Origin: Candidatus Nitrosotalea sp. TS
Lineage (GTDB): Archaea > Thermoproteota > Nitrososphaeria > Nitrososphaerales > Nitrosopumilaceae
Assembly (NCBI RefSeq): GCF_011319465.1
Contig: NZ_RCMB01000016.1
Span: 1-64,000, forward strand
Length of the DNA stretch: 64,000 bases
Reading direction: 5' to 3'
Shown piece by piece: positions 1-64,000 of this stretch. A program made the translations under genes and the position numbers. Position 1 is the stretch's first letter; the number at the start of each line of letters is the position of its first letter. The notes under the pieces were generated by a model. That model saw nothing but the letters and a program-made list of their open reading frames with translations. It was not told where the DNA came from and did no database searches.

Positions 1-372
1 TTGAGTAAAAGGCTTTGACATATTGCAATCTCAGAGTCTTCTTTTGCTACCTTTACTAGTTCTGCTGATAAAGTTCGGATTTGGGATTGTGTCGTTATTG
101 AGAAAGAGTAGAAAATCACCCTTTGACTCCTTGGCACCCAAGTTGTTTGGTTCTGCAAATCCCAGATTTTTCTCAAGTGTGACCACCTTGATTGATGGAT
201 AGTTCTTTTGTACAAATTCAACACTGGAATCAACTGAATTGTTATCAACTAGAATTACCTCATAATTTTCATAGTCATTTTGCATCAAAGACAAGGCAAG
301 CATTTTTCCAAATGAGTCTTACCGATTGTAATTTACTATTATGACAGATACCAGTGGCAGGCCATTACTCAT
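1..372 (-). pseudogene. Glycosyltransferase family 2, broken and cut by the window edge
   Basis: The GT-A fold start is clear: reading from the ATG at 372 gives a beta strand VSVIIVNYNR, then an in-frame TAA just after it, then the rest of the domain (YENYEVILVDNNSVDSS, and FLLFLNNDT, the DXD-like metal site). A second fault, one extra base near position 40-45, shifts the end of the frame; the alternative frame continues sensibly (ELVKVAKEDSEIAICQ) to the window edge. Family 2 enzymes transfer sugars from nucleotide sugars to lipids, glycans or proteins. It lies just downstream of an intact family 2 enzyme on the same strand. The stop plus frameshift may be real decay or sequencing error; only the N-terminal third is visible. 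Confidence 0.75.
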
Positions 373-446
373 TTTATTTGTCTCTTCCACATTACATCAA
401 AACATTGCATAAGAAGTATTGTAAACAAAGGAATCAAACTAATCAG

Positions 447-1337
447 TTATCGAGTTGTTCTTATCTTGTTTAGGTAAAATACCAGTATCTGATCGGTTGC
501 CCAGCGGGGTAGTGTTCGTGTCATTATTTTCAAGCCAAGTTCAGCAGTCTTTCTTTGAATTGGTTTCTTTTTGCTAAATTCCTCCAAGGCTACCAGATAT
601 TCTTCCCTTTTTGATTTGTCAAGCCTAGATAGTACAGAGCTCCTAACTTGAGACAGGTATGAAAGCGTCTCCAGTATCTTTTTGTGCGAAAGCTGTTTGC
701 CATGGACCCGATATCCGACAAGCGGTTTTGACACAAGATGAAATTTTGTACCAAACAAGATTCCAGATCTTATAAAAAAGTCGTAATCAATGGCTACAGG
801 ATCGTCGAGGTTCTCAATTGAGCACCCTCGCTCAAGCAAAGAAAAAGGTATTAGGCATGTGTTTACATTGATCTGCTGGCCGTCAAGAAGCCTTACATTA
901 AAGTCAAAGTTTGCCAAGTCATTATAGTTTGATTCCAAAAAAGTGCGAAGCTTCTTCCCTTTTTCATCAATTACATCCCAATTTGAGTATACTATGTTGT
1001 CTGGCAGATTTCTTGCTTCATTTACAAGGATCTCAACTGCATCAGGATACAGAATGTCATCTCCTGAGAACCATTTGAGCCATTTACCTCTCATCTCCTT
1101 TATTCCAGAATTTATTGCGCCTGCCAAGCCCTTGTTCTTCTGAGAGATGACGGTAATTTTTCCTTCATGCTTTTTTAAAATTTCAAGTGAGTTGTCAGTA
1201 GAGCCATCGTCTACTGCAATGACTTCGATGTTTTTGTATGACTGTTGCAGAACAGATTCGACAGATTCTGCCAAAAACTTTTCCGAATTATAAATAGGCA
1301 TTACCACAGAAACCAGATCACCAGAATTCAAATCCAA
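447..1337 (-). CDS. Glycosyltransferase family 2
   Basis: A 296-residue cytoplasmic GT-A enzyme. The N-terminal half carries the family hallmarks: VSVVMPIYNSE at about residues 9-19, nucleotide-binding VDDGSTD at 42-48, and the metal-binding SGDD (the DXD equivalent) at 91-94. The C-terminal half is helical with GYRVHGKQLSHKK, typical of enzymes extending cell-surface polysaccharide or glycan. No membrane segment is visible. The ATG start lies close upstream of VSVVMP, the expected position. It follows the sugar isomerase gene on the same strand after about 40 bases, so both may serve surface glycan or N-glycan synthesis. The sugar donor and acceptor cannot be told from sequence. Confidence 0.85.
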   Translation of the reverse strand: MDLNSGDLVSVVMPIYNSEKFLAESVESVLQQSYKNIEVIAVDDGSTDNSLEILKKHEGKITVISQKNKGLAGAINSGIKEMRGKWLKWFSGDDILYPDAVEILVNEARNLPDNIVYSNWDVIDEKGKKLRTFLESNYNDLANFDFNVRLLDGQQINVNTCLIPFSLLERGCSIENLDDPVAIDYDFFIRSGILFGTKFHLVSKPLVGYRVHGKQLSHKKILETLSYLSQVRSSVLSRLDKSKREEYLVALEEFSKKKPIQRKTAELGLKIMTRTLPRWATDQILVFYLNKIRTTR

Positions 1338-1377
1338 TTGTTCTTTTAGCTAGCTTGAATTATAGTTTTACAAGTAG

Positions 1378-2394
1378 TTAACTAGCTAGTCTTTTTTTTA
1401 CAAAGTCAATAGATTTTACCGGAGTAGGGTCTACTCCTTCCATAACTGCACGATAAATCGAGGCATAATCGAGCAAATAGGCAAGACTCATTATTTTGGA
1501 GAGTATGCTTCCTTCCATAGAATGAATTTCTTTGTAATCAATTTTATTTGTCTTGAAATATTCTTTTACTACTTTCCATAGCTCTTTTGTTTTGATATAA
1601 TCATCCTTTCCTTGTATCAAGACTGGTCTTATCTTAGAAGGCCGCTCCCATGAAACTATACCATTATGACATGCTTCTATGACATCTTCGGCAAATGCAT
1701 GCATCTTTGAATTTTCCTGCAAAGAATTCTTGAATCTAATGGCTACTGCCTGCAGCCCTATTGGATAGTAAATCAGTGGTGGTCCAGCCAGCCACAGGGC
1801 AAGGCCAATTGATGGATTATTTTTGTTCAGGTTGGAAGAGGAGATCTGCGCATGGGTTTTCTTCAAAGATGAAATTGATTCCATGATATCTGATCTCTTT
1901 GTGGGTATTACTGGACCCAAGACATTGAGAATGGAATACAAATAAACAGGAAAGGAGGCACGTGGCGAATTCAGCATTGGAATGTTTCTGTGCTCTACTC
2001 TGTTTTTTTTGCAGTATTCTTCCAGCTTTCCTCCAGAAGAAAATGCTGCAAGCTTGCAGCCTGTTTTTCTTGCCTTGTCTACTACCGTCAGTGTTTCTTG
2101 AGTATTGCCTGATACGCTTGTTGCAACCACAAGGGTTCTCGAGTCCACGGTGTTTGGAAGGTGATACCCCTTTACCACGCAGACATGTATTCTAGTTTTT
2201 GATAGAATGGATGATAGCGTATCTCCAATTATGCCAGAGCCTCCCATTCCAACAAAAACAATGTGGTTGATTCCCTTGAAATCAATCTTATCATAATCTA
2301 TGCCATAGAATTTTTCTGCAAGTTTTGGCCAATTGTCATAAACTTTGCACATTCCGCTTTTGTCATATTTTACTAAATCGTGTCGAGTAATCAA
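1378..2394 (-). CDS. Bifunctional phosphoglucose/phosphomannose isomerase
   Basis: A 338-residue SIS-domain protein of the archaeal PGI/PMI family, which interconverts glucose 6-phosphate or mannose 6-phosphate with fructose 6-phosphate in the cytoplasm. Signature motifs are GMGGSGIIGD at about 49-58, VSGNTQET (second SIS phosphate-binding loop, S-G-N-T), and KMHAFAEDVIEACHNG, which holds the candidate catalytic Glu and His. Length matches the family (300-350). Mannose 6-phosphate feeds sugar-nucleotide synthesis, which fits the adjacent glycosyltransferases. The ATG at 2394 is preceded on its own strand by an A/T-rich stretch (2425-2450) with TATA-like sequence. Confidence 0.88.
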   Translation of the reverse strand: MITRHDLVKYDKSGMCKVYDNWPKLAEKFYGIDYDKIDFKGINHIVFVGMGGSGIIGDTLSSILSKTRIHVCVVKGYHLPNTVDSRTLVVATSVSGNTQETLTVVDKARKTGCKLAAFSSGGKLEEYCKKNRVEHRNIPMLNSPRASFPVYLYSILNVLGPVIPTKRSDIMESISSLKKTHAQISSSNLNKNNPSIGLALWLAGPPLIYYPIGLQAVAIRFKNSLQENSKMHAFAEDVIEACHNGIVSWERPSKIRPVLIQGKDDYIKTKELWKVVKEYFKTNKIDYKEIHSMEGSILSKIMSLAYLLDYASIYRAVMEGVDPTPVKSIDFVKKRLAS

Positions 2395-2770
2395 GACAAA
2401 ATTTCGTCACTTGCATCCAATATAATGATTTATAATAATTTTATATCAAAAAATAAAATTCAACATACACAAACTGAGATTGGGTACAAATGATATTTTG
2501 AATAGAATAGATTCTTCTACTCTTATAATCCCTTTTTCTTGAGAAATCTAAAAAATCAACCAGTACTCTGGTGGTACCATGTCATGCCACCGCTTTACAA
2601 AATATCTTATCTCTTCATTGTCTTCGGCATATAGCCGACTAGCCGTACCATGATCAAGTGTCTGATCTACTCCTGTTACAAACCCTTGATTGTCAAAGAG
2701 TAGTCCCTCAAATTTTTCAAATACCCAGCCAAGTTTGTACCCAATAGAAACTGATTATCAGAGGACAAGA
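2395..2770. other. Intergenic region with promoter-like A/T tract and a short protein remnant
   Basis: About 375 bases without a complete gene. Positions 2420-2460 are A/T-rich and probably hold the promoter of the isomerase gene. The 12-base string ATTGGGTACAAA at about 2479-2490 recurs inverted near 2733-2743, at the upstream end of the small remnant at 2549-2754; its meaning is unknown. Confidence 0.4.
2549..2754 (-). pseudogene. C-terminal remnant of an unrecognised protein
   Basis: An open stretch of about 68 codons on the minus strand ends at a TAG (2549-2551) but has no ATG, GTG or TTG near its upstream end, where it abuts TGA-TAA. The encoded residues look protein-like (GYKLGWVFEKFEGLLFDNQG, then a conserved-looking WHDMVPPEYW near the end) and are acidic and aromatic rather than low-complexity. 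I do not recognise the family. It could be a truncated gene or one whose start is lost to an indel. Confidence 0.35.
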
Positions 2771-3349
2771 TCATATAGCTGCGGGTGGAGATTCTACGTT
2801 CTTTTTCCCTCGCAACGAAGGCAGGGCTTTTGCTAAGATTCCTAATGCCAACACAAAAGTTCCATAAGAAGGATCGCTCTGTAAAAAGTACATGATACCA
2901 CCAATTGTTACTATGATTATAGATATTGCATCTTCAAACAAGTCATTCTTGCGAACTTCAGCATCAGCTAACGAGGGAATGACCTTTCCAATCATCCCCA
3001 AAACTACTCCCAATACTGTCCATTTTTCATCATGGGTGTTTGATAGGGCAGTTGCCAAATAACCTGCAATTGCCCCCACAAAAAGAATACTATCTTCTAA
3101 TATCTCTTTCTGGATTTTTCTTCGGGTTTGCAAGTCTTTAGGATCTTTCAGACTTGGTAAGATCTGCAAGTTTTGCCCTAGTGACGGAAGGGCTTTGCCA
3201 ACTGAAGCAATGATTAGCCCAAACATCATGACCGAAGGATTTGGATTGCTTCCCATTGCAGATGACGCGCCGCTCAATATTGAAGCAAGAAATGCTATCC
3301 AGTCCTCCGAATTGTTTTGTAATGATGAGGATAACTGGGTTTCAGCCAA
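2771..3349 (-). CDS. Six-helix membrane protein built of three repeats
   Basis: A 192-residue protein with TTG start. It consists of three copies of a two-helix hairpin. Each begins with an acidic E-D pair (about residues 15, 85 and 139), runs through one hydrophobic helix, a polar loop, a second helix and ends in G/A-K-x-x-P-S-L: GKALPSL at 51-57, GKVIPSL at 121-127, AKALPSL at 173-179. Linkers between copies are charged. I do not recognise the family and cannot assign a function; the internal threefold repeat suggests a small channel, scaffold or membrane-shaping protein. It is transcribed alone. Confidence 0.7.
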   Translation of the reverse strand: MAETQLSSSLQNNSEDWIAFLASILSGASSAMGSNPNPSVMMFGLIIASVGKALPSLGQNLQILPSLKDPKDLQTRRKIQKEILEDSILFVGAIAGYLATALSNTHDEKWTVLGVVLGMIGKVIPSLADAEVRKNDLFEDAISIIIVTIGGIMYFLQSDPSYGTFVLALGILAKALPSLRGKKNVESPPAAI

Positions 3350-3536
3350 TCAGATAAAGCGGCATCATCATGTAGAAAAATCTTCTGTAACAAGATCCTA
3401 TAGCCAAAGCATATTTTTAGCATATACCGCATTACATTAAAATTATTTTAAATAAACAAAAATTTTCCAAAATTTTTAGTCGTCTGTTTGCAGCACTCAA
3501 GTCATTCTTAAGAATAAGAACAAGATATTTGAAGTG

Positions 3537-4771
3537 ATGGGGCGCCATATCTATGCCTATATCGGTGTAGCTGTAGCCCTAGGGCTCTTTCTTTTCTTCT
3601 ATTTCCAACAAGGTCAACCAACTGTAAACGTTGGCCAGCGATTCTACATAGCCCAAGTTCCCACAGGTTTGAACAATCTTACATTGTGCGATCTTCGGGG
3701 TACAACACCATTCATGGAGGGATTTTATCTGCAAGGAGCTCAGCCTGGTGCTTTGAAGACATGGAATTGGGGAGACGATACGCCGGCCGAGACAACCACT
3801 AGTATTGTAATGAACCACGATTATAGATTGAAGAATAATGATACCAGTCATAAGTTCAACGGAAACGTGACAGAATGGGATTATTACAATCCCACAAAGA
3901 TACGAGATAGGGAATATTTCACGGTCACGGTAAACAATACAAACCTAAAAGCAAACTATGATCAGTTTGAGGGAGTAATAATTCAAGACGATTATGCTGG
4001 CTTTTCTGTTTCTTCCTCAACTCCATATGCGTGGTATACGTGGTATTGGGACAAGACCAATCCCTCCGACTATGACTATACTAGTCTAGACAACTCCAAT
4101 CCAGGTCACAGGTACTCAAACATTGGGAAATTCCACGGTTATGTTGATATCACATCTCCTTCCCTAAATGAAGAGAAAGATTTTTGCGTAATGGTAATCT
4201 CAAACATGAAGAACATAACTGGCCAGATAAATGTAACCGATCCATTGTTTTCCACATACCCATCAATGGGCCTTCCAAAAGATAATCTGTCATTTATGGC
4301 AATCTTAGTTCCAGCGCCCGGCATACAAATTACTTCAGTTCCAGAATATTCATGGAATTTTGGTGACAAGAGTCCAGTATCACATTTGGCGGTATCCACC
4401 CACATGTATGATAAGAATGGAACCTATTTGGTGAAAGTCAATGTAACTGACTCGAGAGGATATCTTACCATGTCAAAGACTGTAGTAATAATAAAACCAA
4501 CTTTGAGCATATTTCCTACCCACGGCCCCATTGGAACAAATATTACTATCAATGGGTCCCAGTTTCCGGACGGAAATTATACTGGCAAAATAGGAAGCAG
4601 TTTGCTATTGGTGAACAATCCCACTTTTACTGTGACGGTAAAAAATGGCACCTTTTCCATAAATTATCCAATTCCATCCGGAATTCTAAGCGGCTTGAAA
4701 AACATCTATGTCCAATATCCACATTCACAAAGACCCTAGCTAGTGCGACCTTTAATGTAACACGCTCCTAA
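3537..4771 (+). CDS. Secreted or membrane-anchored protein with PKD-like and IPT-like domains
   Basis: An N-terminal hydrophobic helix (about residues 6-22, YIGVAVALGLFLFF) anchors or exports a roughly 400-residue extracellular beta protein. PKD-type signatures are present twice: WNWGDDTPAETT near residue 80 and YSWNFGDKSPVSH near 285, each followed by a YxVKVNVTDSRG-like strand. The end (IFPTHGPIGTNITINGSQF) resembles an IPT/TIG sandwich. Many N-x-S/T sites suit AglB glycosylation. A GTG directly precedes the chosen ATG. The frame closes at 4739 in QRP, but a shift near 4725 gives TLASATFNVTRS ending at 4771, a better last strand, so a one-base indel is likely. Probably a surface adhesion or structural protein. 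Confidence 0.65.
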
Positions 4772-4875
4772 CAATTTCCCAATATAGAATTCGTACAAGA
4801 ATTGCAAACATGTTATAGGTTTGTAGATTCAAATCAATATGCAGAACTAAGTCAGCTCACAGTACTGGCAATCAT

Positions 4876-6606
4876 TTAGGGGTACAGTTTATCAAAGTTG
4901 CTTTGGCGCACTAGTCCCATCTCCTCTGCCAATTTGACTGCCTTTTGCGCCTCGACTAGTTTTGCCTCCTCCTCCCCTGATACATCTTGTCTGTTAAGTT
5001 GCGTAGTGGTAAAGAGGAAGTAGTTGTGGTCTGTTACTGTTGGCTGCATCTGAGCCTTGGTGAGGTTGCACACTAGTGTTCCAAGCAGATTTCCTGACTT
5101 GTCTGATTCTACCATTGAAAGCTTGTCGACCCCCTTGTCGTAAACCCAGTTTATGTCAATTGATGTGTAGATGTCATGCATGGTATGCATCTTGTTGAGT
5201 AAGAGCGGAACGTCATATCCATCTCTTTGTAGCAAATTTTCAAGTGTTACGTAATCACCATACTGGTCTGTTGGAATCTTTTTCACATACACTGGGGAGT
5301 TTGGGTCAACAATCACTATCGCACCCCAAATTGGTACGTCGCCCATTGCAAGCTTTTCGTCCCACATTCTCATTATCAGGCTAGAATCAGGCATGGTCTT
5401 TTGCGGAATCATCATAAAGTTGGCATGCATAAATTTGCCATTTAGTGTAGTGTTCACAGACGTGCTGCTAAAGATTTTGTTAGGGTCATGAGTTATTGTA
5501 CCCCTGTACTTGTCCCAGCTTATCCAAGTGTCAGCATTTGCAGCAGATGGGTCTCCCTTGAAGTGAAAGTACATCACCACATCCGATATGGTATATGCAC
5601 CCCTCTCGTCAAGTATCTTAAAGCCAAAGTTTGCAGAAGTGCCAATCTTTAGCACCTGCTGCGGAATTGTAGTAGAATAGTTCTCAATGTCAAACGATTT
5701 TCCGTTAATTGTTATCCCGTTATCATATGGGTAAAGGTAGTCGTTGCCAATGCTTGGTGGGTGAAATACGCCTGTAAACAAGCTTCCACCCAAAACTCCC
5801 AGGAGTACAGTGCCTGGGCGTATGAGTCCACCTCCCCCTCCTCCCGGTATGCCGCCAGAGTTGAGAATTGTCTGTCCCTTGACTCCGTTGTATACTACAT
5901 CAACCTTGTCAAGATACTGCGAAGGCACTGCACCTAGCGCGGCATTTGGATTTGGAGTAGCAATCTCATTTGTAACATCTTGATTGCTAATGTCTGTTAT
6001 CGTAACAATGTCTCCCCCGTTTACACTAATTGAGCTACCATTGACTGATGGTCCAGTTGTAAAGTGCAATGTGTTCTCAAATATGCCAGTATTTTTTCCA
6101 GTCTCTGTAAGGTTCATGAAAGTACCAGTTACACTGTCGGTTGTGGAAAAGACCTGTATTCCGTAAAAGCTGACAGGTCCGCTTATGATGGTGTCCACAG
6201 CATTTGGATTTACATTTGCAGCTGGTTGGTTTACGCCAATTGTTTGCGAGCTTGAGGTACTAAACAATCCAGTTCCATTTGAAAAAATGACATGACCTGT
6301 GAAAGATCCAGTGGTACCGCTCTCGGTAAGTGTTAGTGTAATGCCTGTCGGATCTGAGGTAGAGTTTACAAGTACATTTATCTGCTGACCAGCTGGCAAG
6401 ACACCGACAAACCTAGAGTCAGTAACAGTGAACTGAGGGATTGCCGTAAATGTGTTAATTCCACCATCAAAGATGCTATGGCTTGCAGAGTCCCATGTGA
6501 CAGTTGTAACAGCATAGGCAGATGGAATTGAGAAAACCAAGACGCCAAAAAGCACGGCTGCCATAGCTACTCCCAATATCCTATAGACTCCCTCTAACCC
6601 CAACAT
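4876..6606 (-). CDS. Thaumarchaeal-type secreted surface protein
   Basis: A 576-residue exported protein with a signal peptide ending around residues 30-33 (hydrophobic run VAMAAVLFGVLVFS, then SAYA). The N-terminal 240 residues are Thr/Ser/Asn-rich beta structure with two related strands, LTESGTTGSFTGHVIF and LTETGKNTGIFENTLHF, which suggests two repeated sandwich domains. A run of six glycines near residue 255 links to a C-terminal half rich in aromatic residues that ends in a charged, probably helical tail (EEEAKLVEAQKAVKLAEEMG). No enzyme motif is visible. It is divergent from the metzincin protease at 6790 and they share a 180-base A/T-rich promoter region. Likely a cell-envelope component; function unknown. 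Confidence 0.7.
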   Translation of the reverse strand: MLGLEGVYRILGVAMAAVLFGVLVFSIPSAYAVTTVTWDSASHSIFDGGINTFTAIPQFTVTDSRFVGVLPAGQQINVLVNSTSDPTGITLTLTESGTTGSFTGHVIFSNGTGLFSTSSSQTIGVNQPAANVNPNAVDTIISGPVSFYGIQVFSTTDSVTGTFMNLTETGKNTGIFENTLHFTTGPSVNGSSISVNGGDIVTITDISNQDVTNEIATPNPNAALGAVPSQYLDKVDVVYNGVKGQTILNSGGIPGGGGGGLIRPGTVLLGVLGGSLFTGVFHPPSIGNDYLYPYDNGITINGKSFDIENYSTTIPQQVLKIGTSANFGFKILDERGAYTISDVVMYFHFKGDPSAANADTWISWDKYRGTITHDPNKIFSSTSVNTTLNGKFMHANFMMIPQKTMPDSSLIMRMWDEKLAMGDVPIWGAIVIVDPNSPVYVKKIPTDQYGDYVTLENLLQRDGYDVPLLLNKMHTMHDIYTSIDINWVYDKGVDKLSMVESDKSGNLLGTLVCNLTKAQMQPTVTDHNYFLFTTTQLNRQDVSGEEEAKLVEAQKAVKLAEEMGLVRQSNFDKLYP

Positions 6607-6789
6607 AGAATCTGCAATAAAGAACTATTTCTTCTTTATTTCTGTGGTTCTACAAGTTTTGAAAAATTTTCAAATTAAAATGATAATTGTGAAATCTTTT
6701 GAGAAAATAAACTCTCCACGGAAAAAATTTTAATCTATTCCAATCTCTCGCAGAAATGCTTAATAGAATTAAAACAAACCGAGATCGGA
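6607..6789. promoter_or_regulatory. Divergent promoter region of two exported proteins
   Basis: The 180 bases between two outward-facing exported-protein genes are strongly A/T-rich (for example 6650-6740), with several TATA-like strings such as TTTTAATC near 6729-6736. Both start codons lie at its edges. No inverted repeat stands out. Confidence 0.4.
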
Positions 6790-8685
6790 ATGACCGGGGT
6801 TGGGTTCAAGGCAATATTGGTTCTGGCATCTTTCACAGTCTTACTAGTATTCAACTCTGCATATGCTACTAACAATCCAGATAGTGTGCCAATTGGTGCC
6901 AACACATATGCAGCAACTCCAGTAAGTTTAGATCTAAATGATGGTGGCTGTGCAAATTATGGAGGAGACCCCGACAATGATGGCATCTGTGCACATTGGA
7001 AAGACGGAACTTATGGATCAGGTCTGCATGTAGTCTTCACTGATAGCTCAATCGGGGGTGTGCAGGTCCAGTACAGATACGATCTACCATGCACCCCAGG
7101 TGCCACTTTGCAAAGCGATCCATCAGGTTATACAGTGTGTCCATCCACTAACCAAAAAGACATTTATCTACAAATTGATTGCATGACTGGACAGTGTCCC
7201 CAACCACAAGCAATCTACGATGTTGTAAGTGCATTTGCCCAACAAGGTATAGTTCTTCATGTCGGCATGGGTCAGAATCCAGCAACTGTACCAACATCAG
7301 GCATTGCCGATATTGGGCTTCACTATTGCAACGTAAAAAATGTGGTTAAAAATTACGACTCGGCAAATGCCGCATGTACTAGCTCGTCTGGATATTATCA
7401 GAGTTATCCGTTTCTAAAACAAAATTTCTTTGGAACTGCTGCAGAGAGGTCAGGCAACACGTCCTACTGTCCACTCAATGGAGTTCCTCCTGGGTACAGT
7501 CCCTCTAATGCAAATGCGTTTAACTGCCTCACTGCAAAAAGACAGGTCTTCCATTATGCCATGTTTGTAAACTACCAGTGGGGAGCTCCCACATCATCTG
7601 GCTGGTCAGAGGTATATGGCAATGACTTTATCATATCTCTTGGCGGTTTTACAAATGGTGTTGGAAGTTTGGATGAGCAGGAAGGATCAATCATGCACGA
7701 GCTTGGCCACAACCTAGGCTTGAACCACGGCGGTTCTGACATAAATAATTACAAGCCCAACTATCTTAGTGTAATGAACTATCTATATCAATTCAAAGAG
7801 AACGCAGACTCTTGCAGGCCTCTTGACTATTCCAATACGGCTCTTGCAAACCTTAATGAAAATTCCCTTACAGATTCTAACATAGGAAGCTACGCGTATC
7901 CTTCAGGCTCCTCATGTGCAGGCCAACAACGCGCAATCTTCTGGTCTACGCCATCTGGTGGTATCATAAGCAGTACAACTGGAGTTACAGATGACTGGGA
8001 CAACAACGGCGTTGACACCAACACATACTCACAAATCCTGAACAATATAGGCACACAATACACGGGCTCGCCTACAACTCTTACTGGGTTTAATGACTGG
8101 AATTTCATCTTAAATGGCAATTCAAATAATCCTGAACCCATGGATTTCAGACCAAGCTCAAACTTTTACCAGACAGTGTTACCTGCAAGCAACCTTGACT
8201 CTGATGTCATCACACAGAATACACTCAATCACTCCGATATGCCACTTTTGCTAGCAGGTGTAATTCACCAAAATAATGTCAATACTGCGCCTAGTTCCCC
8301 AACAGGACTTGCAACCAATGTTGTTTCATCATCTCAGATAGATCTATCGTGGACCTCACCATCAAACAACAGCAACTCTCCAATTACAGGTTATGAAATA
8401 AAGAGGTCTACCGATAATGGCAATACATGGTCTACCATTCAAGCCAACACAGGCTCCACAGCAACCACATATTCTGATACTGGTCTTTCTTCTGGCACAC
8501 AGTACACATACCAAGTGTATGCAATAAATTCAGTTGGGACGGGTGCTTCCTCTAGCACAGCCTCCGGTACTACAAACAATAATCAGCAAGATCCAATGCA
8601 AGCCATAGGATGGGCTGCAGGGCTAGCAATAGCTGCCATAATGTCAGGCATAGGAATATGGATAGCAGTAAGACGCAGAAGCTAG
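6790..8685 (+). CDS. Secreted metzincin-type zinc metalloprotease with fibronectin III domain and C-terminal anchor
   Basis: A 631-residue exported protease. A signal peptide (about 1-26, ending SAYA) precedes a Cys-rich propeptide-like region. The zinc site HELGHNLGLNH at residues 303-313 fits HExxHxxGxxH, and SVMNY further on fits the metzincin Met-turn, so the active site looks complete. A fibronectin type III domain follows at about 505-595 (PSSPTGLATNV, then YQVYAINSVG). A transmembrane helix near 607-627 is followed by a basic tail (VRRRS), placing the enzyme on the outer face of the membrane. It precedes a giant subtilase gene by 25 bases, so the two proteases may be co-transcribed. 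The substrate is unknown. Confidence 0.85.
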   Translation: MTGVGFKAILVLASFTVLLVFNSAYATNNPDSVPIGANTYAATPVSLDLNDGGCANYGGDPDNDGICAHWKDGTYGSGLHVVFTDSSIGGVQVQYRYDLPCTPGATLQSDPSGYTVCPSTNQKDIYLQIDCMTGQCPQPQAIYDVVSAFAQQGIVLHVGMGQNPATVPTSGIADIGLHYCNVKNVVKNYDSANAACTSSSGYYQSYPFLKQNFFGTAAERSGNTSYCPLNGVPPGYSPSNANAFNCLTAKRQVFHYAMFVNYQWGAPTSSGWSEVYGNDFIISLGGFTNGVGSLDEQEGSIMHELGHNLGLNHGGSDINNYKPNYLSVMNYLYQFKENADSCRPLDYSNTALANLNENSLTDSNIGSYAYPSGSSCAGQQRAIFWSTPSGGIISSTTGVTDDWDNNGVDTNTYSQILNNIGTQYTGSPTTLTGFNDWNFILNGNSNNPEPMDFRPSSNFYQTVLPASNLDSDVITQNTLNHSDMPLLLAGVIHQNNVNTAPSSPTGLATNVVSSSQIDLSWTSPSNNSNSPITGYEIKRSTDNGNTWSTIQANTGSTATTYSDTGLSSGTQYTYQVYAINSVGTGASSSTASGTTNNNQQDPMQAIGWAAGLAIAAIMSGIGIWIAVRRRS

Positions 8686-8710
8686 AACGGATTTACCGGA
8701 AAAATCTAAA

Positions 8711-11700
8711 ATGAGATTTGTTGGAATATTTTTCCTCCTTGTGTTAACGATAGGAATAATTCCTACACAAAATTATTTTTCAGGACCACTTGTCACAGGG
8801 TTTTTACAGCAAGTTCATGCACTGGTCGCTTCAAATCCAAACTTGTTTGTCTCTGCAGAAAATTCACAGTACAACAATTACTTTGCAGGCCCCAAGTGGT
8901 CCAGGTAATAGTATCTGATCCTAACATAAACAGATTGGACCAACCCTATGGCGAGCCCGTAGTTACAGTTAATGGAAAGAAGTTGAGAATGGCACAGGCA
9001 ACAGACGGCAATTGGTACGGATATTTTGCCGACAGGAATCAAGCAATTACTGCAAGCAACACTGCACCTGTTCCTGCAAAAGGTCTGAACTTTGGAGCGT
9101 TCTGCAAAAGTGGCACGATTGGAGGTGTCGATTTTGGCTCGCAGACCAAAGGGTTTACTGTTGCAGAAAACGGATTTGACGGCGCCATAGGTCTATCTGT
9201 TACAGGTTCAAAGATCCCGATAGGTCCTCTTAGCAATACGTGTACCGGATTTGGCAATGGAATGGTTCTGGAACATGTAGTCAGAGAGAACAAGACTTTG
9301 AACACAAATTCCGCAGGCTATGGAGCATCTGCCAAACTAGAGTCAGCATGGCCAGTAATTCAGCTCTATGACTTTTCAGCAATCCCAACTGCAGTTACAG
9401 TAGATTACCAAGCAGCAGGTGGTGACCAAGTTGTCAATCTTACTTTTGACAAAATTCCATCAAATCTTATTTCCGTTGCTACAGACAAGCCAGCGTATAT
9501 TGCCAGCGCCCCTGTCTTGATGACAATAAATGATCCACAGCTTGGCATCGACCCAACCGAGGAAGACTCTTGGACATGGGGAGCAAATGCCAACAATAAT
9601 ACTCTCTTCTATGAAGCATTTGACAGAAACGGCAGGTCAGATGCAGACGGCTATTGCGTTACAACTGCCAAAACTCAGGTGGCGGTGGGAAACGGCCCCA
9701 CTGGCATTACATACGACTCGGCAAAGGGCGAGCTCTTTGTTACAAACTATTATTCAAGAACAGTCTCTGTAATTAGTGACGTAACAAATTCTGTGGTGGC
9801 AACAATTCCTGTAAAAAATGCTCCTCGCGGTATCGCATATGACTCGGCAAAGGGCGAGCTCTTTGTTACAAATGATGGCGGAGGAAACATCAGCGTGATT
9901 AGTGACGTAACAAATTCTGTGGTGGCAACAATTCCCGTAGGCAGTAACACTACAGCAATAACATATGACCAGTCTCTGGGCGAGATCTTTGTAGGAGATG
10001 ACGGACAGGATAAAATATCTGTAATCAATGACGCGTCAAACTCTGTTAACACAACGATTCCTCTAAGTGGCGGTACATGGGCAATGGCTTATGACTCTTT
10101 CAAGGAAGAGATCTTTGCCGTAAGCCAAGACAGTGGCGTCAAATCAGTGTCGATAGTATCTCCTGATACTGGGTCTATTAGATCTACCATTTCCCTAACC
10201 GACTATCCTTCAAGCATTGCTTATGACCCAGCAAGGGGCGAGGTATTTGTTGGGCTCTCGTATGCCAACTCAACTTCTGTAATAAGCGACTCGTCAGACT
10301 CTGTGATAGCCACTATACCAGTTGGCAATAGCCCCACTGGAGTCGTGTATGACCCGACAAGAAATGACATCTTTGTTACCAATTATTTTTCACAGACAGT
10401 CTCGGTAATCAACGACTTGTCTAACTCTGTGGTGGCAACAATTCCTGTAAGAGATGTTCTATCTGGCGCAGCATACGATTCGGCAAAGGACGAGATCTTT
10501 GCCATCAGTAATTCTGCCAAGACCTACATCTTGCCAGCAATCCCGGGCTGGACTTATATTCAGACAGCGTGCAGTTCAGGAACAGTTCCTGCGATGCAGA
10601 ATCTAATTGGTAATCTCACGTCCTTCATGTTTGACCACAACGGTAGGCTTACCATAGACCCCTCTCCAAATGGTACAAGGATTCTAGACTTTCAATCAAA
10701 TGGCAGACAGATCCTAAACGGATCATCTTTCACAAGAGGTGACCCAACAAAGCAAACAACTGCTTCAATTGGTCCTGGGTCCGAGCCAATAACTTTCATA
10801 GAGATGGGTGGAGTAAACACCGGCGTCTTTGGAAACTGGGACGGGAAGAAGAAACCAGATCTTGCAGTGACAAACAGTTTGAACATTAAAGGACTGCAAG
10901 CGACATTCAGCTATAACAACATCGCAGGAAGCATTGTTGCCCAGTGGGGCGGAGACACAGTTTTACTTAAGAGCACCGCGTTTGAACCAACACCAAACCC
11001 ATTTTCCATCATGAGTTTCCAGAATGGTCTCAAGGCTGGTCAAAAGTATCATTTTTTGATCCAGTTTAACAGTCCACCTACATCTTCAGATCAAGCAGAG
11101 CTTGCAAGTCAAGGAATCACGTTGCTCCAATATGTAAGCGGCAACACATTTGTCGCATCTGGCATCGCAAGTCCTTTTAGTATACTTTCCATACCACCAG
11201 ATGTAAGATGGACCGGGCAGTTCCTTTCGTCATATAAGATATCCCCAATCTTGGCTGCAAATGATACAAGCAAGATTCCGTCGTGGGCACTTGAGAATGC
11301 TCCTGGTACCAGTCTACCAAGCTATGCAGTGATAACAGCAGATCTTAACATAGATGCAAACATGACCAATGTAGCCCAGACCATAACAAGCTATGGCGGA
11401 ATGGTAGAGGCAGAGGTTCCCTTGGTTCCTTCGGTTACGGCAGTATTGCCTCTTACCAATCTGTATTCTACAATAACAAAGATTGCACAGATAGATGACG
11501 TACAATTCATTGATGTTGTAGAACCGCCCCTTGTGGCACAAAGTGACAATGGAACGATTACGGCAAATGCGGATTATGTAAACCAGAGAGGAGCCATCTA
11601 AAAATGGCGTAGGCTTGCTTGGCGATAATGTTACAGTCTTCGTCTATGATGGCGGAACAGTATTTCCCTATCATCCTGATTTTGGCAGTCGCCTCTGGGA

Positions 11701-14134
11701 CCAGACAGGATCATGCAATGAGGACCATGCTACAAACGTTGCAGGAATTCTTGGTGGAGATGGTAGCATGAGCAATAACTATCATGTGTGCTATGGAACG
11801 CAAGTATGTTGGACTGGTACTGAAAACCAGTGGTCCGGAATAGCCCCTCATGTAAACATAACATCCATCGGTTATGCAAAAGTTACAAATCCAGATATTT
11901 GTAATACTAACGGTGGTCCTCCCAGTGTAGATTATAACGATGACAAGCAATTTTCACAAGATTATAACATCATATCAACAAGACATATAGATCTTGCCAC
12001 AATGTCCATATCTTCAGCAGTTAGCGGAGCCTGTTGTCTTGGCCAATATACTCCCACCTCCATAGCTATTGACAATATTACTACTGGAGCAATTGCCAAT
12101 CAGAGTCTTACCATCTTTGAAGCTGTAGGCAATCGCGATCCTACTGAAAATTTTACGACCGTAGACCCCCCTGCCACTGCCAAGAACAGCATTTCGGTAG
12201 GAGAGATTTACTCAAAGGATTATAGTATATCTGACACCTCGGGATTTGGGCCAACTTCTGATGGACGTATCAAGCCAGACATTGTTGCCCCAGGTTGTTA
12301 TGGAGAAACTCCTAATGACTATCTAATCACAACTGGTGTTAACTTTAACTTAAACGAATCAAATTATGAAACTGCGCCCTGCGGAACAAGCTATGCAACG
12401 CCCCTGGCAGCTGGAATTGGGTCGTTGATGGTTGAAAAGTGGAATCAGCTACATCCGAACTCGCCTGGCCTATTACCAAGCACTGTCAAGGCCATTCTGG
12501 TTCACACTGCACTTGATCTTGGCAGTCCCGGTCCAAGCTACAAGTATGGTTGGGGAGCCATAAACGCAAAGTCCGCAGTTGAGCTTATCGACAGGAATGC
12601 ACTTCAAAGTTCAGGTCATCTGATAAACGTTGCAAATGTCAGTAGTGGCAAAGAGATCACGTTCAATTTTACCTCCAATACAACCGACGACGTAAAGGCA
12701 ACACTTGTCTGGGACGACCCGCCAGCTGCTCCCTTTGCAGCAAGCACACTTGTTAACCAATTGAATCTCACGTTAATAGATCCTAGCGGAAACCACATAG
12801 AACCTTATCTGCTAAACTCCTCGCAACCTAACAAGCCGGCTACTACAGGAAATGACACTGTAAACAACGTCAAGGTTGCAGTTGGCAACGGAATACCAGG
12901 CACATGGCAGGCCGTAGTAGACGGTTCGCGTGTCTTTCCTAACACCTCACAGTATTTTACCCTGATAATCTCAAATGCTGTGAAGCGAAGTATAAGCATG
13001 AGCTTAACGCCTCAGACCGTAACTGGTCAGAACCCAGTTACCATCAATGCAACAATATCGGATAATGATACTGGTACTTCCTTGCCAGTCTCTGGAAGTG
13101 TTACCTTTGGCGATGGAAATAGCGGAGGTTCATTTTCCACACCAAATTGTTACACACAAAATGGCAGCCTAGTATGCCTTGTAAACTATACCCCAAATAG
13201 CCAAGGCAACATTCCCATAACAGCAAACTACACGGGTGATCTCGTTCATGCCAAACTCATCATTCCTAACATATCAAATTCAAACAACAATACCAACCAA
13301 TCTTCAACTGCTTGCAAATCAAATTTAGCAACAGTCGAAATAATTCCTGTAAAAGCTCTCCAGTCTTTTACCAAGACCCCCAACCTAATAGCTAATTTCT
13401 TTGCAGGCAAATCAATCAAGGTAACAAACAACAGTACAAATTCACATCTTTCAAACTATGTTACTCTGCAGAATGTCCCAGACAAATATGCCGTAATCCA
13501 TTACAGTGTAACTGGCCAGAACGTGACTACCGTTGCATTTGAGGACAGATATGGAAGACCAGAGTCAAACAACAACCTTAACGCATTTTTGCAGATAAGC
13601 CACAAAAAAGATACAATAAGTTCAATGAGAGGAATAGAGCTTGGAGGCGACCAGATTTTAGTCGGACTTGCCAGCATGGGGCACAACACTACGCTTGCAA
13701 ATTCAGCCGAAATCAATATACCGTCTGGTAATGCAAGGGTTATGCAAAAATTCAGGGTTCCACTAAATGCCAGTGCAGACGTTGAACAGGTGCCAGAACC
13801 AGTCCGTAACTTTCTTAACGGGTCACTTGACCTTGAAAACTTGAAAACAGGAAATTATCTAACTCACTATTACTTTTTGCAAACGGTACCAGATAACTAT
13901 GCTCGTCTATGTAAAGGAATAATGAACCAGAATGTAACGACCATCGCATTTGAAGACGAGTATGGCTTGAATAGCAGCAACGGAAATCTAAATGTCTTTC
14001 TCCAGATAAGCCACGACAGTACAAAGGTAAACTCGCTCACAGCAGTGCAGCTTGGGGGTGATAATATTGAGGCATTTGTCAATGGCGTCGATGAAGGCAG
14101 CATTACAAAGTCAATTGAGATTCCAATGAAATGA
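8711..14134 (+). CDS. Giant secreted subtilisin-like protease with inserted YVTN beta-propeller, frame broken twice
   Basis: One gene of about 1,800 codons is read in three frames. The first segment holds a signal peptide and ends NNYFAGPK at 8908; dropping back one base near 8893 continues as QVVQVIVSDPNIN. The second segment has about seven beta-propeller repeats (variants of ITYDSAKGELFVTN and VVATIPV, 9680-10540). It ends at a TAA at 11599; skipping one base continues as KNGVGLLGDN, the start of the peptidase S8 domain. The triad is visible: Asp in VFVYDGG, His in NEDHATNVAG, Ser in CGTSYATP. Ig-like domains follow, then two similar domains ending LQISHKKDT and LQISHDSTK. The two shifts compensate in sign and look like sequencing indels. 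The enzyme is probably extracellular and N-glycosylated. Confidence 0.8.
9680..10540 (+). repeat. Tandem YVTN-type beta-propeller repeats within the subtilase
   Basis: About seven repeats of roughly 40 codons each carry variants of YDSAKGELFVTN followed by VSVISDVTNSVVATIPV. The first two copies are nearly identical at DNA level (the string starting actcggcaaagggcgag occurs at about 9715 and 9841), suggesting recent duplication. The number of blades fits one closed propeller. Confidence 0.75.
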
Positions 14135-14280
14135 TGTTTTGATAGAATTAGTCACTGCATAAAAATCATAAGACAAGATCTCGGTAACTGCAGAATAGAG
14201 AGGAATTATCGTACAGTCTAACGCAGCAAATCAACACACAGGATTCCTTTAATATTCTGGTACCATCCAGTAAAGCGGGA

Positions 14281-14913
14281 TTGGTGGGTTTGGAAGACGG
14301 ATTACCATTAGGTAAGACTGGATTCAATCTAGATTTAGATCCGTTCAGGTATATTGATTCCATCATGGAAAGAAAGCATATCTGTCTCTTTTACGAAGAA
14401 CCAGAGTATGCAAGGATGATAGAGTTTAGGTTCATAAGAAATGGGCTTGCACTTGACGAGCAGTGTGTGTATGCTACAGACGAAGACTCTGGTTCTGTAA
14501 TGCTTCGGATGCTCACATACGGTATTCCGCTAAAATATTTTCAAACGGGAAGGCTCAAGATTCATCAGATACAAAAGGTTATCGGCAATACAGAAGAGAT
14601 AATGGACGACTGCAAAAGAAATATTGGAATTCTACTCTCAGGCCTCAGCATGCCATTTAGGATGGTTTCAAGAATTGTTGCCGATGTAAGCACGATGACT
14701 AGAATGGCAGTTGAGCTCGAGCTTGAGCGGATAACCCACCAGGCATTTGAGGCCTTTGGGGGGTCGCTCATCTGTCCCTATGATATCTCCAAGATAGAGC
14801 ACACAAGAAAAAAAGAGTGGATGGAGAAGCTGTGCGAGAACCATCATGTCGTAATTTATGCTCCAAGGTTTGGAGAGGGCTCGGTCTTTGGGTGTCAAGA
14901 GTTACAAAAGTGA
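14281..14913 (+). CDS. MEDS-domain signalling protein
   Basis: A 210-residue cytoplasmic protein resembling the MEDS sensory domain (methanogen/methylotroph, DcmR-type), a RecA-like fold of unknown ligand. Visible family features are HICLFYEEPEYARMIEFRF near the start, a central GLALDEQCVYATDED, and the end HHVVIYAPRFGEGSVFG. The open frame starts at a TTG (14281), but the first ATG in register near the conserved block is at about 14365 (MERKHICLF), so the true start is uncertain. No output domain is attached, so it may act on a partner. It stands upstream of other small regulatory genes and the nucleotide cyclases. Confidence 0.6.
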   Translation: MVGLEDGLPLGKTGFNLDLDPFRYIDSIMERKHICLFYEEPEYARMIEFRFIRNGLALDEQCVYATDEDSGSVMLRMLTYGIPLKYFQTGRLKIHQIQKVIGNTEEIMDDCKRNIGILLSGLSMPFRMVSRIVADVSTMTRMAVELELERITHQAFEAFGGSLICPYDISKIEHTRKKEWMEKLCENHHVVIYAPRFGEGSVFGCQELQK

Positions 14914-14987
14914 TCAAATGTTAGCAAATTTTTCTATCGGTGTCTTTCAGCAAGTCATCACCTAATTAGGAGAACTAAAACAGAAAG

Positions 14988-15269
14988 TCACTCTAGTGTC
15001 TTGAGGAACTTGCGGATGTGTTCCTGCATTGCATACTCTCCAAGATGTGTCTTTACAAGCTCCACAATCTTAATGTATGAATCCCCAAATGTTTCAAGCA
15101 AGGCTCTTCTTAGTATTTCTGGGTTGTGGTAGCAGTCCACAAAGTATAATGCGTATTCCTGATATAGTTTGTAGTATACCTCTTCAAGTGCAGAGTTACC
15201 ATACTCAATCAGGGCTTTTTCTATTGCATAGGATACAATCGCCTCCCTTACGTTGTTTTTTGAAGCCAT
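14988..15269 (-). CDS. Small helical protein, function unknown
   Basis: About 93 residues from the ATG at 15269 (MASKNNVREAIVSYAI). A longer GTG start at 15302 adds 11 residues that look non-coding. The protein is predicted all-helical, rich in Glu, Leu and Tyr, with no Cys motif or membrane segment. It ends EHIRKFLKTLE. It resembles a conserved thaumarchaeal family in composition, but I cannot name it. It is divergent from the RAM-domain gene at 15379, so the two may share a promoter region of about 110 bases. Confidence 0.6.
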   Translation of the reverse strand: MASKNNVREAIVSYAIEKALIEYGNSALEEVYYKLYQEYALYFVDCYHNPEILRRALLETFGDSYIKIVELVKTHLGEYAMQEHIRKFLKTLE

Positions 15270-15378
15270 ACTTGGTACCTTGGAACCACTGATTGATATC
15301 ACGTGTTTAGCTGTTCTTGCAAATTCTTAGCTAATCTTGCAAGCAGAGATTACATGGTATAATTCCAATATTGATATC

Positions 15379-15654
15379 ATGTCAGAGACATTTCAACTTG
15401 ACAAGATAGAGACCGTAACAAGAGCATACTTGATGATAAACTGCGAGGATGGTAGCGAGACACATGTCTTCGATGAGCTAAAAACATTTCCTGAAATTAA
15501 GAAAGCAGAGATGACAATTGGAAGACATGACATCTTGGCATTAATTCAGGCAGACTCGCCAGACGAGCTGAGGGACATCATAGCAATGAAGATAAGAAAG
15601 ATCCCACAGATTAGCTGTACTACAACACTTGTATGCACAGAGTCTAGAGCATAA
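15379..15654 (+). CDS. Stand-alone Lrp/AsnC ligand-binding (RAM) domain protein
   Basis: About 91 residues from the ATG at 15379. The sequence has the ferredoxin-like RAM fold order: TRAYLMINCEDGSE, then VFDELKTFPEIKKAEMTIGRHDILALIQADSPDELRDIIAMKIRKI in pieces matching beta-alpha-beta-beta-alpha, and TCTTTLVC-like closing strand (ISCTTTLVCTE). The DNA-binding helix-turn-helix of Lrp regulators is absent. Such stand-alone domains sense amino acids or effectors and can assemble with full-length Lrp proteins. A TTG 42 bases upstream is an alternative start but adds residues unlike the family. It is followed after four bases by a 41-residue zinc-ribbon gene, probably in one transcript. Confidence 0.8.
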   Translation: MSETFQLDKIETVTRAYLMINCEDGSETHVFDELKTFPEIKKAEMTIGRHDILALIQADSPDELRDIIAMKIRKIPQISCTTTLVCTESRA

Positions 15655-15658
15655 AAAA

Positions 15659-15784
15659 ATGATATACGAAAAAACCCAGTGCCAGTCATGCGGATGCAAC
15701 AATGCAGTTGTGGTACCAGAGTCGAGATACCACGGCTTTAGGGGCCGCTGTCCAGATTGTGGCGGCGACTGGCCAGAGTCATGA
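15659..15784 (+). CDS. 41-residue zinc-ribbon protein
   Basis: A short ORF starting four bases after the RAM-domain gene stop. It contains two CxxC-type knuckles: CQSCGC at about residues 8-13 and CPDCGG at about 32-37, spaced as in a rubredoxin-like zinc ribbon, and ends DWPES. Tight spacing and the clean motif support a real gene, probably zinc-binding. Its partner is unknown; small zinc ribbons of this kind often act in transcription or ribosome processes, which is inference here. Confidence 0.65.
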   Translation: MIYEKTQCQSCGCNNAVVVPESRYHGFRGRCPDCGGDWPES

Positions 15785-15867
15785 AATCAAAAATAATTTT
15801 TAACAGTTGAGCTGAAGTCAACTGAAAATCAAAGATCATTTTTTTATGAAAATTTTGTATAAAGAAT

Positions 15868-15952
15868 GCCGGTAGGGTTGGCAAGCACGTGATGCCGAGT
15901 GCCTGAAAAACACTTTGCTGTACCCTAGCTCGTGGGTTCAAATCCACCCGGC
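15868..15952 (+). tRNA. tRNA-like gene, class II size, identity not assignable
   Basis: The 5' end GCCGG pairs with CCGGC at the 3' end, TA follows as expected for positions 8-9, and the 3' half has a T-arm GTGGG-TTCAAAT-CCAC. Length is about 85 nt, as for Ser/Leu tRNAs. However, the acceptor stem has only five clear pairs, the T-arm is one base short compared with the otherwise matching arm at 19535-19551 on the minus strand, and no good anticodon stem-loop is found (the nearest is AGTG-CCTGAAAAA-CACT). It may carry an indel or intron, or be a decayed tRNA. Confidence 0.45.
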
Positions 15953-16018
15953 TGGGTTTATTTTTAAATGATGTTTGTGTCTAATGATGCTTTAGACTTG
16001 ATTTGATAGAAGGTTGTC

Positions 16019-17428
16019 TTACCACTCAAACCTGTACGCTTCATATGCTGAAAGTTTTGACTTTTCCCAGGTTATCTCAGTTCTGTCAGAAAGATATCGT
16101 GCCTTGGCAGCAGGAGATGCATGGGTCTTGGATCCAGTCTCAGGGTCTACCTTGAGAACCCTATTTTTTACCTCAACTCCCTTTGGTGTTGTGCAGTGGT
16201 ACCGCAATAGATTACAGTCAGATGAGACCTTGTAGAAAAAGTTGCGCTCTGGTTCCTCCCAGTCATACTCTAACGTAATCTTTTGCCCCTTTTGGTTTGG
16301 CTTGAGGGGCTTGTTTAGTTTTACAATAAACTCCTTGTGGTATGGCTTGTTTACATTCAAGGATACTATATCGAGCTCTTCCCCATTGCTGCCAGTCACT
16401 ATTACATTCATGTCAGGAAAGTCCCTTGGGACATCACCGTCAAGATAATAAAAAATCTGGTCTTTTGGTTCTCCTGAGATGTTTTTTATGTCCCATGTCC
16501 AGCTGTGGTGGGTCATCATTGTTTTAGGATCGGTAACCTCAATTCTGAGATCTACGCGTGAAAAATAAAATGTACTGCTGTTTTTGAAATCCTGCTCTAC
16601 TGCCTTGCTCTTTTGCACCTTGCCTTTTGTCGGAGTGTTCTTGTTTCCAAATCCATCCCCACAGATGTTATAGATCAAGAGTTGCTCACCGTGTTTTATC
16701 ATATAGTCCCCCACAGGATGCATGATTACCTTGTATTCTGGAGAAAGTTTGCGAATGTCGTCTGCTATTCTTGATGACGCAAAGATCTGCATCGTGCCAC
16801 CCAAGTCCATCACACGCCTTGCCATTATAATACCAGGACCCCAGAAAGTCTTATTCCCGTTGATATCTTTGATTGAATATACAGGTCCCGTGTCAATCCC
16901 AATTCTAACATAGAGCTTCTCCTTTGTCGTCCTGAGTTGGTTGTATCTTGAAATTGCCTTGTGAAGTTCGATTGCAAGGCGCAGCGGTTGCTCGGAGCTG
17001 TCGGAGAATCCAATCACCATGCCATCACCTGTCGTTAGAACCGTAGCAGAGTTTGCACCGCCATGTAAAAATGCGTCTGACTTTCGAATCAAGTCAGTCA
17101 AGACAAGAATCTTGCGGGCCTGCTCCTTTGTAGATATAGAGGGATCGGAGCTGCCTACTATATCAGTGAAGAACCAATGGTATGTCTTGGTCAAGGTACG
17201 CACGTCTTCAATCAAAAACTCGTCATTTCTTAGCAGACGAGATATGTGAGATACAAAGTCATTTGGTGCTGCGCGCAAAATGTCGTATGCGTTTGTAGGA
17301 ATCACTCCAAGTTTTATCTTGTGGCGCTTTAGTTCTTCTAGCAGCCAGTCCCTTCCCTTGCCCTTCTCCTCCAACAGTCCCAAGACCTCGGCAATCTTTT
17401 CGATCTTGTTCTTACTTGATCTAAGCAA
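16019..17428 (-). CDS. Class III nucleotide cyclase homologue with C-terminal beta domain
   Basis: A 469-residue cytoplasmic protein. A helical N-terminal region of about 80 residues precedes a class III cyclase domain: FFTDIVGSS supplies the first metal Asp, TTGDGMVIGF the second. Substrate and transition-state positions are unusual: the purine-binding Lys before GDG is Leu, the Asp before WG is Thr, and the Asn of the usual VNxAxR is Ile (GPGIIMARRV), though the Arg is kept. A C-terminal domain of about 200 residues, beta-rich with many Trp and Tyr, is not recognised. Adenylate cyclase activity is therefore doubtful; it may make another product, pair with the neighbouring homologue or only bind nucleotide. 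It lies downstream of that homologue on the same strand. Confidence 0.7.
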   Translation of the reverse strand: MLRSSKNKIEKIAEVLGLLEEKGKGRDWLLEELKRHKIKLGVIPTNAYDILRAAPNDFVSHISRLLRNDEFLIEDVRTLTKTYHWFFTDIVGSSDPSISTKEQARKILVLTDLIRKSDAFLHGGANSATVLTTGDGMVIGFSDSSEQPLRLAIELHKAISRYNQLRTTKEKLYVRIGIDTGPVYSIKDINGNKTFWGPGIIMARRVMDLGGTMQIFASSRIADDIRKLSPEYKVIMHPVGDYMIKHGEQLLIYNICGDGFGNKNTPTKGKVQKSKAVEQDFKNSSTFYFSRVDLRIEVTDPKTMMTHHSWTWDIKNISGEPKDQIFYYLDGDVPRDFPDMNVIVTGSNGEELDIVSLNVNKPYHKEFIVKLNKPLKPNQKGQKITLEYDWEEPERNFFYKVSSDCNLLRYHCTTPKGVEVKNRVLKVDPETGSKTHASPAAKARYLSDRTEITWEKSKLSAYEAYRFEW

Positions 17429-17488
17429 ACATCTATTTTGCGTTCACGTTTCTAATAAGGAATATTGCTCTAGAAGATTCTTCTATAT

Positions 17489-17596
17489 TCAGTATCGGAG
17501 GGCCAAATCCCATGCGTCAATCTCTTCGCACAGAACAGCAACAAGGTTTCCTCCCCCACCGCCTTGTACGCAAATTATTTTGTCTTGGTAACTCAT
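17489..17596 (-). CDS. 35-residue ORF between the two cyclase genes
   Basis: An ATG-started short frame (MSYQDKIICVQGGGGGN, ending DLALRY) in the 215-base gap between the two cyclase homologues, same strand. The Gly run is a loop-like element. No family is recognised, and it could be chance or a decayed N-terminus. Confidence 0.25.
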   Translation of the reverse strand: MSYQDKIICVQGGGGGNLVAVLCEEIDAWDLALRY

Positions 17597-17647
17597 GATA
17601 ACTATTAGAACTCGTGGGATATTACACTAGTTTGCTTTTCAAGCTAA

Positions 17648-18374
17648 TCACTTGCACTTTAAGCTAAGCTTGGAAGGACGTCGGGTTACGGTATACACTG
17701 GATAGCTGAACTTTAAACCCAAGCTATATGACCCAAGCAAGCCAAATTCATAGCTCTTCAATGATTTTACAATCTGATACAGGTCTCCCCCTATTACAAC
17801 CCCGTTTGGAGATGCGGTGCCGTTTATCTTGGAGCACAGATTCACTGTTGGTCCAAAGATATCTTCTACAGGAGTCAGTGATTTTGCAATGGTGCCATAG
17901 TCTGCGCTCACCCTAAAGTCGGTTTGTGGAAGGGATCTTTCAGACATGATCTCATTTATGGCACCATGAGAGTCGATAATTGAGAGACTGCACTTCCAGT
18001 ACATCAAGAAACGAGTCCTTGTCAGAATCATAGTCAGTCCTTGGAAAATAGTAAAGCAGGCTGTCGCCTATGTTTTTTACAACCTTTGCGCCAAATTCTT
18101 GCACTATAGTAGACATGGCATTTAAAAACGTCCCATAGTACTCGCCCATCTTTGAGTTTGAGATGCGTGCCGTGTTTACAGTTGAATTTACTACATCTAC
18201 AAGCCCAATGCAGTAGCTCTTCGATATGCCTGAAAAGACAGACTCGCGCTTTATGCGCTCCTTGATGAGCCTTGCCAGCTCGTCACTGCGAAGGGATGCA
18301 GGCCGGTCTCTATGCATCATCACACGTATCATTGGTGTCATAACTTGATAATTGCAACTTAGCTTGGATGACAA
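17648..18374 (-). CDS. Class III nucleotide cyclase homologue, adenylate-cyclase-like, one frameshift
   Basis: Two overlapping frames join into one protein of about 240 residues if one extra base near 17992 is removed (DVLE then CSLSIIDSHGAINEIM). The catalytic fold reads in order: IGLVDVVNST (first metal Asp), VVKNIGDSLLYYF (purine-specifying Lys and second metal Asp), ADYG, and DIFGPTVNLCSKI, which has the purine-specifying Asp and the transition-state Asn. The transition-state Arg is replaced by Lys. This set predicts ATP as substrate. There is no membrane segment or sensor domain. It is divergent from the FilR1-type regulator at 18428, with about 50 bases between. Confidence 0.7.
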
Positions 18375-18427
18375 CTAGTTAGCTTGTCATACAAACTGAT
18401 CTCATATGATACGGAACAATCTTTAGA

Positions 18428-19261
18428 TTGATGACATGCGGTATACAGGTTGTGAAAAAGGGGTTGGATGTTGCCGCTGCAGAGTTTTTGGAGCTTGCAA
18501 GCGAGCAGAGGCTTGAAATTCTGTCAAGGCTGTACGAACAAAACCTGAAGGTATCCACAGTGGCAAAGGAGATAGAGGCAACGGTACCAGAGGTATTTAG
18601 AAACTTTGAAAGACTTGTAAAGGCAGGTCTCATATCAAAGGAATCAGACGGCAGCTACTCAATTAGCACTGCTGGAAGATTGATGTACAACCAGGTATCG
18701 CTTGTCAGATTTCTCTCTGAGAACAAAAAATATCTGCAAACGCATATGTTTTCCGATGTATCAGACAAGTTTCTACAGAGAATAGGATCACTGGAGGGAG
18801 GCCAACACCTCAAAGGTGTTGTCAAGGTACTTGAAAAGTGGAAGGAGATCTATGACAATGCAGAAAGCTACATCTACAATGTTCTCTTTGAGGTGCCATA
18901 TACCGCTGATTTCATAGAACCCATCGTAAAAAAAATAGGCCAGGGAATAAAGTTGCGTTCCGTATTTTCAAATTCTGCCATAGTTCCAAATGACAGAAAA
19001 CAAGTCTTTGAAAAACAAGGATTCAAAAAATTCATCGAGGACGGAAAGGTAGAACGCAGGATGAAAGAAGACGTAAAGACTATCGTAATACTAAACGAAA
19101 AAGAGGCTTGCGTGATGTTTCCCGCATCTGACGATAATCCAGACGTGAGCGAGGGATTTTACTCAAAGGACACAGGGTTTCACGAGTGGTGCCTTGACTA
19201 CTTTACACATTGCTGGGATACTGCAGGACCATTTAGAGAAAAGATGCTTGAAGGCAAGTAA
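18428..19261 (+). CDS. Winged-helix transcriptional regulator, FilR1 (DUF1724) type
   Basis: A 277-residue cytoplasmic regulator. The N-terminal 90 residues form an ArsR-like winged helix (EFLELASEQRLEILSRLYE, then STVAKEIEATVPEVFRNFERL and a wing ending YSISTAGRLMY). The rest matches the FilR1-like C-terminal domain: AESYIYNVLFEVP, GIKLRSVFSNSA, ERRMKEDVKTIVILNEKEACVMFP, GFHEWCLDYFTHCWD. Thaumarchaea carry several such regulators of unknown effector. Starts at 18428 or 18431 (ATG) or later are possible. It is divergent from the cyclase gene and could control it. Confidence 0.8.
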   Translation: MMTCGIQVVKKGLDVAAAEFLELASEQRLEILSRLYEQNLKVSTVAKEIEATVPEVFRNFERLVKAGLISKESDGSYSISTAGRLMYNQVSLVRFLSENKKYLQTHMFSDVSDKFLQRIGSLEGGQHLKGVVKVLEKWKEIYDNAESYIYNVLFEVPYTADFIEPIVKKIGQGIKLRSVFSNSAIVPNDRKQVFEKQGFKKFIEDGKVERRMKEDVKTIVILNEKEACVMFPASDDNPDVSEGFYSKDTGFHEWCLDYFTHCWDTAGPFREKMLEGK

Positions 19262-19355
19262 GGTCGCAAAAACAATCTAGCAAATAATAGTGGACTGCAG
19301 GGAAGCGTTAAACCCGCAGGATGGGATTTATGTCCCGACAACTTGACAGTGCCTC

Positions 19356-19475
19356 ATGAACATCCTTTTGCTCTCCCAGTTCTTCTCAACCACAAGGGGA
19401 GGAGGAGAGTATGTCTTCAGTGTAATAGCAAAAAAGCTTGCAGAGATGTACAAACAAGTGCTACAACAAAAATAG
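19356..19475 (+). pseudogene. N-terminal stub of a GT4-type glycosyltransferase
   Basis: A 39-codon ORF begins MNILLLSQFFSTTRGGGEY and continues VFSVIAKKLAEM, the textbook start of family 4 (GT-B) glycosyltransferases: first beta strand, glycine-rich loop and first helix. It then ends at a TAG after YKQVLQQK. No downstream continuation in any frame was found before the tRNA-like gene. It looks like the remains of a deleted glycosyltransferase gene beside a tRNA locus. Confidence 0.6.
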
Positions 19476-19528
19476 TTTCACAGCAAGCTACAAAACTATA
19501 ATAAAACTAGAACATATACCATAACCAG

Positions 19529-19613
19529 CGGTGAGGGTGGAATTTGAACCCACGAAACCGACTGGTCATAGAGCCTTCAGTTCCACGCAATGGCCAAGAT
19601 ATGCGACCTCGCC
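19529..19613 (-). tRNA. tRNA gene of class II size (Ser/Leu type), anticodon uncertain
   Basis: On the minus strand the 5' GGCGAGG pairs with 3' CCTCACC (one mismatch), a D-stem CGCA/TGCG is present, and the T-arm GTGGG-TTCAAAT-TCCAC is canonical. The total of 85 nt and a candidate variable-arm stem (ACC-AGTC-GGT) fit a Ser or Leu tRNA. The anticodon arm (region GGAACTGAAGGCTCT) does not fold cleanly, so identity is open; TGA (Ser) with missing bases is one possibility. Confidence 0.6.
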
Positions 19614-19647
19614 AAAATCTTTTTACTTAAATTTTGTAAAAAATACG

Positions 19648-19682
19648 GGTAATATTATTATCATCTGGCAACGTAACAGAAT
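19648..19682 (+). repeat. Upstream element shared with 20342-20376 (copy 1)
   Basis: The pattern GGTAATAT-ATTAT-A-C-GG-AACGTAA-AG--TC is found here and at 20342-20376, about two thirds identical or better over 35 bases. Each copy lies 30-70 bases before a TTG-started ORF, so it may be a shared promoter or operator. Confidence 0.5.
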
Positions 19683-19715
19683 CGTTATAATCAAAAGACA
19701 TCACCTGAACAATAC

Positions 19716-20294
19716 TTGAAAAAAGATGTAGTTTTCATAGTAAAGACAGTGCTTGTATTTTGCGCACTCTCGGCAGCTTTCTCCCTTGTTGGAATGCTCT
19801 TGCCAGAGAAAGGCCCTCTCTCAAACCCAAGCGGCGGGCTGAACATACATGAGATTGGAGGCCACATACTGTGGGGATTAGTGGCAGGTGCGGCTTTTCT
19901 TAGCGCAAGATATGCAATCATTACAGGTCTCTTTGCAGTGCTCATTGATTCAGACCACCTTATTGCACTGTTGCATGTCGATGCACTGACAAGAATGTCT
20001 CACTCTTTTGCGTTTGGCGCAATAGCAGTGGTTGTATTGATGACTGTCTTTGGAAGAAAAGACTATAGGCTTGGCGCGGCAGCGTTTGCAGGGGTACTTT
20101 CACACCTCTCCTTTGACACGTTTGCAGGCAGCGACGGCAGGTTTCCGATGTTTACACCATTTTACAACCACCAAATTATATTCCAAAATATAGACTGGAT
20201 CTATTTCGAAGTGACAGCCGTTGTAATAATTGGAATTGTAACGCTTCTAGTAAGAAGAAAGGAAATACAGGTGCAGAGCACAGTTACAAAATAA
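19716..20294 (+). CDS. Membrane-bound YdjM/DUF457-type metal-dependent hydrolase-like protein
   Basis: A 192-residue membrane protein with four or five hydrophobic helices, starting at TTG. The family pattern is present: a conserved His before the second helix (NIHEIGGHILWG), IDSDHLIAL, RMSHSFAFG, and HLSFDTFAGSDG, giving the Asp/His set thought to bind metal in the YdjM (LexA-regulated inner membrane hydrolase-like) family. The biochemical role is unknown. Upstream (19648-19682) is an element closely similar to one upstream of the RelE-like gene at 20398. It ends about 100 bases before that gene. Confidence 0.65.
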   Translation: MKKDVVFIVKTVLVFCALSAAFSLVGMLLPEKGPLSNPSGGLNIHEIGGHILWGLVAGAAFLSARYAIITGLFAVLIDSDHLIALLHVDALTRMSHSFAFGAIAVVVLMTVFGRKDYRLGAAAFAGVLSHLSFDTFAGSDGRFPMFTPFYNHQIIFQNIDWIYFEVTAVVIIGIVTLLVRRKEIQVQSTVTK

Positions 20295-20341
20295 AATACC
20301 AGACTATGAAATGATAAGTTTCTTGAAATCATATGGTGGCT

Positions 20342-20379
20342 GGTAATATCATTATGACCCGGTAACGTAATAGGGTCAT
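20342..20379 (+). promoter_or_regulatory. Shared upstream element (copy 2) with inverted repeat before RelE-like gene
   Basis: Second copy of the 35-base element. It additionally contains a perfect inverted repeat ATGACCC (20354-20360) / GGGTCAT (20373-20379) separated by 12 bases, ending 18 bases before the start codon of the RelE-like gene. This arrangement is typical of an autoregulatory operator. Confidence 0.5.
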
Positions 20380-20397
20380 GTTTTACAAAAAGGACAA

Positions 20398-20748
20398 TTG
20401 TTAGTATTAGCTCATCCAAAGTACTTTTTTCCATTTTACAAACAACTTGAGGCTCAACGACATAAAAACAAGACCATGTTAGATGCAATAGATAGCGTAA
20501 AACAGCAACTGGAAAGATCTGATCAACCATTAGGAATACACCATAAAAATGCGAACATTCCAGAATATTACAAAAAACGATATGAGCTACAGGTGTTGTA
20601 TCATTTTGAGATGCCCGAAGATCATAGACTAATGTATACAATAAGAAAATCACTCGCAGGAGGAGGAAAAGAGGCCTTGTTTTTAGAACTCATAACTCAC
20701 AATGAATATAACAAAAGATTTGGATATTTCAAGAAGAGATCCCACTAG
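20398..20748 (+). CDS. RelE/ParE-fold toxin-like protein A
   Basis: A 116-residue basic protein with TTG start. Its C-terminal half has a RelE-like strand pattern: HRLMYTIRK, then EALFLELITHNEYNKRFGYF. The same ending (LE-x2-S/T-H-x-EY-x-KRFGY) occurs in the protein at 21745, so the two are paralogues. RelE-fold toxins cut mRNA at the ribosome or inhibit gyrase, but no catalytic set can be claimed here. The next gene, after 46 bases, is a small winged-helix-like protein related to the partner of the second paralogue, which suggests a toxin-antitoxin pair. A one-base-shifted ATG at 20378 is an alternative start only if an indel is present. Confidence 0.6.
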   Translation: MLVLAHPKYFFPFYKQLEAQRHKNKTMLDAIDSVKQQLERSDQPLGIHHKNANIPEYYKKRYELQVLYHFEMPEDHRLMYTIRKSLAGGGKEALFLELITHNEYNKRFGYFKKRSH

Positions 20749-20764
20749 AATACAGTACGCCAGA

Positions 20765-20794
20765 GTTATATACTTACAAGTACATAAGTAAGTT
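20765..20794 (+). promoter_or_regulatory. TATA box and small inverted repeat before the partner gene
   Basis: GTTATATA (about 20765-20772) lies 25 bases before the ATG at 20795, fitting a leaderless archaeal promoter. An inverted repeat TACTTA (20771-20776) / TAAGTA (20785-20790) overlaps the expected transcription start, so it could be an autoregulatory operator. Confidence 0.5.
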
Positions 20795-21154
20795 ATGTTA
20801 CGTAATACTATTGACAAAACCCAGAATAGTGATGAGTTTCTAAAAATTCTAATTCAGAGAAGGAAAAACAAACTTGGTAAGATTGTAGAGAAACTTGCGA
20901 AGAAGAACAACCCCAAATTACTTAGCATAATGAAGGTTGAGGATCTCTTCAAAGACTATATTGAATTTGACTCTAGAAGTCAGCTTTTACGTAAACTAGA
21001 AGGAAGTATGAAGGCAGCTGTGCTCAATACAATAATTGCTCGCCTAGTACTAGAGAATAAGATAGTTGTAAATGATGATCATTCCTTAACGTGGATCGAT
21101 ACAGAAGGAAATAGAAAGCTAAACAAGCAATTTGACACGGCTATTCCTCTTTGA
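20795..21154 (+). CDS. Winged-helix-like partner of RelE-like protein A
   Basis: A 119-residue charged, helical protein. The last 50 residues (SMKAAVLNTIIARLVLENKI, then VVNDDHSLTWI) look like a recognition helix followed by a two-stranded wing. The segment NKIVVNDDHSLTWIDTEGNR aligns with NKIIYDKDGSIVWIFADNSK of the protein at 22071, which sits next to the second RelE-like gene. I therefore read it as a DNA-binding antitoxin or regulator, which is inference. It has its own promoter-like sequence, so it may be expressed more strongly than the upstream gene. Confidence 0.55.
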   Translation: MLRNTIDKTQNSDEFLKILIQRRKNKLGKIVEKLAKKNNPKLLSIMKVEDLFKDYIEFDSRSQLLRKLEGSMKAAVLNTIIARLVLENKIVVNDDHSLTWIDTEGNRKLNKQFDTAIPL

Positions 21155-21265
21155 GTACGTTCGGGTTGTCTGGAGACAGATTTGTTCGATCTGTAATGCC
21201 TAAATTTTGCTTTTATCCTAAGACGCAAATCAAAATAACTAGAGAATACTAGAGGTGTACAACAG

Positions 21266-21658
21266 ATGATAAAAAAGAAGACCCGTGCCAAGAGACCAAA
21301 GAATACAAAAAATGTAGGTACAAAAAACAGCACTAAAAAAAACACGGCACCTAGAAACAAGAGCGCAAGAAAAGAAACGGATCCTGACAGGCTTGCGCTA
21401 TCAAAAAATGACATCTTGCAGTTCTGCGATCATGTATTAAAAAAATGGCAGCAAGATCCCGTACCTAATGCAAGAAACATTCCTGCAATGATTGCAGTAA
21501 GAACAGGCGTGCTCTTCTCCGACGAGGTATCGCTCCAGGCAATCTGGTCTGAAATAATATCATGGATATATCAATTGCTGTATGAAAATGCACAGGCACA
21601 AGCTAGACAGGAAAACCAAGAATGGGCCAAAGTGTTCTACAAAATAAAAAAAGGATAA
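21266..21658 (+). CDS. Protein with Lys/Arg-rich N-terminal tail, accessory to the RelE-like modules
   Basis: A 130-residue protein. The first 45 residues are a disordered, very basic tail (KKKTRAKRPKN and similar), followed by a compact helical domain (LSKNDILQFCDHVLKKW, then IWSEIISWIYQLLYENAQ). The basic tail suggests nucleic acid binding. A 42-base string covering its 3' end recurs at 22517-22558 with two differences, so a second copy of this gene once lay downstream. It is located between the two RelE-like modules. No family is recognised. Confidence 0.5.
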   Translation: MIKKKTRAKRPKNTKNVGTKNSTKKNTAPRNKSARKETDPDRLALSKNDILQFCDHVLKKWQQDPVPNARNIPAMIAVRTGVLFSDEVSLQAIWSEIISWIYQLLYENAQAQARQENQEWAKVFYKIKKG

Positions 21659-21744
21659 AACCAGATTAATTTTTGTCGATCATTGACCAAGTTGATCCTT
21701 CTGTTGTTCAGCTAGTCTTATCTTGACGACATGAGCAGATTTAC

Positions 21745-22074
21745 ATGCCAATGATGAAGAAGGCAAATGATGTAATCGGTAGCACCGAGTTTAGAAAATT
21801 CTATGACAGTATTGTCCAAGACGATCCCAGAAAGAAAGAACTTCTTGATGTGTTTAAAATTCTAAAAGAAGATTGTTTGCGAGGTAACAAGATACCACAC
21901 AATCGTTGGCCCCTTACATATATCAGAAAATATGGAATAAAGAATCTCTGGAGATATCCCATGAGATCAGGCTGGAGAATAGTGTACACAATATTAAGCC
22001 AAAAAGAGAGTTTTGTTGTTTGCATTCTTGAGGTCTTTTCACATCAAGAATACGAAAAGAGGTTTGGCTACTAG
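21745..22074 (+). CDS. RelE/ParE-fold toxin-like protein B
   Basis: A 109-residue protein, paralogous to the one at 20398. The RelE/HigB-like pattern is clearer: LLDVFKILKEDCLRGNKIP, then WRYPMRSGWRIVYTI and VVCILEVFSHQEYEKRFGY. The Arg and Tyr residues in the central strands and the final Lys-Arg-Phe are where RelE toxins hold catalytic residues, though this cannot be proved by eye. It overlaps by four bases the 3' end of the convergent winged-helix gene at 22071. The start used is ATG 21745; MMKK two codons later is equally possible. Confidence 0.65.
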   Translation: MPMMKKANDVIGSTEFRKFYDSIVQDDPRKKELLDVFKILKEDCLRGNKIPHNRWPLTYIRKYGIKNLWRYPMRSGWRIVYTILSQKESFVVCILEVFSHQEYEKRFGY

Positions 22075-22364
22075 AGTAATGACTTGGAAGTTTTTAGGAG
22101 CTTTTTTAGTTTTGAATTGTCTGCAAATATCCAGACTATAGACCCATCCTTGTCGTATATTATTTTGTTTGATTCTTCCAGATAATCTAAGACTGCCTTG
22201 AAGGTGGGATATTGCATCTGTCTTGGCAGTGCCCTCCAGAGGCTGTTTTTGGAAGGATATTGCGAACTTTTAGAAAGAGTTTGTTCCACCATTTTGATAG
22301 TATCAAGCGTGGGATTGGATACATTTGCTTTGAGTTTTTTATTTTTTAATATTACCTTGCTCAT
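22071..22364 (-). CDS. Winged-helix-like partner of RelE-like protein B
   Basis: A 97-residue basic protein related to the 20795 product (see the shared NKI-D-SxxWI wing). SLWRALPRQMQYPTFKAVLD gives helices 2-3 and ESNKIIYDKDGSIVWIF the wing. It is convergent with, and overlaps, the RelE-like gene, unlike the tandem arrangement of module A. Its upstream region (22365-22440) is very A/T-rich with the partly self-complementary string catgtatatatg. Probably a DNA-binding regulator or antitoxin; this is inferred from architecture and pairing. Confidence 0.55.
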   Translation of the reverse strand: MSKVILKNKKLKANVSNPTLDTIKMVEQTLSKSSQYPSKNSLWRALPRQMQYPTFKAVLDYLEESNKIIYDKDGSIVWIFADNSKLKKLLKTSKSLL

Positions 22365-22614
22365 ATGGTTTAAAATGCACTTCCATGTATATATGTAACA
22401 CTATAATACGTATATGTATAATACATTTAAATCACATGTAATAGAAAATTCTGTTCTGTCTTGATAAAAGATAACATGAAAAATATTGCCTTTTAACAGA
22501 TTAAAAGCAAGAAATGCCAAGAATAGGCCAAAGTGTTCTACAAGATAAAAAAAGGATAGACAATCCAAAAAAACGCCGTTCAGCTTTTAAACCCAGTAAT
22601 TTAAGAAGAATCAT
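22365..22614. other. A/T-rich promoter region and remnant of a duplicated gene
   Basis: Positions 22365-22440 hold the A/T-rich promoter region of the minus-strand winged-helix gene. Positions 22517-22558 match 21616-21657 at 40 of 42 bases: this is the 3' end of the basic-tail gene, without the rest of the coding sequence. It is a footprint of tandem duplication and deletion. Confidence 0.65.
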
Positions 22615-23912
22615 TTGACAGACAAGAGCAAGAGGCCGGATCCTCAACCAAAAAAGACGGATAGGATAGCGCAAAAAAGAGAGTTCTCGAATCAAGCCTC
22701 ATCTTCTTTCCTGGGTAGTCTTCATTCCAACCGTTGTCATAGTTTTTCATCAGTATAATTCCAGTAGTATTTCCAGCCCTGATATCTAGAACTACAGGTC
22801 AGCTCCATGCAGACGTATTTTCACCCAATGTAATCAACCCATTCCAGCCAGGAGTGCTTGCAGCACCGCTTGTCATAATATCTATAATCATACTTGTAAT
22901 TGGTACAGCATACTACAAAAAATCAAAGTGCGAGGTCCGCATCAGAAAGATTGCCAATTTTGAGATATCAAAAAAGCAGGCGTTAATTGGCGTAATCATA
23001 ATACTTGCAATCTTTGGAGCACTTACAGCAGGCACGCTGGCAAAGGAAGAGACATGGGTAGACTATGCAAATGTAAAAAGCAGAGTCCAGTCCTGGGATA
23101 TCTCCCAGTTTGGCAAGAGTTTTGAGCCGCATTTCAAGTACCTACTGCTTTCAGTCTCATTGCACACATTTGGAAACATAAGGATACTTCCATTTCTAGT
23201 CAGCATGGCGCTCTTGCTCCAGACATATTTTTTTACAAAAAAAATAACAGGAAAAAGATTTGCAGGGATTGTCTCCATGGTACTTTTGCTTCAAAGTGAC
23301 ATATTTGTCTCATACAGTACAACTGCAAGCTATGAAAATTCCTGGATACTCCTCTACCTGTTTTCGCTATACATGATAACCAAGTTCTGGCCGCCATCTC
23401 CTGCACCATATCTTCTCTCGCTCTTCTCAAAGCCTCTTACCTTGGCATTTTTCCCGATGAGTCTTTATTTTATAGCAAGATCAACATTGTCAAAAAGATC
23501 TAAGATCTACTCCCTTGCATCATATGGCATAGTTGGAATCATAGTAGCTGTTGCCGCATCTGCATACCAGTCAAACTTGGTAGGAACTGCCATTGCATTT
23601 GATGCCTCACAGTTCTGGCAGGGATTTTCTTCCATGGCAATGCAGATGAGGTTTGACTATATTGTGGTGCTCTTTCTCTTGCCACTAACAGTGATGCTCT
23701 TTTTTGCATCAAGAAAGGGAATACTGCATGCAGATTCCATATTGATTTTCATACTAGTCATATTGCTGACATCTCCGTTTCTTACAGGATTTACCCAGCA
23801 GACAAACCAGCCCTATAGGTTTGTCTCGCTTTCTGTCTTTTTTGCAATAGGTGTTGGAATACTATTTTCCAGCAAGACTAGGAAGCAGTCCGAATTATCG
23901 TCCAGTACGTAG
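22615..23912 (+). CDS. Multi-spanning membrane protein, GT-C glycosyltransferase-like, two frameshifts near the start
   Basis: The open frame from a GTG at 22854 encodes 352 residues with about ten helices. Upstream sequence in the same frame (SIIPVVFPALISRTTG, HADVFSPNVINPFQPG) is clearly protein, and two further frames continue it back to a TTG at 22615 (MTDKSKRPDPQPKK, then LLSWVVFIPTVVIVF). Two +1 shifts, near 22705 and 22745, are needed. The Lys-rich cytoplasmic tail, one helix, an extracytoplasmic loop and a polytopic body resemble GT-C enzymes that use lipid-linked sugars, but no DXD or family signature is certain. Its 3' end overlaps the convergent gene at 23878 by 35 bases. Confidence 0.55.
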
Positions 23913-24381
23913 TTACCTTGTCTCCTGTCACCACAGGATATCCATCATGGTTTGCAGTAACAAGTACCTCCCCTCCATTTGATGTATTAACAGATATGAG
24001 ATTTTGAGATACGATGGTAGGTGAGTGATGTACTACAGTATCGTTTACCTTGAGTATCTCGATGTTCTGTCCTCCCACATTGATCATCGTATTCTTGAAG
24101 AGATTCATGTTCTGGTCTATTAGCTGGTTGAACCGGACAGGGTCTATCACGGTAACACGGGAAGTCTCAAGATATGATACCAAGTTTCCTGACGAGTCCT
24201 GTACCTCTACCTGCGCATAGACTCCAACTATCTTCTGCGATACCGCTGTCTGCTGAGGTCCTGCTGTCTGTGGCTGCGGACCTACAGTTTGCTGTGACTG
24301 TCCTACTGTCTGGGCAAATGATATCCCAGTTGACAAGAGCAGAAGAGAGCTAATTGTCAAAGCTAAAAACAATGGTCTCAT
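23878..24381 (-). CDS. Small secreted protein with Gln-rich linker
   Basis: A 167-residue exported protein. A signal peptide (residues 1-23, ending SFA) is followed by a low-complexity Q/T/G/P linker made of repeats such as QTVGQSQQ and QTAGPQQ. A beta-rich domain of about 110 residues follows (VGVYAQVEVQDSSGNLVSYL, ending TYWTIIRTAS). Similar short secreted domains occur in thaumarchaeal surface proteins. No catalytic residues are evident; function unknown. It is transcribed toward the membrane protein at 22615. Confidence 0.65.
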   Translation of the reverse strand: MRPLFLALTISSLLLLSTGISFAQTVGQSQQTVGPQPQTAGPQQTAVSQKIVGVYAQVEVQDSSGNLVSYLETSRVTVIDPVRFNQLIDQNMNLFKNTMINVGGQNIEILKVNDTVVHHSPTIVSQNLISVNTSNGGEVLVTANHDGYPVVTGDKVTTYWTIIRTAS

Positions 24382-24433
24382 GTTTTTTTAGAACGGTTTT
24401 GGGTAAATAAGGTTCTCGAAAAATTAGGCAAGA

Positions 24434-24839
24434 TCAAAGATCGCTAGTTTTCATGACCTTGACATATTTCCTTGCAGCCCTCTCAAGTTCGTCGGTCGTC
24501 TGTTACAAGTACCAGATCTAACTTTTCTGCAACTGTAAGATAAGATGAGTCATAGGCCGTCAGCCCTTCCTTTGTGGCAAGCTCATGCATACGTTTTTCC
24601 AGTCCATTTATGCCAACGGTATTCATGCGTTGCATCAAGAGCAATATGGAGTCAAGCAAGGCAGATGATTGTTCCTGTGTAATCTTTTTCTCACGATATG
24701 AAAGCTTCCAGATGGCATTTAATACCTCATAAACAGTCAGGTCCAAGACATACTGCTTGCTTAGAATTCCTATCGAACGCGAGTCCTGAGTTCTTACAAC
24801 ATTTAGCAAGGAACTTGCATCAAAAAGCCTATCTTTCAT
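24434..24839 (-). CDS. vapC: VapC-type PIN-domain toxin, frameshifted near the end
   Basis: A PIN ribonuclease of about 134 residues. The acidic active-site positions are seen in FDASSLLNVV (first Asp), VYEVLNAIW (Glu), TAYDSSYLTVAE (Asp) and VLVTDD (last Asp). The frame stops early after DDRRT, but removing one base near 24490 continues as ELERAARKYVKVMKTSDL to a TGA at 24434, the expected last helix and strand. VapC toxins cleave tRNA or rRNA. The upstream vapB-like gene overlaps its start by 11 bases, the normal operon order. Confidence 0.8.
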
Positions 24840-25056
24840 CTCTTGATGATCTTACTGCCTTGACAATCTCGCTGCTGCTAACATTTTTCCGTAATATACG
24901 ACCTAACTTATCAAGGTCTTGTGAGAGATTTTTCTCTTCGAGCTTTCTTACCTCATCCTCAAGGGCCTCTCTTACAACCCGGCTTATCTTTATGTGATAC
25001 ATCCTTGCCTTTTTTCTCAACTCGTCTGGTATTTTTGCCGAAACTACCGTGGTCAT
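24829..25056 (-). CDS. vapB: VapB-type antitoxin
   Basis: A 75-residue ribbon-helix-helix protein. The N-terminal strand TTVVSAKIPDELRKKARMYH is followed by KISRVVREALEDEVRKLE, as in CopG/VapB repressors. The C-terminal tail (LRKNVSSSEIVKAVRSS) would bind and block the PIN toxin. It overlaps vapC by 11 bases and precedes it. The pair would bind its own promoter just upstream (25057-25100). Confidence 0.78.
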   Translation of the reverse strand: MTTVVSAKIPDELRKKARMYHIKISRVVREALEDEVRKLEEKNLSQDLDKLGRILRKNVSSSEIVKAVRSSRDER

Positions 25057-25101
25057 AGTATTACTTTCTTGGTAATACCTTATAAGTATTATTTAGACAG
25101 G

Positions 25102-26471
25102 TCATTTGTCATCATCTATTTTACCAGAGGAGCTATACTTTGCAATCTCTTCTTCAAGAGCATCAGTTTCGTCGTCGAGTTGCTGCATTTGCTGTAAAAG
25201 ATATTCCCCGAACCCGCCGCTCTTTTTTCTCTGCATGTAGGATGCACGAAATTTTTGCATCTCGATCTCTTCGAGGACTATAGATTTCCACCATTCAGGG
25301 CTCACACCATTGCCCATGACATTGGGAGTCACAGTCATCTTAAACTGCGTGCCATATCCTTGCCTCCCATGCGAGGCAGTACTTGACACGACAAGACCAG
25401 AGTTTTTAATTTCTGTCAAAATATTTGAAACCTGTCGTTCCCCTAACGGCTTGACGTTTTTGACTAGGCCAGCATAATAGGCATAAATGGTCGATGTCGA
25501 ATGCCAGTCCTTTTTTTGCACATAGGTCAGCTGTGCCAAGGCCAAACAAATTACACGGAAATGGTAAGACCCGTTAGAAAGAATGGACAAGACACGATCT
25601 TTTTGTAGTTCTTCTTTTGCCAGGTTGACATGATTTTTTGAGAGGGGCTCATTTTGTTCCCCTGCAATCTCAGCTGCAACGCGCAAAAGATCTATGGCTC
25701 GCCTAGCATCACCGTGTTCTGTGGACGAGATCTCTGCACAGTACTCCAGTATTGAAGAGTCAATTGGACTTGCAAATGCTTCGCTTGCCCTTTCTTTCAA
25801 GATATCAAGTATGCGATTTTCAATATATGGCTCAAAAAATATTTCAGACGAGCCAATTCTAGAGCGCACTCGATCATCTAGTTCGTATTCAGCCAAGCCG
25901 TTGTTCATTATACCTATGATGCAAAGCATGAGCCCTTTTTGGCGCATGCGCTCTTCTAGCGTTACAAGTCGATACAGAAAATCAGACGGCCTATTCCTTT
26001 GGTCATAGAACAAGACGTCCATCTCGTCAAGTACAAGAACAAAGCATCGCTTGCCATCTTTTTGCAACACTTGCCTCGATTGCACTCCCAATAGACTCTA
26101 TTGCATAATGCATCCCTTGGGCGCTTCTTACGCTTTGCTGCCCAAGTCCTGATAGAATCACATTTGTCGCCCCAAATATGGTTCTGGCCTGCCTGATGTT
26201 TACGATGGCATAAGATATTCCATCCAAATTGTCGCACACATACTTTGTAATGACAGATTTTCCAGAGCCGCTTCTGCCGTATATGGAAATAAACGGCACA
26301 ACATAATTCTGGTCTTTATACCCTATCAGAAAATTTCAGTAATTCCATTTTCTGCTTTTCTCGCCCAATAATTTTTTCAGGAACATATAATGCGTCAAGT
26401 AATTTTTTGTTCTTGAATATGGCATCTTTTTTTTCTAGTTGCAAAATTAAATTTTGAATTTCTTGATTCAT
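25102..26471 (-). CDS. cdc6: Cdc6/Orc1 replication initiator, two frameshifts
   Basis: Three frames join to one Orc1/Cdc6 protein of about 455 residues starting at the ATG at 26471 (MNQEIQNLILQ, VPEKIIGREKQ). After a shift near 26330 it continues IGYKDQNYVVPFISIYGRSGSGKS (in two parts; Walker A GRSGSGKS). After a shift in an A5 run near 26060 it continues KDGKRCFVLVLDEMDVLF (Walker B). The lid and C-terminal winged helix follow, with STEHGDARRAIDLLRVAAEIAG as the sensor 2 region. The protein would bind origin boxes as an AAA+ ATPase and load the MCM helicase. The shifts are probably sequencing errors, since this gene is normally essential. Divergent repeats upstream support an origin there. 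Confidence 0.82.
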
Positions 26472-26473
26472 GT

Positions 26474-26800
26474 TTTTTTGCAGAAAATTCTGGTCAAATA
26501 TTTAGCGAATAAAATAGACAAACAATTTGCATAAAAAAGTTGGCGATCGGACAAAAATTATTTTTTGTTCCAAGATCTACATATGGACAAAGATCTTCTT
26601 CATATGTATACATATGCAGAAGTTTTTTCCTATTTTTTGTGTCTTGTCTCTGTGCAAAAATTTTTGCTCTGCACCTGCGATCTAGTTTTTCGTTCCACTC
26701 AGATCAAGTTCCACTTGAAACGCATATAACTAAACAAAAGAGGGATGTAAATTCAAGAGACAGGTAAAACATTAGTTTAGCGATTCAAGAAAACGCGGCT
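26474..26800. other. Candidate replication origin next to cdc6
   Basis: About 330 A/T-rich bases directly upstream of cdc6 with no gene. GTTCCACTTGAAACG at 26708-26722 matches the archaeal origin-recognition core TTCCAGTGGAAAC at 11 of 13 positions, and GTTCCACT also occurs at 26692-26699. A perfect 16-base palindrome CATATGTATACATATG lies at 26601-26616, with related CATATG at 26580. Archaeal origins usually sit beside cdc6/orc1. The stretch 26800-26910 shows nothing further. Confidence 0.5.
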
Positions 26801-26947
26801 TGACAAAGGGTCTTCTTTGTGAATCTTTGCTTGGATTACAAATTACCAAAACGTTGCAGGAATGATTCCAATTCCTATTTTGTGACTTTCTGCCAAAAAC
26901 TACCCCTGCCTAACATATTAAAGGAACAGGAGTAAAGATTCCAACGA

Positions 26948-27020
26948 AGCCCGGTAGTGTAGCGGTCAAGCATAGGGGCCTTTGGAGCCCTTGACCCCAG
27001 TTCGAATCTGGGCCGGGCTA
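26948..27020 (+). tRNA. tRNA-Gln (TTG anticodon)
   Basis: A 73-nt tRNA with all arms: acceptor AGCCCGG/CCGGGCT with A as discriminator, TA at 8-9, anticodon arm GGGGC-CTTTGGA-GCCCT giving anticodon TTG, and T-arm CCCAG-TTCGAAT-CTGGG. CCA is not encoded. No intron. A TATA-like string (acatatta, about 26913-26920) lies about 30 bases upstream. Confidence 0.92.
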
Positions 27021-27084
27021 CTTTTCTTGAATAGCTTGGATGATACATAAAAAAGATAAGTAACACGTACAACACAATGCATCA

Positions 27085-27339
27085 GTGGCCACATCAAAGT
27101 CATTGATTGGAATTGGAATAGGGCTTGCTGCAGTGATTATAGTTGCAGTATTTTTCTATACACCAAGCAGTACCAACAATTCCAGTGTTCCGCTTTCAGT
27201 TCCACCAAATGCAACACAGGCCACACCGTTAAACACAGACACAGACAACACCTACTGTCCACCACTACGAGGTAAAGGTAAACGAGATGATCAAGGTGGG
27301 GGAGAGAACATGACAAGCCCACCAAAAAAGATTGCCTGA
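27085..27339 (+). CDS. Small single-helix membrane or secreted protein
   Basis: An 84-residue ORF with GTG start. One N-terminal hydrophobic helix (about residues 7-25, LIGIGIGLAAVIIVAVFFY) is followed by a Ser/Thr/Pro/Asn-rich extracytoplasmic segment. The last third (RGKGKRDDQGGGEN) reads less like protein than the overlapping frame (EVKVNEMIKVG), so an indel near 27270 is possible. No family recognised. It converges with the giant surface protein gene. Confidence 0.45.
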   Translation: MATSKSLIGIGIGLAAVIIVAVFFYTPSSTNNSSVPLSVPPNATQATPLNTDTDNTYCPPLRGKGKRDDQGGGENMTSPPKKIA

Positions 27340-27356
27340 AAAGTTATGCCAAAAAA

Positions 27357-30300
27357 TCATTTTGAGCTCAGTGTAATTACTGGCGAGTTCTGAGCACTGT
27401 ACTTTACTTGTACGAGCACACTGTTCATCAGCTGGGCCTGCAATGTAGAGTTGTTTGATTCTACCTCAACTTTCCACTGCCCTAAAATTGGATCTACGGA
27501 CTTGATGGAGAATCGTTCAAGTGAGAGTTTGCACCAGAGTATCTTACCTGATATAGCTGTTCGTTTACCGTGACAGTCTGCGATCCCATTGGAAGCGTGG
27601 TAGTAGAGTTTGTCACAAGGCATCCCGAGTCTGCGCCTATCACACATGTGCCGTCAGGTGAGACAACCTTGTATCGCACTGTACTGTCATGCTTGAATGA
27701 AGAGTGGATAATGTAAGCATCTGCAATTGTCTGGTTCCCAATCAACATTGGACCTATGGTGACCAAGTTTTGATAGAGATGTAGTAACGGTTCCCGGGAA
27801 TGCAACAACTGGCATGGATTGGGTTGCAACTGTCTGCCCATAAATTTCAGCTCTTGCTTGTAAGACATATTGTTCCACGGAACCCATTGATGGCATGTGC
27901 CATTCCAAGCTTACCTGTGTCTGGCCAAGACCAAACACCTGCGGCTGGGACGCAAAGATCTGGGTGCCGTTGACAATCAGTGCAATGTAGCCATAGACTG
28001 GGCTTGTGCCGTTGTTTGTAAAGTATGCCTGCGGGTGACGCAAGCTGCCCTCAGCTTTTGCAAACCTTGTATCAAGCTCTAGTTTTGCTTGCAACAGTTG
28101 GTCCTGTGATACCCCGACCGAATATACATCAGAGTCGCTTGTCTTGCCTGCAGTGTTTTGCACGTCAACCCAGTAGCTCACAGCAGGTGCATGCATAGTT
28201 TCTGCAGGAATTGTCCCTGATACGATATATGTCGTGTTGGATACCTGCAGTGGTGCCACATTCATCTCAACTGTAGAGTATTGTGTCAAGTCCTGACCTG
28301 CCTGCACATATCTAATCTCCGATTTGGTAATTGGTGTTGGGCTACTGACGATAGAGTATATTGTGAGCGGCTGATTGTCTACATACTGACTTGTGGTATC
28401 TGTTGATGACACCTTGGTGCCGTTTGCTATCTGGAACTTGGTATCAAATAATTGCGGCGCACTAAGATCTACTGGTGCTGCTCAGTCTCTGCGCCGGATG
28501 GCTCAAATGAAATGTCTGCCTTGCATGTGGTAACATCTATTGTCTGGCCGAACTGTATTGACATTGTTGTTTTCTGCAAGCAATGCAACTACCTCAAATG
28601 ATTTTTCCTGTGGACTGAGTGATACTATATACACATACTTTTTGATTGTGGCGTTGTCATTTTGAGCCAAGAATTGTTGGTTTTGTGCAAGCTGTGCCGA
28701 TACAACACCAGATATTGACGAACGCAATATGACTGACGGTATCTGGTCAGAGTCGGTTCCAACAACTATGGTCTGCAGTATTGTTTTTGCATATGTCATA
28801 CGATACTTCTTCAATCTTTAACTGTGGAAGCAATATTCCTCCAAATCCTTCTGATCCTCCAGAGCCTGCTCCCTCACCTGCTCCTATGCCTCCAGGCCCT
28901 GTACCTACCGCGCCTCCTCCACTACCACCTGGACTAGATGATACTGAACTGGAGCCTCCGCCCAAGCTTGTGCTGCGTCCGCCCAACGCAAACTGTGAAA
29001 AGTGCGGCATCTGTACTGTTACATCACAGGCATTGCTGTTGCCTACAGTTGGTACCGCAGATAGAACTGTTACACCGCTTGTGGTCCAGCTGTTGTGTAC
29101 AGTATCAAATATGTATATGTTAGATGATGGACATCCGTTAGAATCTACAGTCACCCCTGGAGGATTCTTTGGTAACTGTAATGTCATGTGTGGTGGTGTT
29201 GCAAAGTTGCTTGGATTACCCCAGTTAAAGCCCTGTCCTGTCTCCTCATATGGATACATTACCTGTATGTATAGTGCAAGCTTGTCGCTTTGTGGCAGTG
29301 CTGGCAGCGATGTTGACAGGGTATTGTCAACATGTATCACAAACCAGTTGGTTGGATTGCCCACAGAGGAGACAGATGATGCAGATTGTACATTGAGTTG
29401 CTTGATTCCACCCGTTGCAGGTATTGCTAATTGTGATACAGGTATTATCATTTTCTGGCCTGGGACTATACTGTCAAGTGGAGGCGTGCTTACTGTCTCA
29501 GAGGATACAGTTGCAGGGTTTGTCGTAGCTACAATGCTTGGTACAACCGCTACCACGTCAGATGATTGTGGCATGTGGTATACCGGTGCCCCAATGGTAT
29601 TGATGACAGTCGTGCCATTGGTTGCTGATGCAAAAGATGTCTGCAGTTGAACCGTTGCCTGGCTTGATACTGCAGTATTTACTGCACTAGCATTGTTAAT
29701 TCCTGCAGATATGATAGGCGGTAATGACTGGAAAGTGCTTATTGCATTAGAGTTTGTGCCATTGATCTTGATTGCGTTAAATGATGACTGCCATGTATCA
29801 AGTGTTGTAGAGTTGAGGCTTGGTTGCGTAGTTATTACCGTTGTGCCCAATGTACTCAGAGATGTACTAGTCGAGATTAGCCTGAAGACGGCAGTGCCAT
29901 CAATCTGGGTATTACCCACTGTATAGCTCGTAGAGTTGCCAAGCACGTTATAACCTGATGGAGTTCCAGTCATGGTAACAGTGTACGATCCAAACGGTAC
30001 CGATGCAACAACTGATCTTCCGTTGTTTATTCCATCATTGTCGTTTGTTCCCCCATCAATTACAGTAAGAGGTGTATTACCACCGTTGGGGTTTGGAGAT
30101 ATGGCATATGTTGCACCCGAGATCAGGTTGTTGTTTTGATCTCTTGCTTCGATGTTTATTCTACCAGTATACATTATGGAATCAGAGGATGTCAACGCAT
30201 CTGTGAGAGAGATGTTTTTGCTGCAGTTGCTGACATGGAATCAGATAATGACATTGACTCAGATAGTTGAGCAAACTTTGATGCTGGCGCAGATGCCGAG

Positions 30301-33300
30301 TCGGTTACAGCTACGGTATCCTGTACCAGATTTCCAGATTCTACCTTGTCGGATAGCTGGGATGCAAGCGAGTCGTGGATTATTGATGAATGAAATATGC
30401 CAATAAGTGACGATGCCGAGTCGGTTACAGCTACGGTATCCTGTACCAGATTTCCAGATTCTACCTTGTCGGATAGCTGGGATGCAAGCGAGTCGTGGAT
30501 TATTGATGAATGAAATATGCCAATAAGTGACGATGCCGAGTCGGTTACAGCTACGGTATCCTGTACCAGATTTCCAGATTCTACCTTGTCGGATAGCTGG
30601 GATGCAAGCGAGTCGTGGATTGTTAATGGATAAAATATACTTGCAGACGCTAATGGTGAATCAGTTACTGTGACTGTATCCTGTACCAGATTTCCAGATT
30701 CTACCTTGTCGGATAGCTGGGATGCAAGCGAGTCGTGGATTGTTATGGATAAAATATACTTGCAGACGCTAATGGTGAATCAGTTACTGTGACTGTATCC
30801 TGTACCAGATTTCCAGATTCTACCTTGTCGGATAGCTGGGATGCAAGCGAGTCGTGGATTGTTAATGGATAAAATGAACCAGTAGTTACAACAGGATTAT
30901 CAGTTATGGATATGGTATCCTTTGGATTTTGTCCAGTAGATGGTTTGTCACTTATGTGATATGGTATCCTTTGAGTTTTGTCCAGTAGATGGTTTGTCAC
31001 TTACTGTAATGGTATCACTTGGGGTACTGCTGCTAAGTGGCTCTTTCAATTGCTACTGCAGATGCAAGCCATACGTCTGTAGCATTACAATGTTACCAGA
31101 CCATTGCAGAACATCTGCACCTGTTGCGTTCTTGCTTCCTCCCTCCGGCTGAAAAAGTCGTGGTCTGGCCCCATAGTTTTGTGTGACCTGTATCAGAAGG
31201 ACTGATTGCACTTGTGTCTGTTAAGATTTGCTGCAGCATCAATGATTAGGTCTCCACCAGAAACGCTTGATGGTAGTGTTACTGTTGTTATTGCAGTGCC
31301 TGTGCCACTGGCGGCGTTGGCTTGTCTGATAGTTCCTGCAAGAGTAGTACCGTTTACTGCTATAAAGCCCGCATCAACACGAGTTGCAGTGCCAGTCCAT
31401 GATACACAGATGTTGGTATCGCTTGTGGACGGTGCAGTAAAGCTCCACAATCCAATCTGATTACTGTCTCGTGTTGCCTGAGAACCAGATATTAACGTGA
31501 ATGTTTGTGTGCCTGTTGAACAAGCAGAGTTGGTTCCTGCTGCTACACTAATTCCAGAAATTGAATTGACACTGTCTACTATCACGCTTACCACTCCCAC
31601 CGTGTGTGGTTGCAGAAGAAGGCACAGTTATTGCAAAATTGAGCGGACTTGTTGTGGCAGTACCGGAATTGACTGATATCTCCCGTGATGGATCTACTGC
31701 CACAAACCACGGCCTTGCCTCAGTGAAGGTCTGGCCATTTCCATATGTTATCTGCGCAGGACCTAATGCATAGAGTTGAGGATACTGCAACGGCACAGAA
31801 TAAGTATACTGGACTGAGGTCTTGTTTTCAATCAGGTCCTTGTTCCATGTCAATATCTTAGAATCTCCTACAGTCTGCACTGCTCCATTAGTTGTTACGT
31901 TAAATGATGATGGCACAGACTCCTGGATTGATACCTGTGTTGCATTGGTGTAAGAGCCAAAGTCAAGTTGTACGTTAAACGAGTTTGGATTGTCAATTGG
32001 GTCTATCTTGCTTGCTGCAGTCCTTGTGATGTCAAATGGATAGGAATTTTGTGCAACAAATGACGTGTCAAAGTATGCTACACCTGACGGGTTTTGTGCT
32101 TTAATGTTTACAGTATAGTTTCCTGCCGAGTCTGTCGTATACTGGGCATCATACAGTCCGCACTGCAATTCTGGCGTTATGCCTCTTCCAGATGTTAGCT
32201 TGGTGGAGATTCCAAGAGGGTCTGTTATCCTCATGACAATGTTTGCGTTGCATACAGATTGTCCTCCGTTATCTAGCACTGCTATGATAAAGTTGGCAGT
32301 CTCACCTGGCCTGTAGATGCTTTTTTGCGTGTTGACAGAGACCAGGCCCCACTGGTACTGCTCCTGAGTGGTGTACGTCTTACCGTTTTTTACCATGGTA
32401 AGCTTTACCTTGTACAATCCTGGTTTGGCAGCCTTTGCTGGAGAGAGCATGTATGTCAAACTTTCCTTCCCTTATTTCCTTGAATGTAGATTTTGTCACA
32501 AAGGAGTACCATCTGGACCCATTACCTGCACGTTGATTGTGGTATTGGAATCATGCCATCCGTTGTATTGTGTCATGTTGCCGTGCCTGAAGTGATGAGC
32601 CATTCTTGTAAAGTTGCCATCTGAGATATACTGGAACTGGAACTGCGGGCCTGTGTTATCAAATAGCTGCTCTGGTTCTGGTCTATTGACGGGTTTATCA
32701 TTGATGTCATGTTAAGTGATGTAGAATTGGATGCACTTGCAAGTGCTGGATAGAATGAAGGCATGCTCTGGCTGTATAGCTGTGAGATTTGAGCCGGTGT
32801 CAATAGATAATCATAGAGATTAACACCGCTGATAAGGCCTGAGAACTTGTTTATGCTCTCTTGCCTTGTGGTGTCATAGTACGCACCTATGACTATGTTG
32901 CCGTTTGAGGTTACGTTTCCTACTGTCTTTGTCCCAATCTTGCCATCCACCTGTATTGTCAAGACATTGTTGAGGCTCAAGGGACGACTGGAGTGTGCCA
33001 TTGACATAGAGACTCATCGATGAGCCGTTGAAGGTTGCAGCAATGTTTGTCCAGTTGCCCCCTATTGGAACAGTCGAGTTTACCGTATCCCACTTTATTC
33101 CATCAAATATTGAAAATGTAGCAAGTTTTGCAGGAGGATCTAGGTTGTTAATTGAGAGTACAAACTGCTTTTCTGCGCTCATTATGGTAAATTGCGGAGA
33201 CCCTTGAGTATAGTCTGGCTTGACCCATGCCAATAGCGTGAGCTGGTTCAGAGATTTTGTGGAACTTACATTTTCGGTCAGATATCCATTTCCTTGCAAT

Positions 33301-34408
33301 GATAACGCAGAACTGTTTGCAACATTTTGTAGGCCAACCTCACCGACAGATGTGGTGCCGTTGTTGGCAGAGCCAAAGTCCCAAGACTTGGTGGCATTTG
33401 GAATTGTTGCCACTTGTGTAGAGTTTGAAAATCCTGCAAAGTTTGGCTGTGTCGAGTTTGAAAAGTTGGTTGAAGATTCAGGTATGACGTAGAGTTTGAA
33501 GAGCTGTTCAAGATTGTGCGATTGTGTCGAGTTTGAAAAGTGTTGAAGCTGAGTGGTTGTGTCGAGTTTGAAAATCCTGCAAAGTTTGGCTGTGTCGAGT
33601 TTGAAAAGTTGTTGAAGCTGAGTGGTTGTGTACTGTTGGATCCATTTGTATTGTTTTCTTGTTCTGCAAACGCCTGTCTTACATAATTTCCAGATATCGA
33701 CATTGGCGTTGTAACGATAGATGATACAAGTATTATCATAAAAACAAAAGAGCAGATGGATTTTGATCTTGCAGCTATTTTTGGATTTGTAGCACAGATC
33801 AAAACAGAACCCGTGATGGGTATGATTACCAAAAGTGCAGAATATTTTGTATAATCTTGATCTTGTACAAGTTTTAGCAATTGTTCAGGCAAGTCTTCTC
33901 CTTGTCCAGAAAAGATCATCCCAGAATGCAGATCAGAAAATATGACAGGCGACATGTCAGAAATTTTTCCGTTGGCAAGTCCAGAATTTTTGTCAGATTC
34001 TTGTACCATGATGTTTCCTATCGCAGATAATTTTTCGCCATAAGTATAGTCCTGCACTGGATTATATTTTACCAAAGTTCTGCCGTTGAATCGAAGTCTT
34101 TCAGAGTTGAATATTTTATCCATTGTTGTAACAGAGTTAGAATTTTCTTTTACAGTGATGGTGTTTAGCTGATCAAAATTTCCAGGCGGAGGATTGCTTG
34201 AGCTGCTCGGCGTTTCATATGGTTTTCCATTTACAGCAACTGATACACTTTCAGAAACCTGGATGCTATCACCCTTGGAATATGTGTTGACATCATGTGG
34301 CTTGCTTGACAAGTCAGAATGGCTGGGCAAAGAAACGCCAAGATTTGCCAATGGGGGAATAGCTAAAACCAACATTGCGACAAGGCAAATTTTTGCCCAT
34401 TTCTTCAT
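27357..34408 (-). CDS. Giant multi-domain cell-surface protein, frame broken at a dozen or more sites
   Basis: Overlapping minus-strand frames cover 7.05 kb without a gap and join into one protein of about 2,300 residues. In order: signal-like helix (34408-34330); hydrophobic segments and a second signal-like AFAEQ near 33700; Asn-Ser-Thr-Gln-Pro repeats (33640-33430); a LamG/concanavalin-like domain (33400-32850; LTLLAWVKPDYT, WTNIAATFNGSSMSLYVNG); an alpha-2-macroglobulin MG2-like domain (32500-32000; SIYRPGETANFIIAVLDN); a beta domain (31600-31200); 40-residue repeats (31000-30290); a CNA-B-like domain (30180-29950); a Gly-rich linker (28960-28860); and C-terminal beta domains. Probably exported and heavily N-glycosylated. 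A second start near 33.8 kb, giving two genes, cannot be excluded. Confidence 0.65.
30292..30884 (-). repeat. Five tandem 120-bp coding repeats
   Basis: Five units of 120 bases: units starting at 30292 and 30412 are identical throughout, unit 3 (30532) is identical for its first 90 bases, and units 4 (30652, 119 bases) and 5 (30771) share a different spacer with each other. On the minus strand each unit encodes 40 residues containing IHDSLASQLSDKVESGNLVQ and DTVAVTDS or DTVTVTDS. Unit 4 lacks one A compared with units 3 and 5, which breaks the frame. Shorter related repeats (SDKPSTGQNPKDTISITDN type) continue to about 31010. Confidence 0.9.
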
Positions 34409-34523
34409 ATGTATGGTTTAGGGCGAACAAATCATTAGGGGAGCGGAAAAAACGGTACAAACACCGATCCAGACTGGAAAATACTATGGTATGGATTTCC
34501 ACACTGGTATGGGCAAAAAATGA

Positions 34524-35405
34524 CTAGATTGTGATCTGCCAGGTGACCTGAATCGTGTCACCGGGGTTGAGTGTCACCACAGGTGACAAGCTTGCTTCTG
34601 CAACAAGTATAGGGCCTGCAGGACCTGTTACAACGGCTTTGTTATTTCCACCATACAGTCCCAATCCTGTAATGACCATTTTTCCGTTGCTGTTATTTGA
34701 AAACACACTTGTCTGTTGCGAATTAAGACATGTTCCAGATACAGAGGATGTTCCATTGCTGTTTGGACTGCAGCCTGCAAACAATTGTGTAGCCAATGCA
34801 TATGTGCTTGTAACACTACTATCTACTATTCCAGAAGAAGCTCTAAGATCTCCGCTGCAAGTTGTCGCACTGACACAAAGTGATGCAACAGCATTATTTG
34901 CTCCACCAGACGGATACTGCGCTGGTGCAGAGCCAAAGTTAATTACACATTTAGTTGCAGCACCAGATCCTAATGTTTGCCCAACCAATTGATTGCTACT
35001 TGATACAGAACAGTCTGCAGGAGTTGGTTCATTTGCATTTGCTGCAGAGCCGTTTACAAATTGAACCCAATATGTTGGAGTTGCTGCTACAATAGCTATC
35101 GTTGGGTTTTCTATTGCGCCAGTAGCACTTCCTGCGCAAAAACCTGCCTGAATGCAAAAGTATGCAGCACCCGCTGTTGTAATTATGTTATTTGTTGTCT
35201 GTTTGACAATCAAGTTTCCTTCCTTGTCATGAATCATTACTGTAACAACATCTTTTGGAACTGGAGCATCAACTAGTCCACCAGTTGCAAGTGTAGTGGA
35301 TGCAGTTTGCTGTCCTTGATGACCAGATATTACGAGATAACCCGCAAGTCCACTTGCAAGTACTGATACGGCTATTAGCACAACTAGGTATGCCTTCTTC
35401 TCCAT
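34524..35405 (-). CDS. Exported surface protein with N-terminal anchor
   Basis: A 293-residue protein with an N-terminal helix (residues 5-26, AYLVVLIAVSVLASGLAGYL) and a long extracytoplasmic part. The sequence is Ser/Ala/Asn/Thr-rich with several Cys residues in pairs (YFCIQAGFC, LCVSATTC). It opens with VVTVMIHDKEGNLIVKQTTN and ends VTLNPGDTIQVTWQITI, a pattern seen in appendage, pilin-like or virus-like fibre proteins, which is only a resemblance. The frame is intact, in contrast to its giant neighbour, with 115 bases between them. It may be a structural surface protein; the true function is unknown. Confidence 0.6.
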   Translation of the reverse strand: MEKKAYLVVLIAVSVLASGLAGYLVISGHQGQQTASTTLATGGLVDAPVPKDVVTVMIHDKEGNLIVKQTTNNIITTAGAAYFCIQAGFCAGSATGAIENPTIAIVAATPTYWVQFVNGSAANANEPTPADCSVSSSNQLVGQTLGSGAATKCVINFGSAPAQYPSGGANNAVASLCVSATTCSGDLRASSGIVDSSVTSTYALATQLFAGCSPNSNGTSSVSGTCLNSQQTSVFSNNSNGKMVITGLGLYGGNNKAVVTGPAGPILVAEASLSPVVTLNPGDTIQVTWQITI

Positions 35406-35592
35406 CCAGTACTCATTTTCACTTTAAGGCAATAAACATTATGCTAAAAATAATTAACAAACACCGCAGAATAGACTTTACAGGGAGATGGCCACTCCAG
35501 ATTGGCATTTCCAAGATTGGAAGGGTGCAAACTTTCATTTGTAAAAAAATTGCCTAGTTCTTCTTTGGCATACCTATACCATCACATGTAGT

Positions 35593-35844
35593 TCATGTGA
35601 GGCACATTGACTGGAGGCATAAAGTGAGGCAGTATGGTAATGCCAACCAGAATTGGTATACAGCAAACAAGAGTATAGGTATTGCAGCAAGAATTATTCC
35701 AAGCAAGAGACAGCTCCGGGCTTTTCTAGGATCATCATCACGAATAACAAAATATGCAACTATTCCTCCCAGTACGTTAAACACGACAGGTAGCAGGAAC
35801 CACAGGCTGCTTCTTCTTCTAATCTGCACAGTATCATAACGCAT
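35593..35844 (-). CDS. Small two-helix membrane protein
   Basis: An 83-residue protein. A basic start (RYDTVQIRRRSSLW) precedes helix 1 (FLLPVVFNVLGGIVAYFVI), a charged loop RDDDPRKAR and helix 2 (CLLLGIILAAIPILLFAVY). This pattern (RRR-S-LW, IAYF-I-DD-P-KAR) recurs in small thaumarchaeal membrane proteins as I know them; function unknown. The last 15 residues, rich in Leu and Cys, may be off-frame. The gap 35406-35592 shows no other gene. Confidence 0.6.
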   Translation of the reverse strand: MRYDTVQIRRRSSLWFLLPVVFNVLGGIVAYFVIRDDDPRKARSCLLLGIILAAIPILLFAVYQFWLALPYCLTLCLQSMCLT

Positions 35845-35876
35845 TTTTTACATTTAAACTATATTCTGCAGCCTGT

Positions 35877-36546
35877 TTAATTTAGAGATGCATCTTTGTT
35901 AATGCATGCTCTAGTGACTTGTGTAGTCACATAGAATGGTATCTTGTCACTTTCAGTCTGTGTTCCAGAATATGGATTGCATGTTTCATATCCGGTAAAT
36001 CCGTTGAGTCTTAGATGGAATGTAGCTATTGCTTCTGCAAAGCAACTGAGATTTGTCATTACTGGAGCAATGACATCTCCTCCACTAGTAGCTTTACTTC
36101 CTGAGGTCCCCAGCATTCAAGGCACCGGCGAGCTCATGGCAGACTGATATACTGTCAGGTAGTTCTACTGGAGTCTTGTCTGTATAAAGCGTCAATGTAG
36201 TTCCCGATATTGTATAATGTGCATTCTTGTCTACCCAGACGTAATTGCTATTGACAGCTCTTTGGAATTGTATCACATAGTTGCATCCAGTGTTGTTCTT
36301 GTCAGTTAGTTCCTGCACAAGACCAATGTATGTGAATGTATCATTGTGTTGTGTCAGTACCTTCTCTGTCATGTTTACCACTTTTGATGGAATTGATTGG
36401 TCTATTGGTTGCAGGACACAGATCGTCTTTTGTGACACCTGTGCATGAGCAGTAATTGGTGGCATGACATACGTACTTGCAGAAAACAAAATCATGGCAG
36501 ACAGAGCAGCCAGTGTTACCAGTTTCCAGCTTGCAAGATTATACAA
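35877..36546 (-). CDS. Small secreted protein, one frameshift
   Basis: Two frames join: the first (ATG 36546) encodes a signal peptide (residues 12-36, ending AHA) and a domain with VVNMTEKVLTQHNDTFTYIG and CNYVIQFQRAVNSNYVW. It runs out in AGDLRK at 36094. A shift of one base near 36110 continues as TSGSKATSGGDVIAPVMTN and ends ACINKDASLN at 35877. The whole is about 220 residues with conserved-looking Cys. Its start overlaps the end of the 57-residue ribbon-helix-helix gene by eight bases, so it belongs to that operon and falls under the palindrome operators at 36711-36815. Function unknown. Confidence 0.55.
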
Positions 36547-36712
36547 GTGAAACCTCCGCCAGCTTTAGATTATTTTTTGATACGTAGAAATCAACGATAA
36601 TATCAAGTTCATTTGAGATTGTTCTTTTTTCAAGATTAGACAGCTGCCTTAATTTCTTAAATACTGCTTCCTTGAGCGTGGCAGTTGTGAATCCCTTGGC
36701 CTTCTTACCCAT
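36539..36712 (-). CDS. 57-residue ribbon-helix-helix regulator
   Basis: A short gene from the ATG at 36712 to a TAA at 36539. GFTTATLKEAVFKKLRQLSN is the strand and first helix, followed by EKRTISNELDIIVDFYVSKN as the second helix, a CopG/MetJ-like fold. Its start codon overlaps the first of three palindromes (36711-36730), so it likely represses itself and the overlapping secreted-protein gene. It faces the divergent regulator at 36815. Confidence 0.75.
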   Translation of the reverse strand: MGKKAKGFTTATLKEAVFKKLRQLSNLEKRTISNELDIIVDFYVSKNNLKLAEVSLV

Positions 36713-36730
36713 ACAGTAACGTTACTGTAT
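36711..36730. promoter_or_regulatory. Palindromic operator 1
   Basis: ATACAGTAACGTTACTGTAT is a perfect 20-base palindrome overlapping the start codon of the minus-strand ribbon-helix-helix gene (CAT at 36710-36712). Confidence 0.8.
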
Positions 36731-36747
36731 ATTCAGATATAAAAATC

Positions 36748-36765
36748 TACAGTAACTTTACTGTA
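36748..36765. promoter_or_regulatory. Palindromic operator 2
   Basis: TACAGTAACTTTACTGTA is the same palindrome with one changed central base, midway between the divergent genes and centred 36 bases from operator 1. Confidence 0.8.
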
Positions 36766-36797
36766 CAAATACCCAAAGTTAATCTTAAATGAACAAA

Positions 36798-36815
36798 TAC
36801 GGTAACTTTACCGTA
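36798..36815. promoter_or_regulatory. Palindromic operator 3
   Basis: TACGGTAACTTTACCGTA has the same layout with a symmetric A-to-G/T-to-C change. It ends on the A of the ATG at 36815, so bound protein would block start of the plus-strand gene. A TATA-like CTTAAAT (about 36784-36790) sits just upstream. Confidence 0.8.
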
Positions 36816-37006
36816 TGGCAAGAAAGGACTGGGTCAGCGCAAACATTCCTTTGGGGCTGGCAGAAAGACTCGACGAGTTTCTCAAGACAGAGGATTCCTA
36901 CAAGATGGGCTATACCAGCCGAAACCAGATAATTGTGGATATTGTCAAGGACTTTTTGCAGACATGGGACTCTAAAGGCGAGAAGCGACACAAAGCCAAG
37001 AGCTAG
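36815..37006 (+). CDS. Ribbon-helix-helix regulator
   Basis: A 63-residue protein: DWVSANIPLGLAERLDEFLK (strand and helix 1) and YTSRNQIIVDIVKDFLQTW (helix 2) are typical of CopG-like repressors, followed by a basic tail (KGEKRHKAKS). The gene is leaderless: the TATA-like box is about 26 bases before the ATG and palindrome 3 touches the start codon. It is divergent from the 57-residue regulator and both probably bind the shared palindromes. No toxin gene follows; the next gene is the convergent ABC permease. Confidence 0.75.
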   Translation: MARKDWVSANIPLGLAERLDEFLKTEDSYKMGYTSRNQIIVDIVKDFLQTWDSKGEKRHKAKS

Positions 37007-37012
37007 GTTTTG

Positions 37013-37775
37013 TTAGATCTCAAGTCTTGACAGTAGCTTTGTTGCTATGCCAAAAAACACCACGGCAAGAACAGTTAGAACAACCATCTCATATCCAACT
37101 GTACCAGTAAAGTTTCCAAATATTCCAGCGCGTACCACGTCGACAAGATATGTAAGCGGATTGAGATAAAACGCGGTTGCAAGAATTGGAGGGGCGCCCT
37201 GTGCAGGATAAAATGCCGTACTTACAAATGCAAAGAACAAAAATACAGTATTTATCACCACGTTGAACCCTTCGCTTGATTTCAACCTGGTAGATATGAT
37301 GGATGCAATGGATCCAAACAGTATGGCGCCAGTCATTGAAGCAAAGACAACAAGAGGTATGGTAAGCACGCTAAACTGTACCGACGTGAAAAATATTGGA
37401 TACCCAATTGCCGTTATCAATCCTGCAGATACCAATCCAATGATTCCAATGGTATACACATTTGACAGGATGTATTGTGCGCGGGTAAAAGGGCCTACCA
37501 GAATCTGCTCGAACATTCCATGTCTTCTGTCATTCCATATTATGATACCAGAGATCAGAGTGCTGTTCATAATATTGAACCCAATCATGCCTGACGCAAT
37601 AAATGCAGGATAGTTCAAACTCTTTGATCCAAACGGAACGTTGTGAATCAGCGCAGTATATGCAAATCCTGCTACGAAAATATAGATGACAGGGAAATAT
37701 CACTTGCCATATCACAAAGCCCATGTTGAGCGATATGGTAAGATTTCTATTTACCAGACGAAATATTGGATTCAT
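37013..37775 (-). CDS. ABC-2 type transporter permease, one frameshift
   Basis: Two frames join with one base inserted near 37692: MNPIFRLVNRNLTISLNMGF, VIWQVIFP, then VIYIFVAGFAYTALIHN and on through the long frame. The result is about 254 residues with six helices, as in DrrB/NodJ-type permeases. The ABC-2 signature is seen around STLISGIIIWNDRRHGMFEQ and ILVGPFTRAQYI. The gene overlaps the ATPase gene by 29 bases. Together they would export a lipid, drug or glycan; the substrate is not readable. A ribbon-helix-helix regulator gene converges on it with six bases between. Confidence 0.8.
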
Positions 37776-38700
37776 TTGAATTTTTCACCACTGTAAGAAA
37801 TATCTCTTCGAGGCTTGTTGGAACAACGCTCAAGTCCTCTATTGTGATATTGTTTGATTGTAATACCTGCAATATTTTTACCAAAACCTGCTCCGAGTCG
37901 GCAGAGTGTATCGTGATTACAGTTCCCTCATCGTGTAAGATATCATAGTTTCCAACCCCTTGCAATATACCTAAGAGATCTTGCTGTGTCTCCCCTATAC
38001 GAATCTTGATTGTCTTTTCCCTTCCAAACTTGTTTTTGAGCTCGTCTGGCGTATCAACAGCTATGATTTTTCCGTGGTTTATGATGGCAATCTCGTCGCA
38101 GAGATATTCTGCCTCCTCAAGTATGTGTGTTGTAAAAAATATCGTCAGCCCGTCGCGTACCTTTCCCTTGATATAATCAAGCAGCCCCCTTCGCGCAGAC
38201 GGGTCAAGTCCTGCCGTTGGCTCGTCTAAAAACAACAAGTCCATGTCATGCATAAATTCCCGCGCCACCTGAACACGCCTTCTTTGCCCAATTGAGATGT
38301 CATCGTTCTTCTTTTTTCTAATATCCTGCAAGTCAAAGGCAGTGAGGAGATCCTCCACTCTTTTGCGTCGTGTATTGGTGTCAACGTCCCACATCATACC
38401 ATATTTCTCAAGGGATTTTTCTACCGTAAGTGTAGGCTCGTAGCTTGGCTGCTGCAACACAACACCAATCTTTTTTCGCACATCAAGCGGATGCTTTGAT
38501 GCGTCAATCCCAAGAATGGTGATACTGCCGCTGCTTGGGGGAATCAGCGTGGTCAAAAGTTTCATTGTAGTGGTCTTTCCGGCACCGTTTGGCCCCAAAA
38601 ATCCAAATATCTTGCCTGATTCTACGGACAAGTCAATGCCGTCAACTGCCGTTACATTGCCATACGATCTGAAAATAGATTTTGCCTCGATGCAAAGCAT
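37747..38700 (-). CDS. ABC transporter ATP-binding protein (DrrA-like)
   Basis: A 317-residue ATPase from the ATG at 38700 (MLCIEAKSIFRSYG). An upstream ATG at 38784 is in frame but its 28 extra residues (SDRTRSQIFICID) look non-coding and would cover an operator-like repeat. Motifs: Walker A GPNGAGKTT, Q-loop VLQQPSYEP, signature SIGQRRRVQVAREFMHD, Walker B LLFLDEPTAGLDP, and switch His in FFTTHILEEAEYLCDE. The C-terminal 80 residues match the DrrA-type extension. It works with the overlapping permease gene as an exporter. Confidence 0.88.
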   Translation of the reverse strand: MLCIEAKSIFRSYGNVTAVDGIDLSVESGKIFGFLGPNGAGKTTTMKLLTTLIPPSSGSITILGIDASKHPLDVRKKIGVVLQQPSYEPTLTVEKSLEKYGMMWDVDTNTRRKRVEDLLTAFDLQDIRKKKNDDISIGQRRRVQVAREFMHDMDLLFLDEPTAGLDPSARRGLLDYIKGKVRDGLTIFFTTHILEEAEYLCDEIAIINHGKIIAVDTPDELKNKFGREKTIKIRIGETQQDLLGILQGVGNYDILHDEGTVITIHSADSEQVLVKILQVLQSNNITIEDLSVVPTSLEEIFLTVVKNSNESNISSGK

Positions 38701-38748
38701 TGAATGATTTTCTCTTTTTCCCTCTAATCTATCTATGCAAATGAAAAT

Positions 38749-38780
38749 TTGCGATCTTGTGCGATCAGAATTTGATCGCA
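38749..38780. promoter_or_regulatory. Inverted repeat between ABC exporter and RPA genes
   Basis: TGCGATCA (38760-38767) and TGATCGCA (38773-38780) form a perfect 8-base inverted repeat around GAATT, with another half-site TTGCGATC just upstream at 38749. It lies 50-80 bases before each of the two divergent start codons. Confidence 0.55.
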
Positions 38781-38826
38781 TCAACTAAAAATTCTTATTA
38801 ATACACAGATCTTAACTGAGTTTGAT

Positions 38827-40224
38827 TTGTCCGAATTTGATTCATTGATGAATAAACTTCTTGAGCAAAAGCCAGAGATCTCAAGAAAAGATATTGAAGA
38901 TATGATCCAAAAAAAGAAGGAAAAGATCGGTGCAGGTTATCTCACAGACCAGGGCGCCCTCTTTCTTATTGCGTCAGATCTTGGCGTATCACTGAGTGAA
39001 CCATTGAAGGTCGAGATGGGCCTCAAGGACCTCTATGTTGGCGCAAAGGAGATTACACTTGAGACACGCGTGATGAACGTCTATCCAGCAAGGCAGTTTT
39101 CAAGAAAGGATGGCACCCAGTTTCTCTTGCGCAACATGACAGTATATGACGGAGACTCTAGAGCAAAGGTAAAGCTGTGGGATGAAAAGGCAAACCTCCC
39201 AGGCATAGAGAATTTAAAGCCAGGAGACTTGGTCAAGATAATCAAGGCTTATGTAAAATCCGATATGAAGGGAAACCCGATAATCAATGTTGGCTCAGGT
39301 TCCACTGTAGAGCCAAACAACATGCAAAGTAAGATTCCAAATCTTGATGCAATAACAGACAACGTATCAAACGTAAAGGAGAACCAACAGAACTTGGTGG
39401 TATCAGGAATTTTGGATGGAAACATCCGTACTACAGAATTTACCAATTTCAAGGGAGAGCCAAGCAAGGCACTCCAGCTTCGACTAAAGGGAAACGACGG
39501 TACAATAATTCGCGCAGTATTGTGGAACAAGGATGAAAATTCAGTTCCAAAGGTAGTCTCTTCTGGCGCAAAGGCAAGATTGATTGGGGTTAACACAAAG
39601 ATGGGTCAGATGGGTCTTGAGCTCCACGGCGACGAGGGAACAGTACTAGAAATAGAAGGCGCAAAAGAGATCGAGCCGATGGCTGTGAGAATACTGTCTG
39701 ACACAAAGAGCGAGTCTGGAAGCAGGTTGCTTGTAGCAACATCACAAGACAAAAAATTGGTAAACATTGTTGATGCATCATCAATCACATCAGATCTCCA
39801 TGCAGGAGATGTAATTGAACTATTACCATCGAAGATATATGGAAATTCTGTAACAATTGAACAAAGTTCTTCTGTTAAAAAAATTGATGATCAAAAAATA
39901 CCTACATTATCAGATGTCAGGACAAAGATAAGAGATGTCAAGCCATCAGATGGAATCTATTGTATCGAGGCCATAATTTTAAAGGCACCACAAAAGCGCG
40001 AGGTGCAGACAAAGACAGGCGAATCCATCCTGCTCTCTGAAACATTTGTAGAAGATGATACAGGCCAGATATGGCTCAAGGGTTGGCGTGTGCAGGCAAG
40101 GTTGCTGGAGCAGTTCACCCAAGGCGAGATAATCAGCGTTACAGGAGTTACCGCAAAGCCAGGCCTTGAGGGAAGAACAGAGATGTTCCTTACAGCATAT
40201 TCAGTTGTTACAAAAAAGAACTAG
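38827..40224 (+). CDS. rpa: Replication protein A-like single-strand DNA-binding protein
   Basis: A 465-residue OB-fold protein with TTG start. The N-terminal 90 residues are helical (SRKDIEDMIQKKKEKIGAGY), followed by three OB folds: VMNVYPARQFSRKDGTQFLL with VKLWD at about 75-160, a second near 190-270 (REF-type IRTTEFTNFKGEPSKALQLR), and a third near 370-460 (FVEDDTGQIWLKGWR). This matches archaeal RPA41-type proteins, which protect single-stranded DNA in replication and repair. No zinc finger was seen. It is a single-gene unit divergent from the ABC exporter. Confidence 0.85.
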   Translation: MSEFDSLMNKLLEQKPEISRKDIEDMIQKKKEKIGAGYLTDQGALFLIASDLGVSLSEPLKVEMGLKDLYVGAKEITLETRVMNVYPARQFSRKDGTQFLLRNMTVYDGDSRAKVKLWDEKANLPGIENLKPGDLVKIIKAYVKSDMKGNPIINVGSGSTVEPNNMQSKIPNLDAITDNVSNVKENQQNLVVSGILDGNIRTTEFTNFKGEPSKALQLRLKGNDGTIIRAVLWNKDENSVPKVVSSGAKARLIGVNTKMGQMGLELHGDEGTVLEIEGAKEIEPMAVRILSDTKSESGSRLLVATSQDKKLVNIVDASSITSDLHAGDVIELLPSKIYGNSVTIEQSSSVKKIDDQKIPTLSDVRTKIRDVKPSDGIYCIEAIILKAPQKREVQTKTGESILLSETFVEDDTGQIWLKGWRVQARLLEQFTQGEIISVTGVTAKPGLEGRTEMFLTAYSVVTKKN

Positions 40225-40329
40225 ATTAGAAAAAGACGTTTAGATTTTTTCTGCCAAGCCATTCTTACTGATGGGAATGGTCAGATGGGTTAAAAGCAAT
40301 CCACCACGCACCTATTGATGATTTAAAAA

Positions 40330-40602
40330 ATGGAAGACCCTTCTTTTACTAATTACATACTTCTTGCAGCCCATCTGATGGTCGGGTTTACGCTGGTATT
40401 TTTTGCAGCCAAGGCATTTAAGAGAACAAAGTATCCCCCCATGGCGCTCCTAGTCATAGGCTTTACGTTGCTGGTGTTAGGCGAGACTGTAGTTGAATAT
40501 GGCTTTGCCTTTCTTGAAAATGAAGGCCTCCAAAAAATAATTGAAGAAGGATTTGAAATAGCAGGATTCATCGTGCTGATCATATCTGTAAAGAAAAGCT
40601 AG
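40330..40602 (+). CDS. Three-helix membrane protein co-transcribed with a regulator
   Basis: A 90-residue protein with three hydrophobic helices (ILLAAHLMVGFTLVFFAAKA; MALLVIGFTLLVLGETVVEY; IAGFIVLIISV). A His in helix 1 and Glu residues in helices 2 and the loop (GETVVEYGFAF) are the only polar features. Such small membrane proteins paired with an HTH gene are widespread in Thaumarchaeota. The stop is two bases from the regulator's start, so they form one operon; the membrane protein could sense a signal or modulate the regulator. Confidence 0.6.
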   Translation: MEDPSFTNYILLAAHLMVGFTLVFFAAKAFKRTKYPPMALLVIGFTLLVLGETVVEYGFAFLENEGLQKIIEEGFEIAGFIVLIISVKKS

Positions 40603-40604
40603 AG

Positions 40605-40943
40605 ATGACAAACGATGATCTCCTCTCAGTGCTTGCTGATGAGTACAGTAGAAAGATACTGTCCATACTAACCGACAAAGAGCTTAACGCACAAGAGATC
40701 TCAGAAAACCTCGGCATTCCCGCCTCAACCACATACAGGAAGATAAAAAACTTGGAAGGTCTTGAGCTTGTAAAAAAGACAAAGGTTATCCGTACCCTTG
40801 AGGGTCTAGACGAAAGCTACTACAAAAGCATGGTCTCAGGAATCGATGTCAAGTTCAAGGATGGAAAAGTCTTTTGCAAGATTGAAAGGTTCACCATGGA
40901 CAAAAAGATACAAAGACTCTGGGAAAAGTTTTCAGAAAAATAG
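40605..40943 (+). CDS. ArsR-like winged-helix regulator
   Basis: A 112-residue protein. DLLSVLADEYSRKILSILTD, then LNAQEISENLGIPASTTYRK is a classic winged helix-turn-helix, followed by a basic wing and a beta-rich C-terminal part (DVKFKDGKVFCKIERF) that may dimerise. The ligand is unknown. It follows the membrane protein gene after two bases and ends five bases before the stop of the convergent gene at 40949. Confidence 0.78.
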   Translation: MTNDDLLSVLADEYSRKILSILTDKELNAQEISENLGIPASTTYRKIKNLEGLELVKKTKVIRTLEGLDESYYKSMVSGIDVKFKDGKVFCKIERFTMDKKIQRLWEKFSEK

Positions 40944-40948
40944 ATCCT

Positions 40949-41356
40949 CTACTTTGCCTCAATCTTTGTTTTATTCCAGCCTCTCAAAAGCAACAGAGAC
41001 ACCACTATTATGGCTACCTGAGTGACTTTGCACGCGATGTCTATTACCCCAACATCTCCCTGTATTCCTACTACTGGAAGGCTGACTGTTCTTGATAACA
41101 CATACAGCCCAATTAGCGCAACTGAGATAATGCTTGCTATCACATATGGCGCCCTGCTATGGAATCTATTTTTTATCATCCATATTCCAAGAGGCAGATA
41201 TACAATGCCTGCAGTAGCAAAGAGCATTGTTTGCATTAGGCTTGCAGCATCATTGGATTCCTGCATTTGAGAATATGCCGTAACAAAATAGATCCCGCTA
41301 TTTGCAAGTGCAAGAACTGTTGCAACTAGGATAAACTGTTGTGCAGATCTTTTCAT
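40949..41356 (-). CDS. Four-helix membrane protein, function unknown
   Basis: A 135-residue protein with four hydrophobic helices: FILVATVLALANSGIYFVTA, TMLFATAGIVYLPLGIWMI, YVIASIISVALIGLYVLSR and ACKVTQVAIIVVSLLLL. Loops are short and basic toward the cytoplasm (KNRFHSR, RGWNKTKIEAK). No motif for transport or catalysis was recognised. Confidence 0.6.
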   Translation of the reverse strand: MKRSAQQFILVATVLALANSGIYFVTAYSQMQESNDAASLMQTMLFATAGIVYLPLGIWMIKNRFHSRAPYVIASIISVALIGLYVLSRTVSLPVVGIQGDVGVIDIACKVTQVAIIVVSLLLLRGWNKTKIEAK

Positions 41357-41467
41357 GACTTTGGTTATGATTCTGCATTTAATTGCCTAGCTGCCATTCT
41401 CATAGATAAAAATGGCAATTATACTAATATAGAAAAAAAGAAACTTGTGCAGCTTGCCATGACAGTA

Positions 41468-44239
41468 CTAGTCCCAGAACCCCCGCGTGGTAACATACTG
41501 CCTTTCTGCCTCGTATATCTGCCGATAGAGTTCCTCTTCGCCTATCATGTTTCGCAGTATTCTTGCCCCAGTGTCTGCACCGACGCCATATCCTGACAGC
41601 ACAACTAGTGCAGTGCTTCCAAAGTTTTCAATCAACGATGAGACTTTCCATGCGCGGTTGAACTTGTGGTTCTCCTCTGCAGTAATTTTTTTTCCTGCCG
41701 CTTTTTTCTGCACTATCTTTGGAAGGTCATAGTCAGAGTAGAACGTGGCAGCAATCTGCCTTGACTTGCAGTGCGGACACGCAAGCACCCCCTTTACCTC
41801 ATGGGTCTCCACAAGTTTTTCCCACTTGCCGCAGCGCATGCATACAAGCCTGTGTTTTGTTTTTACAAGCCTGGCTTTTACCAAGTCAAGCACCCCCTTG
41901 TCAAGATTGGCAGGAGAAGAATAGTATTTTGTGGTGTGATCAAGTATTGGCTCTGCAAGTTTTGAGAAACTGTCAACTTCATACCACCGTGATGCGATAC
42001 TGCCGTCCCGTATCTTCTCAAGTGTCCGAGCAGTTCCCTCCAGATCATACTTGTCGTGGAAGAGTTCCCGTAGCGCCTCCTTTGCAAGCACCGTGCTAGA
42101 ATATCTCTCATAGAGAAACCTTGCAGACTTTCTGTCGTATACCGCCTCTCTTCCCACGATTCCAAATTTTTTTGCAACACACCAAGTTCTCCAGTTTACG
42201 TTGTGTGTACCAGATAACGATGCGCGAACAATTGATTGCAGCTCATACTTGTCTTTTAGTACAGCAAGTACAGACTCCTCGCCGATTCTCCCGTTTGACG
42301 ATATCATGATGCGGTACGCATCAGACCTTGAGTCCACAAGGTATCCGCTCTTTGCAGAAAGCATTGCAGAAAGAAGCGTGGCAATTGTTGCGTTTATCCT
42401 AGTCCCAAAGCACGCATGCATTACTATGGTATTTCTTGCACGCTGCGATTCCACAACAATTGTTTTCTCGTCTGGAATTGCATCCATCTTGAGGCTCTCA
42501 ATTATCTTGTTTGCAAGTGGCTCCAGCTTTGTCTTGGTGCGATACAAACCAACCTTTCTTGCAGTGGCAAAATCAACTGGAATATTCTCCCCCTCCCAGT
42601 ATGGAACATTTATTCCGGCAGACTGGACAGGTTCGACGTTTATCTTAAGCGAGCTGTCATCAACGTTTAAGATTCTCCACTGCATCCCGCGCAACACAAA
42701 GACGTTTCCCGGATCCCCGTTGTCGCCAACAAACCTCTGGTCAAGGCTTCCGATTATTTTTTTGGAGACTGTATCGTGTACCTTGAATTTTAAAATGTCA
42801 GGAATTGTGGACAGGTTTTCAAAATAGTACCTAAACGAGCGCCCCCTTTTTTTAAACACCATCTCGTCTTTGTCAAAAAATACAATGGAACCATTGTGCA
42901 ATATATCGAGCACGCCGAAGAGCTCATCAAGTGTTGTTTCCCGGAACGAGTACGCCTGGTTTATCATCTTTAGCGCAAAGTCAACTGGAACTGTTCCAAA
43001 CTGCATTGTCATGCCAACCAAGTGATGTGCAAGAACATCTAGCGCGCCGTCATGGACTATCTGGTCCTCGATTGATTTTTCCCTAACGCGCTCAAGTATT
43101 GCAAGCGCCTCAAACTCGTCGTCGGCATTGTTGGTTACAATCAATCCCTTTGCAGACATGCCCCTGCTGTGCTTGCTTCTTCCAATTCTTTGCACAAGTT
43201 TTGAGACCTGCCTTGGAGAGCCATAGTGTATCACAAGCTCCACAGACCCAATGTCAAGTCCCAGCTCAAGCGACGATGTGCAAACAACGATTCCGGGTTT
43301 TCCCTCCCGCAGTGTCTCTTCTGTCTCTTCCCGAACCTGCTGTGAGAGAGATCCGTGGTGCATGTCTATTCGCAGACTAGACCTCTCCTTTAGAACAGAT
43401 GCGAGATATTCCGACTCGCCTCGCGTATTTGTAAACAAGAGTACTGGTGAGTCAGCATAGTTCTTTGAAACATAATCTATGATGGAATCAACAACATCTG
43501 TAATGGTGCCATCAATGTATCTTACCTCAACGTCATACTTTCTAATTGAGCGATCCTCAATTATCTTGCATCTTCTTTTTGTCCCTACCACAAACTTGGC
43601 AGCCTCTGAAGTATTTCCTACTGTTGCAGACAAGCCAACCCGAGTTACGGAAAATTTTGTGTTTACCTGCAGCCGCTCAAGGCTCAGCGACAGCTGTGCG
43701 CCGCGCTCGTTTCCAAGCAATTCGTGCACTTCATCTATTACAATCCACTCTAGCTCGTCTAGCGCCTGCAGCATTCCCGGTTGCGTCAGCAAAATTATGA
43801 TAGTCTCGGGAGTTGTTATCAATACATCTGGCGGATCAAGTGCAATCTTTTTTCGAACTGACTGTGACGTGTCCCCATGACGAATCTGAATTGTCAGTCC
43901 CTCGTTTTCCGCATACCCGATTACTCTACGAAAGACATCTCGGTTTAGTGCACGAAGCGGAGTGATGTATAATGTCTTAATCTTTCCATGTTTTTTTGAC
44001 TTGGCAACTCTGTCAAAGATTGGAATTACCGCAGTCTCTGTCTTGCCAGAGCCTGTCGGCGCAATAACCAGAGAATCAATCTTTTGAGATATTACAGGAA
44101 CAGCTTTTTTCTGAATCTCAGTTAGGTGCTCAAAACCAAGATTGCGAAACTTGTTCTCTAACTCAAGCGGTAGATGAGGCGGATGATTCTGATTCTTTTG
44201 CCTGTCTTGTTCTAGATCGTTCGTATACCATTGCACCAA
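41468..44239 (-). CDS. Lhr-type ATP-dependent helicase
   Basis: A 923-residue superfamily 2 helicase. Motif I is APTGSGKTETA near residue 60, motif II DEVHEL, motif III LSATVGN, and motifs V-VI CTSSLELGLDIGSVE and QRIGRSKHSRG. The region WRILNVDDSSLKINVEP and the downstream domain are typical of the Lhr core (winged helix plus Lhr-specific domains). Near the C-terminus CMRCGKWEKL and CPHCKSR form a zinc ribbon. Lhr helicases unwind DNA and RNA-DNA forks and are linked to repair and RNA processing. The frame is intact. The first 30 residues overlap a small membrane ORF and the start is not certain. Confidence 0.85.
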   Translation of the reverse strand: MVQWYTNDLEQDRQKNQNHPPHLPLELENKFRNLGFEHLTEIQKKAVPVISQKIDSLVIAPTGSGKTETAVIPIFDRVAKSKKHGKIKTLYITPLRALNRDVFRRVIGYAENEGLTIQIRHGDTSQSVRKKIALDPPDVLITTPETIIILLTQPGMLQALDELEWIVIDEVHELLGNERGAQLSLSLERLQVNTKFSVTRVGLSATVGNTSEAAKFVVGTKRRCKIIEDRSIRKYDVEVRYIDGTITDVVDSIIDYVSKNYADSPVLLFTNTRGESEYLASVLKERSSLRIDMHHGSLSQQVREETEETLREGKPGIVVCTSSLELGLDIGSVELVIHYGSPRQVSKLVQRIGRSKHSRGMSAKGLIVTNNADDEFEALAILERVREKSIEDQIVHDGALDVLAHHLVGMTMQFGTVPVDFALKMINQAYSFRETTLDELFGVLDILHNGSIVFFDKDEMVFKKRGRSFRYYFENLSTIPDILKFKVHDTVSKKIIGSLDQRFVGDNGDPGNVFVLRGMQWRILNVDDSSLKINVEPVQSAGINVPYWEGENIPVDFATARKVGLYRTKTKLEPLANKIIESLKMDAIPDEKTIVVESQRARNTIVMHACFGTRINATIATLLSAMLSAKSGYLVDSRSDAYRIMISSNGRIGEESVLAVLKDKYELQSIVRASLSGTHNVNWRTWCVAKKFGIVGREAVYDRKSARFLYERYSSTVLAKEALRELFHDKYDLEGTARTLEKIRDGSIASRWYEVDSFSKLAEPILDHTTKYYSSPANLDKGVLDLVKARLVKTKHRLVCMRCGKWEKLVETHEVKGVLACPHCKSRQIAATFYSDYDLPKIVQKKAAGKKITAEENHKFNRAWKVSSLIENFGSTALVVLSGYGVGADTGARILRNMIGEEELYRQIYEAERQYVTTRGFWD

Positions 44240-44300
44240 CTATACCAGCACCAAATAAGATAACTGTGATAATCGGTATTTGATCGAAAATTCCTGCCAT
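44163..44300 (-). CDS. 45-residue single-helix membrane protein
   Basis: A short ORF from the ATG at 44300. One hydrophobic helix (IPIITVILFGAGIVGAMVY) is followed by a charged, Ser-rich tail (ERSRTRQAKESESS). It overlaps the annotated helicase start by 77 bases in another frame, so either the helicase starts later or the two overlap. Composition is strongly protein-like; no family known. Confidence 0.45.
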   Translation of the reverse strand: MAGIFDQIPIITVILFGAGIVGAMVYERSRTRQAKESESSASSTA

Positions 44301-44331
44301 GAACCACGTTACAACCACAGTGATAAATAGC

Positions 44332-44979
44332 TTAAGGTGTTTCTACCAAGCCCTGCTCAGTAATACCATATGATATCTCCTTTTTTGCGCCAAATGCAGG
44401 CAACACCTGCGCAGAAAACTTGTTGCCCTCCTTTGTCAGCTTGATCTTTTTGTGGGTAAAGATGCTAATTGACTTGTCAAGGTTCTCAACATCCTGCTCG
44501 CCTGATCTTCGAACTACGTTGGTTATGACAACTGGGATCTTGTGTTGTATGCAAAGCAAGCTAAGCGAGTGCATGTATTCCATGAATTTTACATGTTTTT
44601 CAAGTGATTTTGATTCTTTAGAGTATTCAAACGAGAACAAGTCGCTTATGCTATCAATTACAACAAGAGAGGGATGCATGTCAGATATTTTTTCCAAGTT
44701 TGCAATCTGATCTGCAACATGTGTGACCCTTGCAATCATCAGGTTATCCAAAAGTTTGTGTTCAAGATCTTTTGCTCGCATTAGTTCAATCATTCTTTTA
44801 GGCTGAAAGCCACCAGTTGTATCCTGATAAATTATTTTTTCATGAATTGCGTTGGTGCAAATCTGCATTGCAAGCTGCGTCTTTCCGCTTCCACCTGGTC
44901 CAAAGATGTCTGTTATGATGCCACCAGCTATTCCCCCACCCAATAGACTGTCAAGTCCTGTCAGACCGGTTGAGATCAA
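44332..44979 (-). CDS. radB: RadB-like RecA-family protein
   Basis: A 215-residue protein with only the RecA core, as in archaeal RadB. Walker A is GPGGSGKTQ at about residues 27-35; Walker B is SLVVIDSISDLF near 105-115. GLTGLDSLLGGGIAGG at the start is the KaiC/RadA-type entry motif. It lacks the N-terminal helix-hairpin-helix domain of RadA. RadB assists recombination as an accessory to RadA. The ATG at 44979 sits right before the conserved start (MISTGLTGLD). Confidence 0.85.
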   Translation of the reverse strand: MISTGLTGLDSLLGGGIAGGIITDIFGPGGSGKTQLAMQICTNAIHEKIIYQDTTGGFQPKRMIELMRAKDLEHKLLDNLMIARVTHVADQIANLEKISDMHPSLVVIDSISDLFSFEYSKESKSLEKHVKFMEYMHSLSLLCIQHKIPVVITNVVRRSGEQDVENLDKSISIFTHKKIKLTKEGNKFSAQVLPAFGAKKEISYGITEQGLVETP

Positions 44980-45078
44980 ATCGATTGTCTAGAAAATACT
45001 GGAAATTAAATGGTATAAGTGATGATCGGGAAGGCTTTTATTTACGATTTCAAGCACTGGTGACAAGTGAATTATTGA

Positions 45079-45324
45079 TTGTCGCAACCACCGACGCAAA
45101 AACGACCTCTGACAACGCTGCAAAAAGGTGTTAACAAAAAGGTTACAGTCAGACTGAAAAGCGATATAGAATACAAAGGAAAGATGAACAATGTTGATTC
45201 ATACATGAATTTAATCATGACAGATGCAGAAGAGCTCAGCGGGGGTAAAGTGGTTGCAAATTATGGTAGAGTTATCGTAAGAGGCAACAATGTACTTTTT
45301 ATCAAACTAGAAAATGAGCTGTAA
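45079..45324 (+). CDS. Sm-like archaeal protein (Lsm)
   Basis: An 81-residue RNA-binding protein with both Sm motifs: Sm1 [21 protein letters not shown] (V-x-L-K, G, D-x-x-x-N) and Sm2 [13 protein letters not shown] with the I-R-G-N-N core. Such proteins form hexameric or heptameric rings that bind U-rich RNA. It starts at TTG 45079. Its stop TAA overlaps the ATG of metK by one base, so the two are translationally coupled. Confidence 0.9.
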
Positions 45325-46502
45325 TGACCCTGACAATGAAAGAAGCAGGTAGGAACTATCTCTTTACTTCAGAATCGGTTACCGAAGGTCATCCAGACAA
45401 GGTGTGCGATCAAGTCTCAGATGCAATTTTAGACGAGTTTCTAAAACAAGACCCAGATTCCAGAGTTGCAGTTGAGACCATGACAACTACAGGAATCGTT
45501 GTTGTTGCAGGAGAGGTTACATCAAAGGCAAGATTTGACATTCAAGATGTGGTCAGAAAAACAATCAAGGAGATAGGGTATAACGATCCCCTGTATGGTT
45601 TTGATGCAGACTCGTGCAGTGTCCTAGTTTCTATTCATTCACAAAGTCCTGACATCTCAATGGGAATCTCTGCAAATGACAACAAGGAGCAGGGAGCAGG
45701 AGACCAGGGATTGATGTTCGGATATGCGACAAACGAGACTTCAGAATTTATGCCAATGCCGATAATGCTTGCCCACAAGCTTACCCAGCGTCTTGCAGAG
45801 GCAAGAAAGAAAAAGGAACTACCATGGGCAAGGCCTGACGGAAAATCGCAGGTTACAGTAGAGTACGAAGATGGCAAGCCAAAAAGAATAGAGGCAATTG
45901 TTGTTTCAACACAGCATTCCCCCGATGTTACAAATGAAGAGATAAAAAAAGAAATTATCGATAAAGTGATCAAGCCAGTCTGCGGCAACCTATGGAATGA
46001 CAAGATAAAGATTCACGTCAACCCAACTGGAAGATTCGTAATCGGCGGACCTCCAGGAGATGCTGGGCTTACTGGAAGAAAAATAATTGTGGACACTTAT
46101 GGCGGTATGGGAAGACATGGCGGAGGAGCATTTTCCGGAAAAGATCCATCAAAGGTAGATAGATCAGCATGTTACATGTGCAGATACATTGCAAAAAATA
46201 TTGTAGCTGCAGGACTTGCAGAGCGCTGCGAGGTCCAAGTTGCATATGCAATAGGCGTGGCACAACCAGTTTCGCTCATGGTCAGCACATTTGGCACAAG
46301 CAAGATCCCAGAAGAGCAGATTGAGAACCTAGTCAGAAAACACTTTGACATGAGACCTGCTGCAATCATATCTCAACTGAAATTAAAAAGCCCAATCTAC
46401 AGAAAGACTGCAGCATATGGACACTTTGGAAGAAACGAGGCAGAGTTTACCTGGGAAAAAACAGACAAGGCAGATACTCTAAGAAAGGCGGCAGGCCTGT
46501 AG
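45324..46502 (+). CDS. metK: S-adenosylmethionine synthetase, bacterial MetK type
   Basis: A 392-residue enzyme making S-adenosylmethionine from ATP and methionine. It has the MetK signatures of bacteria and eukaryotes: [20 protein letters not shown] near the start, [12 protein letters not shown] at about 117-128, and [16 protein letters not shown] (P-loop-like) near 260. Length and motifs are those of MetK and not of the divergent archaeal synthetase. It is coupled to the Lsm gene. SAM also serves as methyl donor for the cobalamin methyltransferase encoded nearby. Confidence 0.93.
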
Positions 46503-47340
46503 CATATCTCCATATTTTGTGAATTCAATTCCTGAAATATCAACTAGTTTTTTGTGATTCCCAATATAGTCGCCCACCAAGATGCTAAGATCATCTACTC
46601 CAAACTGCGAGTCACTTGAGGAAAGCGCATCATGGTATGCCTGCTCAAAGTCAACATGCCGTATCTGTGCCTTGGCACCTACCAAGTCTTTTACAAATTT
46701 ATTGTACGTTACAACCTGCGGGCCTACAAGGTCAATTATTTTTTTGGAGAACTGCTTTGCAGATATGGCTTTTGTTACAACTTGTGCCACGTCTGATACC
46801 AAGACAGGTTGCAGCCTATATTTCCCAGATCCTGCTATTACAACAGAGCCTTTACGCATCTGGCCTGCAAGTATCTGCGAGAGCGGATCATTTTTGCCCA
46901 TGATATATGATGGCCGAAATATCGTGTAATCAAGTCCTGACTTTACAATCTCTTGTTCTGCTTTGAATTTTGATATAAAATATCCAAGCGTAGATTTTTT
47001 GTCAACACCAAGACCGCTTAGATAAATTATTTTTTTGATTCCAGCCTTTTTGCATAACGCAACAGCATTTCTTGTAAGGTTGACATTTACAGCATCATAG
47101 CTAGAATCTGCTGTTTGTCTTCCCTTTCCAATAAAATGCAAAAGTGCCACAGATCCCTTGACGGAACCCGTAAGGGAAGACTCGGCAAGGTTTTCTGATA
47201 TAACAACCTGTCCAAAATCAACTGTCTTTTTTCCGCCCTTTCGTACTATTGGTACAACCTCAAACCCATTTTTTGCAAGAAACCTACCAACGTTTTTTCC
47301 CACAAACCCATTGGCGTCCAGAGATGGCTATTGTATCCAT
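46479..47340 (-). CDS. Atypical short-chain dehydrogenase/NAD(P)-binding epimerase-like protein, one frameshift
   Basis: The long frame starts in [13 protein letters not shown], lacking the Rossmann entry. Removing one base near 47316 extends it to an ATG at 47340: MDTIAISG, then [10 protein letters not shown], completing the GxxGFxG dinucleotide loop. The family fits NDUFA9-like atypical SDRs: [43 protein letters not shown]. These proteins bind NAD(P)H and have been tied to quinone or lipid metabolism or stabilising complexes. It is convergent with metK, overlapping its end by 24 bases. Confidence 0.75.
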
Positions 47341-47397
47341 ATACACCCACAATACATCCGACAAATTAATTTTGGTGCTGCTCTAATCTCTAGATAC

Positions 47398-47862
47398 TTG
47401 AAGAACCTGTCTGACTGCTATCAGATTTTGGGCGTACAAAAAGGAGCATCACAGAAGGAGATCAAGAATGCATACAGGCAACTCTCGCTCAAGTACCACC
47501 CAGACAGGAACAAGACAGATGCAAGTGGAGAAAAATTCAAGCAGATTACAGAGGCATATCAGTTGCTTCGGCGCGAGGAAAAGTCAAAGACAAAGGTCTC
47601 TGAGAAAGACGTTGAGGCAAACTATACACAGTTTTGGACAAAGTATGACGGCAGCAAGATGAATGACAACTTTAATTTTGGGCCCAACTTTACAGGATTC
47701 AAAAATCCATTTGGTGCAAGCGTACAAGAAGAGTACAGCCATTTTCGGGAAAAGGCATCTTCCTTTAAGAGTACACACATCATACTTTACGGCGGCCTTG
47801 GCCTTATTGCGCTAGTGGATAATAATGGCTACCATATTCAAGTGATATCACATAAGGATTAA
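47398..47862 (+). CDS. J-domain protein with C-terminal hydrophobic segment
   Basis: About 154 residues from a TTG at 47398 ([13 protein letters not shown]). The first 65 residues form a J domain: [20 protein letters not shown], the HPD tripeptide in YHPDRNKTD, and [12 protein letters not shown] Phe/Asn/Gly-rich stretch ([13 protein letters not shown]) follows, and a hydrophobic segment [12 protein letters not shown] near the end may insert in a membrane. Class C J proteins deliver clients to Hsp70 (DnaK). The open frame extends upstream to 47158 but those residues run antisense through the neighbouring gene and are not family-like. It precedes cbiD by 23 bases. Confidence 0.75.
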
Positions 47863-47885
47863 TACAGAAAAAAATAATCACCCAC

Positions 47886-48980
47886 ATGGAATCTGACTCT
47901 GTTCCAAAGGGAAAGATGCGAACAGGATACACCACCGGAACTTCGGCAACTGCAGGGGCAAAGGCAGGAGTACTTGCAATTTTAAATCAAGAAAAGATAG
48001 GCCTCATCGATATTACACTACCAAAAAAATCCAAGATCCAAATAAAGGTTGAAAAATGTGAATTTGACAACCAGTCTGCTCACTGTTACGTGATAAAAGA
48101 CGGGGGAGACGATCCAGATGTTACCCACGGTGCAGAGATACACACCAATGTTTCACTTACAGCCAATGTAGGAAAAATAGAGATAGACGGGGGTGATGGG
48201 GTGGGCAGGGTGACAAAGCCAGGCCTTGGCCTAGAGGTTGGCTCTGCTGCAATAAACCCAACACCGAAAAAAATGATCACAGAAAACATTACCGAAATAG
48301 CACAAGACCTTCTCAAAAAAAATGGGATCAAGGTTCTCATATCAGTGCCAAAGGGAAAGGAGCTTGCGCCAAAGACTGATAACCCAAGGCTTGGCATCTT
48401 GGGTGGCATCTCAATTCTTGGCACAAGCGGAATTGTTGTTCCATATTCCACTGCCTCGTTTGCAGCATCAATTAGACAAAGCATCGACGTTACAATTGCA
48501 ATGGGAAATGATACGGTAGTGTTGACAACAGGAGGTAGAAGCGAAGATTACGCAAGAAGTATAATCACTTTACCAGACCACTGCTTTGTCCAGATGGGAG
48601 ACTTTTCAGGATATACTGTACAGCAATGCGCAAAAAAGGGAATCAAAAAGGCATATGTCGCAGGCTTTATTGGAAAATTAACCAAGATGGGCATGGGCGT
48701 AAAGCAGACCCATGTCAAGGGCTCTAAGGTAGACATGGAGTTTCTTGCAGATCTTGCGCAAAAATGCAATGCATCAGATGATACCATACAGGAAATAAAA
48801 AAAGCAAACACGGCAAGACATGTCTTTGAGATAGTGTCAGGCAAAGACCTCAAGGGGTATTTCGATCTTGTCTGCGCCCAAGTGTACAACCAACTACGAA
48901 AACATTCCGAGGAAAAATTCGATATCGACGTAATCATGTTTGACTTTGACGGAAACACAATAGGCAAGTATCCAAGATAG
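47886..48980 (+). CDS. cbiD: Cobalt-precorrin-5B C1-methyltransferase
   Basis: A 364-residue enzyme of the oxygen-independent cobalamin pathway that methylates C1 of cobalt-precorrin-5B using SAM. Hallmarks are RTGYTTGTSATAGAKAG near the start, CYVIKDGGDDPDVTHGAEI, GGDGVGRVTKPGLGLEVG, INPTPKKMI and IVVPYSTASF. The frame is intact and length matches the family. It heads a run of cobalamin genes: cbiD, cbiG (17 bases later), cbiX and cbiC. Confidence 0.93.
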   Translation: MESDSVPKGKMRTGYTTGTSATAGAKAGVLAILNQEKIGLIDITLPKKSKIQIKVEKCEFDNQSAHCYVIKDGGDDPDVTHGAEIHTNVSLTANVGKIEIDGGDGVGRVTKPGLGLEVGSAAINPTPKKMITENITEIAQDLLKKNGIKVLISVPKGKELAPKTDNPRLGILGGISILGTSGIVVPYSTASFAASIRQSIDVTIAMGNDTVVLTTGGRSEDYARSIITLPDHCFVQMGDFSGYTVQQCAKKGIKKAYVAGFIGKLTKMGMGVKQTHVKGSKVDMEFLADLAQKCNASDDTIQEIKKANTARHVFEIVSGKDLKGYFDLVCAQVYNQLRKHSEEKFDIDVIMFDFDGNTIGKYPR

Positions 48981-48996
48981 TAACAGATATGTTCAC

Positions 48997-50080
48997 TTGG
49001 AAAAGAGGCAATTTGTGGATACCGTAGCAATTATTGCCATTACAAAAAATGGAATCGAGATAGCTAAAAACTTGAAGAGCAAGTTTTCAGACTGGCAGGT
49101 CTTTGTCCCTTCCAAGTTTTCAAACAATGATTCCAACATCAACTGGTTTGAGGATTCCACCACGGAAAAAATAGGAGAGCTGTTCAAAAAATATAATGCG
49201 CTTGTCTGCATCTTCTCGCTTGGTGCCGTAATACGCCTGGTTGCCCCCCACATGAAGGACAAAAAGACAGATCCTGCAGTGGTCGTAGTCGATGATACGG
49301 CCAAGTTTGTGATAAGCACGTTATCAGGACATCTTGGAGGGGCAAACAAGTTGTCAGAAGACATTGCAGGAATTCTTGGCGCAACTCCTGTCATTACAAC
49401 GGCTGCTGATGTCAACAAGACAATTGCAGTAGACTTGGTAGGAAAGGAGTTTGGCTGGAAGATTGACGATGATTCAACGGTAACAAAGATTAGCGCATTT
49501 ATGGTAAACGAAGAAAAAATCGGTCTCTTCCAAGATGCCAGGAGAAAAAGATTGGTGGGCGCCAAAAAAAGAGCTTCCAAAAAATGTCCACCAATATGCA
49601 AGCTTGGATGATATGTCCAAGTCAGACTGCAAGGGATTTTTGATAATCTCAGACAAGACAATACCATACCCACAGATACTAGAGCGCTCAGTGATATACA
49701 GACCAAAGACTCTGGTGGTAGGTGTAGGCCTACACTGGGATACAAGCAAGGATACTATCAAAGAGGGCCTAGAGTTTTGCCTCTCAAAGTACAGCCTCAG
49801 CCCCAAGTCAGTTGCCAGGTTTTCATCAATCAAAAAGGAAGCCCAAGTAGCAGGGCTGCGCGAGATTGCAGAAGAGATGCAGGTTTCAGTGGATTATTAT
49901 GAAAAGCAAGACCTGGCAGGAATTGCAATACCAAACCCTTCAGATGTTGTCAAAAACTTTGAGGGAACCCCAAGCGTGTCGGAGGCTTCTGCAATCAAGA
50001 GCTCAGGCGGCACACTGGTGGTTGAAAAGCAGAAATTTCCCCCAAATCTTACCATTGCAATTGCGAGGATATCAAAATGA
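48997..50080 (+). CDS. cbiG: Cobalt-precorrin-5A hydrolase, one frameshift
   Basis: Two frames join with one missing base near 49535 (EEKIGLFQD then PGEKDWWAPKKELPKN) into about 360 residues with TTG start. The N-terminal CbiG domain has VAIIAITKNGIEIAKNL, CIFSLGAVIRLVAPHMKDKK and GHLGGANKLSEDIAGILGA; the C-terminal domain has VVGVGLHWDTSKD and FSSIKKEAQVAGLREIAE. CbiG opens the delta-lactone of cobalt-precorrin-5A and releases acetaldehyde, the step before CbiD. The indel is most likely a sequencing error, since both parts are otherwise well preserved. It overlaps cbiX by four bases. Confidence 0.85.
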
Positions 50081-50823
50081 AACGAGGACTGCTGATAATT
50101 GACAGGGGTAGCCACGAAGATGATGTAAAACATGAGCTCCAATACATATGCGATAAAGTAAAGCAAAAAGGAAACTATCACTTCTCAGATTATTGTTTTC
50201 TTGAAGTGGTCCCGCCATATATCGAGGAAGGCATCAACACATGCCTGTCCACAGAGATTGATTCGCTTACCATAGTTCCATATTTTCTGTACCCCGGGAG
50301 AAAGGTGAAGGCAGCTGTTGACACTGCCATAAAGTTCCAATCAAAGACCAAAGTGAAGCTAGCCATATCAAAGCCCATGAGCTTGCACAAGTCACTGATA
50401 AAACTAGTAGACGAAAAGATACAGACCATACTTGAAAAAAACAAGGTTACAGCTGCAAGAAATGGCACAGACATACTGATAATTGGACATGGAAGCAAGG
50501 ATCCAGACGCAAGATCGTCCCTAAAATATGTAGCAGATGGATTAGAGCCACTGTACAGAAACGTCAACTATTGTTTTCTGGAAATAGAAGAGCCCAACAT
50601 ACAGCAGGGAATAGACACATGTGCAAAAAACAATCCAGAAGTTCTTGTCGTGGTGCCATACTTTTTGCACAAGGGAGCACATGTAAAGCGCGACATTTAC
50701 GAAGACCTCAATCCCGCAATCGCAAGCTCTGGCATAAAAAAAATATTTCTCTCCGATCATCTTGGAACAGACGATAAAATGGTTGACTTGGTGCTTGAGA
50801 GGGCAAAGGAGGTAGAGAGATGA
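50077..50823 (+). CDS. cbiX: Sirohydrochlorin cobaltochelatase, two-domain CbiX
   Basis: A 248-residue protein of two homologous halves. The first begins GLLIIDRGSHEDDVKHEL and contains VPPYIEEGINTCL and YFLYPGRKVK. The second begins DILIIGHGSKDPDARSSL and contains EEPNIQQGIDTC and YFLHKGAHVKRDI. The second half keeps the GHGS and H-x3-K-R His residues used for metal insertion, while the first has Arg instead of the usual first His. The enzyme inserts cobalt into sirohydrochlorin. It overlaps both neighbours by four bases. Confidence 0.88.
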   Translation: MKRGLLIIDRGSHEDDVKHELQYICDKVKQKGNYHFSDYCFLEVVPPYIEEGINTCLSTEIDSLTIVPYFLYPGRKVKAAVDTAIKFQSKTKVKLAISKPMSLHKSLIKLVDEKIQTILEKNKVTAARNGTDILIIGHGSKDPDARSSLKYVADGLEPLYRNVNYCFLEIEEPNIQQGIDTCAKNNPEVLVVVPYFLHKGAHVKRDIYEDLNPAIASSGIKKIFLSDHLGTDDKMVDLVLERAKEVER

Positions 50824-51458
50824 TCACGCCAAAGGGCCAGTCAATAGAGGACAAGAGCATGGAAATAATAGAATCTGAGCTTGGGGCACATCCTTACAGT
50901 CCTGACGAATGGACAATAGTGAAGCGAGTCATACACTCTACGGCAGACTTTGACTTTGCAAAAGATAACAAGATAATTTTTCACAAGCAGGCAATAGAGA
51001 ATGGAACTGCCGCACTCAAGCGTGGATGCAATGTTATAGTAGATGTCAATGGAGTGGTAGGACTGTTAAACAAGGATAATCTTGGCAAGTTTTCAAACAA
51101 GGTAATCTGCGGCATATCAGATCCTGCAGTGGTAGAAGAGGCAAAAAAACTCAACAAGACCCGGGCCCAGACTGCGATGCGAATGGCTGCAAAAGAGATG
51201 GATGGAGGAATAGTAGCAATAGGAAATGCACCCACAGCACTCCAAGAAGTGATACAGATGGTAAAGGAGGGAGTGACAAGGCCTGCACTGGTTGTTGGCA
51301 TACCTGTTGGGTTTGTCTGCGCCGCAGAATCAAAAGAAGAGCTGTACAATTCCGATATCGTATACATCACAAATCTTGGCCGCAAGGGAGGCAGCCCATG
51401 TGCGTCTGCAATCCTAAATGCACTGTATATTGTCCTAAAACAAAAATTATCTTCTTGA
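50820..51458 (+). CDS. cbiC: Cobalt-precorrin-8 methylmutase
   Basis: A 212-residue CbiC/CobH enzyme that moves a methyl group from C11 to C12 to form cobyrinate. Typical motifs: SMEIIESELGAHPYSPDEW, VIHSTADFDFA with the catalytic His, TRAQTAMRMAAKEMDGGIVAIGNAPTALQEV in pieces, and PVGFVCAAESKEEL. It overlaps cbiX by four bases. Its 3' end overlaps the convergent cobyrinate amidase gene by 12 bases. Confidence 0.92.
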   Translation: MITPKGQSIEDKSMEIIESELGAHPYSPDEWTIVKRVIHSTADFDFAKDNKIIFHKQAIENGTAALKRGCNVIVDVNGVVGLLNKDNLGKFSNKVICGISDPAVVEEAKKLNKTRAQTAMRMAAKEMDGGIVAIGNAPTALQEVIQMVKEGVTRPALVVGIPVGFVCAAESKEELYNSDIVYITNLGRKGGSPCASAILNALYIVLKQKLSS

Positions 51459-52803
51459 TGACATAATACAATTTTCAACAAATGTCTTTGCAACTTGCGG
51501 CATGGCAAAGTGCATGTGCATGTATGATGCAAGCGTATTGTATTGTACCATGCCGTCCTTGCCTTTTCTAATGCCTATTCCAATGTCCATCTCATATGCA
51601 AACTTGGAGTCACTTGATATTGATTCAAGTTCAGAGAAATGAAACTCGTGGCCTCTCAGGGTAGAGTTTCTCCCAGATACGATACAGGGATTTGATACAG
51701 TTGCCTTCGTATAGTTTAGCTTTAGTTTTTTCTGCATCACAGTGTCTGCCTCGTATAGCCCAACCATCTTGAATTTTTTCTCCTTGTATCTGATAGATTT
51801 TGTCAGATACATCAATCCCCCACACTCTGCGTATATTGGCAGGCCGTCCTCTGCTTTTTCCTTTATCTCTTTTTTCATGGAATTGTTTCTCTCAAGTAGT
51901 TCTCCCTTTACTTCTGGAAATCCCCCTCCGATATAGAGTCCGTCACATGATGGAATCTTTTTGTCACGGATTGGGCTGAAAAACTCAATTGATGCCCCCG
52001 CCCTGCGCAGAGAATCAATGTTTTCCTGATAGTAAAAATTGAACGACTCGTCTAGTGCTACTGCAATCTTTGCCCTTTGTTTGATGGTAACATCTTTTGG
52101 TACAGATGGCAAGCTTGGTGCTTTGCTGCCAATCTCAATAATTTTTTCAATATCGATATAATCAGAATATGTTTTTGCAATGGAGATTATCTTTTGCTGT
52201 AACGATTTCATCTCATTTACCGGAATCAATCCAAGATGTCTTGACTCCATAGTCATGCTGGCATCTCGTGGAATCACACCAACAATTGGAATCCCAAGTT
52301 TTGACAACGCCTGCCTGCAGAGATCCTCGTGCTTGCGGCTTCCAATCTTGTTTAGTATGAATCCCGCAATCCCAGAATTTTTGTGGAATTTCACAAATCC
52401 CAGTGCAGTTGCCGCAATGGAGCGTGCAGCCTTGCTTGCGTCAAGTACCAAAACAACAGGAGCTTTTACAATATTTGCTCACATGGTGCGTGCTTGCAAA
52501 ATTAGAGCCGCCGCCAAACCCATCATAATACCCCATAACGCCTTCTATTACAGATATGTCGCTGCGCGAGTTTTGCACAAAATCCTTTAGCACTCCGCGC
52601 TCCCCCATTAGCCATGCGTCAAGATTTCGTGCAGGCCTCTTTGCTACTGTAGAAAGATATGTCGGGTCAATAAAGTCAGGCCCCACCTTGAATGGCTGCA
52701 CTAAGTATCCACGTTTTCTCATTCCATGAATAATTGCTGCAGTAATTGATGTCTTGCCAACTCCGCTGCTGGTGCCAGAAAGAACTATTCTAGGTATCTT
52801 CAA
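51447..52803 (-). CDS. cbiA: Cobyrinate a,c-diamide synthase, one frameshift
   Basis: Two frames join with one base removed near 52478 (ASTHHV then ANIVKAPVVLVLDAS) into about 450 residues. The N-terminal ATPase half has the P-loop variant GTSSGVGKTS and VGPDFIDPTYLS; the C-terminal glutamine amidotransferase half has GLYIGGGFPE, YAECGGLMYLTKSI with the catalytic Cys, and GHEFHFSE. It amidates the a and c side chains of cobyrinate with ATP and glutamine. It converges on cbiC, and the geranylgeranyl reductase gene lies 36 bases upstream on the same strand. Confidence 0.86.
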
Positions 52804-52839
52804 TCTCTATTCCCTGCTTGCCTTCATTGATGCCAGTAT

Positions 52840-54069
52840 TCAATTTTCTTGTGATGGAATACCGCTATCTTTTAGCAAACCAAATAGCTGACGTATTGCA
52901 AGTTTTGGATGGCTTGCTGCAAGCTTTATCATGTTTGCAAGCCCAAACTCTGCTTTTACAAAGTCTAGGAATTCTTCTGCAGAGAGATCGTCAATTATTC
53001 CAATCTCACGGTCCCATTCCTCGTCACTTAGTCCAAGCCATCTATACTGCACCTTTATTGCAGAGGCGATCTTGGAGCCAATTGCTTTTTTCATGGAATC
53101 CTCATAGGGTTTCAAAGATTTTTTGGATGTGTCCCCAGATGATACCGCATTTGCAGCAACTTCTCCTGCCTTTCTTCCATACTCTATTGCATATCGTATT
53201 CCCTCAAGAACAAGTGGGTTTGCCTGACCTGCAGAGTCCCCCACAAGTATTAGATTGTCATCAACGGTAGAGGATCGCAGTCCCTCGTTTGGAATCAGTC
53301 CATAATGAAACTCAACTGGAACTATTCTGCCAAGTTGGTCTAGTGGCTTGGGTCTTTTCTCGATCATTTCCAAGAGTCGCTGTGTTGCATCTGCCTGCGA
53401 TTCTGGCTTGCCTACACCTACCCCTATTCGAACCTTGTTTCCTCCAAGCGGAAATATCCAGGCGTATCCTGCAGGAGAATAATTTTGCCCAACCATAAGA
53501 TACCATGTCTGCTGGTCTATCTTTTCCACATAGGCCTCATACTCTGCCCCAGCACCAAACCTCTTCCACTGTGATACAAGCCCAGTAGATTTTCCCACAA
53601 CAGAATAAAATCCACTTGCATCAATTACTATTTTGGAGCGAAAGACGAGATCTTCTTTTAGTGACGTTGCCTTTACTCCACGCAATTTTTTCTCTTCTAA
53701 TATGACATCGGTGACGCCTGTTCGCAAAAAAATGTCTGCACCAGCACCTGCTGCCTGATATGCAAGAAACTGGTATGTCTTTCTAACATCAAGTACTGCT
53801 ACTTCAGGTTCCTTGCTTTTTTTTAGTATCACATTATTTGGCGAGTAAAAGGCATAATTTTGTATCGGGTTGTAATATTCCGGAGGAATTCCAAATGACT
53901 TGGCCTCCTTTATCCATGTGACTCCGCTTGTCCTGACACTCTGCCCTATTGCCTCGTCTCTTTCAAGTACTGCTACCTTGGCTCCCTTTTTTGCAGCACT
54001 CCATCCAGCGGACAGACCAGCAGGTCCACCGCCTACCACAACAATATCGTATTCATAATTTCTTGTCAT
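52840..54069 (-). CDS. Geranylgeranyl reductase family flavoprotein
   Basis: A 409-residue FAD enzyme from the ATG at 54069 (MTRNYEYDIVVVGGGPAGLS); an in-frame ATG at 54129 adds 20 residues unlike the family. The Rossmann motif VVVGGGPAGLSAGWSAAKKG and later ILVGDSAGQANPLVLEGIRY (FAD-binding GDSAG) are clear. YIPLG-type active-site region: GYAWIFPLGGNKVRIGVGVG. This group saturates the geranylgeranyl chains of archaeal membrane lipids or quinones. It sits among cobalamin genes without an obvious pathway link. Confidence 0.87.
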   Translation of the reverse strand: MTRNYEYDIVVVGGGPAGLSAGWSAAKKGAKVAVLERDEAIGQSVRTSGVTWIKEAKSFGIPPEYYNPIQNYAFYSPNNVILKKSKEPEVAVLDVRKTYQFLAYQAAGAGADIFLRTGVTDVILEEKKLRGVKATSLKEDLVFRSKIVIDASGFYSVVGKSTGLVSQWKRFGAGAEYEAYVEKIDQQTWYLMVGQNYSPAGYAWIFPLGGNKVRIGVGVGKPESQADATQRLLEMIEKRPKPLDQLGRIVPVEFHYGLIPNEGLRSSTVDDNLILVGDSAGQANPLVLEGIRYAIEYGRKAGEVAANAVSSGDTSKKSLKPYEDSMKKAIGSKIASAIKVQYRWLGLSDEEWDREIGIIDDLSAEEFLDFVKAEFGLANMIKLAASHPKLAIRQLFGLLKDSGIPSQEN

Positions 54070-54153
54070 TGATTGTCTATTTCGTCTTTGATTTAACATA
54101 ATAATCCTTTTTTCTAGAGCAATCCCCAAAGCGTCAGATTTTTACTAGTCACA

Positions 54154-54702
54154 GTGAAACTATCTTTTATGGGAAAAGACGGGCTGGTAATTGTTTACAC
54201 AGGCAAGGGAAAGGGAAAGACAACAGCTGCACTTGGGATGGCACTTCGCGCAGTAGGTTATGATTACAAGGTTTGCATGATTCAGTTCATCAAGGGATCG
54301 TGGCACTACGGCGAGATGACGTCATCAAAAAGGCTAGAGCCAGAGTTTGAGCTCACTGCAGTAGGCAAGGGATTTGTTGGCATAATGGATGACAAGAGCC
54401 CGATTGAGGACCACAAAAAAATTGCAGACGAAGCTCTTGCCATAGCGCAAGAAAGAATAGCTTCAGAGAAATACAATATCGTTATCCTAGACGAGATAAA
54501 CTATGCAGTAAACTTGGGATTGGTAAAGATTGATGACGTGATAAAACTGATACAGACAAAACCTGCAAACGTCAATGTGGTACTTACAGGAAATCACGTC
54601 AAAGCTGAGATAATCGAATTGGCAGATTTAGTGACAGAGATGAGAGAGATAAAACATCCATTCAAGTCTGGCATAAGAGCAAAAAAAGGAATTGATTTCT
54701 GA
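54154..54702 (+). CDS. cobA: Cob(I)alamin adenosyltransferase, CobA/BtuR type
   Basis: A 182-residue enzyme (177 from the ATG at 54169) that transfers adenosyl from ATP to corrinoid cobalt. It carries VYTGKGKGKTTAALGMALRA (P-loop), VCMIQFIKGSW, and VILDEINYAVNLGLV, all CobA hallmarks. It is divergent from the flavoprotein gene and completes the adenosylation step of the nearby cobalamin locus. The gene for aIF2 alpha follows after about 38 bases. Confidence 0.92.
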   Translation: MKLSFMGKDGLVIVYTGKGKGKTTAALGMALRAVGYDYKVCMIQFIKGSWHYGEMTSSKRLEPEFELTAVGKGFVGIMDDKSPIEDHKKIADEALAIAQERIASEKYNIVILDEINYAVNLGLVKIDDVIKLIQTKPANVNVVLTGNHVKAEIIELADLVTEMREIKHPFKSGIRAKKGIDF

Positions 54703-54740
54703 GCAGCAACATTAAATTACGCACAGAAAACTTGAAAATT

Positions 54741-55541
54741 ATGACAACTGCCATACAAGAATTTCCCGAAGTTGGAGAGATTGTAATTGCATCAATAACT
54801 AGAATCATGGCTCAAGGTGCTTACGTTACTCTTGATGAATACAACAACATCCAGGGGTTCTTGCATGTATCAGAGATTGCCACCGGTTGGATTAGAAATG
54901 TAGAAAAGTTTCTCAAGGTTGGCGAAAAGAAAGTCCTTTTGGTAAAGCGTGTCGATCCAAGAAGATCCGAGATTGACTTGTCGCTAAAACAAATTTCCAC
55001 AGACCAGAAGAAGAAAAAACTTCTCGAAATAAAGCGAGGAGAAAAAGAGACTGCCCTCATTGAAAACCTCAAGGCAAAAGCCAACCTGTCAGCAGCAGAG
55101 GCAGAAAAAATTGAAAATATTCTAGTAGAAAAATTTGATTCAGTGTATAACGCTTTCAGCGAGGTAACTGCAAAGGGCTCAACAGTTTTGAACGGCCTTG
55201 ACATTGCAGAAAAAACAGTTGCCGTAATAAACGAGTTGAGCTCAAAGATGCAAATTCCCCACGTCGAGATTAGGGGAGTGCTTGACCTTACATGTACCAA
55301 GCCCGACGGGATTGACATTATAAAGCGAGCCTTGAATGCAGCTACTGAAAACAAGAAGGTAGTAGTATCCATAACTTACATCGGCGCACCAAAATATCGT
55401 CTCAACATCACTGCCCAAAATTTCAAGGATGCGGAAAAAGAGCTCAAGCCAACCCTTGAAGCAATTGAGAAGGCCATTGAGAAAAGTGGCGGCACATTCA
55501 AGTTTACAAGAGAAGAGTCAAAGAAGACTCGAGAGGGCTAG
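54741..55541 (+). CDS. Translation initiation factor aIF2 subunit alpha
   Basis: A 266-residue protein with the three aIF2 alpha domains: S1 OB fold (GEIVIASITRIMAQGAYVTL, then GFLHVSEIATGWIRN), a helical middle domain and a C-terminal alpha/beta domain (VVVSITYIGAPKYRLNITAQ). With the beta and gamma subunits it brings initiator tRNA to the ribosome. The ATG at 54741 directly precedes the S1 domain. It is followed after two bases by the nop10 gene, a common archaeal pairing. Confidence 0.93.
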   Translation: MTTAIQEFPEVGEIVIASITRIMAQGAYVTLDEYNNIQGFLHVSEIATGWIRNVEKFLKVGEKKVLLVKRVDPRRSEIDLSLKQISTDQKKKKLLEIKRGEKETALIENLKAKANLSAAEAEKIENILVEKFDSVYNAFSEVTAKGSTVLNGLDIAEKTVAVINELSSKMQIPHVEIRGVLDLTCTKPDGIDIIKRALNAATENKKVVVSITYIGAPKYRLNITAQNFKDAEKELKPTLEAIEKAIEKSGGTFKFTREESKKTREG

Positions 55542-55543
55542 AC

Positions 55544-55702
55544 ATGAAATTCCTAATGCGCAAGTGCACCAACTGCAAAAGATATACACTAAAAGACGAG
55601 TGCCCCAAGTGCGGAAGCAACACGGCAAGCGTTCATCCAGGAAAATATTCTCCTGATGACAAGTACGCAAGATACAGAATATCTGACAGATACAAGAATT
55701 AG
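55544..55702 (+). CDS. nop10: H/ACA RNP protein Nop10
   Basis: A 52-residue protein with a zinc ribbon (MRKCTNCKRYTL and CPKCG at about residues 6-24) and the conserved tail HPGKYSPDDKYARYRI. Nop10 binds the pseudouridine synthase Cbf5 in H/ACA guide RNPs. It follows aIF2 alpha after two bases. Its TAG overlaps the TAA of the convergent AglB gene. Confidence 0.92.
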   Translation: MKFLMRKCTNCKRYTLKDECPKCGSNTASVHPGKYSPDDKYARYRISDRYKN

Positions 55703-58488
55703 CCTGTACTGTTAGTTAAAATCTTAATTGTTGTTACTCTAGCGTCGTCTGCATTGACTGGCTGGCTGTTAGAGTCTGTCGGCAGTGCTGCAATTTTGTC
55801 CACTACATCTTGTCCTGAAATTACCTGTCCAAATAGTGTATACTTGCCATTTAGGAAACTTGCATCTCCCACTGTAATGAAAAATTGCGAGCTTCCGCTG
55901 TTGACATCCTGGCCGCGTGCCATGCCAACCGTATATGTAGTAAAGTTCAGGTCACTGAACTCTGGAGGTATTGTATATCCAGCATCTCCCATTCCCCAAG
56001 TATCTCGCGAGCCGTTTATGGAATTGTGATCTCCTCCCTGTATGACAAATCCAGGAACTATTCTATGGAATACAGTTTGGTCATAGAAACCAGACTTGGC
56101 CAGTTTCTCAAAGTTTGCAACTGTCTTGGGGGCTACATTGTTGAAGAGTCTTAGTGTAATGTCTCCGTATTTTGTGGTAATTACTGCAGTGTCACCAGTT
56201 GTTGTAGACGAGCTGTTTGTTGTGGTAACCTTTGGTACAGGTGGAACTTGCGCCAGCGTATTGTTTGCCTGTGACTGGGTGCTGTTTGCCTGCTGTTGCT
56301 GGTAGGCAGCTTGTGAGTAGTCTGCATTGACTTGGTAAATCAAGACACCAGAGAAGACGCCAGAGTCAGTTCTGTTAAGGCTTGATGATTGGTATACGAG
56401 TTTTAGCGGACCGTTTCCATTTTCAGGGTACTTGATATTTTTAGCATAAATTGCAGTAAATCCAGACTGATATGTCTGAGACTCTGAATGGGTAGTTGGA
56501 TCATAGTATGTTACTGTAGTAAACGGAAACATGTGTCCAAGCAATGTATTTTGCCAGAAATAGTCAGTTGGTGTAAACTCGTCTGACTGGAGGAACTGCG
56601 TCTCGTCCTCTCCTGCAATCTTGATGAACCACTGTTTTTTGCTTTCATCTCCACCGCCGCCAAGAACATAGAGCTCTTGTCCGTTTGAGACAAATTTTTG
56701 CCCAACCACATACACAACAACATAGTCTGCGTGCATGTCTCGAAGCATCTTCCAGGCATCATCAGGTGAAGCCAAAAACATTTTTGCAATACCTGCTATC
56801 TTGTTTGTATCCACCGTAGCGTTATCAACAAAGGTAGTTCTGTGTCCTAAAGTTTGTATCCAGTAACCATAATCCCACCACGAAGCTATGACTGAGTTTG
56901 GCGGGGTGTTAGTCTTGAGCCAATTCAATGCATCAGGCCAGTCAGTTGTAGCAATTGCAAAATTAGAACCACCGTTAAGTATTGTCGGAGGCGCTTTCAC
57001 CATCGATATCCAGTTTGCGTCAACAGGAAACATTGTTGGCACAAGCAACAGGGCCACAACTACAACTACAAAGGCAATCTTTGGAATTGGGCCCATGTAG
57101 ATGAGGCTCTTTTTTGTCAGAACCTTCTTTTTCGAGTCTTTTGATTCTGTTACTGCAGGTTTGTTTTCCTTTTTAAGTATCTCAGATGTCATGGCAGCAA
57201 GTCCAACTGACGCCAGTACAATGACAGAGCTTGCAGTCAATAATTCTAATCTGGAAAATGTTGAGCCGGCATATGCACCCACTATTCCTAAAATGAGTGC
57301 AAAGATAATCATCTCATTTTTAATATTAAATGGTAAAGAGTTGCTGCCTTCACTTTTCTTTCTAAAGGTAAGCCATATTCCAAAGCCTGCAAACAACATC
57401 AGGATTGAAAAGTAGGTAAAGTTTTGTGCAAGAGTTGGAGTAGCATGCTCTGCAACAGAGTCCACCAATGGATCTTCGGATGTCAGGAATGGATCCACTG
57501 CATTGAGATAACGGAAACTTGCTGAGTGAAGTGCACCTGATGCAAAGATTGCACCGCCAATTACAATACATGCTGCAAGAACCAACAAGCTGTTACGCAA
57601 CTTGACCTGGTCCTTGCTAAATTTCTGAACAAAAATTATTACGACCATCAGTATGGTAGATCCGATTAGAACAAAGCCTCGCTCTCCAAATACAAATGTG
57701 GGGCCAGGTCTTGCAAACACGCCGCCAGATACTGCCATTGTTATTGCCACAAAAAACGGAATTGCCCACAACAAGAAGTTGTGATCTTTTCTCACAAATG
57801 GTAGTGCAATCACGAAAATTCCCAGAGGTATCAAGAAGAATTCTACTCCTCCCCATGAGGCAAAACCAATGCTCAAGAATCCTGCACCTCCAAAGAGTTT
57901 GGCAATTGCAATTTTTCGGTTTTGAGTCCTTATTCCACTAAGAAACAGGTATACGCCCAATAGCCCATAAAAGAGGCCAAGCGGTTCTGATTTGAACCAT
58001 CCTATTGTTCCCCTAACTATGATTGGCGGAGAGATTGCAAAGAAAAGCGATGCAAAAAGGCCAGATGTTGTGCCTCCAATTACTCTTACAAGTGCAAATA
58101 CTATGACAGTTGTCAGGGAACCAAATACTACAGGAAATATTATTGTGAAATCATAAAGACTCATTCCACCGCCAAAGATTTTGTACAGTATGGCATCGGT
58201 GAAGTGAAGCGGCACCTGTGCATTGGTAAAGACATCTCGGCCTTCTGGATACCAACTCAGGGTGTCATGCCAGTGAACATATGCATCAACGCCGTGATTT
58301 AGCAGGTATTCTGTTGCCCTGAAATTAAAGTATGGATCAAACTCGTTTAGCTGAAAACCATAGTCTGCTGCCTGTGATCGTACCATGGCCGAGATTGAAA
58401 ACGAAGCTGCAAGTATTCCAATCACAAGCAAGTGTCGCAAATTAAAAGCACGGTTTCCTACCGTGAACAGCTTTCTATCCTGAATCAA
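55699..58488 (-). CDS. aglB: AglB/STT3 oligosaccharyltransferase fused to a cyclophilin
   Basis: A 929-residue membrane enzyme. The first 490 residues hold about 13 helices with the catalytic LNEFDPYFNFRAT loop near residue 47 and GTIGWFKSEP; the extracytoplasmic domain has SWWDYGYWIQTLGHRTTF near residue 537, the STT3 WWDYG acceptor motif. After a Gln/Asn/Thr-rich linker (about 725-765) comes a complete cyclophilin-type peptidyl-prolyl isomerase (about 765-925): FHRIVPGFVIQGGD, SSQFFITVGD and LNGKYTLFGQV. The enzyme transfers lipid-linked glycans to N-x-S/T sites outside the cell; the fused isomerase could fold the products. The frame is intact and the fusion lies in a single uninterrupted ORF. 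Confidence 0.93.
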   Translation of the reverse strand: MIQDRKLFTVGNRAFNLRHLLVIGILAASFSISAMVRSQAADYGFQLNEFDPYFNFRATEYLLNHGVDAYVHWHDTLSWYPEGRDVFTNAQVPLHFTDAILYKIFGGGMSLYDFTIIFPVVFGSLTTVIVFALVRVIGGTTSGLFASLFFAISPPIIVRGTIGWFKSEPLGLFYGLLGVYLFLSGIRTQNRKIAIAKLFGGAGFLSIGFASWGGVEFFLIPLGIFVIALPFVRKDHNFLLWAIPFFVAITMAVSGGVFARPGPTFVFGERGFVLIGSTILMVVIIFVQKFSKDQVKLRNSLLVLAACIVIGGAIFASGALHSASFRYLNAVDPFLTSEDPLVDSVAEHATPTLAQNFTYFSILMLFAGFGIWLTFRKKSEGSNSLPFNIKNEMIIFALILGIVGAYAGSTFSRLELLTASSVIVLASVGLAAMTSEILKKENKPAVTESKDSKKKVLTKKSLIYMGPIPKIAFVVVVVALLLVPTMFPVDANWISMVKAPPTILNGGSNFAIATTDWPDALNWLKTNTPPNSVIASWWDYGYWIQTLGHRTTFVDNATVDTNKIAGIAKMFLASPDDAWKMLRDMHADYVVVYVVGQKFVSNGQELYVLGGGGDESKKQWFIKIAGEDETQFLQSDEFTPTDYFWQNTLLGHMFPFTTVTYYDPTTHSESQTYQSGFTAIYAKNIKYPENGNGPLKLVYQSSSLNRTDSGVFSGVLIYQVNADYSQAAYQQQQANSTQSQANNTLAQVPPVPKVTTTNSSSTTTGDTAVITTKYGDITLRLFNNVAPKTVANFEKLAKSGFYDQTVFHRIVPGFVIQGGDHNSINGSRDTWGMGDAGYTIPPEFSDLNFTTYTVGMARGQDVNSGSSQFFITVGDASFLNGKYTLFGQVISGQDVVDKIAALPTDSNSQPVNADDARVTTIKILTNSTG

Positions 58489-58537
58489 CCTAGCTTGATG
58501 AAATTCGCTCTGTTTATTACTCTTTTGGGCTTGCTCC

Positions 58538-59197
58538 CTAAGGTTCTTTTGTTAGTATGTGTACTTCGCAGGACGTTACCGCGTTTTTGAATTCCTGAGC
58601 ATCCTGCGGGCTTCCTACAATGGCACCATAGTGCATTGGTATTGCAATCTTTGGCTTTATCGCATCTACAGCTCTTGCAGCTTCGCGCGGACCCATGACA
58701 TATGTTCCGCTCACCGGGACCAGCAACACATCTGGTTGCAAATTACTCATCTCTGGTACCAAATCAGAATCTCCAGTGTGGTATATGGTGGTGCCATGAA
58801 TATTAATTAAAAATCCAATCTTGCCGTCTTCTTTTGGATGGAATGGCTTTTTCGTATCGGGATTAATCTTGTCTATATTGTATGCCGCAATTCCCTTTAT
58901 CTTTATTCCATGTATGGCTTTTTCTTCTCCTGGGGCAAGGGTTATCTTTTCCTTGAATGGAATACCAGCCAACTTGCTGATGCATTCTTTTGCAGCAACA
59001 ATTGTTGTCCTGCTAGATGAGACTTTGCCCAAGTCTTCTACACTCATGTGATCAAAGTGCTCATGAGAGACAAGTACCAAGTTTGCCTCAAGCGGTTTTG
59101 AAATCCTGTACGGATCTATTATTATCTTGAAATCTTTTTCAATCAAAAAGGCATCATGGCCAAGCCACGTTATTTTGACGCCCTTGTACTCTAGCAT
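58538..59197 (-). CDS. UPF0173-type metallo-beta-lactamase-fold hydrolase
   Basis: A 219-residue protein. Start KITWLGHDAFLI and the metal site VSHEHFDHMSVEDL (H-x-H-x-D-H) are typical; IIYHTGDSDLVPEM and IPMHYGAI supply the later metal ligands. This family (also called metal-dependent hydrolase UPF0173) is widespread in archaea with unknown substrate. It lies 50 bases beyond the aglB start and downstream of the PIN gene on the same strand. Confidence 0.87.
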   Translation of the reverse strand: MLEYKGVKITWLGHDAFLIEKDFKIIIDPYRISKPLEANLVLVSHEHFDHMSVEDLGKVSSSRTTIVAAKECISKLAGIPFKEKITLAPGEEKAIHGIKIKGIAAYNIDKINPDTKKPFHPKEDGKIGFLINIHGTTIYHTGDSDLVPEMSNLQPDVLLVPVSGTYVMGPREAARAVDAIKPKIAIPMHYGAIVGSPQDAQEFKNAVTSCEVHILTKEP

Positions 59198-59222
59198 ACC
59201 ATGAATATCATTTTTGATAAAA

Positions 59223-59617
59223 TTAAGTCTTGCTTGGCTCTAAAATTATTCTGTCATTTGCCAATGAAAGTACCGTTCCGCCACTTTTCTTTATCTTCCT
59301 TTTGAGCTCAATGTCAATTGTGGCCACCATGCCGCCGTTTTGCTGTACATGATACACCAATGCATCGTCAACGTTTTTTCCAGAAATTTTTATCCTAGCA
59401 AGGCCTTCTGAGATCTTCAATGCATCAAGTACTGAACTTTTTTTTTATTATTTGCCTTTGAAATTCTTGCAAGCTCGTCAATTACCAAGTCTGGCACAAC
59501 AAACTCCAGATTTCCAATTTCAGTGTCAAGGCTTGAGATATTTTTTATCTTTTTTGAGCCAAGAACCATTAGAAAGCTAGTATCACAAATTACCTTAACC
59601 AATTGATACACCTGCAC
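59223..59617 (-). CDS. Fcf1/PilT-like PIN-domain protein, frameshift in an A9 run
   Basis: Two frames join with one base changed in the run of A residues near 59448: VKVICDTSFLMVLGSKKI, VPDLVIDELARISKANNKKK, then SVLDALKISEGLARI and VDDALVYHVQQNGGMVATID. PIN acidic residues are seen in CDTSF, VIDEL, DDAL and TID. About 130 residues; archaeal relatives of eukaryotic Fcf1/Utp24 act as endonucleases in rRNA processing. The start is GTG 59617 or TTG 59602, both overlapping the aIF2 gamma stop, so the two are translationally coupled. Confidence 0.78.
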
Positions 59618-60860
59618 CTATCAATCTCCATCTCTCCCCTATTCTTCTGCTTATCGCAACCTTGCTGCTCTCAAACAGGCATACAGGCCTCTTGAACTGG
59701 ATCTCAACTGTCTTTCCTCTTGCACTTGTTACTTTGGATAGCAATGGAGCTGTTCCTATGCTTAGCCTAAGGGATTCTCCGGTCTGCACCGATGCTACTT
59801 TAATTTCGTCGCCAGAACCTACTGCCGTATCAAAAAGGTTGACTTCAAGCTTGGCAGTGTAGGAATTTTCAGGCAGCGTTCCCGGTTTTCCTATGATGGA
59901 GCCAATCAATGAATCACTTCGTGTCATTGATGGATCAAGCTTTGTCCCTATTGCAACAAGGCCTCCAGGTTTTACTTGATCAACAATTCCTGCTCCTGTT
60001 CCAAGAGAAGATATCTGGGTTGTGATTGGCTCATATTTTCCTGATTTTTCATTTTGTAATCCCGGCTTTATCTCAATTTCATCTCCAACATTGAATGTGC
60101 CCTGAGTGAGGCTTCCCCCTATCACTCCTCCCCTCATGTCTTTTATCTTTGTACCTGGCTTGTTTACATCAAATGATCTTAACACATGCATTACTGTGCT
60201 TCCAGACTCTTTTCTGTCCGGAGTTGGGATTGTAGTTTCTATTGCACCTATTAGCGCATCAATGTTTAATTTTGATTGGGCAGAGATTGGAATGACTGGG
60301 GATTTTGCAGCATTAGTTCCCTTGACAAATTTTACTATATCAGAATAATTTTCCATGGCTTCCTCATACGATATGAGATCTACTTTGTTTTGCACCAGAA
60401 CTATTTGCTTTATGCCAAGTGTTTGCAAGGCAAGCAAGTGTTCTTTTGTCTGTGGCTGCGGCACCTTTTCGTTTGCAGCAACTATGAGCATGGCACCATC
60501 TATGAGTGCAGACCCAGAAAGCATGTTTGCCATGAGGCTTTCGTGGCCAGGGCTGTCAACAAAACTTACAACTCGAGAAAGTTCGCTTTCCTTGCCGCAG
60601 TTGTTGCATTTTGGTGTGACTGAATATCCGAGCGGCACTTCACAGCTTTTGCATTTATAGAATGCAGCGTCTGCATATCCCACTCGAATGGTAATTCCTC
60701 GTTTTAATTCCTCGCTGTGGGCGCTGGTCCAAACACCCGTTAATGCCTGTATCAGAGTAGTCTTTCCGTGATCAACATGTCCAGCTGTACCAATATTGAC
60801 ACATGGTTGATGTCCATATTTTTTTATGTACCAATCAGGAAGAGTTTCTCTCCAGTGCAC
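59595..60860 (-). CDS. Translation initiation factor aIF2 subunit gamma
   Basis: A 421-residue GTPase. G1 is GTAGHVDHGKTTL near residue 25, G3 VDSPGHESLMANM, G4 VQNKVDL, G5 SAQSK. A zinc knuckle (CKSCEVPL and CNNCGKE) sits between G2 and G3 as in eIF2 gamma. Domains II and III follow (GGSLTQGTFNVGDEIEI, then RISRRIGERWRLIGAG region at the end). It binds initiator Met-tRNA. The upstream S6e gene lies 31 bases away, a common archaeal cluster. Confidence 0.94.
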   Translation of the reverse strand: MHWRETLPDWYIKKYGHQPCVNIGTAGHVDHGKTTLIQALTGVWTSAHSEELKRGITIRVGYADAAFYKCKSCEVPLGYSVTPKCNNCGKESELSRVVSFVDSPGHESLMANMLSGSALIDGAMLIVAANEKVPQPQTKEHLLALQTLGIKQIVLVQNKVDLISYEEAMENYSDIVKFVKGTNAAKSPVIPISAQSKLNIDALIGAIETTIPTPDRKESGSTVMHVLRSFDVNKPGTKIKDMRGGVIGGSLTQGTFNVGDEIEIKPGLQNEKSGKYEPITTQISSLGTGAGIVDQVKPGGLVAIGTKLDPSMTRSDSLIGSIIGKPGTLPENSYTAKLEVNLFDTAVGSGDEIKVASVQTGESLRLSIGTAPLLSKVTSARGKTVEIQFKRPVCLFESSKVAISRRIGERWRLIGAGVSIG

Positions 60861-60891
60861 AACGAAGCTAAAAACATTACCTATCTTAATC

Positions 60892-61302
60892 TTATGCCTT
60901 TTTTGATTTCTCAGTGCTTTCTTTTTTCTCTGCTTCTTCTTGCGGTTTTTCTTCTACCTTAAGCTCGCCGTCAAGAAAACAGTTTATCTGGTAGACTTCT
61001 TCGGTTATCGTATTGCCGCGTATCAGTTTGCGTATTCTCTGGCCAATCTCTGCATTTCTCAGACCAACTCCCTGCGACAAAAGTATGTACTTGCGTGCAC
61101 CGCCATGTATGTCAGGTCGCAGAGGAACTCCCGACTTGTCACTGCCTCCAGTGACCTTTAGTTTGCCTGCCTCGCCCACCAATGCAGCATCAAGCTCAGA
61201 CCCCACTTGCAGTCCTAGAAATGGATTTGCGTCCTTTTCCTTAACCTCTTTTGAGATTGTTTTTCCTTTCTTGTCTGAGATGTTCAGCTTGAATGTAGCC
61301 AA
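60892..61302 (-). CDS. rps6e: 30S ribosomal protein S6e
   Basis: A 136-residue ribosomal protein. NPFLGLQVGSELDAALVG, VTGGSDKSGVPLRPDIHGGA in overlapping parts, and QRIRKLIRGNTITEEVYQIN are highly typical of S6e. The tail (EEKPQEEAEKKESTEKSKKA) is charged and disordered. It is the first gene of the S6e - aIF2 gamma - PIN cluster. Confidence 0.95.
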   Translation of the reverse strand: MATFKLNISDKKGKTISKEVKEKDANPFLGLQVGSELDAALVGEAGKLKVTGGSDKSGVPLRPDIHGGARKYILLSQGVGLRNAEIGQRIRKLIRGNTITEEVYQINCFLDGELKVEEKPQEEAEKKESTEKSKKA

Positions 61303-61427
61303 GTAGTGAAAAAAGTTTTCTGACTATTAATTAACGTTTACTTGAATCTGTTCTGTAGTCGGTGTAATTATCACTGCCAATGCAGAACCCATAAATCTTT
61401 TAAAATTTGCAATTCCATTCTAGTCTA

Positions 61428-61550
61428 TTGAAAGAGCAGATTAAATGTCCACGATGTGAAACTACGATGACCTCAATGCAAGCATGCCACATGATATGCA
61501 CAAATTGCGGCGCACACCTTGATTGCTCCGACAAGGGCTCGTTCTGGTAA
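61428..61550 (+). CDS. 40-residue zinc-binding protein
   Basis: A TTG-started short ORF. It has CPRCETT and CTNCGAHLDCSD, plus CHMIC between them, giving a four-to-six Cys zinc ribbon. It ends GSFW. Its stop TAA directly abuts the stop codon of the convergent 58-residue zinc-ribbon gene. The archaeal promoter-like TTTTAAAA at about 61398-61405 lies 25 bases upstream. Confidence 0.65.
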   Translation: MKEQIKCPRCETTMTSMQACHMICTNCGAHLDCSDKGSFW

Positions 61551-61727
61551 CTAGAATCCACCAGGTTTGTCAAATTGAAATTTATCCACCATTGCCCCGA
61601 CTCTTTGTTTCATGAGATTTAGATAGTCTTCATATTTTGCCTCAAATCCACAGTGAGGGCATTTGACAGTGGTTACATCATCATCTAGGACTGCAACTTT
61701 GTCGCATTCTGCACATTTTGCATCCAT
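61551..61727 (-). CDS. 58-residue zinc-ribbon protein
   Basis: From the ATG at 61727 (MDAKCAECDKVAVLDDD). CAEC and CPHCGFEAKYEDY make a zinc ribbon, followed by a helical tail (LNLMKQRVGAMVDKF) ending DKPGGF. A longer open frame reaching 61850 would be an antisense translation of the tRNA-Gly gene and is rejected. Function unknown; such proteins often bind nucleic acids. Confidence 0.7.
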   Translation of the reverse strand: MDAKCAECDKVAVLDDDVTTVKCPHCGFEAKYEDYLNLMKQRVGAMVDKFQFDKPGGF

Positions 61728-61750
61728 CGGATCTAATTGCGTGGTCAAAC

Positions 61751-61759
61751 TATATAATG
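61751..61759 (+). promoter_or_regulatory. TATA box of tRNA-Gly
   Basis: TATATAATG lies about 28 bases before the tRNA start, the usual box A position. Confidence 0.6.
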
Positions 61760-61782
61760 TTAAACACCAGAACCTCAACCAA

Positions 61783-61856
61783 GCGGAGTTAGTCCAGCCC
61801 GGCAGGACGTCAGCTTCCCAAGCTGAAGGTCGCGGGTTCAACTCCCGCACTCCGCA
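61783..61856 (+). tRNA. tRNA-Gly (CCC anticodon)
   Basis: A 74-nt tRNA: acceptor GCGGAGT/ACTCCGC with A as discriminator, anticodon arm TCAGC-TTCCCAA-GCTGA with anticodon CCC, and T-arm GCGGG-TTCAACT-CCCGC. CCA is not encoded and no intron is present. Confidence 0.92.
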
Positions 61857-61871
61857 CTTTACAAAATTTGT

Positions 61872-62279
61872 TTATTTTTTTAAAATATTTTCAATCTCGG
61901 CAAATTCGTCATTTCCAAGCTTGGGCCTTTTTGTAAACATGCTGTGTACAGGCCCTGCACCATCCTCTGGCTTTCTTGGAATTACATGGACATGAACATG
62001 CGGTATCTCCTGTCCGCTTTCTTTTCCGTTATGGACTGCCACAAGTGAAGACTGCGCCAGGCGCTCAATCTTGCCTGTCACTATCCTTACAGCCTCAAAC
62101 AGATCAGCATTGTCTGACTCTGTCATTTCCTGTATCTTGGAATAGTGAGTCTTTGGGATTACAAGTGTATGACCCTTTACCAATGGAAACGCATCAAGAA
62201 ATGCAACCGACTTGGAACTCTCGTGTATCTTTCTTGCAGGAATCTTTCCAGATATGATACTGCAAAATATGCAATCCAT
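61872..62279 (-). CDS. HIT-family nucleotide hydrolase
   Basis: A 135-residue protein. It starts CIFCSIISGKIPARKIHE (HIT zinc-like CxxC and first strand) and ends with the histidine triad HVHVHVIPRK. LVIPKTHYSKIQEM is the middle signature. HIT proteins of the HINT branch hydrolyse nucleoside phosphoramidates and related dinucleotides in the cytoplasm. It is transcribed convergent to tRNA-Gly. Confidence 0.92.
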   Translation of the reverse strand: MDCIFCSIISGKIPARKIHESSKSVAFLDAFPLVKGHTLVIPKTHYSKIQEMTESDNADLFEAVRIVTGKIERLAQSSLVAVHNGKESGQEIPHVHVHVIPRKPEDGAGPVHSMFTKRPKLGNDEFAEIENILKK

Positions 62280-62325
62280 CTAATTTTTTATTTGCCAGAA
62301 AGACTGTTAAATCTTTTTGCAGGTA

Positions 62326-63273
62326 TTAATTCAGTTCTGTTATTGCTTGTGCAATGGATGCATGATCTTGTGCATCTGGCATCTGTTCCAGATATTTTTT
62401 TAGATCTTCTTTTGCCTCGGCTGTTTTATTCTGCTCTAGCCTTGCTATTCCCCTGTTTTTGTATATTGGCACAAACCTGTACGGATTTATCTTAATTGCA
62501 AAAGTATAGTGGATTTCCGCATTTTTGTAGTCCTTTGTCTTCAGGTAATAGTTGCCAAGTCCCCTATATGCAAGATAGCACCTGTTGTTTAGCTTGATGC
62601 TTTTGTTATAGTATTCCACTGCTTCCTGCAAATTCAGGTCATTTAGTATTCCAGCATAAAGACATGAGGCAGTAGAGTTTGACGGATTCATCTCAAGTGC
62701 TTTTTTTAACAGCTTGACAGCTTCGTCAGTGTTTCCTTGGAGCCGTAACTTTTCTGCATCAAAGCACAGCCTGTTTGATTTGGTCTTGTTGTCATGCGCT
62801 ATCTTTGCCTCAGATATTATATCAGGTGGAACAAGCAAAAGTATCAGTCTATCATCTTCTTTCCATTGTGTGTCAAATTTTTCGTCAGGAATTGCTCCAA
62901 TCTTGTCAGGCTCTGGGATGTAATGAAAAATTGTTTTTTCCACTTCATCATATCCAATAACCAAGGATGCATGCTGTACCACGTCTTTTAGTCCAGGCAA
63001 GATAACAATTGGTGGTATTCCCATGTCAATGAACCTTCGAAGTTCTTTTAGCGAAGAATTCAAAATTATGCTTGCAAGCCCGTGCCTTTCTGCCAGCTCA
63101 ACGCCCTCAATTAGTATGGTTCCCTTTACTCCAGGATACCTTTTTGCAATCTCTTTTGCTTCTGCCAATGGAAGGTCTACTCCCCAGTATTTTGATACGG
63201 CGCTGATAACAAGGGGCAGGCAGATGTTCTCCTCTTGTACTATTGGCACGTCAAGGGAGTGGCTAGATTCCAT
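62326..63273 (-). CDS. C39-like peptidase domain fused to TPR repeats
   Basis: A 315-residue cytoplasmic protein. The N-terminal 150 residues resemble the C39-type papain fold: VPIVQEENICLP has the oxyanion Gln and candidate catalytic Cys, VVQHASLVIGYDE the His, but the usual CG after the Cys is CL, so activity is uncertain. The C-terminal 140 residues hold about four TPR motifs (EAVKLLKKALEMNPSNSTAS, AVEYYNKSIKLNNRCYLAYR, NAEIHYTFAIKINPYRFVPI and a last degenerate one). The mix suggests a protein-processing or scaffolding role. No signal peptide is visible. Confidence 0.75.
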   Translation of the reverse strand: MESSHSLDVPIVQEENICLPLVISAVSKYWGVDLPLAEAKEIAKRYPGVKGTILIEGVELAERHGLASIILNSSLKELRRFIDMGIPPIVILPGLKDVVQHASLVIGYDEVEKTIFHYIPEPDKIGAIPDEKFDTQWKEDDRLILLLVPPDIISEAKIAHDNKTKSNRLCFDAEKLRLQGNTDEAVKLLKKALEMNPSNSTASCLYAGILNDLNLQEAVEYYNKSIKLNNRCYLAYRGLGNYYLKTKDYKNAEIHYTFAIKINPYRFVPIYKNRGIARLEQNKTAEAKEDLKKYLEQMPDAQDHASIAQAITELN

Positions 63274-63304
63274 GAAATGAAACCTTGCACGTGTGTTATT
63301 AACC

Positions 63305-63850
63305 CTATTTTATAGATACAAAATTTTTCAGCAGATTCTTTCCGTCATCACTCATCTCGGGATGAAATTGGGTTCCAAAGATATTTTCACTGCCATATCG
63401 AAAAATTTCAAATCTGCAAGCGTCTGAGCTTGCCAGCACGATAAATGACGGATCAAGTGTAGCAATCTTGTACGAGTGGCTTTCAAATGCCTGCATTTTT
63501 CCTTTGCACAAGGGATTGTCTTGTGTTACACTGATTTCATGTATACCATGTCGCGGCTCTGCCATCTTTTTTATTGTCCCCCCCAGCGTGATTGCAAGAA
63601 TTTCCGCACCATAACATATTCCAAGAAGAGATTTTTTCTTTGCAAGGCAGTATCGTATCAATTTAGAGTTGGTGGCATTCATCATGGGATCATTTTGCCT
63701 CCTTCCAGACAGTACAATTGAGCGCGAGCCCTCAATGTCTGACTCTGTTATTTTATCAAACAAGACATGTCTGTAGTTTGCTTTTATTTCTTTGAGACAC
63801 TCTATGATGGAGTTTGTGTAGACAGAGCCGTTGTCTACAACCAGTAGCAA
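63305..63850 (-). CDS. Class I glutamine amidotransferase (GuaA subunit A-like)
   Basis: A 181-residue amidotransferase domain with TTG start. The nucleophile is in LLGICYGAEIL, the His/Glu pair in FGTQFHPEM, all as in the GATase domain of GMP synthase, and the size fits the archaeal stand-alone subunit. Whether it serves GMP synthesis or another pathway cannot be told, since no synthetase subunit is in view. Its TTG directly follows the stop codon of the upstream gene, so the two are coupled. Confidence 0.75.
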   Translation of the reverse strand: MLLVVDNGSVYTNSIIECLKEIKANYRHVLFDKITESDIEGSRSIVLSGRRQNDPMMNATNSKLIRYCLAKKKSLLGICYGAEILAITLGGTIKKMAEPRHGIHEISVTQDNPLCKGKMQAFESHSYKIATLDPSFIVLASSDACRFEIFRYGSENIFGTQFHPEMSDDGKNLLKNFVSIK

Positions 63851-64000
63851 CTATCCTACCCCTATTGAGATATAGTGCAGCTCTGGCACGTTATTGACAA
63901 CTATGATGGTGCCCAGGTTTATCGTGTTGTTTGCTTGCCACAGAATAATTCTGTTGCCTCCCTGCGATACAAAGTTCTTGACAAACCCTGAGATCAGAGT
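63851..64000 (-). CDS. C-terminal part of an unrecognised protein, cut by the window edge
   Basis: The last 49 codons of a minus-strand gene, ending at a TAG (63851-63853) that abuts the amidotransferase start. The residues (LISGFVKNFVSQGGNRIILW, then LGTIIVVNNVPELHYISIG) are hydrophobic beta-rich. No family can be assigned from this piece. Confidence 0.55.
   Translation of the reverse strand, partial: TLISGFVKNFVSQGGNRIILWQANNTINLGTIIVVNNVPELHYISIGVG

Follow-up and report, generated by a model that had tools for sequence, protein, structure and literature searches.

A predicted AglB oligosaccharyltransferase carrying a fused cyclophilin domain in Nitrosotalea and related archaea

We analysed a stretch of 64,000 nucleotides from Candidatus Nitrosotalea sp. 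TS, hereafter the window. On its minus strand lies a single long gene whose product joins the parts of two enzymes. The gene, its parts and its upstream neighbour are as follows.

55699-58488, minus strand: AglB/STT3-cyclophilin open reading frame; TTG start, 929 aa, one open frame
56326..58488, minus strand: AglB/STT3 oligosaccharyltransferase part, residues 1-721; comprises the membrane helices plus a predicted outer catalytic domain; boundary taken from the profile match
56866..56880, minus strand: WWDYG motif, residues 537-541; present in 18/18 aligned fused proteins and 134/134 AglB rows
56191..56325, minus strand: flexible linker, residues 722-766 (45 aa); sequons N735, N742 and N758; low pLDDT and raised dN/dS
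55714..56190, minus strand: cyclophilin peptidyl-prolyl isomerase domain, residues 767-925; Pro_isomerase match, fold matches and catalytic positions
58538..59197, minus strand: UPF0173-type metal-dependent hydrolase gene, upstream on the same strand and separated from the fused gene by 49 bases

Pfam profiles place both parts within the 929-aa frame: STT3 (E 2.3e-24) matches residues 46-327, STT3-PglB_core (E 2.4e-05) covers the WWDYG motif, and Pro_isomerase (E 1.3e-45) matches residues 769-913. NCBIfam gave sub-threshold matches to the archaeal STT3 model, PpiA and PpiB; a model for the combination of STT3 and cyclophilin was not found in that search. The initial annotation had described a single frame with an STT3/AglB body and a full cyclophilin, which the Pfam matches, the intact frame and the homologues described below bear out, and the motifs it quoted are found in the frame. 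In the window's own genome, which is 71% complete, this is the sole STT3 match, and there are two cyclophilins: the fused copy and a 160-aa copy without an N-terminal extension. Two partial copies of the window (L001 and L003) were excluded from counts. The UPF0173-type gene is found upstream of AglB at 26/36 fused versus 4/40 unfused named loci (some with a short flank), and is perhaps co-transcribed with the fused gene. The long surface-type proteins that had been placed just upstream are not there; they lie at about 3.5-14.1 kb, more than 41 kb distant. For seven window proteins judged surface-like on their domains, N-termini or composition, sequons in the forward sequence outnumber those in the reversed sequence in five and equal them in one; the fn3 protein of the window has 3 forward versus 12 reversed. 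As an argument for coupling glycosylation to folding, these neighbours are weak.

Judged by its profile and motifs, the N-terminal part is an oligosaccharyltransferase. Its closest solved proteins by sequence are human STT3A (E 1.4e-49, or 7.2e-88 with the family profile) and STT3B (E 1.9e-42). With the structure model as query, Foldseek hits include numerous cyclophilins, the Archaeoglobus fulgidus AglB, and STT3 chains from structures of OST and the translocon (E 6.2e-22 for an STT3A chain). The frame holds the STT3 membrane domain with its multi-helix topology (PF02516, 13 long helices). Like archaeal AglB and eukaryotic STT3, the fused protein has about 13 long helices and the EFDP, SVAE and WWDYG motifs; unlike them, it adds a C-terminal linker and a cyclophilin. 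Across the 134 AglB rows that carry WWDYG, 71 are fused. The first acidic motif is EFDP in 70/71 of these (the remaining row is without that end), and the five fused forms seen most often (62/71 rows) have SVAE as their SVSE-type motif. In oligosaccharyltransferases the second acidic motif (DXD/DXE type) serves as a metal ligand; it reads DNE in human STT3A, but KSE in 71/71 fused and 62/63 unfused rows (one KAE). As KSE occurs in fused and unfused rows alike, it is not tied to the fusion.

We gathered 74 distinct fused sequences, a few of them cut by a contig on the AglB side. In the window's genus, all 9 of 9 genomes (its own included), among the matches listed, align from query residue 1 to at least residue 925, each as one open frame with no stops, and two of them (G087 and G361) are single-contig genomes; an assembly chimera is therefore excluded. 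The initial annotation had proposed a search for homologues with a C-terminal Pro_isomerase domain, and had named relatives without the domain, together with a chimeric junction near 56.2 kb, as grounds for doubt. That search found the fusion throughout the genus, in 9/9 genomes, and in further families. The suspicion that two genes were united artificially, through a chimeric assembly or an overlooked stop, draws nothing from the window itself; its one parallel is a relative (L046) with a frame change within the cyclophilin. Against it stand the nine genomes of the genus, among the matches listed, with their two single-contig members, the 74 distinct sequences, and purifying selection on both domains. 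A frame error or chimera in the window has thus a vanishingly small probability, and is already refuted by independent genomes.

The fused C-terminal domain is, on its residues and predicted fold, a complete PpiA/PpiB-type cyclophilin. It has the whole domain, the fold (Foldseek cyclophilin matches to the model reach a TMt of 0.87) and the catalytic residues of that type. In human CypA numbering of the catalytic positions (Arg55 and so on), the equivalents of R55, F60, Q63, M100, A101 and Q111 are invariant in 74/74 fused copies, and that of F113 is Phe in 72/74 and Tyr in 2/74. The domain departs from the type in its tether to AglB, in a Tyr at the H126 position in 74/74 copies and in a variable W121 position. 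In 11 close pairs (some with dS >1), dN/dS is 0.036-0.209 for the cyclophilin and 0.036-0.130 for AglB, so the cyclophilin is retained under comparable selection; the linker, at 0.118-0.939 in the same pairs, drifts. Residues and selection together support the earlier view of a full domain, in that the cyclophilin would be catalytically intact.

These residues bear on an alternative in which AglB itself is the cyclophilin's target, or the domain serves to dock and recruit other factors, with catalysis secondary as has been argued for mammalian FKBP11. FKBP11 (with CCDC134) is likewise a PPIase-family member near STT3A, on the lumenal side of the mammalian OST-A translocon. The available portion of that report describes its nominal catalytic site as buried by CCDC134 and argues against nascent-chain isomerisation (PMC12804085), which calls for caution about the foldase model that we favour below. 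FKBP11 belongs to another isomerase family, is non-covalently attached and is described as a ribosome-binding adaptor (PMC12804085), and the likeness is one of arrangement only. A pure docking surface, however, would not need the six catalytic positions that are invariant in 74 copies, and related AglBs persist without the domain. We regard this alternative as improbable.

Beyond the genus, the distribution is uneven. We read family f8 as Nitrososphaeraceae and family f1 as the Nitrosotalea-Nitrosopumilus group, codes and names being matched through place on the AglB tree. Among the matches listed, the 63 f1 genomes comprise 19 with the fusion, 41 with an AglB match without a cyclophilin (in one of these, G406, AglB is cut by a contig) and 3 others; in G435, G445 and G469 the best match is merely of cyclophilin strength. 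Among the matches listed for f8, 22/23 genomes are fused, seven of them scored by reading the DNA since the matches were split; the exception is G113, whose AglB is split over two frames and ends in a tail of 85 aa devoid of a cyclophilin. The fusion is also found, among the matches listed, in 2/2 genomes of f3 and in the single genome searched of f2/g37. In genus g10 of f2, STT3 was found in 0/6 genomes, and the whole fused protein was matched in 0/6, among the matches listed. Twelve deeper-branching AglBs on the tree stop no more than 7 residues from where the AglB profile match ends. In f9, f10 and other deep families the AglB frames, among the matches listed, measure 790-956 aa, and outside the order the phylum search returned, among the matches listed, cyclophilin frames of 198-602 aa.

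Of the named loci, taken as the best 80 of at least 449, 36 are fused, 40 unfused (including L046, with its frame change inside the cyclophilin) and 4 cut, in an uneven sample with some shared genomes (L042/L087 and L064/L067). Within these 80, the fused loci include Nitrosotalea (5/5), Nitrosotenuis (2/2), Nitrosocosmicus (2/2), Nitrososphaera (3/4) and Nitrososphaeraceae (6/7). The unfused loci of this set include all 12 uncut Nitrosopumilus loci, Marine Group I (6), Nitrosarchaeum (2), Cenarchaeum (2), Nitrosopelagicus (2) and Nitrosopolaris (1). These archaea are ammonia oxidisers, and the fused AglB-cyclophilin occurs in many of them.

We used predicted topology to place the cyclophilin relative to the membrane. 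An AF2 model built from an alignment of 18 fused homologues (A1) has a mean pLDDT of 72.7 and a pTM of 0.60; 13 long helices were counted between residues 17 and 486, with no membrane-type helix beyond. Hydropathy puts the last hydrophobic segment at 460-494 and none after residue 494. The C-terminal domain of oligosaccharyltransferases faces outside, so the cyclophilin would lie outside with the WWDYG core. It is thus probably on the outer side of the membrane, as had been assumed, and a cytoplasmic cyclophilin is rejected on this predicted topology. Modelling of the orientation with a structure predictor, as had been suggested, located the helices; how the two domains sit relative to each other is not usable from the model, since linker residues 735-764 have pLDDT <50.

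The linker had been called Gln/Asn-rich, a description that fits the copy in the window; across the 74 copies linkers are Thr/Ser/Asn/Pro-rich, with 17-102 residues and a median of 38. Sequons occur in 50/74 linkers, with a total of 165 versus 108 expected from shuffles, and after thinning to 26 copies there are 32 forward versus 20 reversed. The cyclophilin and tail of the thinned copies have 46 forward versus 32 reversed, and 18 cytosolic-type cyclophilins have 14 versus 10. The excess is modest, and the fused copies do not clearly stand apart in it; we rejected it as proof of export because it is too modest.

We next consider how the fusion arose. A tree of 134 AglB rows, of which 71 are fused, was built by a quick method, with AglB-identical rows merged and rows with fewer than 560 profile positions omitted. 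It places all 71 fused rows in one 122-row clade on a long branch (SH-aLRT 100), and each main branch of this clade has fused rows: f2/g37 with f3 (3/3), the f8 side, and f1. Five changes of fusion state suffice when five rows are set aside (the contig-cut L089, L083 and L101; L086, which ends early without a contig end; and L046, for its frame change) and the contig-cut L064 is scored as unfused, in a count that is blind to gain versus loss. Rows outside the clade are without the domain, and we therefore read the changes as a single gain followed by some four losses. Most likely the fusion originated on one occasion, ahead of the diversification of the ammonia-oxidising archaea, and losses came afterwards. 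It is probably ancient, with later losses in Nitrosopumilus-type or marine lineages and in a few soil lineages. The unfused soil copies of Nitrosopolaris wilkensis (L077) and Nitrososphaera sp. AFS (L112) keep a linker-like tail of 85-91 residues and then stop, and L102 stops immediately after the AglB part; these endings look like loss.

Gene neighbourhoods agree across the two kinds of locus. Where flanks are present, the named loci have eIF2-gamma upstream of AglB at 21/36 fused and 18/40 unfused loci, eIF2-alpha downstream at 19/36 and 16/40, S6e nearby at 18/36 and 13/40, and CobO nearby at 17/36 and 13/40, so fused and unfused AglB are the same gene and not replacements. The best cyclophilin tree shows the fused domains in three separate groups (f1; f8; f2 with f3). 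Its distant outgroup had put the root inside one fused group, and the tree was rebuilt without it. An AU test that omitted L208, one duplicate row and six distant cyclophilins did not reject a single clade of fused cyclophilins with five carriers nested in f8 (p 0.25), although the best tree does not show one; this tree alone does not decide between one fusion and several. On the Nitrosopumilus side, 46 unfused rows are split on the free tree, but a tree that holds them together is not rejected either (p 0.085), and they may reflect a single loss or several. Soil versus sea as a cause of loss is confounded with phylogeny.

Other exported-type cyclophilins occur in these archaea. In f1, a class of about 515 aa has, by eye in ten proteins, a signal-like N-terminus, a cyclophilin and C-terminal hydrophobic segments; six of the ten come from genomes without the fusion. 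A second cyclophilin match in frames of 419-923 aa is found, among the matches listed, in 42/44 f1 genomes without fused AglB, in 9/10 fused f1 genomes outside the window's genus and in 0/9 genomes of that genus. The fused domain thus appears, from the matches listed, to be the only exported-type cyclophilin in the window's genus, and loss in f1 is most likely confined to where another exported-type cyclophilin also occurs. A parvulin compensating for loss is unsupported: the parvulin family is present in 59/71 family genomes, in fused and unfused genera alike. Four deep-lineage loci (L133, L139, L143 and L144) encode cyclophilins anchored by an N-terminal helix and linker, a possible ancestor form; on the tree they group with cytosolic f1 cyclophilins and not with the fused ones.

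A serious rival, which we hold to be rather unlikely, is that AglB is a mere membrane anchor and the exported cyclophilin a general S-layer foldase with no link to glycosylation. Other lineages tether their cyclophilins differently, by an N-terminal helix and linker or, by eye, in the ~515-aa class. Frames of 453-485 aa in four f8/g16 genomes, and the helix-anchored L148 of another f8 genome, carry cyclophilins that branch from within the fused f8 domains, as though the domain had been copied from the fusion onto other carriers in f8. Nitrosopumilus maritimus has a prolyl isomerase, NmPin, on the outer membrane surface, for which the accessible part of the report suggests action on the S-layer (PMC4922055); unlike the fused domain it is a free parvulin, held by a lysine patch (PMC4922055, same part). 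AglB without a cyclophilin persists in many relatives and evidently does not depend on the tie, which counts against coupling. Against a mere anchor, the partner is an oligosaccharyltransferase and the pairing is kept across f1, f2/g37, f3 and f8. Among the separate cyclophilin frames viewed, none is fused to another multi-spanning enzyme, as an incidental observation.

We lean, by a small measure, towards an oligosaccharyltransferase that carries its own extracytoplasmic foldase on the same chain, an architecture from which coupling of glycosylation and folding would follow. A chain would exit the Sec channel unfolded, AglB would glycosylate its N-X-S/T sites, and the tethered cyclophilin would isomerise X-Pro bonds in that very chain as it emerges, so that it stays soluble and folds faster once glycosylated. 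Alternatively, the cyclophilin may hold the chain open long enough for glycosylation. The main substrates would be S-layer and exported redox proteins. Subunits with an attached foldase-type activity are known in yeast (Ost3/Ost6) and human (TUSC3/MAGT1) oligosaccharyltransferases; they differ from the fusion in being separate subunits with a thioredoxin-fold oxidoreductase. A wider reading, which we consider doubtful, is that ammonia-oxidising archaea inherited a one-chain holoenzyme whose cyclophilin controls the use of glycosylation sites and the folding of S-layer and copper enzymes. Marine loss would then have changed, and perhaps weakened, N-glycosylation, and the fusion would be what archaea have, in covalent form, in place of the isomerase-family protein that mammals keep at the OST translocon.

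In the open-access literature, searched by title and start of abstract, a description of an AglB-cyclophilin fusion was not found; a database annotation may already record the architecture. The terms 'STT3', 'glycos' and 'fus' are absent from the accessible part of an archaeal PPIase survey (PMC8530231), as is 'isomerase' from that of a paper on STT3 evolution (PMC4973528), and 'cyclophilin' and 'isomerase' are absent from the main text of a 2025 glycoproteome study (PMC12153357). In the sections available to us, that study detected the AglB of Nitrososphaera viennensis (NVIE_RS12080) in the proteome, and N-glycans on its S-layer protein and two multicopper oxidases (PMC12153357). Fusion is the rule in its group, and we infer that NVIE_RS12080 is itself fused. 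For Nitrosopumilus piranensis, the same sections report little AglB and no definite N-glycoprotein, with low AglB abundance as a possible cause according to the authors (PMC12153357). The contrast in N-glycoproteins between these two species, as far as the sections go, parallels the line between fused and unfused AglB, in a comparison of two species only.

Sugars must go on before folding hides their sites, and how this timing is controlled is an open question. Here both catalysts would sit on one chain, and close relatives without the cyclophilin are natural controls. The group that carries the fusion includes cultured members, and the finding has a bearing on the cell surface of archaea that abound in soil and sea.

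We compared the second acidic motif of AglB between the fused protein and its relatives, with and without a C-terminal cyclophilin (134 rows).

57985-57993, minus strand: second acidic motif of AglB, residues 166-168

The motif reads KSE in all 71 fused rows and in 62 of the 63 unfused rows, the remaining unfused row having KAE, whereas human STT3A has DNE. From the sequence, Lys would lie near the metal, at a position where Asp is expected. Three loci with non-archaeal record titles (L066, Chitinophagaceae bacterium; L082, "bacterium"; L096, SAR202) have an AglB placed inside the archaeal tree, and are probably mis-binned contigs.

Two further regions of the window were also considered.

58538-59197: UPF0173 metal-dependent hydrolase, upstream of the fused gene
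3534-14134: PKD, fn3, beta-propeller-like and subtilase proteins

Among the named loci (the best 80 of 449), the hydrolase lies upstream in 26 of 36 fused loci versus 4 of 40 unfused loci, a difference that may be a mere effect of phylogeny or short flanks. Asn and Thr are abundant in the proteins of the second region.

Cyclophilin domains also occur on other carriers. Nine loci (L201-L207, L209 and L219) encode proteins of about 515 aa that begin with a signal-like sequence and carry a cyclophilin; their C-terminal segment is of CLIATA type and contains hydrophobic stretches. Among the matches listed, this class is common across f1, probably the Nitrosotalea-Nitrosopumilus group. In genomes of f8/g16, probably a Nitrososphaeraceae genus, open frames L142, L145, L150 and L210 are 453-485 aa long and end in a cyclophilin that clusters with those of fused AglB, the domain having apparently been copied onto a different carrier.

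Three nearly complete f1/g7 genomes (G435, G445 and G469) have only cyclophilin-strength and no AglB-strength matches among those listed. STT3 was found in none of six genomes of genus g10 in family f2 (G001, G018, G030, G039, G055 and G062), nor was any match to the whole fused protein among the matches listed; five of the six are at least 91% complete. Unlike these, the single genome searched from another f2 genus, g37, has the fused form. N-glycosylation of this type may be absent from the f2/g10 genomes.
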